NCBI RefSeq assembly: GCF_016616235.1
Contig: NZ_CP067100.1
Coordinates: forward strand, 6,321,001-6,385,000
Origin: Bradyrhizobium diazoefficiens
Lineage (GTDB): Bacteria; Pseudomonadota; Alphaproteobacteria; Rhizobiales; Xanthobacteraceae
Direction of reading: 5' to 3'
Length of the DNA: 64,000 bases
Shown here: positions 1 through 64,000 of the stretch, piece after piece
Numbering within the stretch: position 1 is the first letter of the stretch
Layout: each line of letters starts with the position of its first letter
Translations under genes and position numbers: made by a program
Notes under the pieces: model-generated
Databases searched by the model: none
The model's input: only the letters and a program-made list of their open reading frames with translations
Told to the model about the DNA's origin: nothing

Positions 1-2738
1 TCGGCTTTCACCGCGCAAAACTTGAATTCGGGGATCTTGCCGAATGGGTCGAGCGCCGGGTTGGTGAGCAGGTTGGCCGCCGCTTCCGCGTAGCAGAATG
101 GCATGAACACCATGTTTTCCGGTACGTCGCGATCGGAGCGCACCTTGACCTCGACCGCGCCGCGGCGGGTCTCCAGCCGAATGAAGTCGCCGGGGACAAG
201 GCTCTTCCTGCGCATGTCCTTCGGCGACATGAACGCGACTGCCTCCGGCTCGATCTGGTCGAGCACCTGGGCGCGGCGCGTCATCGAGCCGGTATGCCAG
301 TGCTCCAGCACGCGGCCGGTTGAGAGTACCATCGGATATTCGTCGTCGGGAACTTCATCAGGCGGGATGACGTGGGCCGGCACGATCTTGCCACGGCCGC
401 TCGCGGTTGGAAAGCCCGTGGTGAAGATGATCTCATTGCCGGGCTTGTCGGGCGCATCGGCCGGATAGGTGACCGCGCCTTCGCGCACCAGCCGTTCCCA
501 GCTGATGTTCTTGAGCGACGGCATCAGCTCCGCCATTTCGGTGTAAACGTCGCCGGGGCCGGAATAATTCCACGGCAGGCCCATGCGCTTGCCGATCTCC
601 TGGATGATCCAGAGATCCTGGCGCGCGTCGCCCGGCGGCTTGATCACCTGGCGCGCGAGCTGCACGCGGCGATCGGTATTGGTGAAGGAGCCGTCCTTCT
701 CCGCGAACGCCGAGGCCGGCAGGATGACGTCGGCGTGGAACGCGGTTTCGGTGACGAAGAGATCCTGCACCACGAGATGATCGAGCATCGCGAGCGCATG
801 GCGCGCGTGCTGGAGATCGGGATCGGACATCGCGGGGTTCTCACCCTCGATATACATGCCCTTGATCTCGCCGGCATGGATCGCGTTCATGATCTCGACC
901 ACGGTCAGGCCGCGGACGGGATCGAGATCTTGGCCCCACAGTTTTTCGAAAGCGCCGCGCATGTCGTCGCGGCCGACCGGCTGGTAGTCCGGCAGGAACA
1001 TCGGGATCAGGCCCGCGTCGGAAGCGCCCTGCACATTGTTCTGGCCGCGCAGCGGATGCAGGCCGGTGCCGGGACGGCCGACCTGACCCGTGATCAGCGC
1101 CAGCGCAATCAGGCAGCGCGCATTGTCGGTGCCGTGAACGTGCTGGCTGATGCCCATGCCCCAGAAGATGATCGACGATTTTGCCCGCGCATAGGCCCGC
1201 GCCACCTCGCGCAGCGTCTGCGCCGGGATGCCGCAGATCGGCTCCATCTTCTCCGGCGTGAATTCCTTGATCTTTTCCTTGAGGTCCTCGAACCCCTCGG
1301 TGTAGCCGGCGATGTACTGGTCGTCGGTCAGGCCTTCGGTGATGATCGTGTTGATCATCGCGTTCAGCATGGCGACGTCCGAGCCGGGCTTGAACTGCAG
1401 ATGCTTGGTCGCGTGCCGCGACAGCGTCTGCCGCCGCGGGTCCATCACGAACAACTTGGCGCCGTTCTGCTTGACCGCGTTCTTGATGAAGGTCGCGGCA
1501 ACCGGATGGTTCACGGTCGGGTTGGCGCCGATCACCCAGATCACCTCGGCGTCCATCGCGGCCGAGAACGGCGCCGACACGGCGCCGGAGCTCAGGCCCT
1601 CGAACAGGGCCGCGACCGACGAGGCGTGGCACAGCCGGGTGCAGTGGTCGACATTGTTGGAGCCGAAACCGGTGCGCACCAGCTTCTGGAACAGATACGC
1701 CTCTTCATTCGAGCCCTTGGCAGAGCCGAAACCCGCCAGCGCCTTCACGCCCTTCTCGTCGCGGATTTTGACCAGACCCTTGGCGGCGATGTCGAGCGCC
1801 TCTTCCCAGCTCGCTTCACGGAAATGCGTGAAGGGATTGGCGGGATCGACCTGGTCGTTGGCATCCTTCTTCGCATTCGGCAGCCGCACCAGCGGTTTTG
1901 TGAGGCGATGCGGATGGTGGATGTAGTCGAAGCCGAAGCGGCCCTTCACGCAAAGACGGTTGTGGTTGGCCGGGCCGTCGCGGCCCTCGGCATAGATCAC
2001 CTTCTCGTCCTTGACCTCGTAGGTGACCTGGCAGCCGACGCCGCAGAACGGGCAGAGCGAGTCCACCTTCTTGTCCGCGTAAGTCACGCGGGTCTGCTTC
2101 TCGTCCAGCATGACCGCCGGCATCAACGCGCCGGTCGGGCAGGCCTGCACGCATTCGCCGCAGGCAACGCAAGTGGACTCGCCCATGGGATCGTCGAAGT
2201 CGAACACGACCTTGGAACCATGATTGCGATAGGCCATGCCGATGACGTCGTTGACCTGAACCTCGCGGCAGGCGCGCACGCAGAGGCCGCACTGGATGCA
2301 GGCATCGAGATTGACGCGCATCGCCGGATGGCTGGCGTCGGTCGCCCAGCGCTCGGCGGCGGGGAAGCGGCTCTCGGTAACGCCTGTCGTCTCGGCCCAG
2401 TGCCAGAATTTCGATTCCGGATCGTGTGAGGTCTCGCGCGCCGGCTGGTCGGCGACGAGCAGCTCCATCACCATCTTCTGCGCAGCCGTCGCGCGCGCGG
2501 ACTCGGTCTTCACCTTCATGCCGACCGAGGGCGTGCGCTTGCACGATGCCGCGAGCACACGCTCACCCTCGATCTCGACCATGCAGGCGCGGCAATTGCC
2601 GTCCGGGCGATAGTCCGGCGCCGGCGAATAGCACAAATGCGGGATCTCACGACCCTGGCGTTTGGCGACCTGCCAGATCGTCTCGCCCGGCTTGGCCTCG
2701 ACCTGCTTGCCGTCGAGCTCGAACGTAATCTTGGTCAT
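1..2738 (-). CDS. fdsA: NAD-dependent formate dehydrogenase alpha (catalytic) subunit, 3' end outside window
   Basis: Catalytic subunit of the cytosolic molybdenum/tungsten formate dehydrogenase that oxidises formate to CO2 and passes electrons to the diaphorase subunit. The reverse strand gives 912 codons without a stop. Residues 1-70 form a ferredoxin-type [2Fe-2S] domain (Cys36, Cys49, Cys52, Cys66). Further Cys clusters follow (CIQCGLCVRAC, CVACGECVQAC, CPFCGVGC), then the bis-MGD domain. The metal-ligand position reads NVDHCTR, with Cys about residue 366, so this is a cysteine and not a selenocysteine enzyme. The ATG at 2738 overlaps the fdsB stop by four bases (ATGA), indicating translational coupling. 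The last residues in view lie near the usual C-terminus, so probably only a short tail is missing. Family assignment is very secure. Confidence 0.96.
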   Translation of the reverse strand, partial: MTKITFELDGKQVEAKPGETIWQVAKRQGREIPHLCYSPAPDYRPDGNCRACMVEIEGERVLAASCKRTPSVGMKVKTESARATAAQKMVMELLVADQPARETSHDPESKFWHWAETTGVTESRFPAAERWATDASHPAMRVNLDACIQCGLCVRACREVQVNDVIGMAYRNHGSKVVFDFDDPMGESTCVACGECVQACPTGALMPAVMLDEKQTRVTYADKKVDSLCPFCGVGCQVTYEVKDEKVIYAEGRDGPANHNRLCVKGRFGFDYIHHPHRLTKPLVRLPNAKKDANDQVDPANPFTHFREASWEEALDIAAKGLVKIRDEKGVKALAGFGSAKGSNEEAYLFQKLVRTGFGSNNVDHCTRLCHASSVAALFEGLSSGAVSAPFSAAMDAEVIWVIGANPTVNHPVAATFIKNAVKQNGAKLFVMDPRRQTLSRHATKHLQFKPGSDVAMLNAMINTIITEGLTDDQYIAGYTEGFEDLKEKIKEFTPEKMEPICGIPAQTLREVARAYARAKSSIIFWGMGISQHVHGTDNARCLIALALITGQVGRPGTGLHPLRGQNNVQGASDAGLIPMFLPDYQPVGRDDMRGAFEKLWGQDLDPVRGLTVVEIMNAIHAGEIKGMYIEGENPAMSDPDLQHARHALAMLDHLVVQDLFVTETAFHADVILPASAFAEKDGSFTNTDRRVQLARQVIKPPGDARQDLWIIQEIGKRMGLPWNYSGPGDVYTEMAELMPSLKNISWERLVREGAVTYPADAPDKPGNEIIFTTGFPTASGRGKIVPAHVIPPDEVPDDEYPMVLSTGRVLEHWHTGSMTRRAQVLDQIEPEAVAFMSPKDMRRKSLVPGDFIRLETRRGAVEVKVRSDRDVPENMVFMPFCYAEAAANLLTNPALDPFGKIPEFKFCAVKA

Positions 2739-4444
2739 TCGGCCGCTTCCTTGAACTCGTCAGGGAAATATTTGATCACGGAGGACAGCGGATTCGATGC
2801 CGCCTGTCCCAGCCCGCAGATGGAGGCATCGCGCATCGCCTGGCTCAATTCTTCCAGAAGAGCGCGGTTCCAGACCGGCTTCTGCATCAGCAGCGCCGCC
2901 TTCTGGGTTCCGACACGGCACGGCGTGCACTGACCGCAGCTTTCATCCTCGAAGAACTTCATCAGGTTCAGCGCCGCCGCGCGCACGCTGTCCTTCTGCG
3001 ACAGGATCACGATCGCGGCCGAGCCGATGAAGCAGCCGTATTTTTCCAGCGTGCCGAAATCGAGCGGGATGTCGTCCATCGAGGCCGGCAGGATGCCGCC
3101 GGACGCGCCGCCCGGAAGATACGCGTAGAACTGATGGCCGTCGGCCATGCCACCGCAATGTTCGTCGATCAGCTCGCGCACGGTGATGCCCGCGGGCGCA
3201 AGCTTCATGCCCGGATTCTTGACGCGGCCCGAAACCGAGAAGCTGCGTAGGCCGTGGCGCTCGTGGCGGCCGTTGCCCTTCCACCAGTCGGCGCCCTTCT
3301 CGACGATGTCGCGCACCCACCACAGTGTCTCGATGTTGTTGATCAGCGTCGGCAGGCCGAACAGGCCGACCTGGAACGGATAAGGCGGCTTGTGCCGGGG
3401 CAGGCCGCGCTTGCCCTCGATGCTTTCAAGCAGCGAGGATTCCTCGCCGCAGATATAGGCGCCGGCGCCGCGGCGCATGTGCAGCGTCGGACCGGCTGGC
3501 GGAAGCTTTGCGATCTCGCGCTCGAGAATCTCACGCGAGGCTGGATATTCGTCGCGCAGATAGATGTAGACATCCGAGGCCTGCACCACATGCGCGCCGA
3601 TCAGCATGCCCTCGATGAAGCGATGCGGGTCGGTTTCGAGATAATAGCGGTCCTTGAACGTGCCCGGCTCGCCCTCATCGCCGTTGATCGCCATCAGCCG
3701 CGGACCGGGCTCGCCCAGCACCGCGCGCCATTTGCGCCCGGTGGGGAAGCCGGCGCCGCCAAGGCCGCGCAGCGAGGCGCCGTCGAGCGCCTTCAGCAGG
3801 TCGTCCTTCGACAATTCGCCGGAGCGCACACGACCCAGCAGCTTGTAGCCGCCATCGGCGACATAGGCGTTGTAGTCGACGTATTTGGGCAGATGCGCGT
3901 GGGTATCGCCGCCCTTCGCCGCGGCCATCACACTGGCAACGGTCGCGTGGTCGACGAAGTTATGGCCGACTTCCGCGGCGGGCGCGGTGTCACAGCGGCC
4001 GACGCAGGGCGCGCGCACGACGCGGATACCGGGACCGGCGGCGTCTTGCAGATCCGCGAGCAGCTTCTCGCCGCCGAGCATCGCGCAGGTCAGCGAATCG
4101 CAGACGCGGATCGTCAGCGGCGGAATGCTCGGCTCGCCTTCCTTCACGATGTCGAAATGCGCATAGAACGTCGCGGTCTCGAACACTTCGGCGAAGGCGA
4201 GCTTCATCTCGTCGGCCAGCGCGGCGAGATGCGCGGCCGAGATCTGATGATATTTGTCCTGGACCAGGTGCAGATATTCGATCAGCAGATCGCGCCGCCG
4301 CGGCCTGTCGCCAAGCAACTGCTCGATCTCGTGCGCGGCGGTCGGATCGACTTGCCGTCCCTTGGGCGTAGCCTTGGCGCGCCGGCGCCCCTCGCCCGGA
4401 TGCTCGAATTCCCTGACCTTGTGAACGTCGTCGTTGCTACTCAT
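2735..4444 (-). CDS. fdsB: NAD-dependent formate dehydrogenase beta subunit, NuoE-NuoF-like fusion
   Basis: Diaphorase subunit that takes electrons from FdsA and reduces NAD+. The 569-residue protein joins a NuoE/FdsG-like thioredoxin-fold [2Fe-2S] domain (about residues 35-175; Cys115, Cys120, Cys147, Cys151) to a NuoF-like domain. The latter has a glycine-rich FMN site (GLGGAGFPTG, about 227-236), a nucleotide site (YICGEESSLLE, about 330-340) and a [4Fe-4S] site (ESCGQCTPC, Cys503/506/509). No separate fdsG is visible upstream, so the fusion probably supplies both functions. A GAGGAG sequence lies upstream of the ATG at 4444. The next upstream gene on this strand is a small exported protein, so fdsB probably starts the FDH operon. 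Confidence 0.95.
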   Translation of the reverse strand: MSSNDDVHKVREFEHPGEGRRRAKATPKGRQVDPTAAHEIEQLLGDRPRRRDLLIEYLHLVQDKYHQISAAHLAALADEMKLAFAEVFETATFYAHFDIVKEGEPSIPPLTIRVCDSLTCAMLGGEKLLADLQDAAGPGIRVVRAPCVGRCDTAPAAEVGHNFVDHATVASVMAAAKGGDTHAHLPKYVDYNAYVADGGYKLLGRVRSGELSKDDLLKALDGASLRGLGGAGFPTGRKWRAVLGEPGPRLMAINGDEGEPGTFKDRYYLETDPHRFIEGMLIGAHVVQASDVYIYLRDEYPASREILEREIAKLPPAGPTLHMRRGAGAYICGEESSLLESIEGKRGLPRHKPPYPFQVGLFGLPTLINNIETLWWVRDIVEKGADWWKGNGRHERHGLRSFSVSGRVKNPGMKLAPAGITVRELIDEHCGGMADGHQFYAYLPGGASGGILPASMDDIPLDFGTLEKYGCFIGSAAIVILSQKDSVRAAALNLMKFFEDESCGQCTPCRVGTQKAALLMQKPVWNRALLEELSQAMRDASICGLGQAASNPLSSVIKYFPDEFKEAAE

Positions 4445-4614
4445 GGAAACGCCGCGTTCTCCTCAAAAAGCCGCGATGATCACGCTCTTGCTGGACACGA
4501 CTCTAGCCTCTGGTATGCCAGATGCAAGGAAATTTAGAACGTGTCTATAACCATTTAGGGGACGGGCAGCCGTCCTGCCACGCCCCCTCGCACCAACTCA
4601 GGTGGAACCTGCCC

Positions 4615-4899
4615 TCACGTCTTGTTCATGCATTCTTCGATGTAGAACCAGCGGTCGTCGCCGGTGAGCCCCTTGGACTTCACGTCCGCCCGACACGCCT
4701 TCAGCTTGGGCTTGTTGGCGGCCCACTTCGCCTTCATGTCCTTCAGCTTCTGCATGGTGAGCTTCATCTTGCCCGGCGGCTTGGCGTTGGTCGTTGCAGC
4801 CGGCGCCGTGGTGGCAGGCGCCGCTGCGGTTTGCGCCGACGCGACATGAAAGCTTGCGGCCAGCAGCACGGCGGCAAGGCAGATACGGGTGCGAAGCAT
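4615..4899 (-). CDS. small exported PsiF-like protein
   Basis: A 94-residue protein with an N-terminal signal peptide (MLRTRICLAAVLLAASFHVASAQ), an Ala/Thr/Pro-rich linker and a C-terminal segment with two Cys. The spacing C-x6-KGL-x-GDDR-x4-EEC resembles the PsiF repeat of phosphate-starvation-inducible proteins. I chose the ATG at 4899 because AGGGGG lies just upstream; an ATG 21 bases earlier lacks a good ribosome site. It is probably periplasmic. The role is unknown and the PsiF link is a weak pattern match. It lies between the FDH operon and the oxalate/formate transporter, all on the minus strand. Confidence 0.7.
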   Translation of the reverse strand: MLRTRICLAAVLLAASFHVASAQTAAAPATTAPAATTNAKPPGKMKLTMQKLKDMKAKWAANKPKLKACRADVKSKGLTGDDRWFYIEECMNKT

Positions 4900-4991
4900 A
4901 AGTGTCCCCCTGGGTCCCATTCTCGATCATTTGGCAGGCAACGCCGCGGGAAGCCGAACGGCGGCCATCCCGCGGCGATGTGGGTTTGCGA

Positions 4992-6647
4992 TCAGAAGAT
5001 CTTCACCGCGCTTTCAAGCGTCTTCCACACGCCCCAAGCAAGCGGAACGCCGACAAAGGCCCAGAAAAGCGCCGCCCACACGTCAAGTCCGCCCTTTCCG
5101 ATGCCGAACGAGCCGTGCTGGATCGCCGCTTCACTCTTGGCGCTTGCGGCCTGAAGCCTCGCGACCTCCTCCTCGCTCATGTTCCACTTCGGATCAACCG
5201 GCTTGATCAGATAATTGCAGATCAGGCCCGCGATCAGCATGGCGCAGAGAATGTACATGGTGGTGTTGTAGAGCTGGTCGCGCGGCACGCCGGCGGCGAG
5301 CTGGAACTCGCGGATGTAGTTCACCACTACCGGCCCGATAATGCCCGCAGTCGACCAAGCCGTCAGCAGCCGGCCGTGAATGGCGCCGACGAACTGGGTT
5401 CCGAACATGTCGGCCAGATAAGCCGGCACGGTCGCAAAGCCACCGCCATACATCGATAGGATGATGCCGAAGCCGAGCACGAACAGCAGCTTCGAACCCA
5501 TCGCCGCGAAGGTCGGCGCCAGTGCGTAGAGCACGATGCCGAGAATGAAGAACGTGTAATAGGTGTTCTTGCGGCCGATATGATCCGACAGCGAGGCCCA
5601 GAAGAACCGGCCGCCAATGTTGAACAACGACAACAGGCCGGCGAACCCGGCCGCGATGCCGGCGATGACGCTCTTCTGCTCGACCGACAGCTGCCCAAAG
5701 GTCAGCTCCGGGTGACCGATCAGCTTGCCCGCGAAGATCTCCTGCAACATCGGCGAGGCCATGCCGATCACGCCGATGCCTGCTGACACGTTCAGGCACA
5801 GCACCCACCAGATCAGCCAGAATTGTGGCGTCTTGTGCGCGTTGTTAAGATGCACGTGGTGCTCGGAGATCATCGATTTCTTTTCGCTCGGCGGCGTCCA
5901 GCCGTCTGGCTGCCAACCGGGCGGCGTCACGCGATAAGCGAAGGCGCCGATCATCATGAAGACGAAATAGACCACGCCCATTACGACGAAGGTCTGCCAG
6001 ACGCCGACATCCGTCGGGGACTTGAAATAGTTGATCAAGAGGTTGGCGAGTGGTGCGCCGATCATGGCGCCGCCGCCGAATCCCATGATGGCCATACCGG
6101 TCGCCATGCCGCGGCGGTCGGGGAACCATTTGATCAAGGTCGACACCGGTGAGATGTAGCCAAGACCGAGACCGACGCCGCCGATCACACCGGCGCCGAG
6201 CCACATGATCCAGAGCTGGTGGACATAGACGCCGAAGGCGCCGACCAGCAGACCGCCACCCCAGCATAGCGCGGCGACAACTCCGGCCTTGCGGGGGCCC
6301 ACCCGCTCAAGCCAGCCACCCCAGATCGCGGCCGAGACGCCGAGCAGGACGAAAAACAGCGTGAACGTCCACCCAAGGCTTGCGACCTTCCAGTCGCAGG
6401 TCGTGGTGAAGAGTTCCTGAAACAGCGAGATGTCCGGGCATGCCTTGCTCTGCGTGATCCCGATGGAACGCGACAGCGGCAGCCAGAACACCGAGAAGCC
6501 ATAGGCCATGCCGATGCAGAGATGGATGCACAGCGCCGCCGGCGGCACCAGCCAGCGATTGAACCCGGCGGTCGCGATGGTCCGTTCGCGATCAAGAAAA
6601 CCTGCGCCAGCGCGCGAAATCCTTCCAGCGCTCTCGACTGTCGTCAT
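4992..6647 (-). CDS. OFA-type MFS transporter (oxalate/formate antiporter family)
   Basis: A polytopic membrane protein of 551 residues with about twelve hydrophobic segments. An early segment (AALCIHLCIGMAYGFSVFWLP) is typical of the oxalate/formate antiporter branch of the major facilitator superfamily. The loop after the second helix carries an extra Cys-containing stretch common in the longer OFA members. I start at the ATG at 6647 because GGGGAGGAAT precedes it; the frame is open for 33 more codons without a good start. Its position beside formate dehydrogenase suggests uptake of oxalate or formate to feed FDH (inference). No oxalyl-CoA decarboxylase or formyl-CoA transferase is in the window, so the substrate is not settled. 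Confidence 0.88.
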   Translation of the reverse strand: MTTVESAGRISRAGAGFLDRERTIATAGFNRWLVPPAALCIHLCIGMAYGFSVFWLPLSRSIGITQSKACPDISLFQELFTTTCDWKVASLGWTFTLFFVLLGVSAAIWGGWLERVGPRKAGVVAALCWGGGLLVGAFGVYVHQLWIMWLGAGVIGGVGLGLGYISPVSTLIKWFPDRRGMATGMAIMGFGGGAMIGAPLANLLINYFKSPTDVGVWQTFVVMGVVYFVFMMIGAFAYRVTPPGWQPDGWTPPSEKKSMISEHHVHLNNAHKTPQFWLIWWVLCLNVSAGIGVIGMASPMLQEIFAGKLIGHPELTFGQLSVEQKSVIAGIAAGFAGLLSLFNIGGRFFWASLSDHIGRKNTYYTFFILGIVLYALAPTFAAMGSKLLFVLGFGIILSMYGGGFATVPAYLADMFGTQFVGAIHGRLLTAWSTAGIIGPVVVNYIREFQLAAGVPRDQLYNTTMYILCAMLIAGLICNYLIKPVDPKWNMSEEEVARLQAASAKSEAAIQHGSFGIGKGGLDVWAALFWAFVGVPLAWGVWKTLESAVKIF

Positions 6648-6964
6648 GCATTCCTCCCCTACAGCCGCCCTTCTGAGCGGACCTGCTGCCACATCCTGGT
6701 CTTCAGCCCATCGCCGCGCAGCTGCTGTCCCTGCTGCTCCGCACAATCACCCGGCACGCGCCAGGATCGTCACGCGTGCCTGAAAAGTTAACCCCTCAAA
6801 CGGGGCCCTATGCCCGATACGTCTTGCAGGCTTCGTGCGTGGCCCGTTAATCCGCGTCTCGCAGACAAGACTCAACCTCCGCGCCTGCGCGGAGAAGGTC
6901 CATTGGGGCAGAAGCCGTGATCGATGTCGATAGACAAAAGGTCGGTATCAACGCGGTAACGTTC
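6648..6964. other. 317-base intergenic region, no gene seen
   Basis: Upstream region of the OFA transporter and downstream region of the tusA-like gene. It contains a GC hairpin (CTCCGCG, four-base loop, CGCGGAG) at 6877-6894 that could end the mobB-moeA-tusA transcript, although no U-run follows it. Short reading frames here have no recognisable content. Confidence 0.4.
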
Positions 6965-7228
6965 TCAAGAACGCAGCGCACCATTGACGCTCTCTATCGA
7001 ACCATTTGTCTTTTCTATCAAGAATACGATGCGCGCGTCGCTGCGCTCGGTGATCTCCACCATGTCGCCGGTCTCGCGAATCAGGTTCGGAATATCAATC
7101 ACCGACAGGGGGTCGGTGCAGAGCACTTCGAGCTGATCGCCCGGTTGCAGCGGCTTGAGCGCTTTGCGGGTCTTTAGAGCGGGTAGCGGGCATTTCAGCC
7201 CGGTGAGGTCGAGCGTCGTTCTGGTCAT
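6965..7228 (-). CDS. TusA/SirA-family sulfur carrier protein
   Basis: An 87-residue protein with the family signature LTGLKCPLP, in which the Cys of the CPxP motif carries persulfide sulfur. It is the last gene of a minus-strand run mobB-moeA-tusA-like. FdhD, encoded divergently at 9160, sulfurates the molybdenum cofactor of formate dehydrogenase, so a sulfur carrier here makes sense; TusA-type proteins are known to deliver sulfur to several acceptors. A direct role in FDH maturation is inferred from context. It could equally serve tRNA thiolation or another sulfur relay. Confidence 0.85.
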   Translation of the reverse strand: MTRTTLDLTGLKCPLPALKTRKALKPLQPGDQLEVLCTDPLSVIDIPNLIRETGDMVEITERSDARIVFLIEKTNGSIESVNGALRS

Positions 7229-7272
7229 GGGCGCAACATGGCGAGACCAATCATTGGCGTCAACGCGAGAAC

Positions 7273-8529
7273 CTAGAGCAGCTCTGCGTAGGACAAGAAA
7301 CCTACGCCTCGTCCCGGCTCGACATGGATGATGTCCTCGCCGAGCTCGACGAGACCATCGGTCTCGACCAACGAAGACAACAGACCGGCGCCTTCACGCG
7401 GGAACTTGACCGCCTCCAGGACGCCATCCTCTCCGCGCCGCAAGGTCGCGCGAACATATTCGCGGCGGCCGATCTTCTTCTTGTAGGTGAACGCCGCGCG
7501 CACCGGGATCGGCAAAAGCTGTTCCTGCAGGCTGCCGGCCAGCGCCAACACGGTGGGCCGCACCACATGGACAAAGGTGACAAAGCTCGCCACGGGATTG
7601 CCGGGCAGACCGATCAGCGGCGTACCAGCGATGATGCCCATCGCGACGGGACGGCCGGGCTTGATCGCGATCCGCCATAGTACGAGCGAGCCGATGCTCT
7701 CGACCGCCGCCTTGACGTGATCCTCCTCGCCGGTCGAGACGCCGCCGGTGGTGAGGATCAGGTCATGGCCGCCGGCAACCTGCTTTAAGCCGTTGGCGAG
7801 CGAAGTTCGTTCGTCGCGCAGGATGCCGAGATCGCTGACCTCGCAGCCGAGCCGGCGCAGCATCGCCATCAGCATGAAGCGATTCGAATCAAACAGCTGC
7901 GAGGGGGCGCGGGGCTCGCCGGGCGAAGCCAGCTCATCGCCGGTCGAGAACACCGCGACGCGGATGCGCCTGACGACGTCGAGCCGCGTTAGTCCGAATG
8001 CCGCCGCGAGCGCGAGGTGCTGCGGCCGCAGGCGCTGGCCGGCGCGCAGCGCGACATGTCCTTGGGGAATGTCCTCGCCCGCAGGACGAACATTCGCGCC
8101 CGGCTTCAGTCCCGGCGGCAGCACGACCTTGCCAGCCTGATCGATGCGGACATCTTCCTGCATGAAGACCGTTTCGGCCCCCGGCGGCAGCGGCGCGCCG
8201 GTAAAGATGCGCACCGTGTGGGCCGGCTTGATCGGCGCATGCGCACCCCCGCCGGCCTGGATGCGGCCATCGAGCGGCAATGCCTGCTCCGCGCTCTGCG
8301 GAAGATCGGCGCTACGCACGGCGTAACCGTCGACGGCCGAATTGGTGAACGGCGGCAGCGGCAGCGGTGCGGCAATGTCGCGCGCCAGCACGCGCCCGTC
8401 GGCATCGACGAGCGCCACCGTTTCGAGATCCGCAATCGCGTTGACGCGGCTCGTGATCAGCCCAACGGCCTCGTCGACCGACAGCATCGGTCCGCCAAAG
8501 GCAAAGCAATCGTCCGACAGTTGCGCCAT
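7273..8529 (-). CDS. moeA: molybdopterin molybdenumtransferase MoeA
   Basis: Inserts molybdate into adenylylated molybdopterin during molybdenum-cofactor synthesis. At 418 residues it has standard MoeA length and all hallmark blocks: PPFTNSAVDGYAVR near the N-terminus, FSTGDEL, TTGGVSTGEEDHVK and LPGNPVASF, followed by the C-terminal beta-barrel domain. It starts 9 bases after the mobB stop, so the two are probably co-transcribed. Of the three MoeA-type genes in this window it is the one with canonical architecture and is likely the housekeeping copy. Confidence 0.95.
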   Translation of the reverse strand: MAQLSDDCFAFGGPMLSVDEAVGLITSRVNAIADLETVALVDADGRVLARDIAAPLPLPPFTNSAVDGYAVRSADLPQSAEQALPLDGRIQAGGGAHAPIKPAHTVRIFTGAPLPPGAETVFMQEDVRIDQAGKVVLPPGLKPGANVRPAGEDIPQGHVALRAGQRLRPQHLALAAAFGLTRLDVVRRIRVAVFSTGDELASPGEPRAPSQLFDSNRFMLMAMLRRLGCEVSDLGILRDERTSLANGLKQVAGGHDLILTTGGVSTGEEDHVKAAVESIGSLVLWRIAIKPGRPVAMGIIAGTPLIGLPGNPVASFVTFVHVVRPTVLALAGSLQEQLLPIPVRAAFTYKKKIGRREYVRATLRRGEDGVLEAVKFPREGAGLLSSLVETDGLVELGEDIIHVEPGRGVGFLSYAELL

Positions 8530-8538
8530 GGTGCCTCG

Positions 8539-9066
8539 TCAGCGTATCGCGCCGCTTCTTGCCACCACTTCCTCGACCGGCATCGCCGCACGCAGCAGCA
8601 ACGCGGCTGCGGCCGGGATATCATCGAGATGGACGGTCGGCAGCCGGGTTTCAATGGCAGTGTCGGTCGCGATCCCGGCTATTCCGGGATCATCGGGAAA
8701 CAGCAGCGGCTTGCCGTTGGCGGCGCGATGTACCTCGATCTTGCGATGCGGCTCGCGCTTGAAACCCTCGACCACGACGAGATCGACGGCGGATAGCTTG
8801 CTCAATAGCTCCGGCAACCGCGGCTCCGCCGCGCCGCGCAGCTCGTGCATCAGCGCCCAGCGGTTTGATGAGGCCACCAGCACCTCGGCCGCACCGGCCT
8901 CGCGATGGCGCCAGGAATCCTTGCCGGGCACGTCGACGTCGAACTGGTGATGCGCATGCTTGATGACCGAGACGCGCAGGCCCTGCGCATTGAAATGCGG
9001 GATCAGCCGCGTCAACAGCGTGGTCTTGCCCGCACCGCTCCAGCCCGCAAGGCCGATGACTTTCAT
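8539..9066 (-). CDS. mobB: molybdopterin-guanine dinucleotide biosynthesis protein MobB
   Basis: A 175-residue P-loop GTP-binding protein that assists MobA in making the MGD cofactor used by formate dehydrogenase. It has a Walker A motif (GWSGAGKTTL) at the N-terminus, the family signature VIKHAHHQFDVD and a VVVEGFKRE block. The frame is open far upstream, antisense to fdhD and mobA. The ATG at 9066 is the only start that gives a normal MobB N-terminus (MKVIGLAGWSG). It is first in the mobB-moeA-tusA run and divergent from fdhD across about 90 bases. Confidence 0.94.
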   Translation of the reverse strand: MKVIGLAGWSGAGKTTLLTRLIPHFNAQGLRVSVIKHAHHQFDVDVPGKDSWRHREAGAAEVLVASSNRWALMHELRGAAEPRLPELLSKLSAVDLVVVEGFKREPHRKIEVHRAANGKPLLFPDDPGIAGIATDTAIETRLPTVHLDDIPAAAALLLRAAMPVEEVVARSGAIR

Positions 9067-9159
9067 AACCGTTCGATCTCCGCGGCCGGAACCGCCTTCT
9101 CCATCATCGTGAGCATGCTTATATCGGCTCGACCCGAATGTCATGCTAACGTCACGGCC

Positions 9160-10050
9160 ATGATGAAGATCGACAAAGCCCCGGTACCCCTGATCGCCCC
9201 CAATCCGGACGACCCGCGCCTGACGGAGAGCGTGACCGGGACCGACCAGACCGGCGCCAGGGTCGAGATCAAGGTGCCGATGGAGCGGCCGCTGACGCTC
9301 TACCTGAATTCGCAGGAGATCGTCACCATGATGACGATCGGCGACTATCCGGAATACCTGGCACTCGGCTATTTGCTGAACCAGAACATGCTGAAATACA
9401 ATGACGCGGTCACTGATGTCGAATACGACGACGATCTCCAGGTCGTCGTGGTGCGTACCGAGCATCACACGAATTTCGAGGCCAAGCTGAAGAAGCGCAC
9501 GCAGACCTCGGGCTGCGCGCAGGGCACAGCCTTCGGCGACCTCTTGGAGGCGGTCGAGAGCGTCGCGCTGCCGAAGGCGGAGCTGCGCACCTCCTGGCTC
9601 TACCAGATGACCCAGACCATCAACACCATGCCCTCGCTGTATCTCGAGGCCGGCGCGATCCATGGCTGCGTGCTGTGCAAGGAAGGCACGCCGCTCTGCT
9701 ACACCGAGGACGTCGGCCGCCACAACGCCGTCGACAAGATCGCCGGCTGGATGTACCGCCACGGCGTCGATGCCTCCGACAAGGTCCTCTACACCACGGG
9801 ACGCCTCACCTCCGAGATGGTGATCAAGACCGTGCGCATGGGCATTCCGATCCTGGTGTCGCGCTCCGGCTTCACCGCCTGGGGCGTCGATCTCGCAAGA
9901 CAAGTCGGCCTGACGCTGGTCGGCCGCACCCGCGGCAAGCGCTTCATCGTACTCGCGGGCGAAGAGCGCATCGTCTACGACCAGAACCTCGCTTACGTCG
10001 AAGAAGAGTCGGCGAAGCACAAGCGCAAGGGTGAAGGTGGTGACGACTGA
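9160..10050 (+). CDS. fdhD: formate dehydrogenase accessory sulfurtransferase FdhD
   Basis: Transfers sulfur from a cysteine desulfurase to the bis-MGD cofactor, a step needed for active formate dehydrogenase. The 296-residue protein carries the conserved CxxC pair in HGCVLCKEG and downstream blocks [15 protein letters not shown] and [10 protein letters not shown]. Two adjacent ATG codons (9160 and 9163) can start it; the open frame reaches back to 8905 but only antisense to mobB. Its end overlaps the mobA start by 20 bases, so fdhD and mobA are coupled. It fits with the FDH genes at the window start. Confidence 0.95.
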
Positions 10051-10696
10051 CATTCCGGCAACGAGCGTTCCACCAACTCTTGGCGTGCTGCTCGCCGGCG
10101 GTCTCGCGCGCCGCATGGGCGGCGGCGACAAGCCGATGCGCACCATCGGCGGTCGCACGATCCTTGAGCGCGTGATCGCGCGCCTATCGCCCCAATGCAG
10201 CGGGCTGATCCTCAATGCCAATGGCGATCCCGCCCGTTTCGCCGCATTCGGTTTGCAGGTCGTTGCCGACGACGTGCCCGGCTTCCCCGGCCCGCTCGCC
10301 GGCATCCTCGCCGCGCTCGACTGGACCGCGGCGAACCGTCCGAACGTCGAATGGGTGCTCAGCGCCGCCGGCGACTGCCCGTTCCTGCCGCGCGATCTGG
10401 TCGCCCGCCTGCATGAAGCCCGGACGCGGGAGAACGCGCAGCTCGCGGTCGCCGCATCAGGCCAACAATCTCACCCGGTGATCGGATTGTGGCGCGTCGC
10501 CTTGCGCAACGAGCTGCGCCACGCGCTGGTGGTCGAGGACCTCCGCAAGATCGACCGCTGGACCGCGCGCTATCCGCTCGCGACGGTGACATGGCCGGCC
10601 GAGCCGCTCGATCCGTTCTTCAATGCCAACACGGTCGAGGATATCGCCGAAGCCGAGCGGCTGGCGGGTTTGGATGAGGCGGGTCAATACAGTTAG
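10031..10696 (+). CDS. mobA: molybdenum cofactor guanylyltransferase MobA
   Basis: Joins GMP from GTP to molybdopterin to form MGD. The 221-residue protein has the nucleotidyltransferase signature [15 protein letters not shown] near its N-terminus, a metal-binding block ([10 protein letters not shown]) and the C-terminal NANTVEDI motif. The start is one of three in-frame GTG codons at 10031, 10037 or 10040, all inside the 3' end of fdhD, so the exact N-terminus is uncertain by a few residues. Together with fdhD and the divergent mobB-moeA genes it completes the late steps of cofactor assembly for FDH. Confidence 0.93.
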
Positions 10697-10711
10697 CGCT
10701 TGGCAATTGGC

Positions 10712-11842
10712 TCAAGCCGCCAGCGGCACCGACCAGGCGTCGTAGCCATAGACCCAGCTGGTATCGGTCCGCTCTCTCAGCCAGATGTTGGCGCGCGAGG
10801 TCTCCTGCACGCGCGTCGTCCGCTCTTTACGCGTCGCCTCGAAGCGGCGGAAGGCATCTGCGACGCCGTCACGGCCGACGCCGTCGAGGCAGCGCGACAG
10901 CACGGCGGCATCCTCGATCGCCATGGCCGCGCCTTGCGCCATATAAGGTGTCATGGGATGACAGGCATCGCCAAGCAGCGTCACCTTGCCGTCGGCCCAG
11001 CGCGCCAGCGCCTCACGATCCATGATCGCCCATTTGTGCACGTCGGGACACGCCGCCAGCACTTTGCCGACCTGCGGATGAAAGCCTTCGAACGACGCGC
11101 GGAGATCGCGCACGTCACCCTTCGCCGACCAGGACTCGATGCGGAACTCCGGCTCCGGCTGGCTGGTGACGAGATAGACCTCGCTGCGATCCGGCTTGAC
11201 GTAATAGATCACGATGTGGCGGTCCTCGCCCCACCATTTCGTGCAGTCGTCGATCGTCTCGCCGCCGAGCAGCGCCGCGGGATAGGTGGTCCGATAGGCG
11301 ATGCGGCCAGTGAACCTGACCGGTGCGGTGTCGAACAGGATATCGCGCACTGTCGAATGCACACCGTCGGCGCCGACCACGGCATCGGCAACGGCGCTGG
11401 TGCCATTGGCAAAGGTGAGCCGGACGCCCTCGCCGGTCTCGTCGAGGCCGACGAGCTTGTGGTTGAGCTTCACGAATTCATTTGGCACCACGCTCGCCAG
11501 CGCCGCGTGGAGATCGCCGCGATGGGCGAGCAGATAGGGCGCGCCGAACTTCTCCTCAGCGCTCTCGCCGAAGATCATATCAAACTTGATCTCGCCGCTC
11601 TTCCAGTCGCGGTTATTCCAGGAGCGCGGGTAGAACGACTGACCGCGCATCCGCGCCTCCAGCCCGAGAGCCCGCAACACCTTCATGGCGTTGCAGCCGA
11701 TCTGGATGCCGGCGCCGATGCGGGCGAATTGGGAGGCCTGCTCGTAAACCATCACGTCGATGCCGACCCGCCGGAGCGCCGCGGCTGTTGCAAGCCCGCC
11801 CATGCCGGCACCGACGATCGCAACCGAAAGCGGCCTAGCCAT
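10712..11842 (-). CDS. FAD-dependent monooxygenase, 6-hydroxynicotinate 3-monooxygenase (NicC)-like
   Basis: A single-component flavoprotein hydroxylase of 376 residues: N-terminal dinucleotide-binding GAGMGG, a DG motif (VVGADGVHSTVRD) and the GD motif (LLGDACHPMTPYMAQGA). It shares with NicC of Pseudomonas the distinctive segments CTKWWGEDRH and WVYGYD near the C-terminus, and similar length. NicC decarboxylates and hydroxylates 6-hydroxynicotinate to 2,5-dihydroxypyridine. No other nicotinate-pathway genes are in the window. It lies 53 bases after the moeA-PBP fusion on the same strand and may belong to that operon. The product of a molybdenum nicotinate hydroxylase would be its substrate, which could explain its place among cofactor genes (inference). 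Confidence 0.78.
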   Translation of the reverse strand: MARPLSVAIVGAGMGGLATAAALRRVGIDVMVYEQASQFARIGAGIQIGCNAMKVLRALGLEARMRGQSFYPRSWNNRDWKSGEIKFDMIFGESAEEKFGAPYLLAHRGDLHAALASVVPNEFVKLNHKLVGLDETGEGVRLTFANGTSAVADAVVGADGVHSTVRDILFDTAPVRFTGRIAYRTTYPAALLGGETIDDCTKWWGEDRHIVIYYVKPDRSEVYLVTSQPEPEFRIESWSAKGDVRDLRASFEGFHPQVGKVLAACPDVHKWAIMDREALARWADGKVTLLGDACHPMTPYMAQGAAMAIEDAAVLSRCLDGVGRDGVADAFRRFEATRKERTTRVQETSRANIWLRERTDTSWVYGYDAWSVPLAA

Positions 11843-11895
11843 CGCGTCCCCACCCTGATTTGTGCGCGGCTTGACCGCCGCGTCGTCGTCTACTC

Positions 11896-13857
11896 CTATG
11901 CAGGCCGGAAGCCCGCTTGCTCCAGCGCCGTGCGCGCCTCGTCCGAGCCGAGTGCATCGAGAAAGGCCTGCACGGCTGGACGCTGCTTGCGCGCTCTGAC
12001 CAGCGCAAAGTCATAATGCTCTTCCGCGAACGGAATGAAACCAAGGTCGGCCGCATGGGCGACCGGCGCGATGGTCATGCCCCAATCGGCCCGGTGCTGC
12101 GCGACGGCCGCGGCAACCGCGTTGTGCGAGCGCGGCTGGTTCCAGTAGCCCTCCGGACGCGCGCCGCCGAGCAGGCGGTCGATCAGGATGCGGGTGCCGG
12201 CACCCTGATTGCGGTTGACCATGATGCAGGCAGGATCTGCGAGCGCGGCGGCGACCGCCTCCCTCGCACCGAGCCCCTCGAAGCGCTTGTCGTCCTTGCG
12301 GAAGACGATGCCCTGCATCCGCCGCCAGCCCGGCACGAGCTCGAGCCCTTCGACGAGGTAAGGCGTGTTGTAGGTCTCGCTCTTGTCATCGAACAGATGG
12401 ATCGGCGCGAGATCGCATTCGCCACGCTTCGCTGCGGCAAGTCCGCCGAGACTGCCGACCGCAATCGAACGCACGGTCAGCCCGGCATGCGCGAGCCGCG
12501 CTGTGACGAGGTCGAGGCCGGTGCAATGGCTGCCAACGATCACGAGATCTGGCACCCGCACATGCGGCGTGAACAAGGTCACCTCGGCCTCAGTGCCAGC
12601 CGGCATCTGGTCGGCGAGTGCATCGATGCGCAGAAAACCATCGGCCCGCGCGAAGGACGTGATCGCACCGGAGCCCTTGCCGGAGGGATAGGCGATCAGG
12701 CCGCTCCTGCCCTCGACCAGCGAGACCATGACGAACTCGGTGCGGCCGAGCTCGGAGGCAATGCGCACCGGCACGGTCGCATTCACCTTTGCATCGGAGC
12801 GTGGCGGCAGGCCGGCCATCCTGCGCAGCACCGGCACGATCATGTCGTGGAAGGTGAACATCGCCGAGGTCGGAAAGCCCGGCAGGATCACCACCGGTTT
12901 GTTGTCGCAGACCGCGAGGCACAGCGGCTTGCCGGGCTTGAGCGCAACCCCATGCGCGATGATGCCGGGTTGGCCGAGCCGGCCGATGATGCGATGGGAG
13001 AGGTCACCGGCGCCCTTCGATGTGCCGCCTGAGAGCACCAGCATGTCGGAAGCCGCAAGCGCACTGCGCATGGCGGCTTCGAGCTTTGCCTCATCGTCTG
13101 GAATGGCGCCGAGGAAGATCGCCTCGCCGCCATTCTCATTGATCGCCGCGGTGACGATCGCACCGTTGGTGTCGTAGATCGCGGCCGGCGCGAGCGCTTC
13201 GCCGGGCTGCACCAGCTCGTCGCCGGTGGAGATCACGGCAACCCGCGGCTTGCGCGCGACTTTCACCTCGGCGATGCCGCAGGCGGCGAGCATGCCGATC
13301 TCGCGCGAGCCGATGATCGTGCCGGCGCGCAGCAGCGCTTCGCCGCGTGCGATGTCGGAGCCCGCGTAGGAGACGAATTGGCCGGGCGATGTCGCGCGGC
13401 GGACGTCGATCGCATCCGAGCCGGCCGGCTGGGTGTGCTCGACCATGACGACGGCGTCGGCACCGCGTGGCAGCGGACCGCCGGTCGCAATGGGCGTTGC
13501 GGTTCCCGCTGCGACTTGCAGCGCCGGCGCGGTGCCGCAATGGATTGTCTCGGCGTTCAGCGCAAGGCGAACAGGCGCGCCTTCGCCGGCCGCGGCGAGG
13601 TCGGACGAGCGCACGGCAAAGCCGTCGACATTGGAGCGGTCGAACGGCGGGACATCGATCGGTGCCCTGATGTCTTCGGCGAGCGCCGCATCGAGCGCAT
13701 CGCCAAGCTTGCGCGTCTCATTCGGAACGGCACGCGGAAACAACGCCGTCTCGAAGCGCGCCAGAGCTTCCTCACGCGACAATATCTTAAGGAACTGCTC
13801 CTGCTCGAGCGCGCTGCGGTCTGGCGGTTTTGGGATCATGGTCATGCCGAAACCCAT
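11896..13857 (-). CDS. MoeA fused to a periplasmic-binding-protein-like domain
   Basis: A 653-residue two-domain protein. Residues about 20-430 are a full MoeA domain (DVPPFDRSNVDGFAVR, VISTGDEL, VLSGGTSKGAGDL, LPGFPTSAMF). Residues about 435-640 are a cytosolic type 2 substrate-binding domain of the PBP_like class (VIVGSHCTGLD, NRNQGAGTRILID, QHRADWGMTIAP). Such MoeA-PBP fusions are known in archaea and some bacteria; the binding domain may sense or deliver molybdate or tungstate, which is not established here. The ATG at 13857 begins one base after the stop of the upstream degenerate MoeA (TGATATG), so translation is coupled. No signal peptide is present, so the binding domain acts in the cytosol. 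Confidence 0.9.
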   Translation of the reverse strand: MGFGMTMIPKPPDRSALEQEQFLKILSREEALARFETALFPRAVPNETRKLGDALDAALAEDIRAPIDVPPFDRSNVDGFAVRSSDLAAAGEGAPVRLALNAETIHCGTAPALQVAAGTATPIATGGPLPRGADAVVMVEHTQPAGSDAIDVRRATSPGQFVSYAGSDIARGEALLRAGTIIGSREIGMLAACGIAEVKVARKPRVAVISTGDELVQPGEALAPAAIYDTNGAIVTAAINENGGEAIFLGAIPDDEAKLEAAMRSALAASDMLVLSGGTSKGAGDLSHRIIGRLGQPGIIAHGVALKPGKPLCLAVCDNKPVVILPGFPTSAMFTFHDMIVPVLRRMAGLPPRSDAKVNATVPVRIASELGRTEFVMVSLVEGRSGLIAYPSGKGSGAITSFARADGFLRIDALADQMPAGTEAEVTLFTPHVRVPDLVIVGSHCTGLDLVTARLAHAGLTVRSIAVGSLGGLAAAKRGECDLAPIHLFDDKSETYNTPYLVEGLELVPGWRRMQGIVFRKDDKRFEGLGAREAVAAALADPACIMVNRNQGAGTRILIDRLLGGARPEGYWNQPRSHNAVAAAVAQHRADWGMTIAPVAHAADLGFIPFAEEHYDFALVRARKQRPAVQAFLDALGSDEARTALEQAGFRPA

Positions 13858-13858
13858 A

Positions 13859-14986
13859 TCACTCCCGCATCAGATAAGCATCGACCGAGGCCCCCGCTGC
13901 AAATCCCTCATGGCTGCCGGAAATGAGCAGCCATGCATCCGCGCGGGCGATCGCCTGGAGCGGCCACTCGCCCACCGCAATCGGCATCCATGCCTTATGT
14001 TCCTCTGTGAGCAGCGCGACCTCGGCGATGCCGACGCTGGACGCGATTTTTCGCGCCAGCGGCAAGGTCACCCGCCGACGCGGCTGCCGCATCGCCAGAC
14101 GATCGACGAGCGGAAGCACCAGCGCGAACCAAGCCGCGAGCGCTTGATCCGGCGACCCAGGCAAGGCGACCGCCGGAACCTTGCCGAGCCGAGCCACGGC
14201 CGCGGTGCGTCCGGGCTGGAGTGCAATTCCATGCGCAAGCACGTCTCCGTGCTGAGCCAGCGCTGCAATGGCGGCATCCTGGCGGCCGACGCCGCTGCCG
14301 CCGATCGTCAGCACCACATCGCAAGAGGAGACATCGAGCATAGCGGCGATCGATGCCTGATCGCGTGCGCCGGCCGTGAGTATTGTCACGTCCAACCCCG
14401 CTGCACGCGCGATCCCGGCGATCACATGCACTGTTGCCGTTGCGTCGGGCACGTTGACGATGCGCAGCCGCGGCCGCCGCACGCTGAGTTTTTCCACACC
14501 CGCGACGCGCGCGATGAGCAGATCGGCTACACTGACCGGATAGCCGTCTCTCCCCGCAGACGTGCGGTCCGCGATATCGCTGCCGGCACGCCTGACGCCT
14601 TGTCCTGGCACAGCCTCGGCCAGCACCTGAACGAGCGGACCCGACACCTCGACTGCATCGGCATCGAGCACGCAGTCGCATCCCCCCGGCATCGCGCCGC
14701 CGGCTTCGACCCAGGCCGGTGTCGTTGCCAGAGGCAGCGGCGAATAGGCGGACGCGCCGACGAGATCGTTGGCGCGCAGCGCCCAGCCATCCGCGGCGGC
14801 GATGTCGCGGGGCGGCCAGGGCGGAAGCAGCGGCGCGCCCGCAGCGATACAGCCGACCGCTTCGGTCAGCGGCAATTCCGCCGGTGCCAGCGGATCAACG
14901 CCCAGCAACAACGCGGCGAGCGCGGCGTCGAGCGATGTGAGCGATGGCGGCAGGCGCTGGGTCATGCGCCATGATGGATCATGCAT
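13859..14986 (-). CDS. degenerate MoeA-like protein
   Basis: A MoeA paralogue of about 375 residues whose fold is recognisable (PPWPPRDIAAADGWALRAND, TIGGSGVGRQDAA, LPGSPDQALAAW) but which has lost key blocks. The STGDEL motif is replaced by NVPDATATVH, and LPGNPV-type residues are altered. Catalytic molybdate insertion is therefore doubtful; a regulatory or partner role is possible. It sits between the tupA-like gene (18-34 bases downstream of its stop, depending on start) and the MoeA-PBP fusion. I favour the ATG at 14986; a TTG at 15001 and an ATG at 14965 are alternatives, none with a clear ribosome site. Confidence 0.8.
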   Translation of the reverse strand: MHDPSWRMTQRLPPSLTSLDAALAALLLGVDPLAPAELPLTEAVGCIAAGAPLLPPWPPRDIAAADGWALRANDLVGASAYSPLPLATTPAWVEAGGAMPGGCDCVLDADAVEVSGPLVQVLAEAVPGQGVRRAGSDIADRTSAGRDGYPVSVADLLIARVAGVEKLSVRRPRLRIVNVPDATATVHVIAGIARAAGLDVTILTAGARDQASIAAMLDVSSCDVVLTIGGSGVGRQDAAIAALAQHGDVLAHGIALQPGRTAAVARLGKVPAVALPGSPDQALAAWFALVLPLVDRLAMRQPRRRVTLPLARKIASSVGIAEVALLTEEHKAWMPIAVGEWPLQAIARADAWLLISGSHEGFAAGASVDAYLMRE

Positions 14987-15019
14987 CGCCCGGTTTGGCA
15001 ACCGCTGGCGATGCGGACG

Positions 15020-15853
15020 TCAGCCGCCCGAGCGGTCCGCATTTGGAAAGAACAGCTGCTGTCCGTCGACCTTGTAGTCGGCGATCGCGGCCTGTCCCTC
15101 CGGCGAGGTCAGCCAGTCGACGAAGGTCTGCCCCAGCTCCTTCTTCACGTCCGGAAACTTCTCGGCATTGACCAGCATCACGCCGTACTGGTTGAGCAGC
15201 CGCTTGTCGCCTTCGACGACGATGTCGAGATCACCGCGCTCCTTGAACGCGATCCAGCTGCCGCGGTCGGACAGCACATAGGCGTTGGCAGCGCGCGCAG
15301 CCTCGAGCGCCACGTTCATGCCCTGCCTGACTTCGCGATACCAGGCGCCCTTGGCGCTGGCGATATCGATGCCGGCGACGATCCACAGCGCGAGCTCGGC
15401 TGCGTGGGTGCCCGAGCGGTCGCCGCGCGTCACGAACGGAGCGCCCTTGGCCTCGATCACCTTCAGCGCGGTCGCGATGTCCTTGCCCTTCACGCCGGCG
15501 GGGTCGCTCTTTGGCCCGATCAGCAGATAGTCGCTGTACATCACGTCGTAGCGCTTCGAGGCAAAACCGTCGGCGACGAATTTCTCCTCCTGTGGCCGCG
15601 CATGCATCAGCACCACGTCGGCTTCGCCCCTCCGCGCGCCCTCGAGCACCTCATCGGCGCGCCGCGCGATCACGGTGACGTCGATGCCGGTCTTGTCGCG
15701 GAAGATCGGCAGGAGATAGTCGAGCAGACCGGACTCCTGCGTCGATGCCGTCGTCGCCAGCACGATCGCGCGGTCCTCCGCGGATGAGGCCGCAACGGCT
15801 GCGGCAAGGCCGCAGAGAAGCGCAAACAGAGCGGAGAGACGGCGGACAGCCAT
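15020..15853 (-). CDS. tupA: TupA-like tungstate/molybdate ABC substrate-binding protein
   Basis: An exported binding protein of 277 residues: signal peptide MAVRRLSALFALLCGLAAAVAAS, then the family signature LATTASTQESGLLDYLLPIF, VIARRADEVLEGARRGEADVV, FVTRGDRSGTHAAE and NQYGVMLVN. These match the TupA/anion-binding group. The ATG at 15853 was chosen because it gives the signal peptide; upstream in-frame sequence is not signal-like. It heads the minus-strand operon with the degenerate MoeA and MoeA-PBP fusion. No TupB permease or TupC ATPase is adjacent. The ligand is inferred from family and from the neighbouring cofactor genes. Confidence 0.88.
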   Translation of the reverse strand: MAVRRLSALFALLCGLAAAVAASSAEDRAIVLATTASTQESGLLDYLLPIFRDKTGIDVTVIARRADEVLEGARRGEADVVLMHARPQEEKFVADGFASKRYDVMYSDYLLIGPKSDPAGVKGKDIATALKVIEAKGAPFVTRGDRSGTHAAELALWIVAGIDIASAKGAWYREVRQGMNVALEAARAANAYVLSDRGSWIAFKERGDLDIVVEGDKRLLNQYGVMLVNAEKFPDVKKELGQTFVDWLTSPEGQAAIADYKVDGQQLFFPNADRSGG

Positions 15854-16110
15854 GAGCGGGTTCCCCTGGGAATGACACCGGCATGATGATGGTCGATTGC
15901 GCCGCACTCGTGACGCACTGCACGTTGCGGCGCCACCAAGGCGGGCAATAGCTATTCTCCAGCGACCTGCCGACCCGCTACGCCCCCTCGCCCGCGCAGC
16001 CCGACATTGACGCCCACCCCTGAATAGTTGCAAAAGAAACCAATTCAGCCGGGCCATACCCGGCGGCAAAGCAACTCTCGGCCAACGCGCCGGATCAGGG
16101 GAGGACAAGC

Positions 16111-17337
16111 GTGAATCCAGCGAGATTTGGACTGCCGGTCGCGGCCGGCTTTGTAGCGACGTGCTTGGCGGCGCTGCTGCCGGGCGCCGCATTGGCGCAG
16201 GTGTCGGACGACGTGGTCAAGATCGGCGTGCTCACCGACATGAACGGTCCGGCCTCCGCGCCGACCGGCCAGGGCTCGGTGACGGCGGCGCAGATGGCGA
16301 TCGACGATTTCGGCGGCACCGTGCTCGGCAAGCCGATCAGCATTGTGATCGGCGACCACCAGCTCAAGGCCGATGTCGGCGGCGGCATCGCGCGGCGCTG
16401 GTACGATGTCGACCAGGTCGACCTGATCGTCGACGTGCCCGTCTCCGCGGTCGGGCTCGCGGTGCAGAACGTTGCCAACGAAAAGAAGCGGCTGTTCATC
16501 ACCCACTCCACCGGCACCGCGGATTTCCACGGCAAGTTCTGCTCGCCTTACGCGATCCAGTGGGTGTTCGACACCCGTGCGCTGGCCGTCGGCACCGCGG
16601 ATGCGGTGGTCAAGCGCGGCGGCGACAGCTGGTTCTTCATCACCGACGATTACGCCTTCGGCCACTCCCTCGAACGTGACGCCTCCAGCGTCGTCACCGC
16701 CAATGGCGGCAAGGTGCTGGGCTCGGTGCGGCCGCCGCTGGCGACGCCCGACCTCTCCTCCTTCCTGCTCCAGGCGCAGGCCTCCAAAGCCAAGATCATC
16801 GGCATTGCCGCCGGCCCTCCGAACAACATGAACGAGATCAAGACCGCCGCCGAGTTCGGCGTGCTCAAGGGCGGCCAGCAGATGGCGGCGCTGCTCGCGC
16901 TGATCACCGACATCCACGGCATCGGCCTGCACGCGGCGCAGGGCCTGTTGCTGACGACGTCGTTCTACTGGGACATGGACGACAAGACCCGCGAATGGTC
17001 GAAGCGCTATTTCGCCAAGATGAACAAGATGCCGTCGATGTGGCAGGCCGGCGTCTACTCCAGCGTGATGCACTATCTCAACGCCATCAAGGACGCCGGC
17101 ACCGACGATCCGCTTAAGGTGGCCGCGAAGATGCGCGAGAAGCCGATCGAGGATTTCTTCGCCCGCAACGGCAAGCTTCGCGAAGACAATCTGATGGTGC
17201 ATGACCTCTGGTTGGTGCAGGTGAAGACACCGGAAGAGAGCAAGTACCCGTGGGACTATTACAAGATCCTCACGACCATCTCCGGCGAGAAGGCGTTCGG
17301 ACCGCCGGACCCGGCGTGCGCCCTGGTGAAGAAGTGA
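16111..17337 (+). CDS. ABC transporter substrate-binding protein, branched-chain amino acid (LivK-like) family
   Basis: A periplasmic type 1 binding protein of 408 residues with signal peptide (VAAGFVATCLAALLPGAALAQ) followed by VKIGVLTDMNGPASAPTGQGS, the standard opening of this family. The GTG start at 16111 follows GGGGAGGA. In rhizobia these proteins bind amino acids, amides, aromatic acids or other small ligands; the ligand cannot be read from sequence. No permease or ATPase genes are adjacent, so it is an orphan binding protein or works with components encoded elsewhere. It is divergent from the tupA operon across about 257 bases. Confidence 0.92.
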   Translation: MNPARFGLPVAAGFVATCLAALLPGAALAQVSDDVVKIGVLTDMNGPASAPTGQGSVTAAQMAIDDFGGTVLGKPISIVIGDHQLKADVGGGIARRWYDVDQVDLIVDVPVSAVGLAVQNVANEKKRLFITHSTGTADFHGKFCSPYAIQWVFDTRALAVGTADAVVKRGGDSWFFITDDYAFGHSLERDASSVVTANGGKVLGSVRPPLATPDLSSFLLQAQASKAKIIGIAAGPPNNMNEIKTAAEFGVLKGGQQMAALLALITDIHGIGLHAAQGLLLTTSFYWDMDDKTREWSKRYFAKMNKMPSMWQAGVYSSVMHYLNAIKDAGTDDPLKVAAKMREKPIEDFFARNGKLREDNLMVHDLWLVQVKTPEESKYPWDYYKILTTISGEKAFGPPDPACALVKK

Positions 17338-17342
17338 CGATC

Positions 17343-17394
17343 GCGAGTGGCGAATAGGGAATGGCGAATGTGGGCCTTCCCATTCGCCACTCGC
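17343..17394. repeat. palindromic intergenic repeat of CGAAT/GCGAGT units
   Basis: A 13-base perfect inverted repeat (GCGAGTGGCGAAT at 17343-17355; ATTCGCCACTCGC at 17382-17394) encloses a further near-copy (GGCGAATG). Related ATTCGC units continue to about 17408. It sits between two convergent genes and could act as a bidirectional terminator. Its modular wording suggests a dispersed palindromic element and not a unique hairpin. Confidence 0.6.
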
Positions 17395-17407
17395 AACTCG
17401 CCATTCG

Positions 17408-18370
17408 CTACTTCACGACGCCGATCTCGCGAAAGTACCTCGCGACACCCGGATGGATCAGCTCCGGCTTCGGCGCGGCCGCGACCGTGTTCGCCGCGGT
17501 GGTCTCGCAGGCCTGCGCGAGCCGCTTGCAGAAGGCCGCTTCGATGCCGTGCAGCGTCTTCGCCAGCCGGTAGGCGACCTCGTCGGGCAAGTCCTCGCGG
17601 GTCAGCACAAAGCTCCAGGAGCCGAGCGAGGCGATCGGCTCGCTCTGCTTCGGATAGGAGCCGGCCGGCACGGTCAGCGGTTTGAGGAACGCATGCTTGG
17701 CGCGGATGCGCGCGATCTCCTCCGTATCAGGCGCGATGAAGCGCGCGCCTGCGGCACTCGAGGCCACCGCGGCGAAACCGGGCCAGCCGATGCCGGCGCC
17801 CCACAGCGCGGCGGCGCGGCCATCCTCGACCATCGCGGGGCCGTCGCCGGCGCGGTCGAGATAGATCGCCTTGAAGTCTTCGTCCTGCTTCAGGCCAAGG
17901 CCGTCGAGCACATAGCGTGCGAGAATCGGCAGGCCCGAGCCCTTGGCACCGAACGCGACCGGATGCCCGACCAGATCGCGGATGGTCCTATAGGGACTGT
18001 CGGCGCGCACCACGAACATGCCGGGGTTGGAATAGATCGCGGTCAAGATCTTCAGCCGCACCGGCGCGCGGCCGATGCCGGCAAAGGCCTCATAGGCCGG
18101 CTCGCCCGCGACCAGCGCGAGATCGAGTTCGCCCTTCTCCAGCAGCGGAATGTTTTCGTTGCTGCCCTTGGTATTGCGCGGCGTGATGGTGATTTGCGGA
18201 TCGGCCGCGTTCATGATTTCCGCAAAGGCGTTGCCATAGAGCGGAAAGCCGCCGCCGGGCGTTGCGGTGCCCAGGCTGAGGGTCGTGGTCGGAATGGCCT
18301 TGCCTCCGGTTTGGGCCGCGGCGGGGCTTGCGAGCAGCACCGCGGCGAGAAGGAGAATTGCGAATCTCAT
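17408..18370 (-). CDS. TAXI-family TRAP transporter solute-binding protein
   Basis: A 320-residue exported binding protein. The signal peptide (MRFAILLLAAVLLASPAAAQ) is followed by LSLGTATPGGGFPLYGNAFAEI, the usual TAXI start. Later blocks are ELDLALVAGEPAYEAFAG, GAKGSGLPILARYVL and the C-terminal HPGVARYFRE. TAXI proteins deliver ligands to TRAP-type secondary transporters; no TRAP permease is in the window. The ATG at 18370 gives the signal peptide; the frame is open further upstream only antisense to the next gene. The ligand is unknown. Confidence 0.9.
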   Translation of the reverse strand: MRFAILLLAAVLLASPAAAQTGGKAIPTTTLSLGTATPGGGFPLYGNAFAEIMNAADPQITITPRNTKGSNENIPLLEKGELDLALVAGEPAYEAFAGIGRAPVRLKILTAIYSNPGMFVVRADSPYRTIRDLVGHPVAFGAKGSGLPILARYVLDGLGLKQDEDFKAIYLDRAGDGPAMVEDGRAAALWGAGIGWPGFAAVASSAAGARFIAPDTEEIARIRAKHAFLKPLTVPAGSYPKQSEPIASLGSWSFVLTREDLPDEVAYRLAKTLHGIEAAFCKRLAQACETTAANTVAAAPKPELIHPGVARYFREIGVVK

Positions 18371-18475
18371 GGATGGCCCCGGCGGACCCGCGTCAACACC
18401 GACTAAGGCGATGTAGGCAGCGGCCCGTTTTTGTGAAAGCATGTGCCCAACGACAATAGAACAATGGGAGGCGTC

Positions 18476-19450
18476 ATGTTGCGAATTTTGCGTAACAGTA
18501 TTTTCGGACTGGTTTTCCTTTTCGGTCTTTTCAACGCCCCCCCTCCCGCCGCAGCCGCCTATCCCGACCGCCCCGTGCACTGGCTGATCGGCTTTGCCGC
18601 CGGCGGCCCGGTCGACATCGTGGCGCGGATCATGGCGCAGGCGCTCTCCGATCGCCTCGGCCAGCAATTCATCGTCGAGAACCGCACCGGGTCCGGCGGC
18701 AACATCGCGGCTGCGGCTGCGGTCAACGCAGCCCCCGACGGCTACACGCTGCTGTTCGTCGCGCCCAACAACGCGATCTCGACCTCGCTCTACAAGAAGC
18801 TGCCGTTCGACTTTTTGCGCGACACCGTGCCGGTGGCGAGCATCATGCAGCTCACCAACATGCTGGTCGTCTCCAACGCGTTTCCGGCCAAGACGGTTCA
18901 GGACTTCATCGACTACTGCAAGGCCAATCCCGGCAAGATCTCCTTTGCCTCGTCCGGCAACGGCACCTCGGTGCACATGTCGGCCGAGCTGTTCAAGGCG
19001 ATGACCAAGTGCGACATGATCCACGTACCCTATCGCGGATCCGCGATCGCCTTCCCCGACATCATCTCCAACAAGGTGCAGCTGATCTTCGACAACCTGC
19101 CGTCCGCGCTCGAGCAGTCGCGCGGCGGCAATGTCCGCGCCCTTGGCGTGACCTCGCCGCAGCGCTGGCCTGGTGTGCCCGACGTGCCGGCGATCGCCGA
19201 GACCGTGCCGGGCTTCGAAGCCGTCGGCTTCTACGGCATCTCGGCGCCGAAGGGCACGCCGAGCGAGGTGATCGAGATCCTCAACAAGGCCGTCGGCGAC
19301 GCGCTGAAGGACCCCAAGGTGACCGCGCGGCTGACCGAGAACGGCGGCATCCCCAAGCCGATGACGCCGGCCGAGTTCGGCAAGCTGGTCGCCGACGAGA
19401 CCGAGAAGTGGAAGAAGGTGGTCGAGTTCGCCGGGGTCTCGGTGGACTAG
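18476..19450 (+). CDS. Bug-family (TctC-like) tripartite tricarboxylate transporter binding protein
   Basis: A 324-residue periplasmic protein with signal sequence (FGLVFLFGLFNAPPPAAAA) followed by YPDRPVHWLIGFAAGGPVDI, the signature opening of Bug receptors. Further blocks include NRTGSGGNIAA, PDGYTLLF and GVPDVPAIAE. The ATG at 18476 is preceded by GGGAGGC; an earlier in-frame ATG has no ribosome site. Bug proteins bind carboxylates or amides, often without a cognate permease nearby, as here. It is the fourth solute-binding protein in this stretch. Confidence 0.93.
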   Translation: MLRILRNSIFGLVFLFGLFNAPPPAAAAYPDRPVHWLIGFAAGGPVDIVARIMAQALSDRLGQQFIVENRTGSGGNIAAAAAVNAAPDGYTLLFVAPNNAISTSLYKKLPFDFLRDTVPVASIMQLTNMLVVSNAFPAKTVQDFIDYCKANPGKISFASSGNGTSVHMSAELFKAMTKCDMIHVPYRGSAIAFPDIISNKVQLIFDNLPSALEQSRGGNVRALGVTSPQRWPGVPDVPAIAETVPGFEAVGFYGISAPKGTPSEVIEILNKAVGDALKDPKVTARLTENGGIPKPMTPAEFGKLVADETEKWKKVVEFAGVSVD

Positions 19451-19458
19451 GCCGACTG

Positions 19459-19478
19459 GGGCCGCGCGCCTGCGGCCC
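19459..19478 (+). terminator. hairpin after the Bug-family gene
   Basis: A perfect 7-bp stem (GGGCCGC, 6-base loop, GCGGCCC) begins 8 bases after the stop codon. No T-run follows, so it is only a candidate terminator. Confidence 0.35.
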
Positions 19479-19796
19479 GCCGGCGAAGCGGTGGAGGAGC
19501 CTGACCGCCCCTCCCCATCAAAATCGACGAAAACAACCCCATGCACAGTAGAAAAATATCGCGATTGCAATGGGTTACAAAGGCGAACGCGCGAGCCCGC
19601 GAAAAAGCCGTTTGACTCGTCGGGCAAAACAGGCGCATAACGGCATCATCGCCAGTTTCGGGAATTTAGAAATACCAGACCGGGCTGTGCCGGCGTGCCC
19701 ATCGGTGGCTGCCAGCATTGCACCCCCGCCTCCATCCCTGTAAACGAACCGCGCACCGTTGCCGGCCACGCAGACCCGCGAGGCCGCCTCGCGGCG

Positions 19797-19872
19797 GGGC
19801 CTGTAGCTCAATGGTTAGAGCCGGCCGCTCATAACGGTCTGGTTGCAGGTTCGAGTCCTGCCGGGCCCACCA
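19797..19872 (+). tRNA. tRNA with anticodon CAT, probably tRNA-Ile2
   Basis: A complete 76-base cloverleaf. The acceptor arms are GGGCCTG/CGGGCCC with A73 and an encoded CCA. The D-stem is GCTC/GAGC, the anticodon stem GGCCG/CGGTC with loop CTCATAA, and the T-stem GCAGG/CCTGC. The anticodon CAT fits elongator Met, initiator Met or Ile2. The consecutive C4-G69 and C5-G68 acceptor pairs are the known recognition feature of TilS, which modifies the anticodon C to lysidine and so converts it to isoleucine identity; elongator tRNA-Met normally lacks them. The 5' end pairs fully, unlike initiator tRNA. I therefore prefer tRNA-Ile2. Confidence 0.93.
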
Positions 19873-20170
19873 GTCTTCGCTGGTCGCTAACGATGCGGAT
19901 TTTCGATCTGAAGTCTGCTTCGCGAACGTACGATGCTTCCAAAAGCGGATGTGCGCCTGATGACGAGTAGGAATTTCATCAAGGGTGTCAGTAAGCGCAA
20001 AACGCGCTCTGCTGACCTTCTGTGGGTCGGTTTGCACGAAGATCGGACCCTCGAGTGACGCTGGCCCGACGCCGAGCATCCATTGCCTGTCCGCCGCCGG
20101 GGGGTCGACAGCAACCATTGCCTATTTTTCCCGTTATCGGCGGGGCGCGAGCAGTGTGAAAGGAATCTCG

Positions 20171-20584
20171 ATGAAGAAGATCGCAATGTCGGCGCTGATG
20201 GTCGGCGCTCTTGGTCTGAGTTCGCTGGCGGCGACGTCTCCCGCCGAAGCTCACTGGCGAGGTGGCTGGGGACCGGGCATCGCCGGCGGCTTGATCGCCG
20301 GTGCGGTCATCGGTGGACTCGCCTCCTCCGCGTACGCTGCGGGACCGGGCTACGGTTACTATGGTGGCCCCGGCTACTATGGAGCGGGCTATTACGGCGG
20401 ACCCTACGCGTACGACTACGGTTACGACGAGCCGTATCGCTGGGGTGGCGGATACACCACGACCTACTACACGGCGCCTGTATCCTATGGCTACCGGTAC
20501 AGGCGTGTCGTGCGGCCCGCCTATGCCTACTATCGCGGATCCTATCCGGTCGTGCGGCACCGCTGGCATCGTCACCATTGGTGA
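20171..20584 (+). CDS. Gly/Tyr-rich exported protein
   Basis: A 137-residue protein. The signal peptide (MKKIAMSALMVGALGLSSLAATSPAEA) is followed by a glycine-rich hydrophobic stretch (GIAGGLIAGAVIGGLASSAYA) and a long Gly/Tyr-rich region with repeats such as GYYGGPGYYGAGYYGG. It ends in a His/Arg-rich tail (RHRWHRHHW). Proteins of this make-up are common in Bradyrhizobium and probably lie in the cell envelope; the function is unknown. The ATG at 20171 follows AAAGGA. The strongly tyrosine-biased composition is unlike its neighbours but typical of the type. Confidence 0.85.
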   Translation: MKKIAMSALMVGALGLSSLAATSPAEAHWRGGWGPGIAGGLIAGAVIGGLASSAYAAGPGYGYYGGPGYYGAGYYGGPYAYDYGYDEPYRWGGGYTTTYYTAPVSYGYRYRRVVRPAYAYYRGSYPVVRHRWHRHHW

Positions 20585-20610
20585 CTCCGCCCATCCGGAA
20601 TGCAAACGAG

Positions 20611-20639
20611 GGCCGCGCTCGCGATGGGCGCGGCCATTT
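20611..20639 (+). terminator. hairpin between convergent genes
   Basis: A perfect 8-bp stem (GGCCGCGC, 9-base loop, GCGCGGCC) followed by ATTTC, about 27 bases after the stop of the Gly/Tyr-rich gene. It could stop transcription from either side, as the next gene converges on it. Confidence 0.45.
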
Positions 20640-20665
20640 CGCTGCACCCGGATCGGTCGTCCCGC

Positions 20666-21088
20666 TCACCACAACCCCGCGGAAAAGAGGTCTTGCCGAT
20701 CGAAGGCCAGTCGTGGTTCGGACGGTCGTCTCGGCGACTTCGCCAACCGCTTTGCACGCGGACGGGCTTCCGCGGATGTGCGGCCGGGCGGTGCTTTCTT
20801 GATCCGGGCGGGCGGTAGTACCGGCATGGCGGCCAGCGCCTCCCGCACCGCCTGCTGCGGCTCTTCGGGCGTCGGCTCGGCCTGTGCCATTTCCGGAACA
20901 TGAGTGCGTGGGCGCGTGTCGAAAACGATCTTCTCCGGAAGACTGCTTGCCGAGCTGATCCGGATGGTCGTCCTGTCGGGATCGGCCGCGCCTGCACGCT
21001 CGACGGGCGCCGGCAGGTACCGGTCCGTTGCGAAGAGCAGCGCCAGCAGCAGGGCGCTCACGAACACGAAATATCGGATGATCGGCAT
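20666..21088 (-). CDS. small membrane-anchored hypothetical protein
   Basis: A 140-residue protein with one N-terminal hydrophobic segment (YFVFVSALLLALLFATDRYL). A hydrophilic part rich in Arg, Pro and Ala ends in an aromatic motif (LAFDRQDLFSAGLW). The domain is not recognised. Proteins with this layout are common small conserved hypotheticals in Bradyrhizobium. The basic stretch (PRAKRLAKSPRRP) lies after the membrane anchor and may contact nucleic acid or the cell wall; this is a guess. Confidence 0.65.
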   Translation of the reverse strand: MPIIRYFVFVSALLLALLFATDRYLPAPVERAGAADPDRTTIRISSASSLPEKIVFDTRPRTHVPEMAQAEPTPEEPQQAVREALAAMPVLPPARIKKAPPGRTSAEARPRAKRLAKSPRRPSEPRLAFDRQDLFSAGLW

Positions 21089-21143
21089 GGAGCGCCGCTT
21101 GCAAATGAAGGGAGTCGATTTCGGCGGGCCGGACGTCGGCGGG

Positions 21144-21173
21144 AGGCGGGCCGCTTCCTTCAGCGGCCCGCCT
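21144..21173 (-). terminator. strong hairpin after the DUF1236 gene
   Basis: A perfect 12-bp stem (AGGCGGGCCGCT/AGCGGCCCGCCT) with a 6-base loop, 8 bases beyond the stop codon on the minus strand. It lacks a U-run but is long and GC-rich, consistent with transcription end or mRNA 3' protection. Confidence 0.5.
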
Positions 21174-21181
21174 CGGCGGAC

Positions 21182-21526
21182 TTACTCCACCTCTTGGACC
21201 ACGGTGCGCGTCGATGGGTCGACCAACATCACGCGCTCGCCGGAGTAGACGTAGCGATACTTCGTGAGAGAAGGACCCCATTCGGCCGGCACGGACTCGA
21301 GCTCGACCTCGCGCGGCACGGGCGAGCCGACCACGATCTTCTCGCGGCTCTCTACCGGACGGATCTTGTGTTCGGTCACGTAGCTGCGGATCTTGGTGCG
21401 GTATTCGGGCTCGATCTGCACGGCGGCGGCGTGGCTCGTGCCGGTGGTCGTGACGACCGTGGACTGCGCCATCGCGCCCGTCGAGATCAGCGCAGCGGCC
21501 GCGCACGTCAGCATCAGCTTCTTCAT
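21182..21526 (-). CDS. DUF1236-family exported protein
   Basis: A 114-residue protein with signal peptide MKKLMLTCAAAALISTGAMAQ. The mature part contains YRTKIRSYVTEHKIRP and a final segment (YRYVYSGERVMLVDPSTRTVVQEVE) typical of DUF1236 proteins, which are abundant in rhizobia. The ATG at 21526 follows GAGGAGAT. The function is unknown; it is probably periplasmic. Confidence 0.85.
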   Translation of the reverse strand: MKKLMLTCAAAALISTGAMAQSTVVTTTGTSHAAAVQIEPEYRTKIRSYVTEHKIRPVESREKIVVGSPVPREVELESVPAEWGPSLTKYRYVYSGERVMLVDPSTRTVVQEVE

Positions 21527-21768
21527 GAATATCTCCTCGCCGCAGGATGCGGCCTGCGTGAACCCGCGAATGATGGCAAGGTTCCGGGCGTGCGGTGGCA
21601 CGATTGCCTCTTTTGCCCGCGCGAACTCAGGTTGATACGGCGAGGCCACGGGGGCAGCCTCACCACGTCGCCATCGCGCGCCACCCGACGTAGCGGCGCA
21701 GATCATGGGCGTGGTTGTGGCGACGATTCCCCCCGCATACGGACAGCGGGTCCCATACGTCGAAGCCT

Positions 21769-22079
21769 TCAATGCACCCGTTCGCGCAACTTACAAAAAG
21801 GCCCGAAAATGGCTGCGCGAACCGAGGTGACGCCATTCCAGAACTTGGCGAACCACGGCAGAGTCAAAAGCTTTGGCTTGACGATGACGAAGAGCCGTTC
21901 GACGACACACAGGCTGAGGAGGTCCAGGCGAGGATCATCGCGGTCCCGGTGATCCAATGGCCTTCGCCGGCGACCGCCAACGCGACAAGCTTCAACGGCT
22001 CGACCGTCGCCGTGGGTACCGCCAGTGGAAGGAGCGACGGATAGGGTCCGAGGTTCTTGATCGTTCGCTTCAGGCCCAT
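21769..22079 (-). pseudogene. small membrane protein gene split by a 1-base deletion
   Basis: The first half reads in one frame from the ATG at 22079 (GLKRTIKNLGPYPSLLPLAVP, then VEPLKLVALAVAGEGHWITGT), with GGGGAGGAG upstream. The second half continues in another frame (LLSLCVVERLFVIVKPKLLTLPWFAKFW) to a stop at 21769. Joining them needs one extra base near 21925-21935 and gives about 103 residues with two hydrophobic segments. That matches a conserved rhizobial hypothetical of this length, recognised from memory and not searched. The total span of 311 bases fits a single-base deletion. It may be a true pseudogene or a sequence error. Confidence 0.6.
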
Positions 22080-22187
22080 CACGGGTGCTCCTCCCCACCT
22101 AACTTCCCTATCCTGCCAGTGTTCCGACTTTGGAACATTTGCCACATTTTCCCGTTGGATGAGACCACTCATCGGGAGGACAAACAG

Positions 22188-22583
22188 ATGAAGAGATCTT
22201 TCGCTATCGGATCCTTGCTGGCGGCGACCCTAGTCACCGGTGCTTTTGCCGCGACAACCGTTCTCACCGCGGCGCCGACGGAAAGCTGGACGATCACGAA
22301 CTACTACAAGCAGGCCGTCTACGATCCGAAGGAAAGCAAGATCGGCGATATCGATGACGTTCTCGTCGACAAATCCGGCAAGATCACCGGCCTTGTGATC
22401 GGCGTCGGCGGGTTTCTCGGCGCTGGCGAGAAGGATGTCATCGTCCCCTTTACCGCGGTCAAGACCGCCAAGAAGAACGACAAGTGGTGGTTGACCCTGG
22501 ACGAGACCAAGGACGCCCTGAAGGGCGCTCCGGGCTTCAAATACGACCGCGCCAGCACCACTTGGGTGCCCGAGAAGAAGTAG
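22188..22583 (+). CDS. exported PRC-barrel domain protein
   Basis: A 131-residue protein with N-terminal signal peptide (SFAIGSLLAATLVTGAFAAT) and a PRC-barrel-like domain (KIGDIDDVLVDKSGKITGLVIGVGGFLG, then KDVIVPFTAV). The ATG at 22188 follows CGGGAGGA. PRC-barrel proteins of this exported kind occur in several copies per Bradyrhizobium genome; the role is unknown, with envelope or stress functions proposed. It is divergent from the broken membrane-protein gene and followed by a strong terminator. Confidence 0.88.
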   Translation: MKRSFAIGSLLAATLVTGAFAATTVLTAAPTESWTITNYYKQAVYDPKESKIGDIDDVLVDKSGKITGLVIGVGGFLGAGEKDVIVPFTAVKTAKKNDKWWLTLDETKDALKGAPGFKYDRASTTWVPEKK

Positions 22584-22592
22584 CGCGATCAA

Positions 22593-22622
22593 TGCGAGCG
22601 TTCGGATGGACGCTCGCACTTT
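22593..22622 (+). terminator. intrinsic-terminator-like hairpin
   Basis: A perfect 9-bp stem (TGCGAGCGT/ACGCTCGCA) with an 8-base loop and trailing CTTT, 10 bases after the PRC-barrel stop. This is the best terminator candidate in the window. Confidence 0.65.
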
Positions 22623-22709
22623 GGTGGAGTTGAAGATCACGGCCAGTCGATTCAACGAACTCCGCGCCACAACGCTCCGCTCGCTCTATTGGCATCAACC
22701 TGATGCCGA

Positions 22710-23894
22710 CTAAGTCGGGAGCGATTGCTCGAGAAAGAAGCGAAGCATCTCCCTGGTCGCATCCGGCCCACTCGGATCGGTGTAGGTCCCCGCCGGACTA
22801 CCTCCCGACCAAGCGTGGCCTGCGCCGTGAACATTCCAGTGCTCGGAGACGGCGCGCCCGCTCACGTCGATCAAAATGGTGCGGGTATACGCGTGCCCGT
22901 GTGGCACTTTTCCAGCGATGACCTTCGCCTTCAGATCCGACGCATTACCCGCCTGTTCGGCGATACGGTCGCCGTTGTTCGGATGCACCGTTGTGTCTCG
23001 GTCGCCATGGAAAACGATGGTCGGCACCTGCGGTCCACCATGGGAAAGCGTAGAGCGGGCTCCCTGCCGCATGGCCACAAGAGCGGAGGGAAGATCACTG
23101 GCGGCTCCGCAAACCAAGCCCGAATGGATGCCAACGGCGGCGTAGAGGTCGGGGTGCGTCGCAGCCATGATGGCAGCCGCCGCGCCGCCGGCCGACATCC
23201 CGGCGACGTACACACGCTTTGGGTCGACCGGGTAATCCCGCATGATTTGGCGGGTGATGCCAGCGATCAGGGAAGGCTCGCCGCCGTCCCGTTGCTGGTC
23301 GCCGCCACGAAACCAATTCCAGCACTTCGACTGATTGGCTCCGCTCGGCTGCTCCGGATACACCACGAAGCACTTCCGTTCTTCGGCCAGGAAATTCATG
23401 CGGGTGCCGGCCGCGAAATCGTCCGCCGACTGGGTGCAGCCGTGAAGCATGACCACGAGGGGAAGGGGCTCTCGTCGATAGCGGCTCGGGACGAAGAGCT
23501 TGTAGCCTCGAACTCCGGCCGCGTTGCCGAATGTGCCGGCAATGAATTGCGTCCCGTCGGGCGCGATATCCGATGAGGAGGGAGGAGCGCGCAACATCGG
23601 GCCTCGCAGACCGAGGCCGGCGAACTCTCGCATGTTGTCAAAAGGGGCGGGGCGTGCGCGCGGCTGCGCGGAAGCGGCGCGCGTGGTTTGGTGCCTTTCC
23701 TTCTCCCCAATCACGTCGGCCTTCACCTCGATGGTCGGCGGCTCCGGCCGCGCTGGCGCGGGAGGGCCCGTGCGAGCAAACGGTTCTGCGGCACTTTCAC
23801 CCTGGAGCATGCGCTGCAGAAGCGCAGTGGCCTCGACCAACTTGCCCGCGCGCGTGAGACGCGTGGCCTCCTGGACCCTGTTTCGATTCAGCAT
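22710..23894 (-). CDS. PHB depolymerase family esterase
   Basis: A 394-residue alpha/beta hydrolase. The catalytic region holds an oxyanion-side motif (VVMLHGCTQSADDFA), a lipase box (GMSAGG, Ser234), an acidic residue in FHGDRDTTV and the terminal His in GAGHAWSGG. These are the blocks of the poly(3-hydroxybutyrate) depolymerase/feruloyl esterase (LpqC) family. The first 100 residues are a charged, Pro-rich leader with no signal peptide, so an intracellular location is likely. It starts 5 bases after the stop of a ribbon-helix-helix gene (GAGGT ribosome site) and is probably co-regulated with it. Confidence 0.88.
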   Translation of the reverse strand: MLNRNRVQEATRLTRAGKLVEATALLQRMLQGESAAEPFARTGPPAPARPEPPTIEVKADVIGEKERHQTTRAASAQPRARPAPFDNMREFAGLGLRGPMLRAPPSSSDIAPDGTQFIAGTFGNAAGVRGYKLFVPSRYRREPLPLVVMLHGCTQSADDFAAGTRMNFLAEERKCFVVYPEQPSGANQSKCWNWFRGGDQQRDGGEPSLIAGITRQIMRDYPVDPKRVYVAGMSAGGAAAAIMAATHPDLYAAVGIHSGLVCGAASDLPSALVAMRQGARSTLSHGGPQVPTIVFHGDRDTTVHPNNGDRIAEQAGNASDLKAKVIAGKVPHGHAYTRTILIDVSGRAVSEHWNVHGAGHAWSGGSPAGTYTDPSGPDATREMLRFFLEQSLPT

Positions 23895-23899
23895 CGGCG

Positions 23900-24319
23900 T
23901 TACCTCGTTCTGTCGGCAAGAGCGGCCTTGACCGCGGGAGTGGCATGGAGGGCTCCGAGCACCGAGACCGAAGCGATCGTGGCGCGTGCCAGATCGGGCG
24001 TGACGTCCTGGGCGATGGTCGCCAAGCCGAGGACATTGATGTGCAGCATCTCGCCGGCGCGCTGCGCCGCTTCGAGATCCCGGCGGGTGAAGTTGCGCAG
24101 CCCGAGGTCCAAGCTTTGTCTGGCCGTCGACTGCTTGAGAACATCCGCATGCCGCTCGAGCTGATTGCGGATGGCCGTCCGGATGAAATCGGTGCGGTTC
24201 GAATAGAACCCTTCCTGCACCATCAGATCGACGTGACCGAGGTCGACGTAACCAAGGTTGATCGTGATTTTCTCGGTATCCGAAATCTTGGGGCGTAGGT
24301 CGCGAACGTTGTCAGTCAT
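23900..24319 (-). CDS. ribbon-helix-helix (CopG-like) regulator
   Basis: A 139-residue protein whose N-terminal half has the ribbon-helix-helix pattern: a beta strand (KITINLGYVDLGHVDLMV) followed by YSNRTDFIRTAIRNQLERH. The C-terminal half is helical and unassigned. AAGAGGTG precedes the ATG at 24319. It lies directly upstream of the PHB-depolymerase-like gene with a 5-base gap, so it may control that operon. Autoregulation is likely for this class but not shown here. Confidence 0.78.
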   Translation of the reverse strand: MTDNVRDLRPKISDTEKITINLGYVDLGHVDLMVQEGFYSNRTDFIRTAIRNQLERHADVLKQSTARQSLDLGLRNFTRRDLEAAQRAGEMLHINVLGLATIAQDVTPDLARATIASVSVLGALHATPAVKAALADRTR

Positions 24320-24773
24320 GGGAACGGCACCTCTTACCATCCCCATGGATGGTTGCTGGATGGAATATGGATGTCACTAAGCAATTTACAAGGGACAATT
24401 GGGACCGGCCGGCTACCGGCATGCCGTCGGCGGGTCAGCCTCGTCTGGAGCCGCAGGCAGTTCAGCTAAGCCATGCGGTGTCGAGCCGAGGACCGCGCCC
24501 GAGTCGGTCCGAAACGTCGAGCTGGCCCCGCCGCTACGTTGGCAGCCGCAGCGACCTTGCTGGGCACCGACACGACCCTGGGGTCCAACTCCCGCTCGTT
24601 CGGGCCAGAATCGCTTCCAGCCGCTCCGGCTTTGCTTCCGCGCGAGCAGCTTTGCGACCGTCGACATTGCCTCCCAACGTTGGCATCTACAAACGAGTGG
24701 TACGCCCACGACGAACTTGCCACTCCTGGCGCTGCGAGGCCCGGACCCTGCCCCGACGGCTTTTCCTGGGCCA
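24320..24773. other. about 450-base region with no recognised gene
   Basis: Several overlapping reading frames cover this stretch on both strands, but none has a recognisable domain, a good start with ribosome site or natural-looking composition. Given three broken genes nearby it may hold decayed sequence. No repeat or terminator was identified. Confidence 0.3.
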
Positions 24774-25067
24774 CTATTTCGCCGGCGGCCCCAGCGGGCC
24801 GTCCACCCACTTCCAGGCGGCGGGATCGTGCAGCGGATCGTCGTCGCAATCCGGGCAGACGTAGCGCTCCCCGCCGCTGGCGGCCTCGTCGCGCACAAGC
24901 TTCATCGCCGCCCACAGTGCGGGCACGGCTTCCGGATTGGATGCAGCAGCGACATTTGGCTTCCCCGCCTCGGTCAGCGCTTGCCAGGCGGGCACAAGCG
25001 ATCTCTTGACGTGAGCCTCGCCGACCACCGAAGATTGGTGTTCGGCTATGTTGTGGGGTGGCGTCAT
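24774..25067 (-). CDS. possible small CPxC protein
   Basis: A 97-residue frame whose end looks protein-like: YVCPDCDDDPLHDPAAWKWV, then a GPLGPP tail, with a single CPDC pair. The start is uncertain. The ATG at 25067 would overlap the divergent small gene, while an internal ATG at 24905 gives a 43-residue protein. No ribosome site is convincing for either. Treat as a tentative conserved hypothetical. Confidence 0.35.
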   Translation of the reverse strand: MTPPHNIAEHQSSVVGEAHVKRSLVPAWQALTEAGKPNVAAASNPEAVPALWAAMKLVRDEAASGGERYVCPDCDDDPLHDPAAWKWVDGPLGPPAK

Positions 25068-25266
25068 GGACGAGTTCTACAGTGGCTTCGCGCAGCGGGC
25101 ACGCGATCTGGCGGAGAAGGCCGACCCGTTCACTCGGCGGCGGCTTCTCGATCTGGCCCAAAGGTACGAGCTCAAGAGCAGACCGGGATCGAGCCACAGA
25201 CGGCCCTCGCCGCCACCGCGCGTAACCCCGCCGGCGGTTCTCTTCTCCGGCTCCGGCGAAGCCTGA
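25066..25266 (+). CDS. small conserved hypothetical protein
   Basis: A 66-residue protein beginning MDEFYSGFAQRARDLAEKAD and continuing PFTRRRLLDLAQRYE. This helical pattern is that of a short protein family found many times in Bradyrhizobium genomes (recognised from memory). The remainder is a Pro/Arg/Ser-rich tail. The function is unknown. Confidence 0.6.
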   Translation: MDEFYSGFAQRARDLAEKADPFTRRRLLDLAQRYELKSRPGSSHRRPSPPPRVTPPAVLFSGSGEA

Positions 25267-25315
25267 CGCCGGGGCCCGCTTTCGGCCGCGAAGCGCGGTT
25301 TCCAGACGACCCCAG

Positions 25316-25701
25316 TCAACCCGGCGATCTCGCGCCACCGAGCAGCTGCGCGACGGCGGCGGCCAATTGCGCCGGCGCAAACGGCTTCTCGATCAGGATG
25401 CTGCCGCCGACGGCTTGCGATTCCCAGTCCGGCGCGCTGGCGCTCGTCATGTAGAGCACGGGAAAATCAGGCGTGATTTCCCTGATCCGCCGCGCGAGCT
25501 CCCATCCGCTGATGCCATCACCCAGGTTGACGTCCGTGAGCAGCGCCCGACACCCCTCGCGGCCGTCACGAAAGGTAGACATGGCCGCCTCTCCCGAACG
25601 GACCGCGCAGGCATCAAACCGCCGTCGAGCAAGGCGTCCTCGATGAAGCTGCAGATCAGCGCTTCATCCTCGACGACCAGAACACGAACGGCATTACCCA
25701 C
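25316..25701 (-). pseudogene. response-regulator receiver protein split by a 1-base deletion
   Basis: A stand-alone CheY-like receiver domain in two frames. From the GTG at 25701 the first frame reads AVRVLVVEDEALICSFIEDALLDGG. The second frame continues FDACAVRSGEAAMSTFRDG, then LLTDVNLGDGISGWELARRI, VLYMTSAS and the conserved Lys in ILIEKPF. The break lies at about 25618-25622, and adding one base restores about 128 residues. The phosphoacceptor Asp (LLTDVNL) and the acidic pair (VEDE) are both present, so the ancestral protein was functional. It is either a recent pseudogene or a base-calling error. Confidence 0.75.
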
Positions 25702-25712
25702 TTTCAAGCCTC

Positions 25713-26075
25713 TCAAGCCACCGGCACACCGTAGTAGGCGTTCACGGAGCGCGCGGTCGCGGGGTCGCTCCAATTCCAGCTGCTCTCGTCGGCGTATTTG
25801 GGGGCACCGCGGAGCTGGTCCTGGGTGATGCCGATGACGTAGCCGCCGAGGTTTGTGTCGTATTTCAGGGCCTGCCACGGCAGCGGATAGTGATCGTCGC
25901 CGATGCCGAGCAGGCCGCCGAAGCTGAGCACCGCGTACGACACCTTGCCGCTGACCTTGTCGATCATGACGCGCTCGATGTAGCCGACCTTTTCGCCGCC
26001 GGCCCCGTACACGTTCGTGCCCTCGACCTTGTCGCTTCCGATCAGGCTGAACGTCTCGCGATCTTCCATGGCCAT
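25713..26075 (-). CDS. PRC-barrel domain protein
   Basis: A 120-residue protein without a signal peptide. It contains a PRC-barrel-like core (KVEGTNVYGAGGEKVGYIERV, VSYAVLSFGGLLGIGDDHYPLPW) and a C-terminal segment ending VNAYYGVPVA. The ATG at 26075 is preceded by GGGAGG; an upstream in-frame ATG lacks one. It differs from the exported PRC-barrel protein at 22188 in being cytoplasmic. Proteins of this type are common in Rhizobiales and often stress-related; the role here is unknown. Confidence 0.85.
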   Translation of the reverse strand: MAMEDRETFSLIGSDKVEGTNVYGAGGEKVGYIERVMIDKVSGKVSYAVLSFGGLLGIGDDHYPLPWQALKYDTNLGGYVIGITQDQLRGAPKYADESSWNWSDPATARSVNAYYGVPVA

Positions 26076-26170
26076 GTTGACCTCCCGGATGTTGTCTTGT
26101 GGAATCAACCGGTCGACGATGGCTCCGTTCCCGGCCGGGGCGGCGTTGTTCTGGACCAGCGGAGGTCGAG

Positions 26171-26362
26171 ATGGAGCTGACCGATCTGGAACGTGATTTT
26201 CTGAGAAGGCTTCTCGGCGAATCCTGGGTCAGCCCGCCGATGTTTGACCATGAGATCGTGGCGCGGCTGGTGGAGCTAGGTTTCGTGGAAACCGAGCCGC
26301 TTCCCTCCGGAGATGTCGAATACCGGATCACCGACGCAGGGCGAGCGGCGGCTACCGCGTAA
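26171..26362 (+). CDS. small winged-helix-like hypothetical protein
   Basis: A 63-residue protein (MELTDLERDFLRRLLGE, then VARLVELGFVETEPLPSGDVEYRITDAGRAA). The pattern of helices followed by a short hairpin resembles the recognition part of a winged-helix domain, as in PadR/MarR-like fragments. GGAGGT lies about 7 bases upstream of the ATG. The function is unknown. Confidence 0.6.
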   Translation: MELTDLERDFLRRLLGESWVSPPMFDHEIVARLVELGFVETEPLPSGDVEYRITDAGRAAATA

Positions 26363-26591
26363 CCCACCAGGTCTGAGATCCAGCAGGTCGTGTAGTCTGG
26401 GTGGCCGGAGCCTCCTTCACCACGGTCGACCAGGTCGCCGCCCCAACCCGCCAGATCTGCTTCCAAGGGACAAACCTACGAAGGAGTGGCAGACCCTCAA
26501 GTTCGGAGGAACGATAATTCTGATAGCCCATTGACCCTTGAAGGACCGTCGCCCGCCGTTGAACTACGAGCGGCCTCGTGGAGGTCTGACG

Positions 26592-26825
26592 ATGGACCCG
26601 AATGATCGAGCAGCTTTGGTCCTATCTGCTGTCGCCTTGGCCATCGCCATCGTGGCTGCATCGACAGTCACGCTAGAGCGCGTCAATACACGCACGGCCA
26701 GCAACGACGCACCTCCCGGAACGGTAGGACTCGCCAGGCCGCACCCGCCGCTGGACCGTGCGGCCGGTGAACCGATACTGACAGCAGGCGGGCCGTCCAA
26801 TGCAAACATTCGGCAGCGTCCCTGA
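26592..26825 (+). CDS. small single-pass membrane hypothetical protein
   Basis: A 77-residue frame with one hydrophobic segment near the N-terminus (AALVLSAVALAIAIVAASTV) followed by a polar tail. GAGGT lies 8 bases upstream of the ATG at 26592. There is no recognised family. It is plausible but weakly supported. Confidence 0.4.
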   Translation: MDPNDRAALVLSAVALAIAIVAASTVTLERVNTRTASNDAPPGTVGLARPHPPLDRAAGEPILTAGGPSNANIRQRP

Positions 26826-27057
26826 CGGGATGTGCAGAAACGGCCCATTGTTCGCGCTGTTCGGACAGCGAAGCCACCGCCAGCTCGACCTCCGTCTTCT
26901 ACGCGCGGCGTGAAGCAGCTACGCTCCTCCGCGCCGATCAGCCGAGAAGCGTACCTGTCGCGTGTCGCTCGTGCAAATTGGACCACCGGTTTGTTTCGCA
27001 GGCCCTCTCCTCGCGCCTGGATCGAGCCTCCGACGAATGATCGACAGGCCCCAGGGG

Positions 27058-27958
27058 TCAGCGACCATGGAAGGCCGGAACGCGCTTGTCCCGAAGCGCG
27101 CGGAAATATTCCTCATGATCGTCGCTCTGCGCAAGACGAGCAAGTTCGGGGAACAGCGCCGCGTACGCGGCTTCCTGACCTTCGCTGAGCGCACGGTGCG
27201 CCGAATTCATGGTCGCTCGAATGCCAAGCGGAGCTGCCGCGGATGATCTTTCGAGCGATCTCGATGGCCCGATCGAGTTGCCTACCAGGCGGCGTCACGA
27301 ATTGAACGAGGCCCATCCGGTATGCTTCGTCGGCGTCCCATTCATCGCCTGTCAACATATAACGCATCGCATTCGCCCAACCCGCTTCGCGGACAAAACT
27401 GATCGGTGCGCCACCGGCCGGGAAGTGGCCGCGGGTGACCTCCGGCTGTGCGAATACGGTATTGCTTGCGGCAACCCGGACATCGGCAGCAAGAAAAAGC
27501 TCGTGGCCGGCGCCTTGGCACTTCCCGTGTACGGCGACGACGAGTGGCTTCTCTCGACGCGGCGGGATGGTGCCGACCGGATTGACGAACTGCTGGATTT
27601 CCGGAAAGCGACCGGTCCGTAGGACTGGTGCCCAGCTTTCGGCGTCAAGGACGCCGCCGACAAAGTCGGCACCCTGGGAATAGAGCACCGCGACGCGCAG
27701 AGCGTCATCGTGATCGAGCATATACATTAAACGGCCCAAGCCGATGACGCTCGACAGTTCGACGCGGTCGTTGTCCTGCCGAATGCCGATCTTCAGAATT
27801 GAGCCGTCTAGCCGCTCGACGCTGACGTTGCTCGGCATCGTTCCCTGCCCGGTCAGAGCAGGCGCAGGCGCAACCGGCGGTGGACTCTGCGCGAAGCTCG
27901 GGCTGGCTGCGAGGATCGTAGCGGTCGCGCCGGCGGCCAAAAAGGCTCGCCGATGCAA
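27058..27958 (-). pseudogene. enoyl-CoA hydratase/isomerase-family gene with a 1-base insertion near the 3' end
   Basis: A crotonase-fold protein. The intact part reads RLDGSILKIGI, ADFVGGVLDAESWAPV, KPLVVAVHGKCQGAGHELFLAADVRVAA and FAQPEVTRGHFPAGGA, then continues to RAIEIARKIIR. After this the frame becomes nonsense, but one frame over the expected end appears (AAPLGIRATMNSAHRALSEG to RDKRVPAFHGR, stop at 27058). The extra base lies at about 27236-27242. Repaired length is about 299 residues. The N-terminus (RRAFLAAGATATILAASPSFAQ) looks like an export signal, unusual for a crotonase. The start is a TTG at 27958 after AGGGGC. Confidence 0.75.
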
Positions 27959-28396
27959 TGCCCCTGCGTTCGTCCCGGAGAACTGCTCAGAGGACTGCCG
28001 CGGGTGATCTTGTTCAGGTACGTCACTGTGATCGTTGAGCTCACCAAGACGTCGGCCATTGCGGTGTTCCTCTTCTCACGCATCGCGTTGTCCGGAAGAG
28101 ATACGACGGCCTTGCGTCGGCAACTATGGAGCATAATGTTGACAAGCCGTGAAGCAGAACTTCACAGTCAGACAAGCCGCGGTCGGTGCAGTCCAGCACT
28201 GCGACCGTGGTAACCTAATATCGCGTCGATCGTGAGCGCGATGCTGATCGTCACCGATCTCGGACCAATCTCTCGGCGACCGCATCGCTCGCAACGATCC
28301 TGTGGCTGGTGGCGCTACGGCGGGAACGCGGCGAACACGATCGAACGCAACCCAAATCGTCGCAAATCAATGAAGCGGAGCGTCCGCTCTTTTGCT
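27959..28396. other. 438-base intergenic region, no gene recognised
   Basis: This separates the broken crotonase gene from the end of the gentisate operon. A minus-strand frame with start near 28107 (MADVLVSSTITVTYLNKITRG) overlaps the 5' end of the crotonase gene in another frame. It could be a short leader peptide, but nothing supports translation. No terminator with a T-run was found at the operon end. Confidence 0.3.
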
Positions 28397-29113
28397 TCAA
28401 CAGCCCTGTTCTACGGGGATCCTGATTTCGCCCAGCCCCTCGATTCCTCCTGTCATCACTTGGCCGCGCTGCACGGGGCCAACGCCTTCCGGCGTTCCCG
28501 TCATGATGACGTCGCCGGGTTTGAGCACCATCGACTGCGAGCAGATCGAGATGATGTCCGGCACGGGCCAGATCAGTTTTGAGATGTCGGAATCCTGCTT
28601 GAGCGCGCCGTCGACCGCAAGCCAGATACGCCCGGCATAGGGATGGCCGACCTCCGAGACCGGTCGCAGCGGAGCGATCGGCGCCGAGAGATCAAAACCC
28701 TTGCCCCAGTCCCAGGGGCGGCCCTGTTCACGGGCTTGAAGCTGCAGATCGCGACGGGTCAGATCGATGCCGACGCCGTAGCCCCAGACATGATCGAGCG
28801 CGCGCGCGACGGGGATGTCCGTTCCGCCCTGCCCGATCGCCACGATCAGCTCGATCTCGTAGTGGAAGTTTCTGGTCTGCGGCGGATAGGGAACAGTGGT
28901 GCCGTCGTCCACGACCGTGTCAGCGGGCTTCATGAAGAAGAACGGCGGCTCGCGGTCGGGATCGCGCCCCATCTCGCGGGCGTGCGCTGCGTAGTTGCGG
29001 CCGACGCAGATGATCCGGCGCACCGGAAAGCGCGCCGTGCTGTTGTGAACCGCGACGGAGGCTTGCGGCGGCGGAGGCAGGACGAAATCGGCGTGAGTGT
29101 TGGCGTTAGGCAT
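28397..29113 (-). CDS. fumarylpyruvate hydrolase (FAH family, NagK-like)
   Basis: A 238-residue fumarylacetoacetate-hydrolase-fold enzyme. It has the substrate and metal motifs CVGRNYAAHAREMG, FFFMKPADTV, an NFHYEIELIVAIG metal site (Glu-x-Glu), GYGVGIDLTRRDLQ and KGFDLSAPI. In the gentisate pathway this step splits fumarylpyruvate into fumarate and pyruvate. Its start overlaps the end of the gentisate dioxygenase gene by 8 bases, and GGGAGGA precedes it. Size and context support NagK-type activity. It might act directly on maleylpyruvate if no isomerase exists, which the sequence cannot tell. Confidence 0.9.
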   Translation of the reverse strand: MPNANTHADFVLPPPPQASVAVHNSTARFPVRRIICVGRNYAAHAREMGRDPDREPPFFFMKPADTVVDDGTTVPYPPQTRNFHYEIELIVAIGQGGTDIPVARALDHVWGYGVGIDLTRRDLQLQAREQGRPWDWGKGFDLSAPIAPLRPVSEVGHPYAGRIWLAVDGALKQDSDISKLIWPVPDIISICSQSMVLKPGDVIMTGTPEGVGPVQRGQVMTGGIEGLGEIRIPVEQGC

Positions 29114-30182
29114 TGCCGCGGTCCTCCCGGAACAGATGTAGGGCTTCCTGAATGGGTCGATCGGAGTAGGAGAAGATCACGGCGTCGCCGCTGGCGGACT
29201 CGTGACGCACGCGATGCCAGGAGGGAACGACGAAGATGTCGCGCTTGGCCCACTCGACCGTGACGTCCTCGCCGGATCGCGCCGAGATGACGCTGCGGCC
29301 CCTGCCCTCGATCGGCACGAACACGGTGGCGTCGGTCGAGCGATAGGCGGCGGTGGCGAAGCCCTTTGGCAGGAGCTGGATGAACGTCGCCATGGTGGCC
29401 ATGGCGTGATTGCCCGTGATCGGGTTGGTGTAGCGCATCTTGAGCCCGTGGCAGGGGTCCCAGGCGGCACTGCGTCGCAAGCGCTCGAGCGCCTCGCGCG
29501 TTCGTGCATAGGGATAGTTGAACACCGGCGAGGCGCCGCCGCCTCCCCGGTGGTCCACGGGAAGGAGGTTGTGGCCATAGCGGGCGTCGCTGTCGCCGAT
29601 CGGCCTCGTGATCGGCTGCTCGTCGACGTCGAGATGTTCGGCGAAGGATGCATCCAGCATCTGAATGACGGGAATGTCGAGACCATCCAGCCAGAACACG
29701 GGATCGGAGCTGGGATTGCCGTGATCGTGCCAGGCCCAGGGAGGCGTGATGATGAAATCACCTTCATGCATCATCGTGCGCTCGCCGTTCACCGCCGTAT
29801 AGGCGCCCTCGCCTTCGAGAATGAAGCGCAGGGCGGACTGGGTATGGCGGTGTGCCGGCGCGACCTCACCCGGCATCACCAGTTGCACGCCGGCATAGAG
29901 ATCGGTGGTGATCTTGGATTGCCCGCGCAGGCCGGGATTTTCCAGAACCAGGACGCGCCGCTCGGCTTCCTTTGCGGTGATGAGACCGCCGGCCTCGAGC
30001 ATGAAGCTGCGGATCTCATCGAACCGCCATGAGGCTGGCCGGCAGGCGCTCTTCGGCTCGGGCGTCACGAGATCGGCCAGCGACAGCCACAGCGCCGTCA
30101 GGTTGCTCTTGTCGATCTTGTCATAGAAGGCGCGCCGCTCCGGCGTATCGGCGGTCGGCGCCATGATGGCTTGCTTGGACAT
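29106..30182 (-). CDS. gentisate 1,2-dioxygenase
   Basis: A 358-residue bicupin non-haem iron dioxygenase that opens the ring of gentisate to maleylpyruvate. The N-terminal cupin holds the metal motif HRHTQSALRFILEGEGAYT and the segment GDFIITPPWAWHDHGN. The C-terminal cupin ends with FVVPSWHRVRHESASGDAVIFSYSDRP, highly typical of this enzyme. The ATG at 30182 is used; the frame runs open upstream only antisense to the transporter. It overlaps the fumarylpyruvate hydrolase gene and follows the AAHS transporter gene after 14 bases. Confidence 0.95.
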   Translation of the reverse strand: MSKQAIMAPTADTPERRAFYDKIDKSNLTALWLSLADLVTPEPKSACRPASWRFDEIRSFMLEAGGLITAKEAERRVLVLENPGLRGQSKITTDLYAGVQLVMPGEVAPAHRHTQSALRFILEGEGAYTAVNGERTMMHEGDFIITPPWAWHDHGNPSSDPVFWLDGLDIPVIQMLDASFAEHLDVDEQPITRPIGDSDARYGHNLLPVDHRGGGGASPVFNYPYARTREALERLRRSAAWDPCHGLKMRYTNPITGNHAMATMATFIQLLPKGFATAAYRSTDATVFVPIEGRGRSVISARSGEDVTVEWAKRDIFVVPSWHRVRHESASGDAVIFSYSDRPIQEALHLFREDRGNA

Positions 30183-30196
30183 TGTCTGTCTCGCTG

Positions 30197-31549
30197 TCAG
30201 TGATGAAGCGCGGCCGACGGCACGAGCTTGAGCGACGGCTCCCGTTTGCGCAGGGCGATTACCGCAAGCCCTGCCAGCACGGCCGGCACTGCGGCCGCCA
30301 GAACGACGAACTGCGCATTCCAGCCGAACCCGAGCAGCATGCCGCCAGCGACCGGACCGATGATCGAACCGATGCGGCCGACGCCCAATGCCCAGCCCAC
30401 ACCGGTGGATCGGATTTCGGTGGGATAGAGGCTTGCGGCAAGCGCATTCATGCCGATCTGCGCACCGACGACGCCGAAGCCGGCAAGGAAGGTCGCGATC
30501 ATCAAGGTCCAGACATTGGCCGATCCGAACGCGATCCCCGCGATGAAGAGCGCCGAGGCGCAATAGGCCCCGCCGAGCACCAGATACGGATCGAGCCGAT
30601 CGACGAAGCGGCCGAGCACGATCGCGCCGACGACGCCGCCGGCGTTGAGCACCGCCGTCGAGAGGATCGCGATGTTGAGCGGCAGGCCGCTCGCCTTGAG
30701 CAGCGAGGGCATCCAGTTCACGAGGAAGTACATGACGAGCAGGTTCATGAAGAACGCGACCCAGAGCAGCAGCGTCATCGATGCACGGCCCTCGGCGAGA
30801 AGCTTCGTCACGGGGAAGCCGGCCGCTTGCGAGGGCGGCATGACATAGCGGCTTTCCGTCGCCGGGGAGACGGTCGGGTCGAGTCTTGTCAGCAAGCTTG
30901 CGATCCGCTCGTCCGTGGCGCTGCGCGTCATCAGGAAGCGGATCGACTCGGGCAGCCAAATGAAGAGGACGATCAAAGTCGCGAGAGGAAGGATGCCGCC
31001 GACGATGAAGACCGCGTGCCAGCCGAAGGATGCGATCAGCGGCGCGCTGATCACGCCGCCGATCGTCGAACCCAGCGGGAAGCCGCAGAACATGATGGCG
31101 ATCAGCAGCGCGCGCATCCGCTTGGGCGCGTATTCGCTGGTCAGCGCGATGATATTGGGCATGGCGCCGCCAAGGCCAAGGCCGGTCAGGAAGCGATAGA
31201 CCAGGAGCTCGTTCAGCGTGGCCGCGCGCGCCGTGATGAGCGCGAAAAGGCCGAACAGCAGCACCGAGAGCAGGATCACGTTCTTGCGGCCGAACCGATC
31301 AGCCGCGGGGCTCAGGATGAAGGCGCCGACGGTGAGGCCGGCGAGACCGGCACCGAAGATCGGGCCGAAGCCGGCCATCGCGATGCCCCAGTGCTCGGCG
31401 ATGACAGGCGCGACGTAGGCGATCGCCTGAGTGTCGAAGCCGTCGAGCATGGCAATCCACGCGCAGAGCACGAGGATCAGGAGCTGGAGGCGTCCGAACC
31501 GCGCCTGTTCGATGATTTCGGTCACGTCGATTGTCGTCGCAGGAGACAT
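30197..31549 (-). CDS. AAHS-family aromatic acid:H+ symporter (MFS)
   Basis: A 450-residue MFS permease with twelve predicted helices. Family marks include LCAWIAMLDGFDTQAIAYVAP in helix 1, the loop 2-3 motif SPAADRFGRKN, GLGLGGAMPN and LYPTEIRSTGVGWALGVGR in helix 11. The DGFD motif is characteristic of aromatic acid transporters such as PcaK and BenK. The ATG at 31549 is preceded by GGAG. It lies inside the gentisate operon and probably imports the aromatic acid substrate, likely a hydroxybenzoate. Confidence 0.93.
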   Translation of the reverse strand: MSPATTIDVTEIIEQARFGRLQLLILVLCAWIAMLDGFDTQAIAYVAPVIAEHWGIAMAGFGPIFGAGLAGLTVGAFILSPAADRFGRKNVILLSVLLFGLFALITARAATLNELLVYRFLTGLGLGGAMPNIIALTSEYAPKRMRALLIAIMFCGFPLGSTIGGVISAPLIASFGWHAVFIVGGILPLATLIVLFIWLPESIRFLMTRSATDERIASLLTRLDPTVSPATESRYVMPPSQAAGFPVTKLLAEGRASMTLLLWVAFFMNLLVMYFLVNWMPSLLKASGLPLNIAILSTAVLNAGGVVGAIVLGRFVDRLDPYLVLGGAYCASALFIAGIAFGSANVWTLMIATFLAGFGVVGAQIGMNALAASLYPTEIRSTGVGWALGVGRIGSIIGPVAGGMLLGFGWNAQFVVLAAAVPAVLAGLAVIALRKREPSLKLVPSAALHH

Positions 31550-31612
31550 CACGAACTCCAATGTGCCTGGGGTTGTTTAGGGGTGACAGTGCGATGGGAG
31601 GGGCGGCCGCGC

Positions 31613-33262
31613 TCAGGCGTCCAATGGCGCGCTGCGCAGCTGCTGACGGTCGATCTTGCCGGTCCCGGTCTTCGGCAGATCGGACCGGTATTCGACGAGG
31701 CGCGGATATTTGAACGGCAGCAGCTTCGCCTTGACGAAATCCTGGAGCTCGCGCGTGAGCGCTTCGCTGGCAGCGTGACCATCGCGAAGGATCACGAACG
31801 CCTTCGTGGTCATGCGGCGATCGGCTAGCTCCAGGCCAAGGACCGCGCATTCGCGGATCGCGGGATGCTCCGACAGGCACAGCTCGATCTCGAGCGGATA
31901 GATCCATTGGCCGCTCACCTTGATGAGATCGTCGACGCGGCCGACGAACGTGAAGAAGCCGTCCGCGTCCTCGACCAACCTGTCACCGGTCCAGATCCAC
32001 CCCTCCTCGCGCATGGTCTGCGCGGTCTTATCCGGCCTGTTCCAGTAGCAGGGCGCGTTGGAGTGACCGCGGACCCACATCACGCCTTCCTGACCTCGCG
32101 CGACCGGCTCGCCTTCGGGCGTGGTCAGCCGGATCTCATATCCCGGGACGCGCTTGCCGGCGGTGCCGGTCTTCTTCTGCGCACGCGTGTTCGAGAGATA
32201 GATGTGCAGAACCTCGGTCGATCCGAGGCCCTCGACGATCTCGTGGCCGAAGCGGCGCTTCCATTCATTGAAGATGTCCTGCGACAGCACTTCGGCGGCC
32301 GAGAGACACAAACGCACGCTGGTGAGATCGGCGCTCTCGATACGCGGATGATTGAGCAGCGCGTTGTAGAGCGTCGGCAGGCCGAAGAAGAGTGTCGGCT
32401 TGAACCGCGCGATCGTGTCGAGCACCGCGCTCGGCTCGGGCCGGCCGGCGAGCAGCACCGTGCTGGCGCCGACCGAGAACGGGAACGAGATCGAATTGCC
32501 GAAGCCGTAGGCGAAGAAGATTTTCGGCACGGAGAAGCAGATGTCGTTCTCCTCGATTCCCAGGATGTGCCGCCCGAAGCTCTTCGCCGTGTAGGCCATG
32601 TCGTGCTGGAGGTGCACGATGCCTTTGGGCCGGCCGGTGCTGCCGGAGCTGTACATCCAGAACGCCATGTCGTCGCGGGACGTCGGCGCTGCTTCCAGCT
32701 CTGGGGGAAATCCTGCGAACCACTGGTCGCCGTCGAGGATTTCGAGCGAGGGCTCGCCAGTGGCCGCGCCGTTCAGCACGACCAGCGTGCGGAGCTGCGT
32801 TCCCGCGATCGTCTCCCGGTCGAACAGGGAGGCATATTCGGCGTCGATCACCGCGACCGCCGCAGCCGAATCCTGCAAATAGAAACCGATGAGGTCCTTC
32901 GGTGACAGCGTGTTGATCAGCATCGGCACGAAGCCGGCGCGGACCGCGCCGAAGAACACCGCGGGATAGGACGCCGTGTCGTTCAGCAGCAGGAGCACGC
33001 GATCGCCGCGGCGAAGCCCGAGCGAGGTGAGCGCGTTGCCGCACTGGGCGGCCTTGGCGCACAACTCGCGATAAGTGGTGTTGCCGGTCGCCGCATAGAT
33101 CGCGACCTTGTCGGCACGGCCCGCTTCGAGATTGTCGAACAGGATTTCGCTGGCATTGTAGCGCACGGCGATCTCGAAGCCGATCTCCTGCGCGCTTGCT
33201 GCATCGTCAGGCACACGGTCCACGATCGCCTGGGCGAGGCTCTGGTCGGTTCCGTCGGTCAT
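31613..33262 (-). CDS. aryl-CoA ligase of the benzoate-CoA ligase family
   Basis: A 549-residue adenylate-forming enzyme. It has the P-loop MYSSGSTGRPKGIVHLQHD, the block FAYGFGNSISFPFSVGA, GLGSTEVLHIYLSN, WIWTGDRLVEDADGFFTFVGR and the C-terminal lysine in KTGTGKIDRQQL. The overall wording follows the benzoate-CoA ligase branch and not long-chain ligases. In this operon the substrate should be a hydroxybenzoate (salicylate or 4-hydroxybenzoate) converted to its CoA ester for the hydroxylase encoded 16 bases upstream. 2-Aminobenzoate is an alternative but fits less well with a gentisate dioxygenase. Confidence 0.9.
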   Translation of the reverse strand: MTDGTDQSLAQAIVDRVPDDAASAQEIGFEIAVRYNASEILFDNLEAGRADKVAIYAATGNTTYRELCAKAAQCGNALTSLGLRRGDRVLLLLNDTASYPAVFFGAVRAGFVPMLINTLSPKDLIGFYLQDSAAAVAVIDAEYASLFDRETIAGTQLRTLVVLNGAATGEPSLEILDGDQWFAGFPPELEAAPTSRDDMAFWMYSSGSTGRPKGIVHLQHDMAYTAKSFGRHILGIEENDICFSVPKIFFAYGFGNSISFPFSVGASTVLLAGRPEPSAVLDTIARFKPTLFFGLPTLYNALLNHPRIESADLTSVRLCLSAAEVLSQDIFNEWKRRFGHEIVEGLGSTEVLHIYLSNTRAQKKTGTAGKRVPGYEIRLTTPEGEPVARGQEGVMWVRGHSNAPCYWNRPDKTAQTMREEGWIWTGDRLVEDADGFFTFVGRVDDLIKVSGQWIYPLEIELCLSEHPAIRECAVLGLELADRRMTTKAFVILRDGHAASEALTRELQDFVKAKLLPFKYPRLVEYRSDLPKTGTGKIDRQQLRSAPLDA

Positions 33263-33278
33263 GGGACTGTTCCTCTGC

Positions 33279-34433
33279 TCAAGCCGATGTGCCGGGGACG
33301 AGGCAATGCGCGTCGTAGCGCGCCATGAAGCGCGGCGACATGGCGCGGAGCTGATTGTCGTCGATCCGCCCCGAACGGGTGATGTAGCTGTAACCGAAAT
33401 CCAGCGGCGCGAGCTTCATGTGCTCGCCGAAGCGCTCGTACCAGGCCGCGCTGGTCCTTGCGGCCTTGACCAGCTTCTCCACCACCGGGCGGCGCATGGC
33501 TTCATAGGCTTCCAGCGCACGGCGGAGACTGTTCGTCTCGCCATCGAGCGCGTTGACGAGCGCGATGACGTCCTCGAGCGCAAGGCGCGTGCCCGATCCG
33601 ATCGAGAAATGCGCGGTGTGGAGCGCGTCCCCGACGAGCACCATGTTGCGGTGCGACCAGCGATCGTTCCACAACCAGGGGAAATTCCGCCAGAACGATT
33701 TGTTGCTGACGAGAGGATGGCCTTCCAGGGTATCGGCGAACACCTTCTCGCAAAGCGCCCTGCTCTCGTCCTCCGTCTTCTCCGCAAAGCCCGCATGCAA
33801 CCAGGTGGCGCGGTCGCACTCGACGATGAACGTGCTCATGGTCGGCGAATAGCGGTAATGATGGGCGTTGAAGCTGCCGAACTCCGTCTCGACGAAGGTC
33901 TGGGTCAGCGTCTCGAAACGTTTGGTGGTGCCGTACCAGGCGAACTTGTTGTCGTCGTAGGAGAGCGACGTCTTGAAGTCGCCCTCAAAGGTCCTTCGTA
34001 CCAGCGAGTTGATCCCGTCGGCGGCAACGATGAGATCGTAGCCTGTGAGTTCATCGACGGAACGCACGATCTTTCCGAAGTGCAGGTCGGCGCCAGCGGA
34101 TCGGGCACGCTCGGTCAATTCAGTGATGAAATCGAGCCGTCCGACCGCGGAAAAGCCGACGCCGTCGAGCACGACGCGCTCGCCGCGATGAACGAGCGTG
34201 ATGTCACGCCACCTCTCCATGCGCGCGGAGAGGACCTCTTCGGTTTCGGGATCGTCGGCGCGCAGAAAATCGAGCGCCTTGTCGGAGAAGACGACGCCGA
34301 ATCCCCAGGTCGCCCCTTCGGGATTCTGTTCGAAGACGTCGACGTGAGCCCCAGGATGCCGGCGCTTCCACAGCGCGGCGAAGTAGAGCCCCGCAGGACC
34401 ACCCCCGAGCACGGCAATGCGACCGAGCCGCAT
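33279..34433 (-). CDS. flavin-dependent aryl-CoA hydroxylase (salicylyl-CoA 5-hydroxylase-like)
   Basis: A 384-residue FAD monooxygenase with GGGPAGLYFAALWKRRHPG at the N-terminus, WGFGVVFSDKALDFL and LVGDALHTAHFSIGSGTRLALED as GD motif. These are shared by salicylyl-CoA 5-hydroxylase (SdgC type), the N-terminal half of 2-aminobenzoyl-CoA monooxygenase/reductase, and 4-hydroxybenzoyl-CoA 1-hydroxylase. The protein lacks the second, old-yellow-enzyme-like domain of the aminobenzoyl-CoA enzyme. It should make gentisyl-CoA. First gene of the minus-strand operon; GGGAAG precedes the ATG. Confidence 0.88.
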   Translation of the reverse strand: MRLGRIAVLGGGPAGLYFAALWKRRHPGAHVDVFEQNPEGATWGFGVVFSDKALDFLRADDPETEEVLSARMERWRDITLVHRGERVVLDGVGFSAVGRLDFITELTERARSAGADLHFGKIVRSVDELTGYDLIVAADGINSLVRRTFEGDFKTSLSYDDNKFAWYGTTKRFETLTQTFVETEFGSFNAHHYRYSPTMSTFIVECDRATWLHAGFAEKTEDESRALCEKVFADTLEGHPLVSNKSFWRNFPWLWNDRWSHRNMVLVGDALHTAHFSIGSGTRLALEDVIALVNALDGETNSLRRALEAYEAMRRPVVEKLVKAARTSAAWYERFGEHMKLAPLDFGYSYITRSGRIDDNQLRAMSPRFMARYDAHCLVPGTSA

Positions 34434-34483
34434 GAGCTTCCCTTCCCTGTTGTTTTTGGTGTCAGCTTCTGTTTGCGCATTAT

Positions 34484-34495
34484 GAAATTAATTTC
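34484..34495. promoter_or_regulatory. perfect palindrome, candidate IclR operator
   Basis: GAAATTAATTTC is a 12-base perfect palindrome in the 166-base AT-rich gap between the divergent hydroxylase and thioesterase-iclR operons. It closely resembles the known IclR-type operator core (GGAAAT-N-ATTTCC). The regulator gene is encoded two genes away, so control of both operons from this site is likely (inference). Confidence 0.5.
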
Positions 34496-34502
34496 CGATA
34501 AC

Positions 34503-34518
34503 GCAATAGCCTTATTGC
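34503..34518. promoter_or_regulatory. second inverted repeat in the same divergent promoter
   Basis: GCAATA, a 4-base spacer and TATTGC form a perfect 6-bp-arm inverted repeat 7 bases from the first palindrome. It may be a second half of a composite operator or part of promoter elements. Confidence 0.35.
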
Positions 34519-34599
34519 ACAGTATGGAATCTTTTTTCTTGTATGCAAAAGCGGATGCGGCGGTAGACTTCCATCCAGAGTAGTCAGGGAGAATTTGGG

Positions 34600-34998
34600 A
34601 TGTTCGAGACAGCTTTTACGATCGAGTGGGGCGATTGCGACGAAGCCGGAATCGTTTTTTATCCCAACTACTTCTACTGGTTCGATTGCACCTATCAGCG
34701 CTGGCTGCGCAGGCTCGGCTTGAGCCAGCGCGAGCTCAAGCGCCGCTTTGCCGGCGTCACGCCGCTGGTCAATGTCGGGGCCCAGTTCGTGGGGCCGGCG
34801 CGATACGACGATGAACTGGTGATCCGCGCAGACGTCGCCGAGTGGCAGGAGCGACGGTTTCGAATCGACTACAAGCTTTCGGTGGGGACCGTGCAGGTTG
34901 CCACCGGCTTTGAGCAGCGCGCCTGGGCTCATGTCACCGATGCAGGCGGACTTCGCGGGGCGAGCGTGCCGGCCGAGTTCAAGGAATTGTTGAAATGA
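34600..34998 (+). CDS. acyl-CoA thioesterase, 4-hydroxybenzoyl-CoA thioesterase-like (hotdog fold)
   Basis: A 132-residue hotdog-fold protein with the active-site signature IEWGDCDEAGIVFYPNYFYWFD, where the Asp of CDEAGIV is catalytic in 4-hydroxybenzoyl-CoA thioesterases. In this cluster it would hydrolyse gentisyl-CoA to gentisate and CoA, linking the CoA-dependent hydroxylation to ring cleavage. AGGGAG precedes the ATG. It overlaps iclR by four bases (ATGA) and is divergent from the catabolic operon. Confidence 0.9.
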   Translation: MFETAFTIEWGDCDEAGIVFYPNYFYWFDCTYQRWLRRLGLSQRELKRRFAGVTPLVNVGAQFVGPARYDDELVIRADVAEWQERRFRIDYKLSVGTVQVATGFEQRAWAHVTDAGGLRGASVPAEFKELLK

Positions 34999-35840
34999 AG
35001 CGGACGCCTGCGAAAGATGTCGGCGAAGAGAGCGGGGCGGCGCCGGGCGGGATTCAGGCTCTCGATGCCGCGCTCTCGGTGCTGCGGGTGCTGCGGTCCT
35101 TCGAGGGGCCGGCGACGCTGTCGGATATCGCACGGGAAGCCGGCATGCCGCCCAGCAAGGTCCACCGTTATCTGGCAAGCTTCATTCATGCCGGCCTTGC
35201 CGTGCAGAAGGAGCGCTCCGGCCGATATGACCTCGGCCGCGAAGCTGCAGAGCTGGGTGTCGCGGCCATCAGCCGGAACAACTTCGTCATCCGCGCATCC
35301 GAAGAGCTCGAGGAATTGGCCACGGTGACCGGACAGGCCGCGCTGCTTGCCGTCTGGAGTCACAATGGCCCAACCGTGGTCAGACTGGAGAGAGGGCCCC
35401 ATCTGACGACCACGTCGATTGGTCTTGGCAGCACGTTTCCGTTGCTGGACTCCGCGACCGGACGTGTCTTCCTGTCCTATCTGCCGTCCGCCCAACTGGC
35501 CGTGCGACTGCAAAACGAACTCGAGCGTGCCGCTTCTGCCGGCGTCAGCTGGCCGGATCTCAGTCCCGACCTGGCAAGTGTCGGCGCACTGACGATGAAA
35601 ATCCGGCGCGAGCGTGTTGCCTATGTCGACGGACGTTACATCCCGGGTTTGGTCGCGATCTCGTCGGCGATCACGAACTGGCAAGGCGAGATCGAAGTCG
35701 CCGTGACCCTGTTCGGCACACACAGGGACTTGCTGGAGCCGGATAGTCCCGCGCGAGGCGCCTTGATCGATTTTGCCGCCCGTCATTCGATCGTCCCACC
35801 GGCCCAACTCGGCAATTCGCCCGGTGTGCCAACGCGATAG
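34995..35840 (+). CDS. IclR-family transcriptional regulator
   Basis: A 281-residue protein. The N-terminal winged helix (ALDAALSVLRVLRSFEGPATLSDIAREAGMPPSKVHRYL) and C-terminal effector domain (GQAALLAVWSHNGPTVVRLERG, SATGRVFLSYLP, GLVAISSAITNWQGEIEVAVTLFG) are standard IclR. It is probably the local regulator of the gentisate cluster, binding the palindromes in the divergent promoter and responding to the aromatic acid or its CoA ester. Whether it activates or represses cannot be read from sequence. Confidence 0.93.
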   Translation: MKRTPAKDVGEESGAAPGGIQALDAALSVLRVLRSFEGPATLSDIAREAGMPPSKVHRYLASFIHAGLAVQKERSGRYDLGREAAELGVAAISRNNFVIRASEELEELATVTGQAALLAVWSHNGPTVVRLERGPHLTTTSIGLGSTFPLLDSATGRVFLSYLPSAQLAVRLQNELERAASAGVSWPDLSPDLASVGALTMKIRRERVAYVDGRYIPGLVAISSAITNWQGEIEVAVTLFGTHRDLLEPDSPARGALIDFAARHSIVPPAQLGNSPGVPTR

Positions 35841-35857
35841 ACTGCGCCTGCTGCATC

Positions 35858-36371
35858 TCACCGGTTTGCTTCCGGGGACCACCGGCGCCTGCGGGTGGCT
35901 GTCACACGTTCCGAGATCATGAATAACAGGATGGAGCGCGCCCTTTCGATCCAGATCGAGCGTTGCCAGCGTGATCGGTAGCTTGAATCGCCTGCGCCCT
36001 GCACTTCCTGGATTCAGGTAGAGCACGCCACCGACGGTCTCGATTGCGACGCGATGCGAATGGCCCGATATCACGACTTCGATCCCAAGCTCCGTCGGGT
36101 TGACCGTAAGTTGCTTGAGATCGTGCAAGACGTAGAGGACGCGGCCGCCAAGGCGCAACGTTTCGGTGTCAGGCAAGCGCCTCGCCCAATCGCCCATATC
36201 GACGTTGCCCCTGATAGCGGTCACAGGCGCGATCCGGCCAAGGCGGTCCACGATCTCCGGAGTGCCGATATCGCCGGCGTGGATGATGTGGGACACGCCG
36301 GCAAGGCAGCGCTCCGCCTCCGGCCTCAGCAGCCCATGCGTGTCCGAAATCACCCCAATCTTGAGCGTCAT
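35858..36371 (-). CDS. YfcE-type metallophosphoesterase with a probable 3' frameshift
   Basis: A calcineurin-like phosphodiesterase of the YfcE/MJ0936 group. The metal motifs are IGVISDTHG, HAGDIG, IRGNVD and VISGHSH; NPGSAG and RRFKLPITLATLDL follow. From the ATG at 36371 the normal domain ends near HPVIHDL (about 35915). After that the uninterrupted frame runs to 34929, antisense through all of iclR, which is not credible as a natural C-terminus. Removing one G near 35912 gives a stop at 35858 and a 170-residue protein of normal family length. The listed end follows that reading. The enzyme core is certain, the 3' end is not. Confidence 0.7.
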
Positions 36372-36384
36372 CCTGGATCGCGAT

Positions 36385-36603
36385 TCAGTGCAGGATATCC
36401 AGTGGGACCCGGCCGATCTCTTCGCCATCCTGGTTGGTGATCAGGATCGAAAAGCGACGACCTTCGAGCTCAGGACGCTCCTTCAAGAGTTGCCTCGCAA
36501 TCTCTTCAGCAACGTCCAGGGCCTTGACGTCATCAGGCAACTCGGCCCCTCCCTCGTCGGCAATTGTTTTCGAATCGACCAGATCAAAATGATAGCGCGG
36601 CAC
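36385..36603 (-). CDS. DUF6894-like small protein
   Basis: A 72-residue protein starting at GTG (36603) after GAGGAAAAGAC. It reads PRYHFDLVDSKTIADEGGAEL, then ERPELEGRRFSILITNQDGEEIGRVPLDIL. This strand pattern and the opening PRYHFD are typical of a short rhizobial family annotated as DUF6894, present in many copies. No function is known. It lies 13 bases upstream of the phosphoesterase gene on the same strand. Confidence 0.75.
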   Translation of the reverse strand: MPRYHFDLVDSKTIADEGGAELPDDVKALDVAEEIARQLLKERPELEGRRFSILITNQDGEEIGRVPLDILH

Positions 36604-36745
36604 GTCTTTTCCTCGAAGTATCCACGCGCAACGCGCGGTCTCAAGGCTTCGTTCCCGCCGGCAGCCGCATGGTATTGACCATCCGAGCAGGAACCTTGGA
36701 GCTGGGCCACAAGCGCAGGGGCGAACCAATCTCACCTTTCACCTT

Positions 36746-37543
36746 TCACCCCACCAGCCGATACAACCGCCACCTTTCCGGCACGCCCTTGAGCTGATGC
36801 ACGCCGTGATCTCTCAAGCTGATCGTGGTCTGCGCCTTCAGCAGGTCCTTGACCGCGCTCGACACCAGGACTTCGCCGGCACGGGCTTTCGCGGCGACGC
36901 GAGTGCCGATGTGGAAGGCGAGGCCGACCATTTCGCCGCCGCTGATCGTGTACTCGCCGTGGTGAAGCCCCACCCTGATCTCGAGGCCGAGCGTGCGCAC
37001 GGCCTTCTGGATCGCGGTGGCGCAATCAACGCCGGCGGCCGGCGCCTTGAAGGTCGCCAGCACGCCGTCGCCGGTGGTCACGACCTCCTTGCCGCGCGAG
37101 GACTTCAGTTCTTTGCGAACCGCGGCGTAATAGTGGCCCATCACCTTGGTCCAGCGCGCGTCGCCGAGCTTGGCGGCTTTGGCGGTGGAGCCGACGATAT
37201 CGACGATCAGGATGGTGGCGAGGACCTGCTTGAGCTCGCCATTGGCGGCGGCGGAGCGGGGCCGGTCCGCGATCGGTCCTGTCAGCGGCTCATAGCGATG
37301 GCTGCGGCGACGCGCGATCGCGGCCTTGGCATAGTCCCGGGCGCGCTGCGCCGTGCGGCAAGGAATCGTCTTCTCCTGCGGCAGACGCGCCCAGTAGACC
37401 TTGCGACCGCTCCCCGCGCCCTGGACCTCCACGGCGCCCCATTTCAGGAAAATCTTCGAGCCGACGCGCCTGACGCACCACGCCTTCGACGTGTATCCCG
37501 AGACGTTCGACTGATGGACACCGATGCGGAGGAATTTTGGCAT
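36746..37543 (-). CDS. class III nucleotide cyclase with N-terminal WGR-like domain
   Basis: A 265-residue protein. Residues about 1-85 resemble a WGR domain (KAWCVRRVGSKIFLKWGAVEVQG, then KTIPCRTAQRARDYAKAAIARRRSHRYEPL). Residues about 105-265 are a class III cyclase catalytic domain: metal Asp in ILIVDIVGSTAKAAKLGD, the TTGDGVLATF loop and IRVGLHHGEYTI. WGR is otherwise known mainly from DNA-repair proteins, so the fusion is notable. I chose the ATG at 37543; the open frame extends to a GTG at 37603. The product could be cAMP, and no membrane segment is seen. Confidence 0.82.
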   Translation of the reverse strand: MPKFLRIGVHQSNVSGYTSKAWCVRRVGSKIFLKWGAVEVQGAGSGRKVYWARLPQEKTIPCRTAQRARDYAKAAIARRRSHRYEPLTGPIADRPRSAAANGELKQVLATILIVDIVGSTAKAAKLGDARWTKVMGHYYAAVRKELKSSRGKEVVTTGDGVLATFKAPAAGVDCATAIQKAVRTLGLEIRVGLHHGEYTISGGEMVGLAFHIGTRVAAKARAGEVLVSSAVKDLLKAQTTISLRDHGVHQLKGVPERWRLYRLVG

Positions 37544-37678
37544 GAACGCGCGGCCGATCGAAGGACCATGTGGGCGGACCCGAGACGGAGCGTAGTTGGC
37601 CACTCGCGCGTTGGCAACAGAGCTGCCCGCAATGAGGAAATTGGCCTCAGGCTCACGGCACCGACCGTGGCCCTGCCC

Positions 37679-38872
37679 TCACCCGGGATACGCAAACAGC
37701 TCGATCGGATCGCTGAAGCCGCGCACCTCGTATTTGCCCACGTGCTCGAGCTCGAACTCACGCGCGACCAGCTCGGCGAAGTCGCGCGACAGCAGCACCG
37801 GCTTTCCCACCTGCTTGGTCAGCGCCTCCAGGCGCGAGGCCATGTTGACGGCGGGGCCGATCACGGTGAAGTCGAGCCGGCTCATTGATCCGATATTGCC
37901 GTACATGACGTCGCCGACATGGACGCCGATGCCGTAGTTCAGCGGCGCGCGGCTGGTCGCACTGTTGCGCGCGTTCAGCGCGGCCATGGCCTGACGGGCC
38001 TCGGTCACGGCATGCAGCAGGTTGGCGCAGGCATTGGGCTGGCTCAGCGGGAAGATCGCCAGCAGGCCGTCGCCGATGAATTTGAGGATCTCGCCGCCGT
38101 GCTTTGCGATCGGCTCCGACATCGCATCGAAATAATCGTTGAGGAGATCGATGACGTCGTCGCGCGGCCAGTTGTCGGAGATCTTGGTGAAATCACGCAA
38201 GTCGCAGATCATGATCGCGGCGCGCACCGTGGTGCCGGTGCCGCGCCGCGTGGCGCCGGCGAGGATCAGCTCGCCGGCATGGGAGCCGACATAGGTCTCG
38301 AGCAGCGTCCGCGCCAGGCGGTTCTTGACGCGGATCTCGCTGACCAGCGCGAGCACCGGCAACACGCTCTGCAGGGCCGCGACATGCGCGGCGTCGAAGC
38401 CGCCGGCACGGTCGGTCGCGAAGGTGATGAGATGGCGCTTGCCGAGCGTGTGGTAGAGCGGCCAGGCGACATAGTCGGTCAGACCCTTTGCCCGCATCTC
38501 GTCATAGAGGGCGTGCTTGCGGCCGAGCGACGGATCGCGCTCGAGATTCTCGCGCACCTCGGTGGCGCCGTCCTGCATCTCGTTGGCGGGACTACCGATG
38601 TACTCGGACCGCTCGCGCACATCGTAATCCACCCGCGCGAGCTCCGCCTCGCGCATGCCGTCGGACCACATGAAGCGGGCGCCCAGCCATTGCGGATGAT
38701 GGATCAGGACGTGCAGCGTCGACCGCTTGAGCGGGATGCCCGCCTGCTGGAGGCGGATGCACATCTCGGCGAAGATGTTGTCGATGAAGCGCTCGTCGCG
38801 CGTACCGTGGGTGAGCCAGTCGACGACGGCGTCGGCTTGCGTGGGGGCATGGTCGATTGTCGGCGGGTTCAT
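37679..38872 (-). CDS. adenylate/guanylate cyclase
   Basis: A 397-residue soluble class III cyclase. The N-terminal half (about 1-190) is a sensory or GAF-like region of a type seen in many Bradyrhizobium cyclases (VVDWLTHGTRDERFIDNIFAEM at its start). The C-terminal catalytic domain has AAIMICDLRDFTKISDNWP (first metal Asp), GGEILKFIGDGLLAIFP (second metal Asp) and GIGVHVGDVMYGNIGSMSRLDFTVIGPAVNMASRLE. The ATG at 38872 follows AAGGGGC. It is likely cAMP-forming and responds to an unknown signal. It is a neighbour of the WGR-cyclase on the same strand, 135 bases apart. Confidence 0.92.
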   Translation of the reverse strand: MNPPTIDHAPTQADAVVDWLTHGTRDERFIDNIFAEMCIRLQQAGIPLKRSTLHVLIHHPQWLGARFMWSDGMREAELARVDYDVRERSEYIGSPANEMQDGATEVRENLERDPSLGRKHALYDEMRAKGLTDYVAWPLYHTLGKRHLITFATDRAGGFDAAHVAALQSVLPVLALVSEIRVKNRLARTLLETYVGSHAGELILAGATRRGTGTTVRAAIMICDLRDFTKISDNWPRDDVIDLLNDYFDAMSEPIAKHGGEILKFIGDGLLAIFPLSQPNACANLLHAVTEARQAMAALNARNSATSRAPLNYGIGVHVGDVMYGNIGSMSRLDFTVIGPAVNMASRLEALTKQVGKPVLLSRDFAELVAREFELEHVGKYEVRGFSDPIELFAYPG

Positions 38873-39266
38873 ATCCGGCCCCTTCGCGGCGGTCTGCATC
38901 TGCCGCAGATATCGTGCTGAGGGCGAGCGGCGTCAACCTGGCCAGATGCGCAGATTGTGCGCAGTCGGATTGCCCCACGCTGGATTCACCCGAGATCCAT
39001 GGCCACCGTCGCAAGTTGTGGTCGGGCCGGTACTTGAAACGCTCGCTGAATTTCCTGGTGAACTCCTCGATCGCCGGCGGCGCGTGCTCCTCGCCGCGAT
39101 CGGCTTTGGCGACGGCCTTGTCAGCTCAACGGCAACCGCTACGAGCCGGTGTCGCTGGAGGCCCGCAGGGCGATGCAGGATCGGCGTGATTTGGCTTGCT
39201 GCTGGCGCGGCAGGCGGCGATCTGTGCTAGCGTGATTTTCACGTCCGAACCTTCAGCGAGGCAAGC
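38873..39266. other. 394-base intergenic region, no gene recognised
   Basis: This lies between a cyclase and a divergent methyltransferase gene. Fragments on either strand look faintly protein-like (for example a basic helical stretch antisense near 39010-39120) but show no domain, start or stop context. It presumably contains both promoters. Confidence 0.3.
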
Positions 39267-40079
39267 ATGTCCAGCACTGACAAGGTTTTCGCCGGCTCGA
39301 TTCCGAAAATCTACGATGAATATCTGGTGCCGATGATCTTCTCCGTTTACGCGGAGGACATCGCAAGACGCGTCGCAGCTCGCGCGCCTTCCGTGCTGCT
39401 CGAGATCGCGGCCGGCACCGGTGCGCTGACGCGCGCCGTGGCGGCGGCACTGCCGCGCGGCATCCGCTACATCGCGACCGACCTCAATGAGCCGATGCTC
39501 GCGGTCGCGGCGCAGCGCCAGGCCGATGATGATCGCATCATATGGCGCCATGCGGACGGCATGGCGCTGCCCTTTGGTGACGCCGAGTTCGACGTGGTCT
39601 GCTGCCAGTTCGGCGCCATGTTCTTTCCGGATCGCGTCAAGGCCTACGGCGAGGTGAAGCGCGTCCTGAAGGGCAACGGCACATTCGTGTTCAACGTCTG
39701 GGACCGCATCGAGGACAATTTGTTCGCCGACGACGCGACGCGCGTGCTCGGAAAAATCTTTCCGCACGATCCGCCCCGTTTCATGGCGCGGACGCCGCAT
39801 GGCTATCACGACAAGGCCGTCATCAAGGCCGATCTGGAGCAAGCCGGCTTCCGCGACATGTCGATCGAAACGCTTGCAGCGGTGAGCCGCGCGCCGACGC
39901 CTGAACAGGTGGCGTTCGCGTACTGCCAGGGAACGCCGCTCCGAAACGAGATCGAGGCCAGGGATGCGAGCAAGCTTCAGGCTGCGACGGATGCCGTTGC
40001 CGAGGAGATCAGAACCCGCCACGGATCCGGCCCTGTCGAAGCCAAGATCCAGGCAATCGTGATCGAAGCACGGCCGTAG
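39267..40079 (+). CDS. class I SAM-dependent methyltransferase
   Basis: A 270-residue Rossmann-fold methyltransferase of the UbiE/Methyltransf_11 type. It has a SAM-binding motif VLLEIAAGTGALTRAVA, a second motif (YIATDLNEPMLAVAA) and FDVVCCQFGAMFFPDRVKAYGEVKRVLKGNG after it. GAGGC precedes the ATG. The substrate is unknown. It is a single gene between divergent and convergent neighbours. Confidence 0.88.
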   Translation: MSSTDKVFAGSIPKIYDEYLVPMIFSVYAEDIARRVAARAPSVLLEIAAGTGALTRAVAAALPRGIRYIATDLNEPMLAVAAQRQADDDRIIWRHADGMALPFGDAEFDVVCCQFGAMFFPDRVKAYGEVKRVLKGNGTFVFNVWDRIEDNLFADDATRVLGKIFPHDPPRFMARTPHGYHDKAVIKADLEQAGFRDMSIETLAAVSRAPTPEQVAFAYCQGTPLRNEIEARDASKLQAATDAVAEEIRTRHGSGPVEAKIQAIVIEARP

Positions 40080-40112
40080 TTAGGGGCTTTGGTCTGAGGC
40101 GCAGCCCGCGTC

Positions 40113-41693
40113 CTACCAAAAACTGCGCTGCATCGGCTGCGCCGGCTGATAATATTGATATTGGCCGCGACGGCGCGGATTGACGGGTTGCGGGTACGGA
40201 TCGCGCGGCTGAAAGAAGAAGCCGAAGCCGTTGCCGCCATTGTCCCAGCCGCCATAGCCGTCGTCGCTGGCAACGGCCATCGGCGGCGCGGTCGGCTTGC
40301 GCGTGATGAAGCCGCCCTGTGGCTGATTGCTCAGCACCGCGACGAACTCGGTGCGGTAGTTGGTCTCGGCGCTCAGCGGCTCGTCCGAGATGATGATCGA
40401 GGAGCGCGGCAAGGCCGTCGGCCCGATGCGATCCCACACCTCCTGCGGAATGGCGATGCGGTCGAGCGCGTCCTTGGCGTTGTCGCCGTCGTCGATCGTG
40501 ACCACGCTCCAGCGCAGGCCCGTGCCGTTCTTGGCCATCGCCGTGAAGACGTGCGTGCCGAGCGGCTGGTCGGGATTGCGGATCGTGACGGGAACCTCGA
40601 TGCTGGTGTCGAACACCTCGCCGCCGCCATCCGGCGCCGGCTTGTGCGTGTTCCGCCGCACATAGAGCTTTTGCGTCGCGCGGCTGATGTAGACCGACAC
40701 CGGCTCGAGCGCGAGCTTTGCGTCCAGCGCCGCCTTCACGGCATCGGCCTTCCTGGCCGCCGCGGCCTTCGCGGCCTCCTTGTTGGCGGCGACGGCATCG
40801 CGCTTCGGCTGCGCGGCGGCCTTGGCGGCATCGAGCTGCGTCGCGGCGTCAGCCGCCTTGGCGGCTGCCTTCTGCTTCAGCTCCTCGGCCTTGGCCCTGG
40901 CCTGGTCGGTCTTGGCATTCGCAAGCAGCTTGTCGGCATAGGCATTCTCGGCATCCGCGCGGGTCTTCTGCTGTTCCAGCTTGCGCAGCATCGCCGGGAG
41001 CGATTGCGCCTCTTTCGCCGCTGCTGTGGCGGCCTTCTTGGTCTCGTCGGCAGCGCGGGTGGCTTCCTCCGCTTCAGCGGAGAGCTTGCCGATGCGGCCT
41101 GGGGCGGCCGCGATGGCCTCCGGCTTCGGCACGAACAGCGCGGGATGAGTGAAATCGACCGGGACCGCATCGTTCGGCGAGATGATCACCCGCATTCCGA
41201 TGTTGGTCTTGTCGAACAGATTCTCGGCGAAGCCGAACGGCATCCGCACGCAACCATGCGAGGCAGCATAGCCGGGCAGCGGCCCGCCATGCAGCGCGAT
41301 GCCGTTCCAGGTGATGCGCTGCATGTTCGGCATCCAGGCATCGTCGTACATGGTCGAGTGGTGGTCCTTGTCCTTCTCGATGATGGCGAAGACGCCTGCG
41401 GGAGTCTCGCGGCCCGTGGTGCCGGTCGAGACCGGCGCACGCAGGATCCAGCCGTCGGCGTCATAGAAGGTGACCTGCTGGCTCTTGATCGACACGATCG
41501 CCATGATCGGCTCGCCGGCCTCGCGCGGCGCCACCGCCTCGGCGGGCTGGCGCGCCTGCTTGGCTGCGGTCGCCGGGCCCATCGCCGCAGCCATGGCCGC
41601 AAATGCGAGCATCGCCGCCAGGGTCACGATGCCGGGAGGGCCCCAACGCCGCATCGCCACGGTGGATTGCGCCGTTGTCATCAGGTTTTCCAT
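40113..41693 (-). CDS. L,D-transpeptidase (YkuD domain)
   Basis: A 526-residue envelope protein with one N-terminal hydrophobic segment (GIVTLAAMLAFAAMAAAMGPA). The YkuD catalytic domain lies at about residues 62-165, with HGGPLPGYAASHGCVRMP and nucleophile Cys148. A long Ala/Lys-rich coiled-coil-like region (about 195-320) follows, then a second domain (about 325-465) and a Gln/Tyr/Pro-rich tail. L,D-transpeptidases form 3-3 crosslinks in peptidoglycan or attach lipoproteins. The alanine-rich helix may span the periplasm or bind peptidoglycan. Confidence 0.92.
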   Translation of the reverse strand: MENLMTTAQSTVAMRRWGPPGIVTLAAMLAFAAMAAAMGPATAAKQARQPAEAVAPREAGEPIMAIVSIKSQQVTFYDADGWILRAPVSTGTTGRETPAGVFAIIEKDKDHHSTMYDDAWMPNMQRITWNGIALHGGPLPGYAASHGCVRMPFGFAENLFDKTNIGMRVIISPNDAVPVDFTHPALFVPKPEAIAAAPGRIGKLSAEAEEATRAADETKKAATAAAKEAQSLPAMLRKLEQQKTRADAENAYADKLLANAKTDQARAKAEELKQKAAAKAADAATQLDAAKAAAQPKRDAVAANKEAAKAAAARKADAVKAALDAKLALEPVSVYISRATQKLYVRRNTHKPAPDGGGEVFDTSIEVPVTIRNPDQPLGTHVFTAMAKNGTGLRWSVVTIDDGDNAKDALDRIAIPQEVWDRIGPTALPRSSIIISDEPLSAETNYRTEFVAVLSNQPQGGFITRKPTAPPMAVASDDGYGGWDNGGNGFGFFFQPRDPYPQPVNPRRRGQYQYYQPAQPMQRSFW

Positions 41694-41972
41694 GCCATCC
41701 TCGGTCGAAATGCCGGTCCGTTTGTGTCGGTCAAATGTCAGATTGCGATCTCTGGATTAAGAAATCACAGCCGCCATACGTTCCGTCTGTGGCGATATTC
41801 GGCACGCTCCGGCGGCAAATCTCTCATATACGACGGCTCGCGCGGGCGGAAGGTGGCTTGCAGCCGGGGCTGAGCCGAAGCTGGACCGCTGCGGCAGAAT
41901 GTCCGCTTTCAGCGGCGGGCCGATGACCCGGCCTGATTTCAGGCGGCGAGGCCACGCCCGGCAGAGGCGCTG

Positions 41973-43409
41973 CTAGACGCCAAGCGCCTTCCGGTTGAAG
42001 GTCCGCAGGACACGTAGCGACAACGTCCTGATGTTTGCGACGTTGAGGAGCCAGGCCGCCGCGACATAAGCAAGACCGCCGGCGAGACTCACGATGATGA
42101 GCGCGACGAAGCCGGTGCCACCCGCTTGCGCTCGCGCGATCAGGATCGCAGCTGCCATCGCCGCGGCTGAGGCGGCAACGCCGGCAAGGCGGTTGAGATC
42201 GAACGGCACGGGATGGGCGCGATGCATCAGGACGACGGCGACGAGGAAGCCGATCGCCTCGGTCGCGAGCGTCGCCAGCGCGGCACCATAGAGGCCATAG
42301 CCGGCGACCAGCGCGAACATCAGCGCTACGCTGATCACGAGTGTGAGGAAGGACTGCGCCGCCAGCATGAAGGGCCGCTCGGCGAGCTGAAAGCTGATCT
42401 GGACGTAGAACTGGTTGGCGATGCCGAAGAAACGCGCGAGCACGAGCGTCGGCAGCAGCGCCGACACGCCGGCGCGGAAATCGATGCCGACGAGCGTGCC
42501 GGCGACCTGGTCGGCCGCGAGCGCAAGCCAGACCGCGACGGGCGCGACGACGACGAGCAGCAGTTCGAGACTTTCGGTCAGCCGCTCCCGCGTCGTCGCG
42601 TTGTTCTTCTCGGACAATGACCGGAACACCAGCGGCACGGTCGCGGCAGCGACGCTGGACGCGATCATGACCATGAACTGGCGCGGCAGGTCGGCGGCGA
42701 CGCCAAAGATGCCGGCGGCGTCCTTGCCGAGGAGATAGGCCACGATGAGCCGGTCGCAGGCCGAATACACCGCCACAGAGAGTCCGGCCAGCGTCAGCGG
42801 CAGGCCGTATCGCGCCAGCTGCATGAACTGGCTGCGCTGGAAACTTGCGATCCTGGTGCGGTCGCCGACGAGGTTGAGAATGATCCCGGTAAGCGAGCCC
42901 AGGCCGAACGCCGCGAGCAGGCCGAGGCCGCCCCAGCCCAGCCAGATGCCGGCGAGGCCGAAGCCGACACTCGAGATGCTGCGTACGATCGAGATCATGG
43001 CGAAGCGATAGGGCCGCAGCTTGGCGCGCTCGAACTCCTGGCCGACATCGACCGCATTGGCCATGATCGCGACGAACATGCTGGCGAGCAACAGGTCGGC
43101 ACTGACGTCACTGCGGAACAGGAACACCAGCGGCGTGGTGGCGCAGAGCACCGCGGCTGTCAGCGCGAAGGCGACCATCGCCGTGCCGCGGAAATCCACC
43201 TCGGCCGACATGGCTTGGTAGCGCGACACCGACAGTTTGATCCAGGCGAAGAAGATCGCGCCTAAAATGCCGGCAAGGCTGATGCCGACGACATAGAAGC
43301 CGTATTCAGCCGGGCTCAAGAACCGCGTATAGGCGGTAACCGCGAAGAAGCCCACCGCCGCCGGCAGGATGTAGGCGACGAGATAGATCGAGAAATGGCG
43401 GTTCAGCAT
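41973..43409 (-). CDS. polysaccharide flippase/Wzx-like membrane protein
   Basis: A 478-residue membrane protein with about twelve to fourteen hydrophobic helices. The N-terminus (ILPAAVGFFAVTAYTRFLSPAEYGFYVV) is that of lipopolysaccharide/exopolysaccharide repeat-unit exporters of the MOP superfamily. It probably moves lipid-linked oligosaccharide across the inner membrane. It is divergent from a glycosyltransferase-like gene across 262 bases, and the two together suggest a small envelope-glycan locus. The substrate is unknown. Confidence 0.9.
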   Translation of the reverse strand: MLNRHFSIYLVAYILPAAVGFFAVTAYTRFLSPAEYGFYVVGISLAGILGAIFFAWIKLSVSRYQAMSAEVDFRGTAMVAFALTAAVLCATTPLVFLFRSDVSADLLLASMFVAIMANAVDVGQEFERAKLRPYRFAMISIVRSISSVGFGLAGIWLGWGGLGLLAAFGLGSLTGIILNLVGDRTRIASFQRSQFMQLARYGLPLTLAGLSVAVYSACDRLIVAYLLGKDAAGIFGVAADLPRQFMVMIASSVAAATVPLVFRSLSEKNNATTRERLTESLELLLVVVAPVAVWLALAADQVAGTLVGIDFRAGVSALLPTLVLARFFGIANQFYVQISFQLAERPFMLAAQSFLTLVISVALMFALVAGYGLYGAALATLATEAIGFLVAVVLMHRAHPVPFDLNRLAGVAASAAAMAAAILIARAQAGGTGFVALIIVSLAGGLAYVAAAWLLNVANIRTLSLRVLRTFNRKALGV

Positions 43410-43671
43410 GCGAGCACGGGACCGGCGGCGTCTTGAGGATTAACGGGGCGTTAAAACAGTTGGCCTTTGCTGCGGCGATCGCATTGCGCCGCCGGCATCG
43501 ATCAAGATAGTCGCATAAGCCTGCAAATCGGATCGCGAATGAACGGTATCGGCGGTTATCGCGCGTTAGCGTTAAATTTGCCCTGTTGTTGTAGGAACCG
43601 GCGGGATCACAGAAAAGAAGCAATGATATCAGAAGGTCGCCCGACTTCTCCGATGCGTGGACGTGATTGAC

Positions 43672-44760
43672 ATGGACGTTGCCGAACGAGCGCGGGCGCA
43701 CCCGACCTCCTGGTTGCATGGCGGCACTGACGCTCCGCTCGTTCCGGCGGATTTCGGCACGCAGAGGCGCGACAGGATGGTTCTCAACCTCTTCTTTGAA
43801 GAGCGGGACGACCGCTGGTTTCCCGGTGACCGCCACATCCGGCCGCTGCTGCGGCGCCTCGTCGTGGGCGAGTCCTTCATCAGCGGACAGCGCCGCGTCC
43901 TCCTCAATCTGTGCGCGGGCCTCGACCGGCTCGGCATCCGCTACCGCGTCAACGACTACCGGTACATCCGGAAGCATCCGGAGGAACTCGCCTGCATCAT
44001 CGGGCGGCCGTTCGTGCTCGACTGGTTCAAATGGAAGAACCCGCTCCTGCTCGGTGTCGCCATGTATGACCACCCGATCGATGCACCGGAGCGCCTGAAG
44101 GACCTGCAGGTGAAGCGCGTCCTGGTGCCGTGCGCCTGGTACGCCGACATGTTCCGCCCGCACTGGTCCCATGTCGACGCCTGGCCCGTCGGCATCGACA
44201 CCGATTTGTGGACGCCGACGCCGGCCGACCGCAAGAGCGTGGACGTACTGCTCTATGACAAGGTTCGCTGGGACTGCGAGCGATATGAGCCCGAACTGAT
44301 CGAACCGATCCGCAGGCATCTTTCGGCCAGCGGCCGGACGGTCGAGGTGATCCGCTACGGTCATTACAAGGAAGACGACTACAAGGCGGCGCTGGCGCGT
44401 TGCCGCAGCATGATCTTCCTGTGCGAGCATGAGAGCCAGGGCATCGCATGCCAGCAAGCGCTGTCGAGCGGCGTTCCCGTCTTTGCGTGGGATCGCCGCG
44501 GGCCGTGGCAGGATCCGAAGTATTTTCCGCACAAGGTGAGGTACGAAGGCGGCGTGTCCTCCGTGCCTTATTTCGACGCACGCTGCGGCATGACCTTCAC
44601 CGATGCGGCCGGCTTCATCTCCGGCTGGAGCGAGTTCTGGTCGCATGTGAGTGCCGGCAATTTCGCGCCGCGCGACTATGTGATCGAGAATCTGACTCTC
44701 GAGAAGGGCGCGCTTCACTATTACGAGATCGCCGAAGCCGTGATGCAGAACCAAGCGTGA
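43672..44760 (+). CDS. glycosyltransferase-like protein
   Basis: A 362-residue soluble protein with a two-Rossmann (GT-B-like) pattern. It has an early glycine/Arg segment (VGESFISGQRRVLLNLCAGLDRLGIRY). A middle region (KRVLVPCAWYADMFRPHW, VDAWPVGIDTDLWTP) is typical of GT-4-like acceptor/donor linkers. A C-terminal block (CRSMIFLCEHESQGIACQQALSSGVPVFAWDRRG) corresponds to the E-x7-E-like nucleotide-sugar site. I use the ATG at 43672; a GTG 15 bases earlier is possible. Its end overlaps the xylanase start (GTGA), so they are co-translated. Confidence 0.75.
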   Translation: MDVAERARAHPTSWLHGGTDAPLVPADFGTQRRDRMVLNLFFEERDDRWFPGDRHIRPLLRRLVVGESFISGQRRVLLNLCAGLDRLGIRYRVNDYRYIRKHPEELACIIGRPFVLDWFKWKNPLLLGVAMYDHPIDAPERLKDLQVKRVLVPCAWYADMFRPHWSHVDAWPVGIDTDLWTPTPADRKSVDVLLYDKVRWDCERYEPELIEPIRRHLSASGRTVEVIRYGHYKEDDYKAALARCRSMIFLCEHESQGIACQQALSSGVPVFAWDRRGPWQDPKYFPHKVRYEGGVSSVPYFDARCGMTFTDAAGFISGWSEFWSHVSAGNFAPRDYVIENLTLEKGALHYYEIAEAVMQNQA

Positions 44761-45824
44761 CCGGGCTCGACAGACGCGAATTTCTTCTCGGCAGCGCTGC
44801 GACGCTTGCGGCGGGCGCTTCCGCGTCGGCATTGCCGGCCGCGAAGCTTGCCCAGCGCCATCAGGGCTATGGCGCCGCCGCGACGCTGTGGGATCTGCAA
44901 GCTGATCCGCGGCTTGGCGAAGCCATCAGCACCTATTGCACCCAGGTCGTGCCGGTGCTCGAACTGAAATGGCCGATGCTGCGCCCGGACGCGCATACGT
45001 TCGCCTTCGAACGCGCCGACGCCATCCATGAATTCGCGCAGAAGAACGACCTGACCATGCGTGGCCACGCGCTCGCCTGGTATCACGACATTCCGGAGTG
45101 GACCAGGCAGATCAAGGACGGCAAAGGCGTCGAGCGCGCCTATGTCGATCACATCGGCACCGTCGTCTCCTATTACAAGGACAAGCTGACGTCGTGGGAC
45201 GTCGTCAACGAGCCGATCCCCGACAATCCCCGCAGTCCGAACGAGCGGCGCGACACGTTCTGGACGCAGCATCTCGGCGAGCGCTGGATTCCGCTGGCCT
45301 TCCGCACGGCGGCCGCGGCCGATCCATATGTCAAGCTCGCGATCAACGAATATGATATCGAATCGGCGAAGGACTCCTTCATCGCCAAGCGCGCGGCCTA
45401 CCGCAACCTGATCATGGATCTGCTCGACCGGGGCGTTCCGCTGCATGCGGTGGGCCTGCAATCGCATCTGCATGCCGAGCTCGAGATCGACACGCATGGC
45501 CTCGCCGAGTTCGTCACCGAGCTTCGCTCGTGGGGCCTGGACGTGTACGTCACCGAGCTCGACGTCGACGATCAGAAGCTGACGGGTAGTCCCGCGGAGC
45601 GCGATGCCGTCGTCGCCAAGCGCGTCGACGATCTCCTGACTGCGATCTCGGCCAGCGGCCCGGTGCGCTCGATCCTGACCTGGGGCATCTCGGACCGCTA
45701 TAGCTGGATCAACGGCACCTTCGCCCGCAAGGACAAGCAGCCGAACCGGCCGCTGCCGCTCGACGGCGAGTTCAAGCCAAAGCCGTTCATGGACGTGATC
45801 AGCAAGTTCACGAAGGACGTTTAA
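44757..45824 (+). CDS. GH10 endo-1,4-beta-xylanase, Tat-exported
   Basis: A 355-residue glycoside hydrolase family 10 enzyme. The twin-arginine signal (LDRREFLLGSAATLAAGASASA) directs it through the Tat system. The catalytic acid/base is in SWDVVNEP (Glu152) and the nucleophile in VTELDVDD (Glu267); MRGHALAWYHDIPEW is the substrate-binding block. It starts at a GTG inside the stop of the glycosyltransferase-like gene. It may trim plant hemicellulose or process the organism's own envelope glycan; co-translation with a glycosyltransferase makes the second idea worth considering. Confidence 0.93.
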   Translation: MTGLDRREFLLGSAATLAAGASASALPAAKLAQRHQGYGAAATLWDLQADPRLGEAISTYCTQVVPVLELKWPMLRPDAHTFAFERADAIHEFAQKNDLTMRGHALAWYHDIPEWTRQIKDGKGVERAYVDHIGTVVSYYKDKLTSWDVVNEPIPDNPRSPNERRDTFWTQHLGERWIPLAFRTAAAADPYVKLAINEYDIESAKDSFIAKRAAYRNLIMDLLDRGVPLHAVGLQSHLHAELEIDTHGLAEFVTELRSWGLDVYVTELDVDDQKLTGSPAERDAVVAKRVDDLLTAISASGPVRSILTWGISDRYSWINGTFARKDKQPNRPLPLDGEFKPKPFMDVISKFTKDV

Positions 45825-46786
45825 GGACGCGGTGCCTTAGCGGTCTTCGGTACTTCGAATTCGGCCGCATCCCCCATGTGATCCGGTGACAGGCTCGGAC
45901 CGCGGCGGTCGCGCGAGCTGAGCCGGAACACGTCGCGGATGTCGTCGATCGAGGTCGACGAATAGGACTGGATGCAGAGCGCAACCTGCTCCGGCGAAGC
46001 GGCGCGCATCATCGCCTCGATCGCCTCGCGGTCGAGGCGCGTGTCGTCCCAATGCGATACCGCGATGCTGCCTTGGGTGATGCGGTGCCTCGCCAGATGC
46101 TCCGGCGAGTTCGCGACGAAGTTTCCGTAAAGCAGGTATTCCGAAAACTTCTTCTTCCGGCATAGCGCCAGGGCCCAGTTCAATCCCGTCGCCGACTTGA
46201 TCGCGCCGGTCATCGCGTGTGCGGTGTCCCTGTCCCAGACCAGTGCGTTGCCGACATAGTCATCCGCGGGGAAGGAGCGGTGCTTGACGCCGAGAAGCTG
46301 ATCGACGGTGCGGAGCCACAGCACATGCAGGGGATGGCCGGCGTCGATCCCCTTGGGCGTGACGAACAGCGGCGTCTTCTCGCCACCGGCATACTGGCCG
46401 ACGTCGAATTCGCGGAAGAACAGATTGTCCGAATCCAGGATGCAGACGCGCTGTTCGGGCGCGTTGAGGACCCCGGCGATCTTGAGGATCTGCTGGATGT
46501 GCCAGCCATGGACGGGCGAGGACAGCAGCGACAGCCAGACCCTGCGGCTGCTGATGAACTGCAGCGCCGGCGGCAGCGCGAACAACCATTTCGGCAAATA
46601 GCGCGAGGCCGGAACGATGACGCGCTTGTCGGACCCGAACCGCGCGAACAGCGGCACATCCTCATCGTTAACGAGAACATAATGCCGCGTGTATCCCGTC
46701 AGCCAGGTATCGATGCTCTCGCTGAGCAGCGAAAAGCGTTCGATATCCTTGGCATAGCTGGCAGTCAGCAGTGCAACGGAATGCAT
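45821..46786 (-). CDS. DUF6492-like glycosyltransferase-type protein
   Basis: A 321-residue protein opening with VALLTASYAKDIERFSLLSESID, then HYVLVNDEDVPLF, ILDSDNLFFREFD (a DxD-like metal site after a hydrophobic strand) and DDYVGNALVWDRDT. The pattern fits the DUF6492 group, considered GT-A-like glycosyltransferases. The ATG at 46786 is chosen over a TTG at 46810. It converges on the xylanase with a 4-base overlap of stops. It probably belongs to the same glycan locus as the flippase. Confidence 0.75.
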   Translation of the reverse strand: MHSVALLTASYAKDIERFSLLSESIDTWLTGYTRHYVLVNDEDVPLFARFGSDKRVIVPASRYLPKWLFALPPALQFISSRRVWLSLLSSPVHGWHIQQILKIAGVLNAPEQRVCILDSDNLFFREFDVGQYAGGEKTPLFVTPKGIDAGHPLHVLWLRTVDQLLGVKHRSFPADDYVGNALVWDRDTAHAMTGAIKSATGLNWALALCRKKKFSEYLLYGNFVANSPEHLARHRITQGSIAVSHWDDTRLDREAIEAMMRAASPEQVALCIQSYSSTSIDDIRDVFRLSSRDRRGPSLSPDHMGDAAEFEVPKTAKAPRP

Positions 46787-46881
46787 GGAGCGCGCTCGAA
46801 TGGCGATCAAGCCGCAGTCATAGCGGCGCTGGTAGCGGTTGGAAACTTACATTCGCAATCAAGGTAAAATGAAATGTACCA

Positions 46882-47676
46882 TTAGCCATCCGACGGCAGT
46901 CCCTGCTCTATCTCGCGAAAGCGCAGCGGCGCCATGGCAGATGCGCGCTGCCACCAGTCGGCGACGCGGTCGTCGAGCGCGGTCACGCCTCGGCCCTGGC
47001 CGGGAAAGATCCGGATCTGCTGCACCGCCTCGGCTTCGAAGCCTTTGCCCTTGCGCGTGATCTTGACCGCGGCGCCTTCGCGGTCGCGCTGGGTCAGCGG
47101 CACCAGCAGGCGGCCGCGCGGGCGGAGCGACCGGAGCCAGAGCGGATGCGGATGCGAGAAGCCGGCATGCACGATGATGACATCGGCCGGTCCGCCGATG
47201 TCGCGGCGGCCGTCGCCGCGGACGACCTCGACATTGTCGTAGGCGCGAAGATAGCTCGCGGCACGCGTCGCCAGCCGCTCGTCGCAATCGACTGCCATCA
47301 CGCGCCCTTTCGGGCCGACCATCTTCGACAGCACGGCCGAGAAATAGCCGAGCCCGCAGCCGATCTGAACCACGTGGTCCTTATCTTTGACATCGAGCAG
47401 GTCGATGAAATGCGCCCACAGGCTCGGCAGGCCGGTGTCGAGCTTGCGGCGCGCGTCGATCGCGACCAGCACGTTATCGTAGAGATGGACGGGATCAGCA
47501 TCGGGCGTCAGCCGGTAGCTGTGCGCTGCCGCACTCCTAACGCGCCAAGGGCCTCTTGTCAGAAAATCCTCGCGCGGGACGGCGGCCAACGCTTCGAGCA
47601 AGCGCTTTGAGGCAATCCGCTCGCGCTTCGCAATCATCGCAACGTAATGCGCACGCGCGGCGGCAATATCACTCAT
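46882..47676 (-). CDS. protein-L-isoaspartate O-methyltransferase-like methyltransferase
   Basis: A 264-residue SAM-dependent methyltransferase of the PIMT fold. It has a helical N-terminus (ERIASKRLLEALAAVPREDFL) typical of PIMT, a SAM motif VVQIGCGLGYFSAVLSKMVG, then AVDCDERLATRAASYLR and DGRRDIGGPADVIIVHAG. Canonical PIMT repairs isoaspartyl residues. The classical substrate-loop residues are not fully conserved, so a modified specificity is possible. Its ATG overlaps the stop of the large cyclase-ATPase gene (ATGA), implying coupled expression. Confidence 0.78.
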   Translation of the reverse strand: MSDIAAARAHYVAMIAKRERIASKRLLEALAAVPREDFLTRGPWRVRSAAAHSYRLTPDADPVHLYDNVLVAIDARRKLDTGLPSLWAHFIDLLDVKDKDHVVQIGCGLGYFSAVLSKMVGPKGRVMAVDCDERLATRAASYLRAYDNVEVVRGDGRRDIGGPADVIIVHAGFSHPHPLWLRSLRPRGRLLVPLTQRDREGAAVKITRKGKGFEAEAVQQIRIFPGQGRGVTALDDRVADWWQRASAMAPLRFREIEQGLPSDG

Positions 47677-50600
47677 CGCACGGGATCAGCCGGTTCGTGA
47701 ACCGGCGCCTGCGCGCCGAGCTCGTTGACGAGCTGCATCGCCTGCTTCAGGTCCGGCGTGTAAAAGCCCTCGCTGAATTTGCCGACGATCGGGACCAGCA
47801 GCAGGCTTGCATGCTCGCGCTTGCCGGCCTCCTGCGACAGGCGCGCGAGGCTGACGGCGGTGCGCAGCTCCCAGGACAGCGCGCCCTGCTTGCGCGCGGT
47901 CTCCAGCGACAGCGCGAACAGATCCTCGGCCTCCTGCACCGACGCCGGATCGCGGTCCAGCAGCGTGATCTCGCCCTGCAAGCGGTAGACCTCGGCAAGG
48001 TAGGAGTGATCGCCGGTGCGCCTTGCGGTCGCGAGCGCGCCGTCCAGCGCGCGCAAGGCGGCATCGCGCATCCCGACCTTGGCGTAGGCTTCCGCCAGCA
48101 GGCAGCGGAACCAGCAGCCGGCGAGCCAGGAATCCATCGCCTCGTATTCGTCGAGCCCCAAGCGCATCTGGCTGATGCCCTCGTCGGCCTCGCCAAGCTG
48201 CGCCAGCGCCCAGCCGCGCAGGATCGCGGCCTGCTGCTTCCAGTGCAGGAAATTGTGCTCGGTGGCGATGATCATGGCGCGGTTGGCGTGGTCGCGCGTG
48301 CCCTCGATATCGCGCAGATGCTGGCAAAGATAGGCGCCGAACACGAGCGCGAAGGCGAGCGAGAAGGGATGACGAATCTTCTCGGCGTGCAGGATCGCCT
48401 GCTCGCTGTGCTGGCGCGCAGCATCGGGCCGGCCGAGGAACCACAAGAGGTAGCCGAGATAGGATAGCGAGACGACGCCGGGATCGGTGCCATGCCGCTC
48501 CATCAGATCAGAATGCAGGTCGGGGCTGTAGAGATTGATGCAGCGATGCAGATGATGCTGGGACGCGGCAAAACGCCCACGATAGAGCATGGTCATCGCG
48601 ATCGAGCGGTGCGCCTCGATCAGATAGCCGGTCTGCTGCGCCGGCTGGCTCCGCTCGTTGAGGCGCTCGCGCTTGGCGAACTTCAGCAGCTCGACGCTGA
48701 GATCGTGCGCGCGGGTGAGATCGGCGCGGATGAAATGGCAGACCCAGAGCCCGCGCGTGGCGGCAAAGGCCTTTTCCTCGTCGTCGAGCTGCCGGCCGAG
48801 CTCGAGCGCGCGGATGTAGTTCTCCTCGACCTCCTGCACCGCATAGCCCTTGGCGGCGATTAGGGCATTGCCGAGCGCGATGCGCAGCTCGAGCTCCATC
48901 TCGTCGGCACCCCGCATGCGCGCATTGGCCTGCACGACGCTGAGGCCCCGGCGCAGATGGCCGATCGCCTCCAGATTGGCGCCGCTCTTGGCCGCCTGCT
49001 TGCCGGCCTTGAGCCAGAAGCTGGCGGCGCCCTCGCTCTGGCCCGACTCGGTGAGGTGATGGGCGAGCAGCTCCGGCTCGCGTTCGGTCTTCTCCGGATA
49101 CATCTCCGCGAGCACCTGGGCGATGCGGGAATGCAGCTTGCGCCGCTCGCTGTGCAACAGGCTCGCATGCGCAGCGTTCTGGATCATCACGTGCTTGAAC
49201 GAGTACAGCGCATCGGGCGGATGGCCGCGGCGCATGATCAGCCCGGCCTCTTCGAGATGATTGAGCGCCGCCTCGATCTGCTCGGAAGGCGTGTTGGCGA
49301 CCGCGTGCAGCGTCTCGTAGGAGAATTCGCGGCCGATGGTGGCGCCGATCTGCGCAATCCGCTTGAACGGCCCCATCCGGTCGAGCCGCGCCATCAGCGA
49401 ATCGGTCAGGGTCGCCGGAATGGCGAGCTGCCGCCACGGGCCCGACAGCACATAGCGGCCGTGCCGTTCGGTCAACAGGTTGGATTCGAGAACGGTCTTG
49501 GTCAGCTCCTCCAGGAACAGCGGCACGCCGTCGGTCTTGACGATGATCTCCTCGACGACCTCCTTGGGAAGCTCGCGGCCGGCGACGCGCTCGACCAGCG
49601 TCGTGCGCAGCTGCCGGCTCAGACGATTCAGCACCAGCGTGGTGATGTGCGAATGCGCGTTCCAGCTCGGCTGGAATTCGGAACGCGCGGTGATGATGAC
49701 CAGGATCGGCCGGTTCTGCACCCGGTCGACCAGGAGATCGATCACCTCACGGGAGGTCGGATCGATCCAGTGCAGATCCTCGAACGCGATCACCAGCGGC
49801 ATCTCGCGCGCGAGGCCGAGGAAGTGGCTGACCAGCGCCGCGACGGTCGCATCCTTCTGCTGCTGCGGCGACAGCTCGAGCGGCGGATAGCGATCTCCGG
49901 TCGGAATCGACAGCAGCACGGCGAACAGCGGCGTGACCTGCTCGATGTCGCCATGCGCGGCGGCGATCGCGGTCTCGAGGCTCGCCAGCGATGCCGCGGA
50001 TGGATCCTCGCGGTCGAGGCCGAGCGAGAATTTGAGCTGCTCGGCGAACGGATAGAACGCCGTGGAGGTGTAATAAGGCGAGCACTGGAACGAGACCTGC
50101 CCGTGGCGGTCGCCCGCAATCCGCTCGAAGATCTCCTGGATGATGCGCGACTTGCCGATGCCGGGCTCGCCGAACTTGACCACGACCTGGCCGTCGCCGT
50201 CCCTGACCTGCTGCCAGCGGCTCATCAACAGCGCAATCTCCTCCTCGCGGTTGACGAGCGGCGTCAGCCGCGTCCCCATGGCCGCGGCGAATCGGGTCTC
50301 CACCCGGGAGGCGCGCACCACGTGCCAGGCCTGCGCTTTCTCCGAGATGCCCTTCAAGTCATGCACGCCGAGACTGCGGTAGTCGAACTTTCCCTTCAGC
50401 AGCGACTGGGTCGAGGAGGAAATCACGACGCCATTGGGCGGCGCCAGGGCTTGCAGGCGCGCGGCAAGATTGACGGTTTCTCCGACCGCGGAGTCGCGCT
50501 CCTCGGTGCCCTGTCCGACGAGATCGCCGACCACGACGAGACCGGTCGCGATGCCGATGCGGACGGCGGGCGAGTGGCTGAGCGCCCCGCGCGGCTCGAT

Positions 50601-51143
50601 CGCGCGCGCGCTCGACAGCACCCGCACGATCTCGAGCCCGGCCCGCACGGCGCGCTCGGCGTCGTCTTCATGCGCGGTCGGATAGCCGAAATAGACCAAA
50701 ATACCGTCGCCGACGAAACGGGCGGCGAAACCCTCGTAATGCTTGACCACGCGGACGCAGGTCTCGCGGAAGCTGGCGATCATGTCGCGCACGTCTTCCG
50801 GATCGAACTGCACCGAGAGCGAGGTGGAATCCACCATGTCGCAGAACATGGTGGTGAGCTGACGCCGTTCGGCGCCGACTTCCGTCCGGGCTTGCGGCTG
50901 CACTGCTGTGTCGGGTTTCGCTGCGGTCTCGGCCTGGTACAGCGCCGCCATCGCCCGCTGCAGCCGCTTGCGATCGCCGAGCGGCAGCCCGAGCTCGACC
51001 AGATCGGATTCGGTCAGATCCCCCATGACATCGAGATCGAGGCGGTGCTGGGCGAACAGATCGCCGTAATGGCCGAGACCGACGCCATCGAGCCAGCGCT
51101 TCAGCCCGCCTCCCGTTCCCGTGTCAAGCTCGTTCTCCAGCAT
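47673..51143 (-). CDS. SAM-domain adenylate cyclase fused to AAA-type ATPase and TPR-like region
   Basis: A 1156-residue multidomain signalling protein. An N-terminal sterile-alpha-motif domain (about 8-70; LKRWLDGVGLGHYGDLFAQHRLD) is followed by a class III cyclase domain (about 95-270). Its metal Asps lie in TTMFCDMVDSTSLSV and RFVGDGILVYFGYPTAHEDD, and a further motif is VGETVNLAARLQ. An AAA/NACHT-like ATPase domain comes next (Walker A FGEPGIGKSRI; Walker B LVIAFEDLHWIDP). About 500 helical residues like TPR repeats end the protein. The ATG at 51143 is preferred; the frame continues 53 codons upstream into the divergent NRPS promoter. It may make cAMP under control of the STAND-like ATPase. 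Confidence 0.9.
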   Translation of the reverse strand: MLENELDTGTGGGLKRWLDGVGLGHYGDLFAQHRLDLDVMGDLTESDLVELGLPLGDRKRLQRAMAALYQAETAAKPDTAVQPQARTEVGAERRQLTTMFCDMVDSTSLSVQFDPEDVRDMIASFRETCVRVVKHYEGFAARFVGDGILVYFGYPTAHEDDAERAVRAGLEIVRVLSSARAIEPRGALSHSPAVRIGIATGLVVVGDLVGQGTEERDSAVGETVNLAARLQALAPPNGVVISSSTQSLLKGKFDYRSLGVHDLKGISEKAQAWHVVRASRVETRFAAAMGTRLTPLVNREEEIALLMSRWQQVRDGDGQVVVKFGEPGIGKSRIIQEIFERIAGDRHGQVSFQCSPYYTSTAFYPFAEQLKFSLGLDREDPSAASLASLETAIAAAHGDIEQVTPLFAVLLSIPTGDRYPPLELSPQQQKDATVAALVSHFLGLAREMPLVIAFEDLHWIDPTSREVIDLLVDRVQNRPILVIITARSEFQPSWNAHSHITTLVLNRLSRQLRTTLVERVAGRELPKEVVEEIIVKTDGVPLFLEELTKTVLESNLLTERHGRYVLSGPWRQLAIPATLTDSLMARLDRMGPFKRIAQIGATIGREFSYETLHAVANTPSEQIEAALNHLEEAGLIMRRGHPPDALYSFKHVMIQNAAHASLLHSERRKLHSRIAQVLAEMYPEKTEREPELLAHHLTESGQSEGAASFWLKAGKQAAKSGANLEAIGHLRRGLSVVQANARMRGADEMELELRIALGNALIAAKGYAVQEVEENYIRALELGRQLDDEEKAFAATRGLWVCHFIRADLTRAHDLSVELLKFAKRERLNERSQPAQQTGYLIEAHRSIAMTMLYRGRFAASQHHLHRCINLYSPDLHSDLMERHGTDPGVVSLSYLGYLLWFLGRPDAARQHSEQAILHAEKIRHPFSLAFALVFGAYLCQHLRDIEGTRDHANRAMIIATEHNFLHWKQQAAILRGWALAQLGEADEGISQMRLGLDEYEAMDSWLAGCWFRCLLAEAYAKVGMRDAALRALDGALATARRTGDHSYLAEVYRLQGEITLLDRDPASVQEAEDLFALSLETARKQGALSWELRTAVSLARLSQEAGKREHASLLLVPIVGKFSEGFYTPDLKQAMQLVNELGAQAPVHEPADPVR

Positions 51144-51280
51144 GGTGATTTCCGCCCGACCATCACTCCGTCGAAGGGCTTTAGAGCCCCTCAACCACAG
51201 ATTTTGGGGCCCGAACTTCACCTCAGACTGGACGCGTTCCCTAAGTCTTGGGAAGAATAGCCCAATCGGATCAAAAGGGA

Positions 51281-54200
51281 ATGGCGTTGTCGGACATTGC
51301 ATCCGGAGCGGGAGAGGGATCGGACGGCTCTGGCGCCGAAACCAGGACCTTTGCCCATATCGGCGGCCTTCTAGAGCATTATGCGCGGACGACGCCGGCG
51401 GCGCCGGCCCTGCTCGGCCCTGGCCGGCCGGCCCTCACCTATGGCGGGCTGAACGACCGGATCCGGCATCTGGGCCGCACCCTGCGCGGACTTGGCATCG
51501 GCCCTGCCGACCGCATTGCCGTTGCGCTGCCGCGCGGCGCCGACAGCGCGCTCGTGCTGATCGCAGTCGCGTCGAGCTGTGCCTGCGTCCCCGTCAATCC
51601 GGATCTGACTGCGGATGAGCTGCAACGCTATTTCAGCGAACTGAAGCTCACGGCGCTCGTCACCCGGGCCGACATGAACTCACCAAGCCGCGACGTCGCC
51701 AAGGCGCTCGATATCGCGGTGATCGATTTCGTGCCGGGACCGAAAGACGATCTCGGCGGCTGCGAATTCGCCGGTCCGACGGTCGGACCGGCGAACGGCA
51801 GCGGCGGCTCGCGCGCCGATGACGACGCTTTCATCCTGTTGACGTCAGGTACGGCGGCACGGCCGAAAATGGTGCCGCTGACGCAGCGCAATGTGTGCCT
51901 GTCCGCCCACAATGCCGGCCGCGTGCTGTCGCTCGCGCCGCACGATCGCTTGCTCAACGTCCTGCCGCTGTTTCACGCCCATGGCCTGATCTCCGGCCTG
52001 CTGACGGCGCTGGCCGCGGGCTCCAGCGTGATCTGCACCGAGGGTTTCGACGCCGCGTCCTTCTTCGGCTGGATGCGGGAGCTGCGGCCGACCTGGTACA
52101 CGGCGGTGCCGACGATCCATCGCGCGCTGCTGACGGCGACGGAAGCAAATCCGGACCGCGTCCGCTCGTCGTCGCTGCGCGTGATCCGCTCGGCGTCCGC
52201 TTCGCTCGCGCCCGCGATCCTGAACGGCCTGGAAGCAATCTTCGGTGTTCCCGTGCTCGAGACCTACGGCATGACGGAAGCGGCCTCGCAGATCGCCGCC
52301 AATCCGTTCGAGCTGCGCAAGATCGGATCGGTCGGCCGCGCCGCAGGACCCGAGATCGCGATCATGGACGAGACCGGCCGCGCCCTTGCGAGCGGCGAGC
52401 GCGGCGAGATCATGCTGCGCGGACCGAACATGAGCCGCGGCTACTATAATGACGAGGCGGCCACGCAGGCCGCGTTCCGCGACGGCTGGTTCAGGACCGG
52501 CGATCTCGGCTATCTCGACGCCGACGGCTATCTCTTCATCGTCGGCCGCATCAAGGACGTCATCAACCGCGGCGGCCAGAAGATCTCGCCGCTCGAAGTG
52601 GAAGAGGTCCTGCTGAGCCATCCCGCGGTGCTGGAAGCCGGCGTGTTCGCGGTCCCGCACCCGAAGCTCGGCGAGAACGTCGCCGCGGTCGTGGTGCTGC
52701 GGCCGAATTCCGAGGCGAGCTCCGACCAGCTGCGCCAGTTCGCGCGAAAACGTCTCGCCGCCTACAAGGTGCCGAGCCTGATCCGCAGCGTGGCGGCGCT
52801 GCCGAAAGGCGCCAGCGGCAAGGTCAAGCGCAACGCGCTGGTCGAACTGATCGCGACGGCGGAGGACGCCGATGAGGAGCAACTGCCGCGCAATACGCTG
52901 GAGACCCAGCTCGCCGAGATCTGGGCCGCTCTGCTGGAGCTTCCGCAAGTCGGCATCGACCAGGACGTCTTCGCGCTCGGCGCGGACTCGCTTGCGGTGA
53001 CGCAGATGCGCTCGCGGCTGCGCGAACGCTTTGGCGTCGACTTCTCGTTCGAGGACATCTTTGATTGCGCCACGGTCAGTGCGCTTGCGGCCCGGATCGA
53101 GACCGCCGCAAGCCATCGTGACGCGGCGCTGCCAGCCTGGCGTCAGGGTACGGAAACCGATGCGCCGCTGTCGTTCCAGCAGCAGCGGATGTACGTGCTC
53201 TCGCGGCTTGATCCGACGCACTATAATTACAACGTCGTCGAAGTCGCGCGGCTTAAGGGGCAGGTCGACGTCGCGGCGCTTTCTGCGGGCCTCACCGCGA
53301 TCTGCGCGCGCCACGAGGCGCTGCGCTCGGTCTTCATCGAACGGCAGGGCGAGCCGGCGCAGCGCGTGCTGCCATCGCCGTCGCGGTTCGAACGGATCAG
53401 GCTCAAGCCCTGCCCTGCCGACAAGCAGGCCGCGGTCATCAGGCGCGAGGCGCTCAAGCTCGCGCAGTACAAGTTCGATCTCGCGCGCGAGCCGCCCCTA
53501 AAGGTCACACTGCTCTCCTTCGACAAATCCAGCCACGCGCTGGTGGTCAATGTGCATCACCTCGTCACCGACGGCTGGTCGCAGCGGTTGTTCTGGGAGG
53601 AGCTTGCCGCCCATTACGCCGCGGCGCGCAAGGCGAACATGGCGGCACTCCCGTCGCCCACCTTCCAGTACCGCGACTTTGCACTATGGCAGCAGAGCTG
53701 GGCACAGACGCCGGCGGCGAAGGAGCAGCTCGATTATTGGAAGACCCAGCTCGACGGCGTCACCACCCTGCCGCTGCGCACCGACCGGCCACGGCCGCAG
53801 GTCTGGAGCGGTCGCGGCGCCCGTCATTATCTCGAGTTCTCCAGGACACTGTCGGGCGATATTCGCGCATTGAGCCAGCACCAGGGCGTCACGCCGTTCA
53901 TGACGCTGCTCGCGGCGTTCCAGTGCCTGCTGTTCCGCCACACCGGGCATGAGGATGTCGCGACCGGATCGCTGATCGCCAACCGCAACCAGATCGAGAG
54001 CGAGCGCCTGATCGGGCTGTTCGCCAACACGCTGATCCTGCGCAACGATTTTGCCGGCGATCCGAGTTTCGGCGAGGTGTTGCGGCGAGTGCGGCAGGTG
54101 ACGCTCGATGCCTATCGCAACCAGGATCTGCCGATCGAGCAGGTGCTGCGCGCCTTGCAGGTTGCGCGAAGGACGGACGGCAATCCGCTGTTCCGGATCA

Positions 54201-57200
54201 TGTTCATCCTCCAGAATGCCTCGATCGAGGCGGCGCGTTTCGCCGGCCTATCGGCGCGACGGATCGAGATCGACCCAAAAGTCGCGCGCTTCGACATCAC
54301 GCTCGAACTTGTCGAGGCCGACGGCCGCTTCACCGGCTTCTTCGAATACGCCACCGATCTGTTCGACACGGCGACGATCGCAGGCATGGCAAACCAATTC
54401 AAAACCCTGCTCAAGGCCGCCATCGCCAGTCCGGAGCAGCGCATCTCGCGTCTGCCGCTTCTGACCGCGGCCGAATGCCGGCAGTTGCTGGCGCAAGGCC
54501 GCGGAGCTTCCGCCAACCTCACCCGGCGTGGCAATCTCTGCGAACGCTTCGACCGCCAGGCCAAGAAGACGCCGAACGCGATCGCGGTATCGGACGGCCA
54601 CGCCTCCCTGACCTATCGCGAGCTGGCCCAGCGCAGCCAGGCCGTCGCGCACTGGCTGACGCGCGAGGGCGTCGGGGCCGAGACAGTGGTTGCCCTGCTG
54701 GCCGAGCGCGGGCCCGACCTCATCGCCGCGATGATCGGCGTGCAGCGCGCGGGCGCGGCCTTCCTGAACCTCGATCCCGAGCAGCCGCTGGCGCGGCTTG
54801 CGACCATTTTGGGATCGAGCTGCGCCCAGGTGCTGCTGGCCGGCTGCGCGCAATCGCCAATGGTCGGAGCGCTGCTCGAACCGCTGGCCGGACGCATCCA
54901 TGTGGCCGAGCTCGAAGACGCAATCGCGCCAAGGGCGACCAAGCCCGCCCGCGCCGCGCGGCGCGAAGCTGCGAGCCTTGCCTATCTCATCTATACATCC
55001 GGCTCCTCCGGCGCCCCCAAGGGCGTCATGATCGAGCAGCGCGGGCTGTCGAACCATCTGGCCTCGCTGATCTCTGAGCTCCGCCTCTCGGCCAGGGACG
55101 TGATCGCGCAGACCGCGCCGCAGAGCTTTGTCATCTCGGTCTGGCAATGCCTCGCCGGCCCGATGGTCGGCGCGCGCGTTCACATCTGCGGCAACGAGGT
55201 CGTGAAGGACCCGATCCTGCTCGCGCGGGAGATCGCGCACGAGGGCATCACGGTGCTGGAGATCGTGCCATCGCTGCTGCGTGCGATCCTCGATCGCATG
55301 GACGAGCCGCATGTCCTGCGCGCCTTCGCGAAGCTGCGGCTCCTGATCTCGACCGGCGAGCCGCTGCCGGTCGAGCTCTGCCGGGCCTGGTTCGCCCGCT
55401 GCCCGAGAGTACCGCTGATCAACGCCTATGGCGCATCGGAATGTTCCGACGACGTCTCCTTGCATCGTCTGACCAAGGCGCCGACGACCACGACGAGCAA
55501 CGTTCCGGTCGGCGCGCCGCTGCCGAACACCCAAATCTACGTACTCGATGCAAACCTCCACCCGCAGCCGGTCGGCGTCGTCGGCGAGCTCTGCATCGCC
55601 GGCGCCGGCGTCGGCCGCGGTTATGTCAACGATCCCGCGCAAAGCCGGCAGCGCTTCCTGCCCGATCCGTTCGCCAGCAAGGCAGGCAGCCGGCTGTACC
55701 GGACCGGCGACCTCGCCCGCCGCCGCAGTGGCGGCACGATCGAGTGCCTCGGCCGCGCCGACCACCAGGTCAAGGTCCGCGGCTACCGAATCGAGCTCAA
55801 GGAGATCGAGACCGCGCTGGCCGAGCATCCTGACGTGCGCGCCGGCATCGTCGAGCCGCACCGCGAGGCGAGCGGCGATGTCAGGCTGATCGCCCATATC
55901 GTCGCAAAGCCCGGCACCCAGAGCAGCGCCAGCGAGCTGCGCGAGTTCCTGAAGAGCCGGTTGCCGGGCCATGCCGTCCCGTCCGCCTTCCTGTTCCTGG
56001 ATCAGGTACCGCTCAATGCCCATGGCAAGATCGACCGGTCGGCGCTGCTGGCACCCGCCCAGGTGGACGCGTCCGGGCCGGATGCGGCCGTGCCGGCGCG
56101 GCGCTTCACCGAAAAAGTGCTCTCCGACATCTGGATCGACCTGCTGAAGGTCGAGAGCCTTGGCGTCACCGATAATTTCTTCGACCTCGGCGGCCATTCG
56201 CTGCTGGCGGGCCAAGCGATGGCGCGCGTCGCCCGCGCGTTCGGCGTGTCGCTGCCGATCAAGACCATCTTCGAGGCGCCGACGATCGAAGAGCTCGCCC
56301 GGCGGGTGGATGAAGCCGCGGCGACGAAGCCAGCCAAGCCTGCCGCAAGCGTGCCGCGGTTGGGCGAGCAGGGACTTCCGGCAATCTCGATCGCGCAGGA
56401 TCAGATGCTGCGGATCGAGCGCAATCTGGCGGGACTGCCGCTGTTCAACCTGCCCTTTGCCTTCCGTCTCCAGGGCTCGCTCGATCCGGCCGCCCTGGTG
56501 CAGGCAATCGACGATATCGCAGCCCGGCACGAATCGCTGCGGACCATGTTCGGCTGGAACGGCGAGGAGCCGACCAGCAGCATCGTTCCACCCGGCGAGC
56601 TCCGCCCGGTGCTGACCGTCGAGACGATCGGCGACGGTCAACCGCACAATAAAAAGCGCCGCAAGGCCCTAGAGCTCAGGAAGATCGACCTCCTGATCGA
56701 ACAGGAGACGTATACTCCGATCGACACCACACAGGCGCCGCTAATGCGGGCGCGGTTGTTGCGGCTCCACGCCGAGGATCATGTGCTGCTGCTGACGCTG
56801 CATCATGCCGTCGTCGACGGCTGGTCGATCGGCGTGCTGTTCGAGGAATTGTCGCGCCGCTACGCGGCGCTGGCCGGATATCCGTCGGTGCCGCTACCGA
56901 GCCCGCCGCCGGCCTTCTCGGATGTTGCACGCTGGCAGCGCTGGTGGTGCGGCACCGACGCCGCCCGCCGCCAGGCCGCCGACTGGACCGAAAATCTGCG
57001 CGGCGCGGTCCCGCTCTTCGATGGCGAATCAAGCCCGGGCCCATCCACGGGGCATCATCCCGTCAGCCTCGATCGCGAGCTGATCGGGCGACTCGCGGCC
57101 TTTGCCAGCCAGCACAACGGCACCTTGTTCATGTGCCTTCTCACCGGTCTGAAGGTCCTGCTGCTGGCGCGAACCGGCCGCACCGACATCGCGGTCGCCA

Positions 57201-57724
57201 CCGCCATGGCCAATCGTGCCCAGCCCGACACCGATCGTATCCTCGGCCCGTTCGAGAACACGGTGATCGTCCGCACCACGATCACGCCCGATCTGCCGTT
57301 CGCGGCAGCTCTGGCCCGGGTGCGCCAGAGCGTGCTCGAGGCACATGCGCGGCAGGAGCTGCCGTTCAACATCCTGGCCGATCATCTGGAGCGGGAGGGC
57401 ATCGATCCGGCCGGCCTGCTTCAGGTCTATTTCACCCTACAAAATCCGCTGCGCCAGCCACTCGATCTGCCTGATCTGACGACAGCATCGATCGGCAACA
57501 TCGCGCGCGAAGGCCAGCCGGTGCTGCCGATCGATCAGACCTGGCTGTCGCTGATGCTCAAGGAGCGCCCGAGCGGAATCACGGGATCATTCAACTATAA
57601 GGGCGAACTGCTCGACGGTCATGTGGTCGGCGAGTGGATGGAGGATCTGGTCGCGCTGCTGGTCGCCGCCATCGCTCAGCCCAACGCGCCGCTCGGACGA
57701 TTGCTCGCGCGCAGGGCAGCGTGA
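51281..57724 (+). CDS. nonribosomal peptide synthetase, CoA-ligase-like starter-T-C-A-T-C
   Basis: A 2147-residue synthetase. Domains: acyl-CoA-ligase-like adenylation (about 20-520; LLTSGTAARPKMVPLTQ near residue 185, INRGGQKISPLE); carrier T1 (GADSLAV, Ser about 569); condensation C1 (HHLVTDGWS about 757); amino-acid adenylation A2 (YTSGSSGAPKGVMI about 1237, NAYGASECSDD, NAHGKIDR); carrier T2 (LGGHSLLA, Ser about 1640); terminal condensation C2 (HHAVVDGWS about 1841). No thioesterase or reductase ends the line, so C2 probably releases the product onto an amine or alcohol. The starter resembles the Pcs60/oxalyl-CoA-synthetase group. The specificity code read by eye for A2 is V-I-W-E-I-T-A-D-D-K. 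The ATG at 51281 has AAGGGA immediately in front; a TTG 6 bases later is an alternative. Confidence 0.95.
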   Translation: MALSDIASGAGEGSDGSGAETRTFAHIGGLLEHYARTTPAAPALLGPGRPALTYGGLNDRIRHLGRTLRGLGIGPADRIAVALPRGADSALVLIAVASSCACVPVNPDLTADELQRYFSELKLTALVTRADMNSPSRDVAKALDIAVIDFVPGPKDDLGGCEFAGPTVGPANGSGGSRADDDAFILLTSGTAARPKMVPLTQRNVCLSAHNAGRVLSLAPHDRLLNVLPLFHAHGLISGLLTALAAGSSVICTEGFDAASFFGWMRELRPTWYTAVPTIHRALLTATEANPDRVRSSSLRVIRSASASLAPAILNGLEAIFGVPVLETYGMTEAASQIAANPFELRKIGSVGRAAGPEIAIMDETGRALASGERGEIMLRGPNMSRGYYNDEAATQAAFRDGWFRTGDLGYLDADGYLFIVGRIKDVINRGGQKISPLEVEEVLLSHPAVLEAGVFAVPHPKLGENVAAVVVLRPNSEASSDQLRQFARKRLAAYKVPSLIRSVAALPKGASGKVKRNALVELIATAEDADEEQLPRNTLETQLAEIWAALLELPQVGIDQDVFALGADSLAVTQMRSRLRERFGVDFSFEDIFDCATVSALAARIETAASHRDAALPAWRQGTETDAPLSFQQQRMYVLSRLDPTHYNYNVVEVARLKGQVDVAALSAGLTAICARHEALRSVFIERQGEPAQRVLPSPSRFERIRLKPCPADKQAAVIRREALKLAQYKFDLAREPPLKVTLLSFDKSSHALVVNVHHLVTDGWSQRLFWEELAAHYAAARKANMAALPSPTFQYRDFALWQQSWAQTPAAKEQLDYWKTQLDGVTTLPLRTDRPRPQVWSGRGARHYLEFSRTLSGDIRALSQHQGVTPFMTLLAAFQCLLFRHTGHEDVATGSLIANRNQIESERLIGLFANTLILRNDFAGDPSFGEVLRRVRQVTLDAYRNQDLPIEQVLRALQVARRTDGNPLFRIMFILQNASIEAARFAGLSARRIEIDPKVARFDITLELVEADGRFTGFFEYATDLFDTATIAGMANQFKTLLKAAIASPEQRISRLPLLTAAECRQLLAQGRGASANLTRRGNLCERFDRQAKKTPNAIAVSDGHASLTYRELAQRSQAVAHWLTREGVGAETVVALLAERGPDLIAAMIGVQRAGAAFLNLDPEQPLARLATILGSSCAQVLLAGCAQSPMVGALLEPLAGRIHVAELEDAIAPRATKPARAARREAASLAYLIYTSGSSGAPKGVMIEQRGLSNHLASLISELRLSARDVIAQTAPQSFVISVWQCLAGPMVGARVHICGNEVVKDPILLAREIAHEGITVLEIVPSLLRAILDRMDEPHVLRAFAKLRLLISTGEPLPVELCRAWFARCPRVPLINAYGASECSDDVSLHRLTKAPTTTTSNVPVGAPLPNTQIYVLDANLHPQPVGVVGELCIAGAGVGRGYVNDPAQSRQRFLPDPFASKAGSRLYRTGDLARRRSGGTIECLGRADHQVKVRGYRIELKEIETALAEHPDVRAGIVEPHREASGDVRLIAHIVAKPGTQSSASELREFLKSRLPGHAVPSAFLFLDQVPLNAHGKIDRSALLAPAQVDASGPDAAVPARRFTEKVLSDIWIDLLKVESLGVTDNFFDLGGHSLLAGQAMARVARAFGVSLPIKTIFEAPTIEELARRVDEAAATKPAKPAASVPRLGEQGLPAISIAQDQMLRIERNLAGLPLFNLPFAFRLQGSLDPAALVQAIDDIAARHESLRTMFGWNGEEPTSSIVPPGELRPVLTVETIGDGQPHNKKRRKALELRKIDLLIEQETYTPIDTTQAPLMRARLLRLHAEDHVLLLTLHHAVVDGWSIGVLFEELSRRYAALAGYPSVPLPSPPPAFSDVARWQRWWCGTDAARRQAADWTENLRGAVPLFDGESSPGPSTGHHPVSLDRELIGRLAAFASQHNGTLFMCLLTGLKVLLLARTGRTDIAVATAMANRAQPDTDRILGPFENTVIVRTTITPDLPFAAALARVRQSVLEAHARQELPFNILADHLEREGIDPAGLLQVYFTLQNPLRQPLDLPDLTTASIGNIAREGQPVLPIDQTWLSLMLKERPSGITGSFNYKGELLDGHVVGEWMEDLVALLVAAIAQPNAPLGRLLARRAA

Positions 57725-57867
57725 GCCGCTGCACAGCACGGACGAATACGGGTTCACGCGCCAAAGCTGTGAGTGAGCAAGTTGCATCTTGATTATTTGG
57801 CGCGCGCCGCGCAAGATTATTCCCGTGTTTTGATTTGGACGATCATTTTCAACCGGGGGAGTGTGTT

Positions 57868-58035
57868 ATGGGTTTCATCAAATTTACCAAGGGTACCTCG
57901 CTGAGCGACAAGGACCGCAAGGCCCTGCAAAAGCTGCTGAACGACGAGCGCAAGAAGCTCCAGTCGGCGCTCAAGGATGTCGACACCAGCCTTTCGATGC
58001 TGGGCGGCGCGAAGAAAGCCAAGAAGAAGAAGTAA
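57868..58035 (+). CDS. 55-residue lysine-rich protein between NRPS and PPTase genes
   Basis: GGGGGAG lies about 9 bases upstream of the ATG, so translation is well supported. The protein has a short hydrophobic start (MGFIKFTKGTSLSDKD), an amphipathic helix (KALQKLLNDERKKLQSALKDVDTSLSMLGG) and an all-lysine/alanine end (AKKAKKKK). It has no Cys and no export signal. It follows the NRPS by 143 bases and precedes the PPTase by about 230. There is no recognised family. It might be a helper of the synthetase, as MbtH-like proteins are, although it lacks the MbtH motif. It may also be an unrelated nucleoid-type protein. Confidence 0.7.
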   Translation: MGFIKFTKGTSLSDKDRKALQKLLNDERKKLQSALKDVDTSLSMLGGAKKAKKKK

Positions 58036-58267
58036 GACTCGTCGGCCGGGACGCCGCACGAATCTTCAGGCTTCATATTCCGGACATGGGCCGCTCGCGC
58101 GTCGAGCTGGGGTCTCGCACAAGCTTGCGCCTGTAAACCGGCCTCCAAATCGACAAGAAATTGCCTGGGTGGACCGTTAGAAGCGGTCCGCTCGTTGATT
58201 CTTGCTCAGTTGATTCTTCCGTCAGGGCCGGAGACTTCGCCTCCGCCTGACGCCATGGGCCCAATTG

Positions 58268-58999
58268 ATGGCAGACGACAGAATTGAACTGTTTGTCGGA
58301 CTGATCGAGTCCATTGACGCGCCGGGCGCGGCCGATGCGTGCCGGCGCCTGCTCTCGGCCGACGAGCGGGTCCGCGCCGACCGCTTTGTGTTCGAGCGGC
58401 ATCGGCGGCAGTATATTTTCGCGCACGCGATGCTGCGGTTGGCGCTGTCCCAGGTCGCGCCCAACGTTGCGCCGTCGGACTGGTCGTTTGGCGCCGGCTG
58501 CTACGGGCGGCCGTACGTTGCGGCGCCCGCGACTTCAACCGCGCTGCATTTCAGTCTGTCGCATGCCGATGGCTGCGTCGCCTGCGTGGTGTCGGGTCAT
58601 GAGGCCGTCGGCGTCGACGTCGAAACCGTGTCGCGGCGGGTGGCGCCGCTGTCGACCGCGCTTCGCTTCTTTGCGCCGGAGGAGGTCGAAACCCTGCGCG
58701 GACTGCCGGAGCCCGCCGCGATCGAGCGCTTCTTCGACTACTGGACGCTCAAGGAGGCCTATCTGAAGGCCAGGGGTTTTGGGCTCAATCTGCCGCTCGA
58801 CGCCTTCGCGATGCAGATCTCGCGCGAGGCGATCGGGATCAGCTTCAAGCCCGATATCGCCGACGATCCGCGAGGCTGGCGCTTCTCGCTGTGCTCGCCG
58901 TCCCCCTCGCATCGCCTCGCGATCGCCGACGGCTCTCGTGCGGACGGCGGCCTTCCCATCGCCCGCAATGCCTGGCCGTTCCAGGAAGCGGCTGAATGA
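58268..58999 (+). CDS. 4'-phosphopantetheinyl transferase (Sfp-type)
   Basis: A 243-residue enzyme that attaches the phosphopantetheine arm of CoA to carrier domains. The two signature blocks are AVGVDVETVSRR (metal-binding Asp and Glu) and FFDYWTLKEAYLKARGFGL; the FSLSHADG CoA-binding segment is also present. Length and motifs fit the broad-specificity Sfp group. The ATG at 58268 is used; a TTG lies 3 bases earlier. Its end overlaps the monooxygenase start (ATGA). It very likely primes the two carrier domains of the adjacent synthetase. Confidence 0.94.
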   Translation: MADDRIELFVGLIESIDAPGAADACRRLLSADERVRADRFVFERHRRQYIFAHAMLRLALSQVAPNVAPSDWSFGAGCYGRPYVAAPATSTALHFSLSHADGCVACVVSGHEAVGVDVETVSRRVAPLSTALRFFAPEEVETLRGLPEPAAIERFFDYWTLKEAYLKARGFGLNLPLDAFAMQISREAIGISFKPDIADDPRGWRFSLCSPSPSHRLAIADGSRADGGLPIARNAWPFQEAAE

Positions 59000-59976
59000 C
59001 GCCGCCGCGGCTGCGCGTCTTTCCCGCGATCTCGCGCAACCGCGATCCTCAAAAATATGTCGGCGAGCTGATGCGCGTGGCGGAGTTCGCCGACTGCAAC
59101 GGCTTCGAGGGCATTTTGCTGTTCGAAGGCAACGACGTGTTCGTCGAGCCCTGGGCGATGGCCCAGCACATCCTGGCTGCGACGACACGGAGCTCGCCGC
59201 TGATCGCGGTCAATCCGGTCTACATGCACCCGTTCACGGCGGCAAAATTCGTCTCATCCTTTGCGCAGCTCTACGGCCGCAAGGTCTATCTCAACATGAT
59301 CACCGGGACCGCGGTCAGCGATTTGCAGGGGCTCGGCGACGACCAGCCGCATGCCGACCGCTATGTCAGGCTCGGCGAGTTCGTCGCGCTGATGCGCCAG
59401 TTGCTGGCAAGTCCGCGGCCAGTGAATATGGTGGGCCGGTTCTACCGCGCCAGCAACCTGCAGCTGCGTCCGCGCCTGCCGGCGGAGCTGATGCCGGAAT
59501 TTCTGATCGCAGGCCAGTCCGAGCCGGCGCAGCGCGTCGCGAAAGAGACCGGCTGCATCAAGATGCAGATGCTGCCGCCCGATCTCGACCGCGGCCTCGC
59601 TGTATCAGGCATGAATTTTGGCATCTTCGCTCGCGAGAGCCGTGAGGAGGCGCGGCAAGCGGCAAAGGCGCGCTTTCGCGACAACCCCGACGACCGCGAA
59701 TTGCTGGCGCTCACTGTGGAGAACAGCGATTCGGTGTGGAAGCAGCGGCTCTATGAGGGCCAGAGCGGCGAACTTCAGGAGAATGGCTATTGGCTGTTGC
59801 CGTTCCTGACCTTCCAGGCCGACTGCCCCTATCTCGTCGGCAGCTACGAGGAGATCGGCACCAGGCTGAAGCAGTTCGCGGCAAAGGGCCTGACCACTGT
59901 CATGCTCGACATGGTCGCGGACGAGACCGAGATGCAGCATGTCTGCAAGGCCCTCGCGGCGAGCGGGATGTTTTGA
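58996..59976 (+). CDS. luciferase-like (LLM class) flavin-dependent monooxygenase
   Basis: A 326-residue TIM-barrel enzyme of the bacterial-luciferase/alkanesulfonate-monooxygenase superfamily, which uses reduced FMN supplied by a partner. Blocks include LMRVAEFADCNGFEGILLFEGND, RSSPLIAVNPVYMHP, GRKVYLNMITGTAVSDLQGLGDD and FLIAGQSEPAQRVAKETG, as in SsuD-like proteins. It is translationally coupled to the PPTase. In the NRPS locus it probably oxidises the peptide product or a precursor (N-hydroxylation, oxidative cleavage or similar), but the reaction cannot be assigned. No flavin reductase is adjacent. Confidence 0.9.
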   Translation: MTPPRLRVFPAISRNRDPQKYVGELMRVAEFADCNGFEGILLFEGNDVFVEPWAMAQHILAATTRSSPLIAVNPVYMHPFTAAKFVSSFAQLYGRKVYLNMITGTAVSDLQGLGDDQPHADRYVRLGEFVALMRQLLASPRPVNMVGRFYRASNLQLRPRLPAELMPEFLIAGQSEPAQRVAKETGCIKMQMLPPDLDRGLAVSGMNFGIFARESREEARQAAKARFRDNPDDRELLALTVENSDSVWKQRLYEGQSGELQENGYWLLPFLTFQADCPYLVGSYEEIGTRLKQFAAKGLTTVMLDMVADETEMQHVCKALAASGMF

Positions 59977-59980
59977 GGTC

Positions 59981-60115
59981 CTCTCCCTCTCCCTCTCCCC
60001 CTCCCTCTCCCCGCTTGCGGGGAGAGGGTCGGGGTGAGGGGGACTCTCCGCGAGGACGGTGGCAGTTGGACTCGCGGAGACTCCCCCTCACCTGGAATTT
60101 GCTTGCGCAAATTCC
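59981..60115. repeat. mosaic palindromic repeat of three hairpins with polypyrimidine leader
   Basis: A CTCTCC-rich tract (59981-60012) runs into an 11-bp stem hairpin (60003-60013/60018-60028, loop CTTG). A long inverted repeat follows with 22-base arms at 60033-60054 and 60071-60092 and a single mismatch. A third 8-bp hairpin (GGAATTTG/CAAATTCC, 60094-60115) comes last. It lies between convergent genes. Elements of this wording are recurrent in Bradyrhizobium intergenic DNA (recognised, not searched). Confidence 0.75.
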
Positions 60116-60174
60116 GGCCTCTCTCTGCGCGCGGGGAGGGGCGAAGTTCGGCGCATGCGAAGAGAGGCGAACAA

Positions 60175-61200
60175 TCACCTTGCCTCTTCGAACCCCGCCA
60201 GCACCGCGGTCAGGTTGGCGCCCAGGATGTCCGAGAGATAGCCGCCCTCCTGCACGAACACAGTCGGCAGGCCCAGCTTTGCGATGGCTTGGCCGATGCG
60301 GCGGAAGCCAGGCGTGGTGACGGCCAATCCCTTCAGCGGATCGTGCTCGGAGGCATCGAGGCCGAGCGCGATGACGAGGGCGCCGGGCGCAAAGGACTCG
60401 ATCGCCTTGCGCGCGACGTCCATCGCCTGGATGTAGCCCTCATCGCCGGTGCCGATGGGAAGCGGAATGTTCAGATTGGTGCCGAGGCCGGGTCCTTCGC
60501 CGCGCTCATGCGCGTAGCCCCAAACGTACGGATAGTAGGCGACCGGATCGGCATGGATCGAAATCGTGTAGATGTCCGGCCGCGCGTAGAAGATGCCCTG
60601 CGTGCCGTTGCCGTGATGCACGTCGACATCGAGGATGACGACGCGCTCATGCATCTGCCGCAGATGCGCGGCGGCGATCGCGCTGTTGTTGAGGAAGCAG
60701 AAGCCGCCGGCCATGTCGCGATAGGCGTGATGACCGGGCGGACGGCAGAGCGCATAGACCGCATCCTCGCCGTCCATCACCATCTGCGCCGCAGTGACCG
60801 CAACATCCGTCGCAGCGCAGGCCGCGGCCCAGGTGCCGGGGCCAATCGGCGCTGCGGTGTCGGCGGTGTGCCAGCCGAGCTTGCCGACGATATGGGTCGG
60901 ATAGGTCGCGGCATGGCGCACGGGATGGATGTTGCCGATCATCTCCGGACCGGAATCGCCGAGCGCCGTCCAGGCATCCCAGGCCTCGCTCAGGAACGAC
61001 AGATATTCCGGACTGTGGATGCGCGCCCGAGGCCCCTGCCCGAACGTGGTCGGCTCGACCAGTTGATGCTTGCCGTCCTTCAGCCCTTTGAGCAGGCGAT
61101 CGGCGCGCTCGGGCTGCTCGGTGGTGCGCTTGACGACGCCGCGAACCAGGAAGAATTGCGGATCGTGGCTGCGGTGCAGTTCGGTATGGACGGCTTTCAC
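60175..61200 (-). CDS. histone deacetylase-superfamily acetylpolyamine amidohydrolase
   Basis: A 341-residue zinc hydrolase of the arginase/deacetylase fold. It has PPGHHAYRDMAGGFCFLNN (tandem His), ILDVDVHHGNGTQGIFYARPD (zinc ligands) and ALGLDASEHDPLKGL. The opening MKAVHTELHRSHDP, then QPERADRLL, is characteristic of bacterial acetylpolyamine amidohydrolases, which release acetate from N-acetylputrescine or related polyamines. It converges with the NRPS locus. A connection to an amine used by the terminal condensation domain is an untested idea. Confidence 0.9.
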   Translation of the reverse strand: MKAVHTELHRSHDPQFFLVRGVVKRTTEQPERADRLLKGLKDGKHQLVEPTTFGQGPRARIHSPEYLSFLSEAWDAWTALGDSGPEMIGNIHPVRHAATYPTHIVGKLGWHTADTAAPIGPGTWAAACAATDVAVTAAQMVMDGEDAVYALCRPPGHHAYRDMAGGFCFLNNSAIAAAHLRQMHERVVILDVDVHHGNGTQGIFYARPDIYTISIHADPVAYYPYVWGYAHERGEGPGLGTNLNIPLPIGTGDEGYIQAMDVARKAIESFAPGALVIALGLDASEHDPLKGLAVTTPGFRRIGQAIAKLGLPTVFVQEGGYLSDILGANLTAVLAGFEEAR

Positions 61201-61334
61201 TCAAACACTCCGTGGCGTGCGCTCGTGGAATAGTGCCACAGACGTCTTGATGCCTGCGGCGGCCCGATGCAAGCAAGAAGAATGTCGTCTCTCATCGTGC
61301 CGCTCTGCACCGGAAGCAGAACGCGTTCGATGCC

Positions 61335-62276
61335 CTAGCATTGACCGCGCTGAAGGCAGTGCTCGCGGCCGGGCTGGTCGGTGCGGAAGGACTCGATGAA
61401 GCCGCCCTGGCGCTGGGTGACGAACACGGTCTTGCCGTCGCTGCCGCCGAAGGCGAGGTTGGTCGGCTCCTTGCCCTTCAGCGCGATCTCGCGCTCGACC
61501 GCGCCATTGGGCTTCATCAGCGCAATTGCGCCCTTGAGAATGCGCGCGACGTAGAGACGGCCGGCAACGTCGGTGCGCAGACCGTCGACGGTGTCGGGCT
61601 GGAACGCCTTGACGAGTTTTGCGCCGGTGAGCTCGTTGCCGTTGATACCATAGGACCAGATCTGGCCGTTGCTGGATTCCCCGACATAGAGCGTCTTGCC
61701 GTCAGGGCTGAGATCGATGCCATTGGTGGTGCCCATCGCGCGCGTTGCCGACATCACCTGTCCCTGCACCGATCCGTCGGCGGCCTTTGCGATCCGCCAG
61801 ATGTGGCCTTCCCTGCCCTTCCAGTTCGGATCGCTCGCATAGATCGTGCCGTCGCGGGCGACCGTGATGTCGTTGGGCTGGTTCATCTCGTCGGAATGAA
61901 ACCAGACCGCGGGCTCGATGGTGCCCTTCGGGATCGCAAAGATGTTGTGCTTCTTGTAATCGGCGATGAACATGGTGCCGTCGCGCGCGAAGCGGATGGC
62001 GTTGCCGACGCTGCCCTCGGGCAGCGCCGTGAACGGCTCCGACGCCGCGCCGCCCGCAGGCAGCCGGCCGATGGTGCCGGGCTTGCCGAGATTGACCACA
62101 AAGAGATTGCCGTCGAGATCGGCGGCGGGCCCTTCGATGCCAAAAGTGTATTCGCCGGCCGGCGTCACCTGCACGCTTTCGAACAGCCTGGTTTCAGCTT
62201 GAGCCGTCGTCGTCGCGATGACGATAAAAACGCTACTGCACAGGCACCAGAAATTCCCGCCGGATGTAATAGCCAT
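61335..62276 (-). CDS. exported SMP-30/gluconolactonase-like beta-propeller protein
   Basis: A 313-residue protein with a signal peptide (WCLCSSVFIVIATTTAQA) and a six-bladed propeller pattern. Repeated blade motifs are FGIEGPAADLDGNLFVVN, IRFARDGTMFIADYKKHNI, QPNDITVARDGTIYASDP and GTTNGIDLSPDGKTLYVGES. The acidic and Asn residues of the metal site are placed as in SMP-30 lactonases. It probably hydrolyses a sugar lactone in the periplasm. Its start overlaps the upstream dehydrogenase gene by 44 bases, so the two are co-transcribed: one could form a lactone and this one open it. Confidence 0.87.
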   Translation of the reverse strand: MAITSGGNFWCLCSSVFIVIATTTAQAETRLFESVQVTPAGEYTFGIEGPAADLDGNLFVVNLGKPGTIGRLPAGGAASEPFTALPEGSVGNAIRFARDGTMFIADYKKHNIFAIPKGTIEPAVWFHSDEMNQPNDITVARDGTIYASDPNWKGREGHIWRIAKAADGSVQGQVMSATRAMGTTNGIDLSPDGKTLYVGESSNGQIWSYGINGNELTGAKLVKAFQPDTVDGLRTDVAGRLYVARILKGAIALMKPNGAVEREIALKGKEPTNLAFGGSDGKTVFVTQRQGGFIESFRTDQPGREHCLQRGQC

Positions 62277-64000
62277 CGTCGTCGCTGCACTCGCCGCTCA
62301 AATAGTGATCGGCCGGCCGGTAGAACCGGCTGAAGCCGGATTTGTCTACAGCGCTCCTTTGTGTCACCACGACGACCTTGCCGGCCGGTATTTCGCCGCA
62401 TTCCCTGTTGTCTCTGCTGAAGAACTTGCGCTGCGGCGGGCCGGCCTTGATCCGCATCCGTGTGCCCGGAACCATTTTCGCGACCAGCAGATCCGCGATG
62501 TCGAGCAGCCGCGTGTAGCCGGGCTCGGCCTTCGGCAGGCTCTCGCCGCCCGGCGGCATCAGCTTCTCCGCGCCGATGCCGCGAAGGCGCGTGCGCAGCC
62601 TGCCCGAGTCAGGATCGCCCGGATAGATCCAGCCGTCCTGCGACAGCATGAAGCGCAGCACCGTCTTGTCCTTCTCCGCGTCTGACTGTCCTGCCTTCAG
62701 GCCGAAATCCGAATGGCAGCCGACGCAGTGCTTCTCGACGAGGCCTTTGCGTAAGCCGGTGAGCCGGATGCTGTTCTGCGCGTCCCTGGCAACGAACGCT
62801 GCGAGCTGGTCGATCATCGCCTGGCTGCGCGTGTCGCAAGGCAGCGGCTGAGGCGGATCGCCCGCGGCGCGGTCGATGCGGATCACGGTCTGGTTCTTGT
62901 CCTCGACCAGCCAGATCGCGCCGTCCTCCGCGACCGTCATGCCGACCGGCGCGCCTTGCGGCCGCACGCCGTTGACGCGGTGCCAGCCCGCGATCAGCTC
63001 CTCGAACGGCGCGGCGGCGACCTCGCCCGCCTCGGTCTGGAAGCTGTGGGTGGGATCGGCGGCGCAACTGACGTGATAGCGCACCGGCGCGGGCGCGGGT
63101 TTTGGGAAACCGTGATCGTCGACGTCGTAGATGAGGACGCGGCTGCCGGTCGGGCGATAGCCGTGCAGGCCGACCAGCAGCTTGCCCTCCAGCTCCGGAA
63201 ATTTCGTACCGTGATAATAGAGCATCGCGAGCGGCGCGCCGTGCGGCGGCAGTAGCGAGAACGGCGGCTTGTAGAGCGCGTTGGCCGTGCAGAGCGACTT
63301 GTAAGTTCCTGATTGCAGCACGCTCTTGAATTCAGGGCTCGGCGTCGAGAGGTCGTAACAATAGGGCCAGCCGTAATGCCGGCCCTGCTCGATCGCATTG
63401 ATTTCCTCGTTCGGCTTGAAGATGTCGGGCAGGTCGCGGCCGTTCTCGCCCTGCAGGAAGGCGTAGCCGACGTCAGGGAAATTCGGATGCAGCGCCAGCG
63501 CCATCGAATTGCGCAGGCCGCGCGCGTAGACACTGTGCGGCGGATCGGGATCGTTCGGCTTCAAGGCCGGAAAGACGCCGCCCGCGGGTGGCGTGAACAA
63601 CCAGATCGACGCCATCGCGGAGGCGCCCTCGGCGGCGGCGCAGGGTTTTGTGATCGGCGCCGGTGTGATGCAATCGTCGCTGTGCGCGCCGATATTGACG
63701 AACAGCCGACCGCTCTTATCGAACACGAATTGCTTGAGCGGATGCGCGCTCTCGTCGAGCTTCGTGCCGTCAGGCAGCTTGATCATTCGGCCGGGCATGT
63801 GACGGATGATGGTCTCGACCAAGCTGCGCGGATTCTCCGCCAGCGGATCGAAGCGGAAGATCGTCTCCGCGCTCGAGGCGTAGAGCTTCTTGTCGGGGCC
63901 GATCACGAGGCCGAACGGATATTCGATGCCGGTCAGCAACTCCTTGAACCGCTGGCCCTGCGGCGCATGCGGATCGAGCAGCAACAGCCGGCCGTCGGTG
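62233..64000 (-). CDS. glucose/sorbosone dehydrogenase-like protein with C-terminal cytochrome c motif, 5' end outside window
   Basis: 589 codons are visible and the frame is open at the window edge, so the start is missing. The first part is a beta-propeller of the soluble aldose/sorbosone dehydrogenase (PQQ-dependent) type: FGLVIGPDKKLYASSAETIFRFD, ARGLRNSMALALHPNFPD, NEEINAIEQGRHYGWPYCYD and GAPVGMTVAEDGAIWLVEDKN. A C-terminal domain has a c-type haem site, EKHCVGCHSD, which would pass electrons to the respiratory chain. It is probably periplasmic. PQQ dependence and sugar substrate are inferred from the family. It is coupled to the SMP-30-like gene. Confidence 0.9.
   Translation of the reverse strand, partial: TDGRLLLLDPHAPQGQRFKELLTGIEYPFGLVIGPDKKLYASSAETIFRFDPLAENPRSLVETIIRHMPGRMIKLPDGTKLDESAHPLKQFVFDKSGRLFVNIGAHSDDCITPAPITKPCAAAEGASAMASIWLFTPPAGGVFPALKPNDPDPPHSVYARGLRNSMALALHPNFPDVGYAFLQGENGRDLPDIFKPNEEINAIEQGRHYGWPYCYDLSTPSPEFKSVLQSGTYKSLCTANALYKPPFSLLPPHGAPLAMLYYHGTKFPELEGKLLVGLHGYRPTGSRVLIYDVDDHGFPKPAPAPVRYHVSCAADPTHSFQTEAGEVAAAPFEELIAGWHRVNGVRPQGAPVGMTVAEDGAIWLVEDKNQTVIRIDRAAGDPPQPLPCDTRSQAMIDQLAAFVARDAQNSIRLTGLRKGLVEKHCVGCHSDFGLKAGQSDAEKDKTVLRFMLSQDGWIYPGDPDSGRLRTRLRGIGAEKLMPPGGESLPKAEPGYTRLLDIADLLVAKMVPGTRMRIKAGPPQRKFFSRDNRECGEIPAGKVVVVTQRSAVDKSGFSRFYRPADHYLSGECSDDDGYYIRREFLVPVQ

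Follow-up and report, generated by a model that had tools for sequence, protein, structure and literature searches.

The window analysed here, a 64,000-nucleotide stretch of Bradyrhizobium diazoefficiens DNA, holds a chromosomal Bradyrhizobium cluster of six genes, on both strands, built around a nonribosomal peptide synthetase (NRPS). The synthetase begins with a ligase that resembles oxalyl-CoA synthetases and contains an adenylation (A) domain with an unusual specificity code. We favour a pathway in which an oxalate-type starter is joined to a GABA-type unit, with contributions from an LLM flavin monooxygenase, a methyltransferase and a cyclase signalling arm. We hold this reading tentatively, at somewhat less than an even chance.

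Gene content of the cluster

A preliminary description of this DNA listed four genes between positions 51281 and 59976: the synthetase, a 55-residue gene, a phosphopantetheinyl transferase (PPTase) gene and the LLM gene. All four are real and complete. The claim of a self-contained four-gene pathway is not supported; two linked genes on the minus strand, encoding a methyltransferase and a cyclase-AAA protein, had been omitted. The features are as follows.

46882–47676, minus strand: PIMT/PCMT-family SAM methyltransferase, 264 aa (Pfam PF01135, 9.5e-24)
47673–51143, minus strand: SAM – class III nucleotide cyclase – AAA_16 – TPR protein (Pfam; TPR below cut-off)
51144–51280, no strand: intergenic region between the divergent cyclase and synthetase genes (largely conserved in an alignment of 95 sequences)
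51281–57724, plus strand: NRPS, ligase-T-C-A-T-C, 2147 aa (open reading frame, Pfam)
51347–52870, plus strand: oxalyl-CoA-synthetase-like starter ligase (best PDB matches 6qjz, 5ie0, 8aff; conserved pocket)
53147–54493, plus strand: condensation domain C1, HHLVTDG (Pfam, motif alignment)
54536–56095, plus strand: adenylation domain A2, code VIWEITADDK, Val at 235 in GrsA numbering (code alignment)
56381–57700, plus strand: terminal condensation domain C2, HHAVVDG (motif alignment, tree)
57868–58035, plus strand: 55-aa lysine-rich protein, possibly cyclase-associated
58268–58999, plus strand: PPTase (PF01648, 1.9e-16)
58996–59976, plus strand: SsuD-superfamily LLM flavin monooxygenase (PF00296, 2.9e-25)

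The methyltransferase gene overlaps the cyclase gene by 4 bp, and the PPTase and LLM genes share the four bases ATGA. The cyclase gene lies in a longer open reading frame with Met residues at 1 and 54, and we placed its start at the second of these; in that frame the alignment begins near residue 52 for many relatives and at 30–37 or earlier for others. Median dN/dS against relatives is 0.184 for the NRPS (95 rows), 0.135 for the PPTase (91 rows) and 0.130 for the LLM (89 rows), each over the first 600 codons at most, and 0.168 for the 55-aa gene (91 rows; maximum 0.67). These medians of 0.13 to 0.18 show that all four proteins are under selection. For the methyltransferase the median is 0.244, from 8 rows only.

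Pfam places AMP-binding, AMP-binding_C, PP-binding and Condensation in the 2147-residue synthetase, two stretches each, which bears out the order ligase-T-C-A-T-C given earlier. With A, T and C domains and intact catalytic motifs in one chain, the protein is an NRPS. Among relatives of at least 50% identity, some genomes giving more than one row, the C1 motif HHxxTDG is present in every readable row (100 of 102 rows were readable), as is the C2 motif HHxxxDG (95 of 96). The T1 motif G(A/V)DS(L/I) occurs in 103 of 103 rows and the T2 motif GGHSL in 100 of 100. Hence, the catalytic motifs, described as intact here, are kept across the relatives as well. When plasmids were searched with the NRPS (query P0001), the only matches fell below 60% identity, the best rows at 33–35%; they look like ordinary NRPSs.

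Distribution and co-conservation

At 1e-200, the synthetase finds a match in 63 of 117 Bradyrhizobium genomes. These comprise 53 full-length copies, 3 broken ones (G040, G046, G078), 2 variants without C2 (G029, G064), 4 genomes with only a ligase-T-C enzyme and 1 with another NRPS (G087). The first three groups give 58 genomes with the synthetase, about half of those sampled. The four ligase-T-C genomes and G087 were pooled with the 54 non-matching ones, so that all comparisons below are 58 against 59. Two copies flagged with one TGA (G039, G103) have open frames of 2169–2170 residues and were scored as full. In a sample of the order, 6 of 199 genomes match at 1e-170, all of them Bradyrhizobium; five carry orthologs and the sixth (G109) another NRPS. 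Of the 193 non-matching genomes 20 were listed, none of them Bradyrhizobium. Orthologs of at least 54% identity were seen only in Bradyrhizobium, save for one doubtful contig labelled Frankia (L094).

Co-conservation across Bradyrhizobium genomes was a check set by the preliminary description. The methyltransferase occurs in 56 of the 58 synthetase genomes (G039 and G103 lack it) and in none of the 59 others. The LLM occurs in 49 of 58 and again in none of the others, so the supposed coupling of the LLM to the synthetase stands; all 49 LLM-bearing genomes among the 117 have the synthetase, in 44 cases full, in 3 broken and in 2 as the variant. Of the 58 synthetase genomes, 54 have a cyclase ortholog of at least 70% identity, compared with 3 of the 59 others. 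In G039 and G103 a cyclase of about 41% identity adjoins the synthetase, and in the variants G029 and G064 there is no cyclase match at 1e-150. The partners missing from the 58 genomes are thus the LLM in nine, the methyltransferase in two and the cyclase in the two variants. The co-occurrence p-values ignore the relatedness of the genomes and serve as a guide only. Chance linkage of the cluster genes was considered and rejected on the co-occurrence counts, subject to the caution that the genomes are related.

The PPTase behaves differently and cannot be called the synthetase's own. It is present in 52 of 58 synthetase genomes and also in 5 of 59 others, a count that excludes two 41–42% matches (G070, G098). 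Of these five genomes without the synthetase, the three whose loci were examined have the PPTase in the same position on the chromosome; the genome also contains a second match to the ACPS family. In L143–L146, which carry no synthetase, the flanking gene U2, the PPTase gene and an HDAC-like gene lie together, and in G029 and G064 the PPTase gene lies away from the synthetase. We therefore reject a PPTase dedicated to the synthetase and regard it as a local backbone gene that is not exclusive to the NRPS. Because the PPTase stands with its flanking genes where the synthetase is absent, the block that is gained and lost excludes it and consists of the methyltransferase, cyclase, synthetase, 55-aa and LLM genes. 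Part of the absence is loss, as scars show: a C2 fragment and a decayed 55-aa gene beside the PPTase (L142), a weak remnant of the 55-aa gene (L143), and the cyclase gene with the tail of an LLM gene (L150).

The starter ligase

The three best PDB matches of the ligase, 6qjz, 5ie0 and 8aff (386, 382 and 280 bits; next family 206), are all named oxalyl-CoA synthetase or oxalate-CoA ligase. Oxalyl-CoA synthetases (AAE3/Pcs60) are thus its nearest relatives of solved structure. It shares with them three pocket residues, His234, Thr274 (Ser in the yeast-type 8aff) and Arg303. All 92 rows above 70% identity keep this set, some genomes giving two rows, as do all 8 at 57–70% (from at most six genomes, L098/L106 and L096/L107 being the same loci) and 4 of 5 ligase-T-C enzymes. 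The complete set is missing from each of the five other ligases of this genome that were compared, out of 40 matches. The whole pocket string, AHITRATGASQ, recurs in 90 of the 92 rows and in all eight more distant ones, the remaining two rows having one position changed each. The full oxalyl-CoA synthetase pocket (His, Thr/Ser, Arg, Cys, second His) is, however, incomplete here: Ala305 replaces the Cys and Ser336 the second His, and two more positions change from Ala to Thr and from Ala to Gly. A further difference is the fusion of the ligase to a carrier protein. We assume that residue numbers and the functions of pocket positions carry over correctly from GrsA; the functions were read off alignments, and our literature search gave no accessible structure paper for the oxalyl-CoA synthetase pocket. 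In the accessible part of a study of rice OsAAE3, thiols are identified as active-site residues (PMC9301600). Whether or not it is one of these thiols, the Cys aligned in the oxalyl-CoA synthetases is Ala in our ligase.

Judged from its residues, the starter ligase is oxalyl-CoA-synthetase-like and no more than that. It would load a small diacid, most likely oxalate. Since its pocket differs from that of the oxalyl-CoA synthetases, another small diacid is possible.

The adenylation domain

Two of 102 A-domain rows were too partial to read. The other 100 give the codes VIWEITADDK (90), VIWQITADDK (8), VVWEITADDK (1) and VIWELTADDK (1), and Val stands at position 235 in every one, down to 56% identity. 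Asp235 is the usual anchor of the amino-acid alpha-amine, and GABA is Dab minus this alpha-amine. The best PDB match of the A-domain core is PvdL (9up2, 9lco, 9lcp, 9lcq), which reads DIWELTADD at the equivalent positions. Seven of nine pocket positions are identical; Asp235 is replaced by Val, and position 299 is Ile rather than Leu. The domain thus departs from the PvdL-type (Dab) code DIWELTADDK, whose final K we presume, at the residue that usually holds the alpha-amine. The accessible part of a paper on P. fulva gives Glu-D-Tyr-Dab as the predicted product of PvdL(ORF1) (PMC12195549), and we infer that the PvdL domain in the PDB is its Dab domain.

In 13 of 14 other A-domain rows Asp235 is kept. 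The exception is the last A domain of a Novispirillum NRPS (ADTLVSLADK), whose cluster includes an aspartate decarboxylase gene (beta-alanine), which supports the idea that domains without Asp235 take substrates without an alpha-amine. The loss is not unique to our domain, since four of twelve A-like domains, all of them stand-alone enzymes near LLM relatives, lack Asp235 too. No paper on the code VIWEITADDK turned up in our literature search; on GABA together with Asp235 it listed a single paper, about pentaminomycins. The code is compatible with an amino acid that lacks an alpha-amine, GABA being the simplest candidate; because Asp235 is missing, an ordinary alpha-amino acid is unlikely. The earlier prediction of an acyl group joined to one amino acid is refined accordingly.

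The LLM monooxygenase

The predicted LLM model (mean pLDDT 87.3) has its best fold matches in the alkanesulfonate monooxygenases MsuD and SsuD (Foldseek E 1.1e-18). The fold is common to them, whereas identity is only about 20% and nothing in the alignment corresponds to the SsuD stretch Arg-Leu-His-Val. Against the NCBIfam SsuD model (TIGR03565) the protein scores 73.2 bits, with a cut-off of 518.2, and so is not assigned to SsuD; it falls far below the cut-offs of all 11 NCBIfam families listed as matching it at E up to 0.001, among which the natural-product LLM family TIGR04020 is absent. Among nine distant relatives with readable neighbourhoods (L101–L104, L137–L141; L105 was excluded because of a contig end, and three of five plasmid records were inspected), eight have A, carrier, NRPS or PKS genes nearby, and in five a PPTase gene is no more than two genes away. 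The exception, L102, adjoins a MutE-like gene and shows no match to the window's domains. LLMs of PKS clusters include alpha-hydroxylases and Baeyer-Villiger-type enzymes, according to the part of a paper that was available (PMC8739492); the available part of an account of oxime formation in necroxime biosynthesis does not name the oxygenase family (PMC7318616). We propose that the LLM oxidises the carrier-bound chain at its alpha-CH2.

Chain release and related synthetases

In a FastTree of 26 C domains (midpoint-rooted, with no support values shown), C2 clusters with the C domains of the ligase-T-C synthetases and apart from C1; the ligase-T-C domains are sister to the C2 of L115. Because C2 and the ligase-T-C C domain form one clade, C2 may release the chain onto an acceptor common to the ligase-T-C synthetases. 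A literature search found no paper linking terminal C domains with putrescine. The ligase-T-C synthetases of other Bradyrhizobium (L108, L109, L111, L112) have a ligase 57–58% identical to ours, lack the C-A-T module and show no LLM or 55-aa match in the stretches examined. At the divergent locus L115, a gene for an FAD protein with a weak Lys/Orn-oxygenase match adjoins the synthetase.

A variant cluster occurs in B. nitroreducens and Bradyrhizobium sp. Y36 (L098/L106, L096/L107). Its ligase-T-C-A-T protein is 61–62% identical to ours, its methyltransferase 62% and its LLM 73–74%. In contrast to our cluster it has no C2; a separate C-A-T protein follows, with a code that we take to be glycine-type, and in L107 a thioesterase. 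No cyclase, 55-aa gene or PPTase match was found at the variant locus.

The methyltransferase belongs to the PF01135 family and to nothing narrower: it scores 83.4 and 80 bits against the PIMT equivalogs, with cut-offs of 188 and 159.05, and is thus not assigned to the protein-L-isoaspartate methyltransferases. We propose that it is a carboxyl O-methyltransferase of the product. Its relatives on plasmids number 51 records, and both neighbourhoods inspected were unrelated. In PADLOC the methyltransferase matches part of the mad2 model; the synthetase, LLM and 55-aa protein have no match there.

Proposed pathway and alternatives

From these domains we infer the following sequence of reactions. 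The ligase would charge T1 with a small acid bearing a second carboxylate, oxalate being the likeliest, and the A domain would charge T2 with an amino acid free of an alpha-amine, most simply GABA. C1 would condense the two into an oxamoyl-GABA thioester. Where present, the LLM would oxidise the carrier-bound chain, most likely at its free alpha-CH2. At C2 a free amine or alcohol would take over the chain, perhaps the acceptor that the ligase-T-C synthetases also use, and the PIMT-like methyltransferase would esterify a free carboxylate. Literature searches gave no match to a described pathway, in agreement with the earlier statement that no described metabolite is known from this arrangement. 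If true, an oxalate-type loader and a GABA-type A domain would provide an unusual pair of building blocks in a conserved NRPS. The prediction is sharper and more unusual than the earlier one, and a PvdL-type pocket with Asp235 replaced offers a ready test of A-domain specificity rules.

One could also argue that the A domain activates a gamma-amino acid with an alpha-substituent, either Dab bound differently or 4-amino-2-hydroxybutyrate. The seven shared PvdL positions, with Leu to Ile as the only other change, speak for this; the invariant Val235 and the retention of Asp235 in 13 of the 14 other A-domain rows, with the Novispirillum exception in a cluster that has a decarboxylase gene, speak against it, and we consider it unlikely, if far from negligible. 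An ordinary acyl-amino acid, made from a fatty or aryl starter and a common amino acid and released as an amide or ester, seems to us improbable. NCBIfam does list FadD7-type and other acyl-CoA ligase models for the synthetase (FadD7 below its cut-off, at 580.9 bits against 650), but among the PDB matches oxalyl-CoA synthetases lead the next family by 180 bits, the pocket Arg and His are conserved, and the A code lacks Asp235.

We think it distinctly improbable that the cluster makes a metallophore, an N-hydroxy-oxamate or hydroxamate ligand being formed by the LLM or, in one clade, by the neighbouring FAD-type protein. The L115 FAD-protein gene would fit such a product, as would the Novispirillum LLM relative, whose region also contains a TonB receptor and MFS genes. 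Pfam, however, identifies no TonB receptor or exporter among the co-conserved genes found, and the accessible part of a review of flavin N-hydroxylases contains none of the terms luciferase, LLM and FMN (PMC7347517).

The cyclase and the 55-aa protein

Under the oxalate-GABA pathway, the cyclase-AAA protein and the 55-aa protein would form a signalling arm that either controls the pathway or answers its product. The cyclase scores 544 bits against the TOMM kinase/cyclase model TIGR03903 (cut-off 705.75) and is not assigned to it. Its cyclase domain matches the PADLOC PycC models (best 1e-17); a Pycsar system also needs a paired effector, and the cyclase side alone was examined.

The 55-aa protein (14 Lys among 55 residues) had been counted as a member of the biosynthetic pathway. 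Its gene is real and conserved. L147 and L148 hold paralogs of weak similarity (E 1.6e-4 and 2.8e-6, 42–46% identity), separated by some 105 to 127 bp from where the match to a cyclase paralog ends; the sequence examined there contains nothing that matches the window's NRPS. As a paralog of the small gene adjoins a cyclase paralog without the NRPS in two genomes, the 55-aa protein may go with the cyclase. A third paralog (G034, E 4.2e-4) sits 153 bases from a contig end, with no cyclase match in the 15 kb examined.

Bradyrhizobium are major soil bacteria and symbionts of legumes; both oxalate and GABA are widespread compounds in plants. We speculate that the cluster makes a small signal from the two, an oxidised, methyl-esterified oxamoyl-GABA amide or ester, coupled to cyclic-nucleotide signalling by the dedicated cyclase-AAA protein and its 55-aa partner, and that ligase-T-C enzymes make a one-unit version. 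In so complete a form the proposal is rather unlikely to be right. With the co-conserved cyclase, a connection between a metabolite and cyclic-nucleotide signalling would be open to test.

Like our cluster, all five ligase-T-C loci have a cyclase-like gene close by, no more than about 6 kb away. That of L110 is confirmed by Pfam, and the other four are BLAST matches of 28–33% to the cyclase region. The genes of L109, L111 and L112 are the same one (87–90% identical) and do not count as independent cases. This genome holds 26 cyclase domains in 7.67 Mb, so that the neighbourhood, a pattern noticed post hoc, is unlikely to arise by chance alone.

Variation around the locus

The interval between the LLM (SsuD-superfamily flavin monooxygenase) gene and the flanking HDAC-like gene carries an insert of 4.2–4.4 kb in 13 of the 58 loci in which it was measured. 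Only one of these inserts was scanned, that of L039; there, an ABC importer is accompanied by a CRP-type regulator.

L039, 10979–15200: insert between the LLM and HDAC-like genes (one of the 13 loci, with 12 others)

At 16326–17990 of the divergent locus L115 (genome G103), the synthetase is adjoined by a FAD monooxygenase-like gene, which matches Lys/Orn oxygenases weakly.

We also looked at the neighborhoods of distant LLM relatives. In Chitinophaga qingshengii (L102, 8004–11011) a methylaspartate mutase E gene adjoins an LLM gene of the same clade as that of the window; a comparison with the NRPS domains of the window found no match within this locus. On a plasmid of Gemmobacter fulvus (L138, 2036–6292), the annotation shows consecutive genes for a halogenase, an LLM oxidoreductase, an acyl-CoA dehydrogenase, and a PPTase.

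The Bradyrhizobium locus is also present on a contig labelled Frankia sp. RB7 (L094), with an LLM that is 92% identical. Hence, either the label or the assembly of this contig is doubtful.

Related genes in Bradyrhizobium

Another NRPS lies on the same chromosome as the cluster synthetase, about 137 kb away (G000:C1:6515996-6521476; loci L002 and L003).

The family of the cyclase-AAA-TPR protein (window 47673–51143, − strand) is expanded across Bradyrhizobium, where matches per genome at 1e-150 reach at least six. The cyclase domain of the window protein is also matched by the Pycsar cyclase models of PADLOC, at best with 1e-17.
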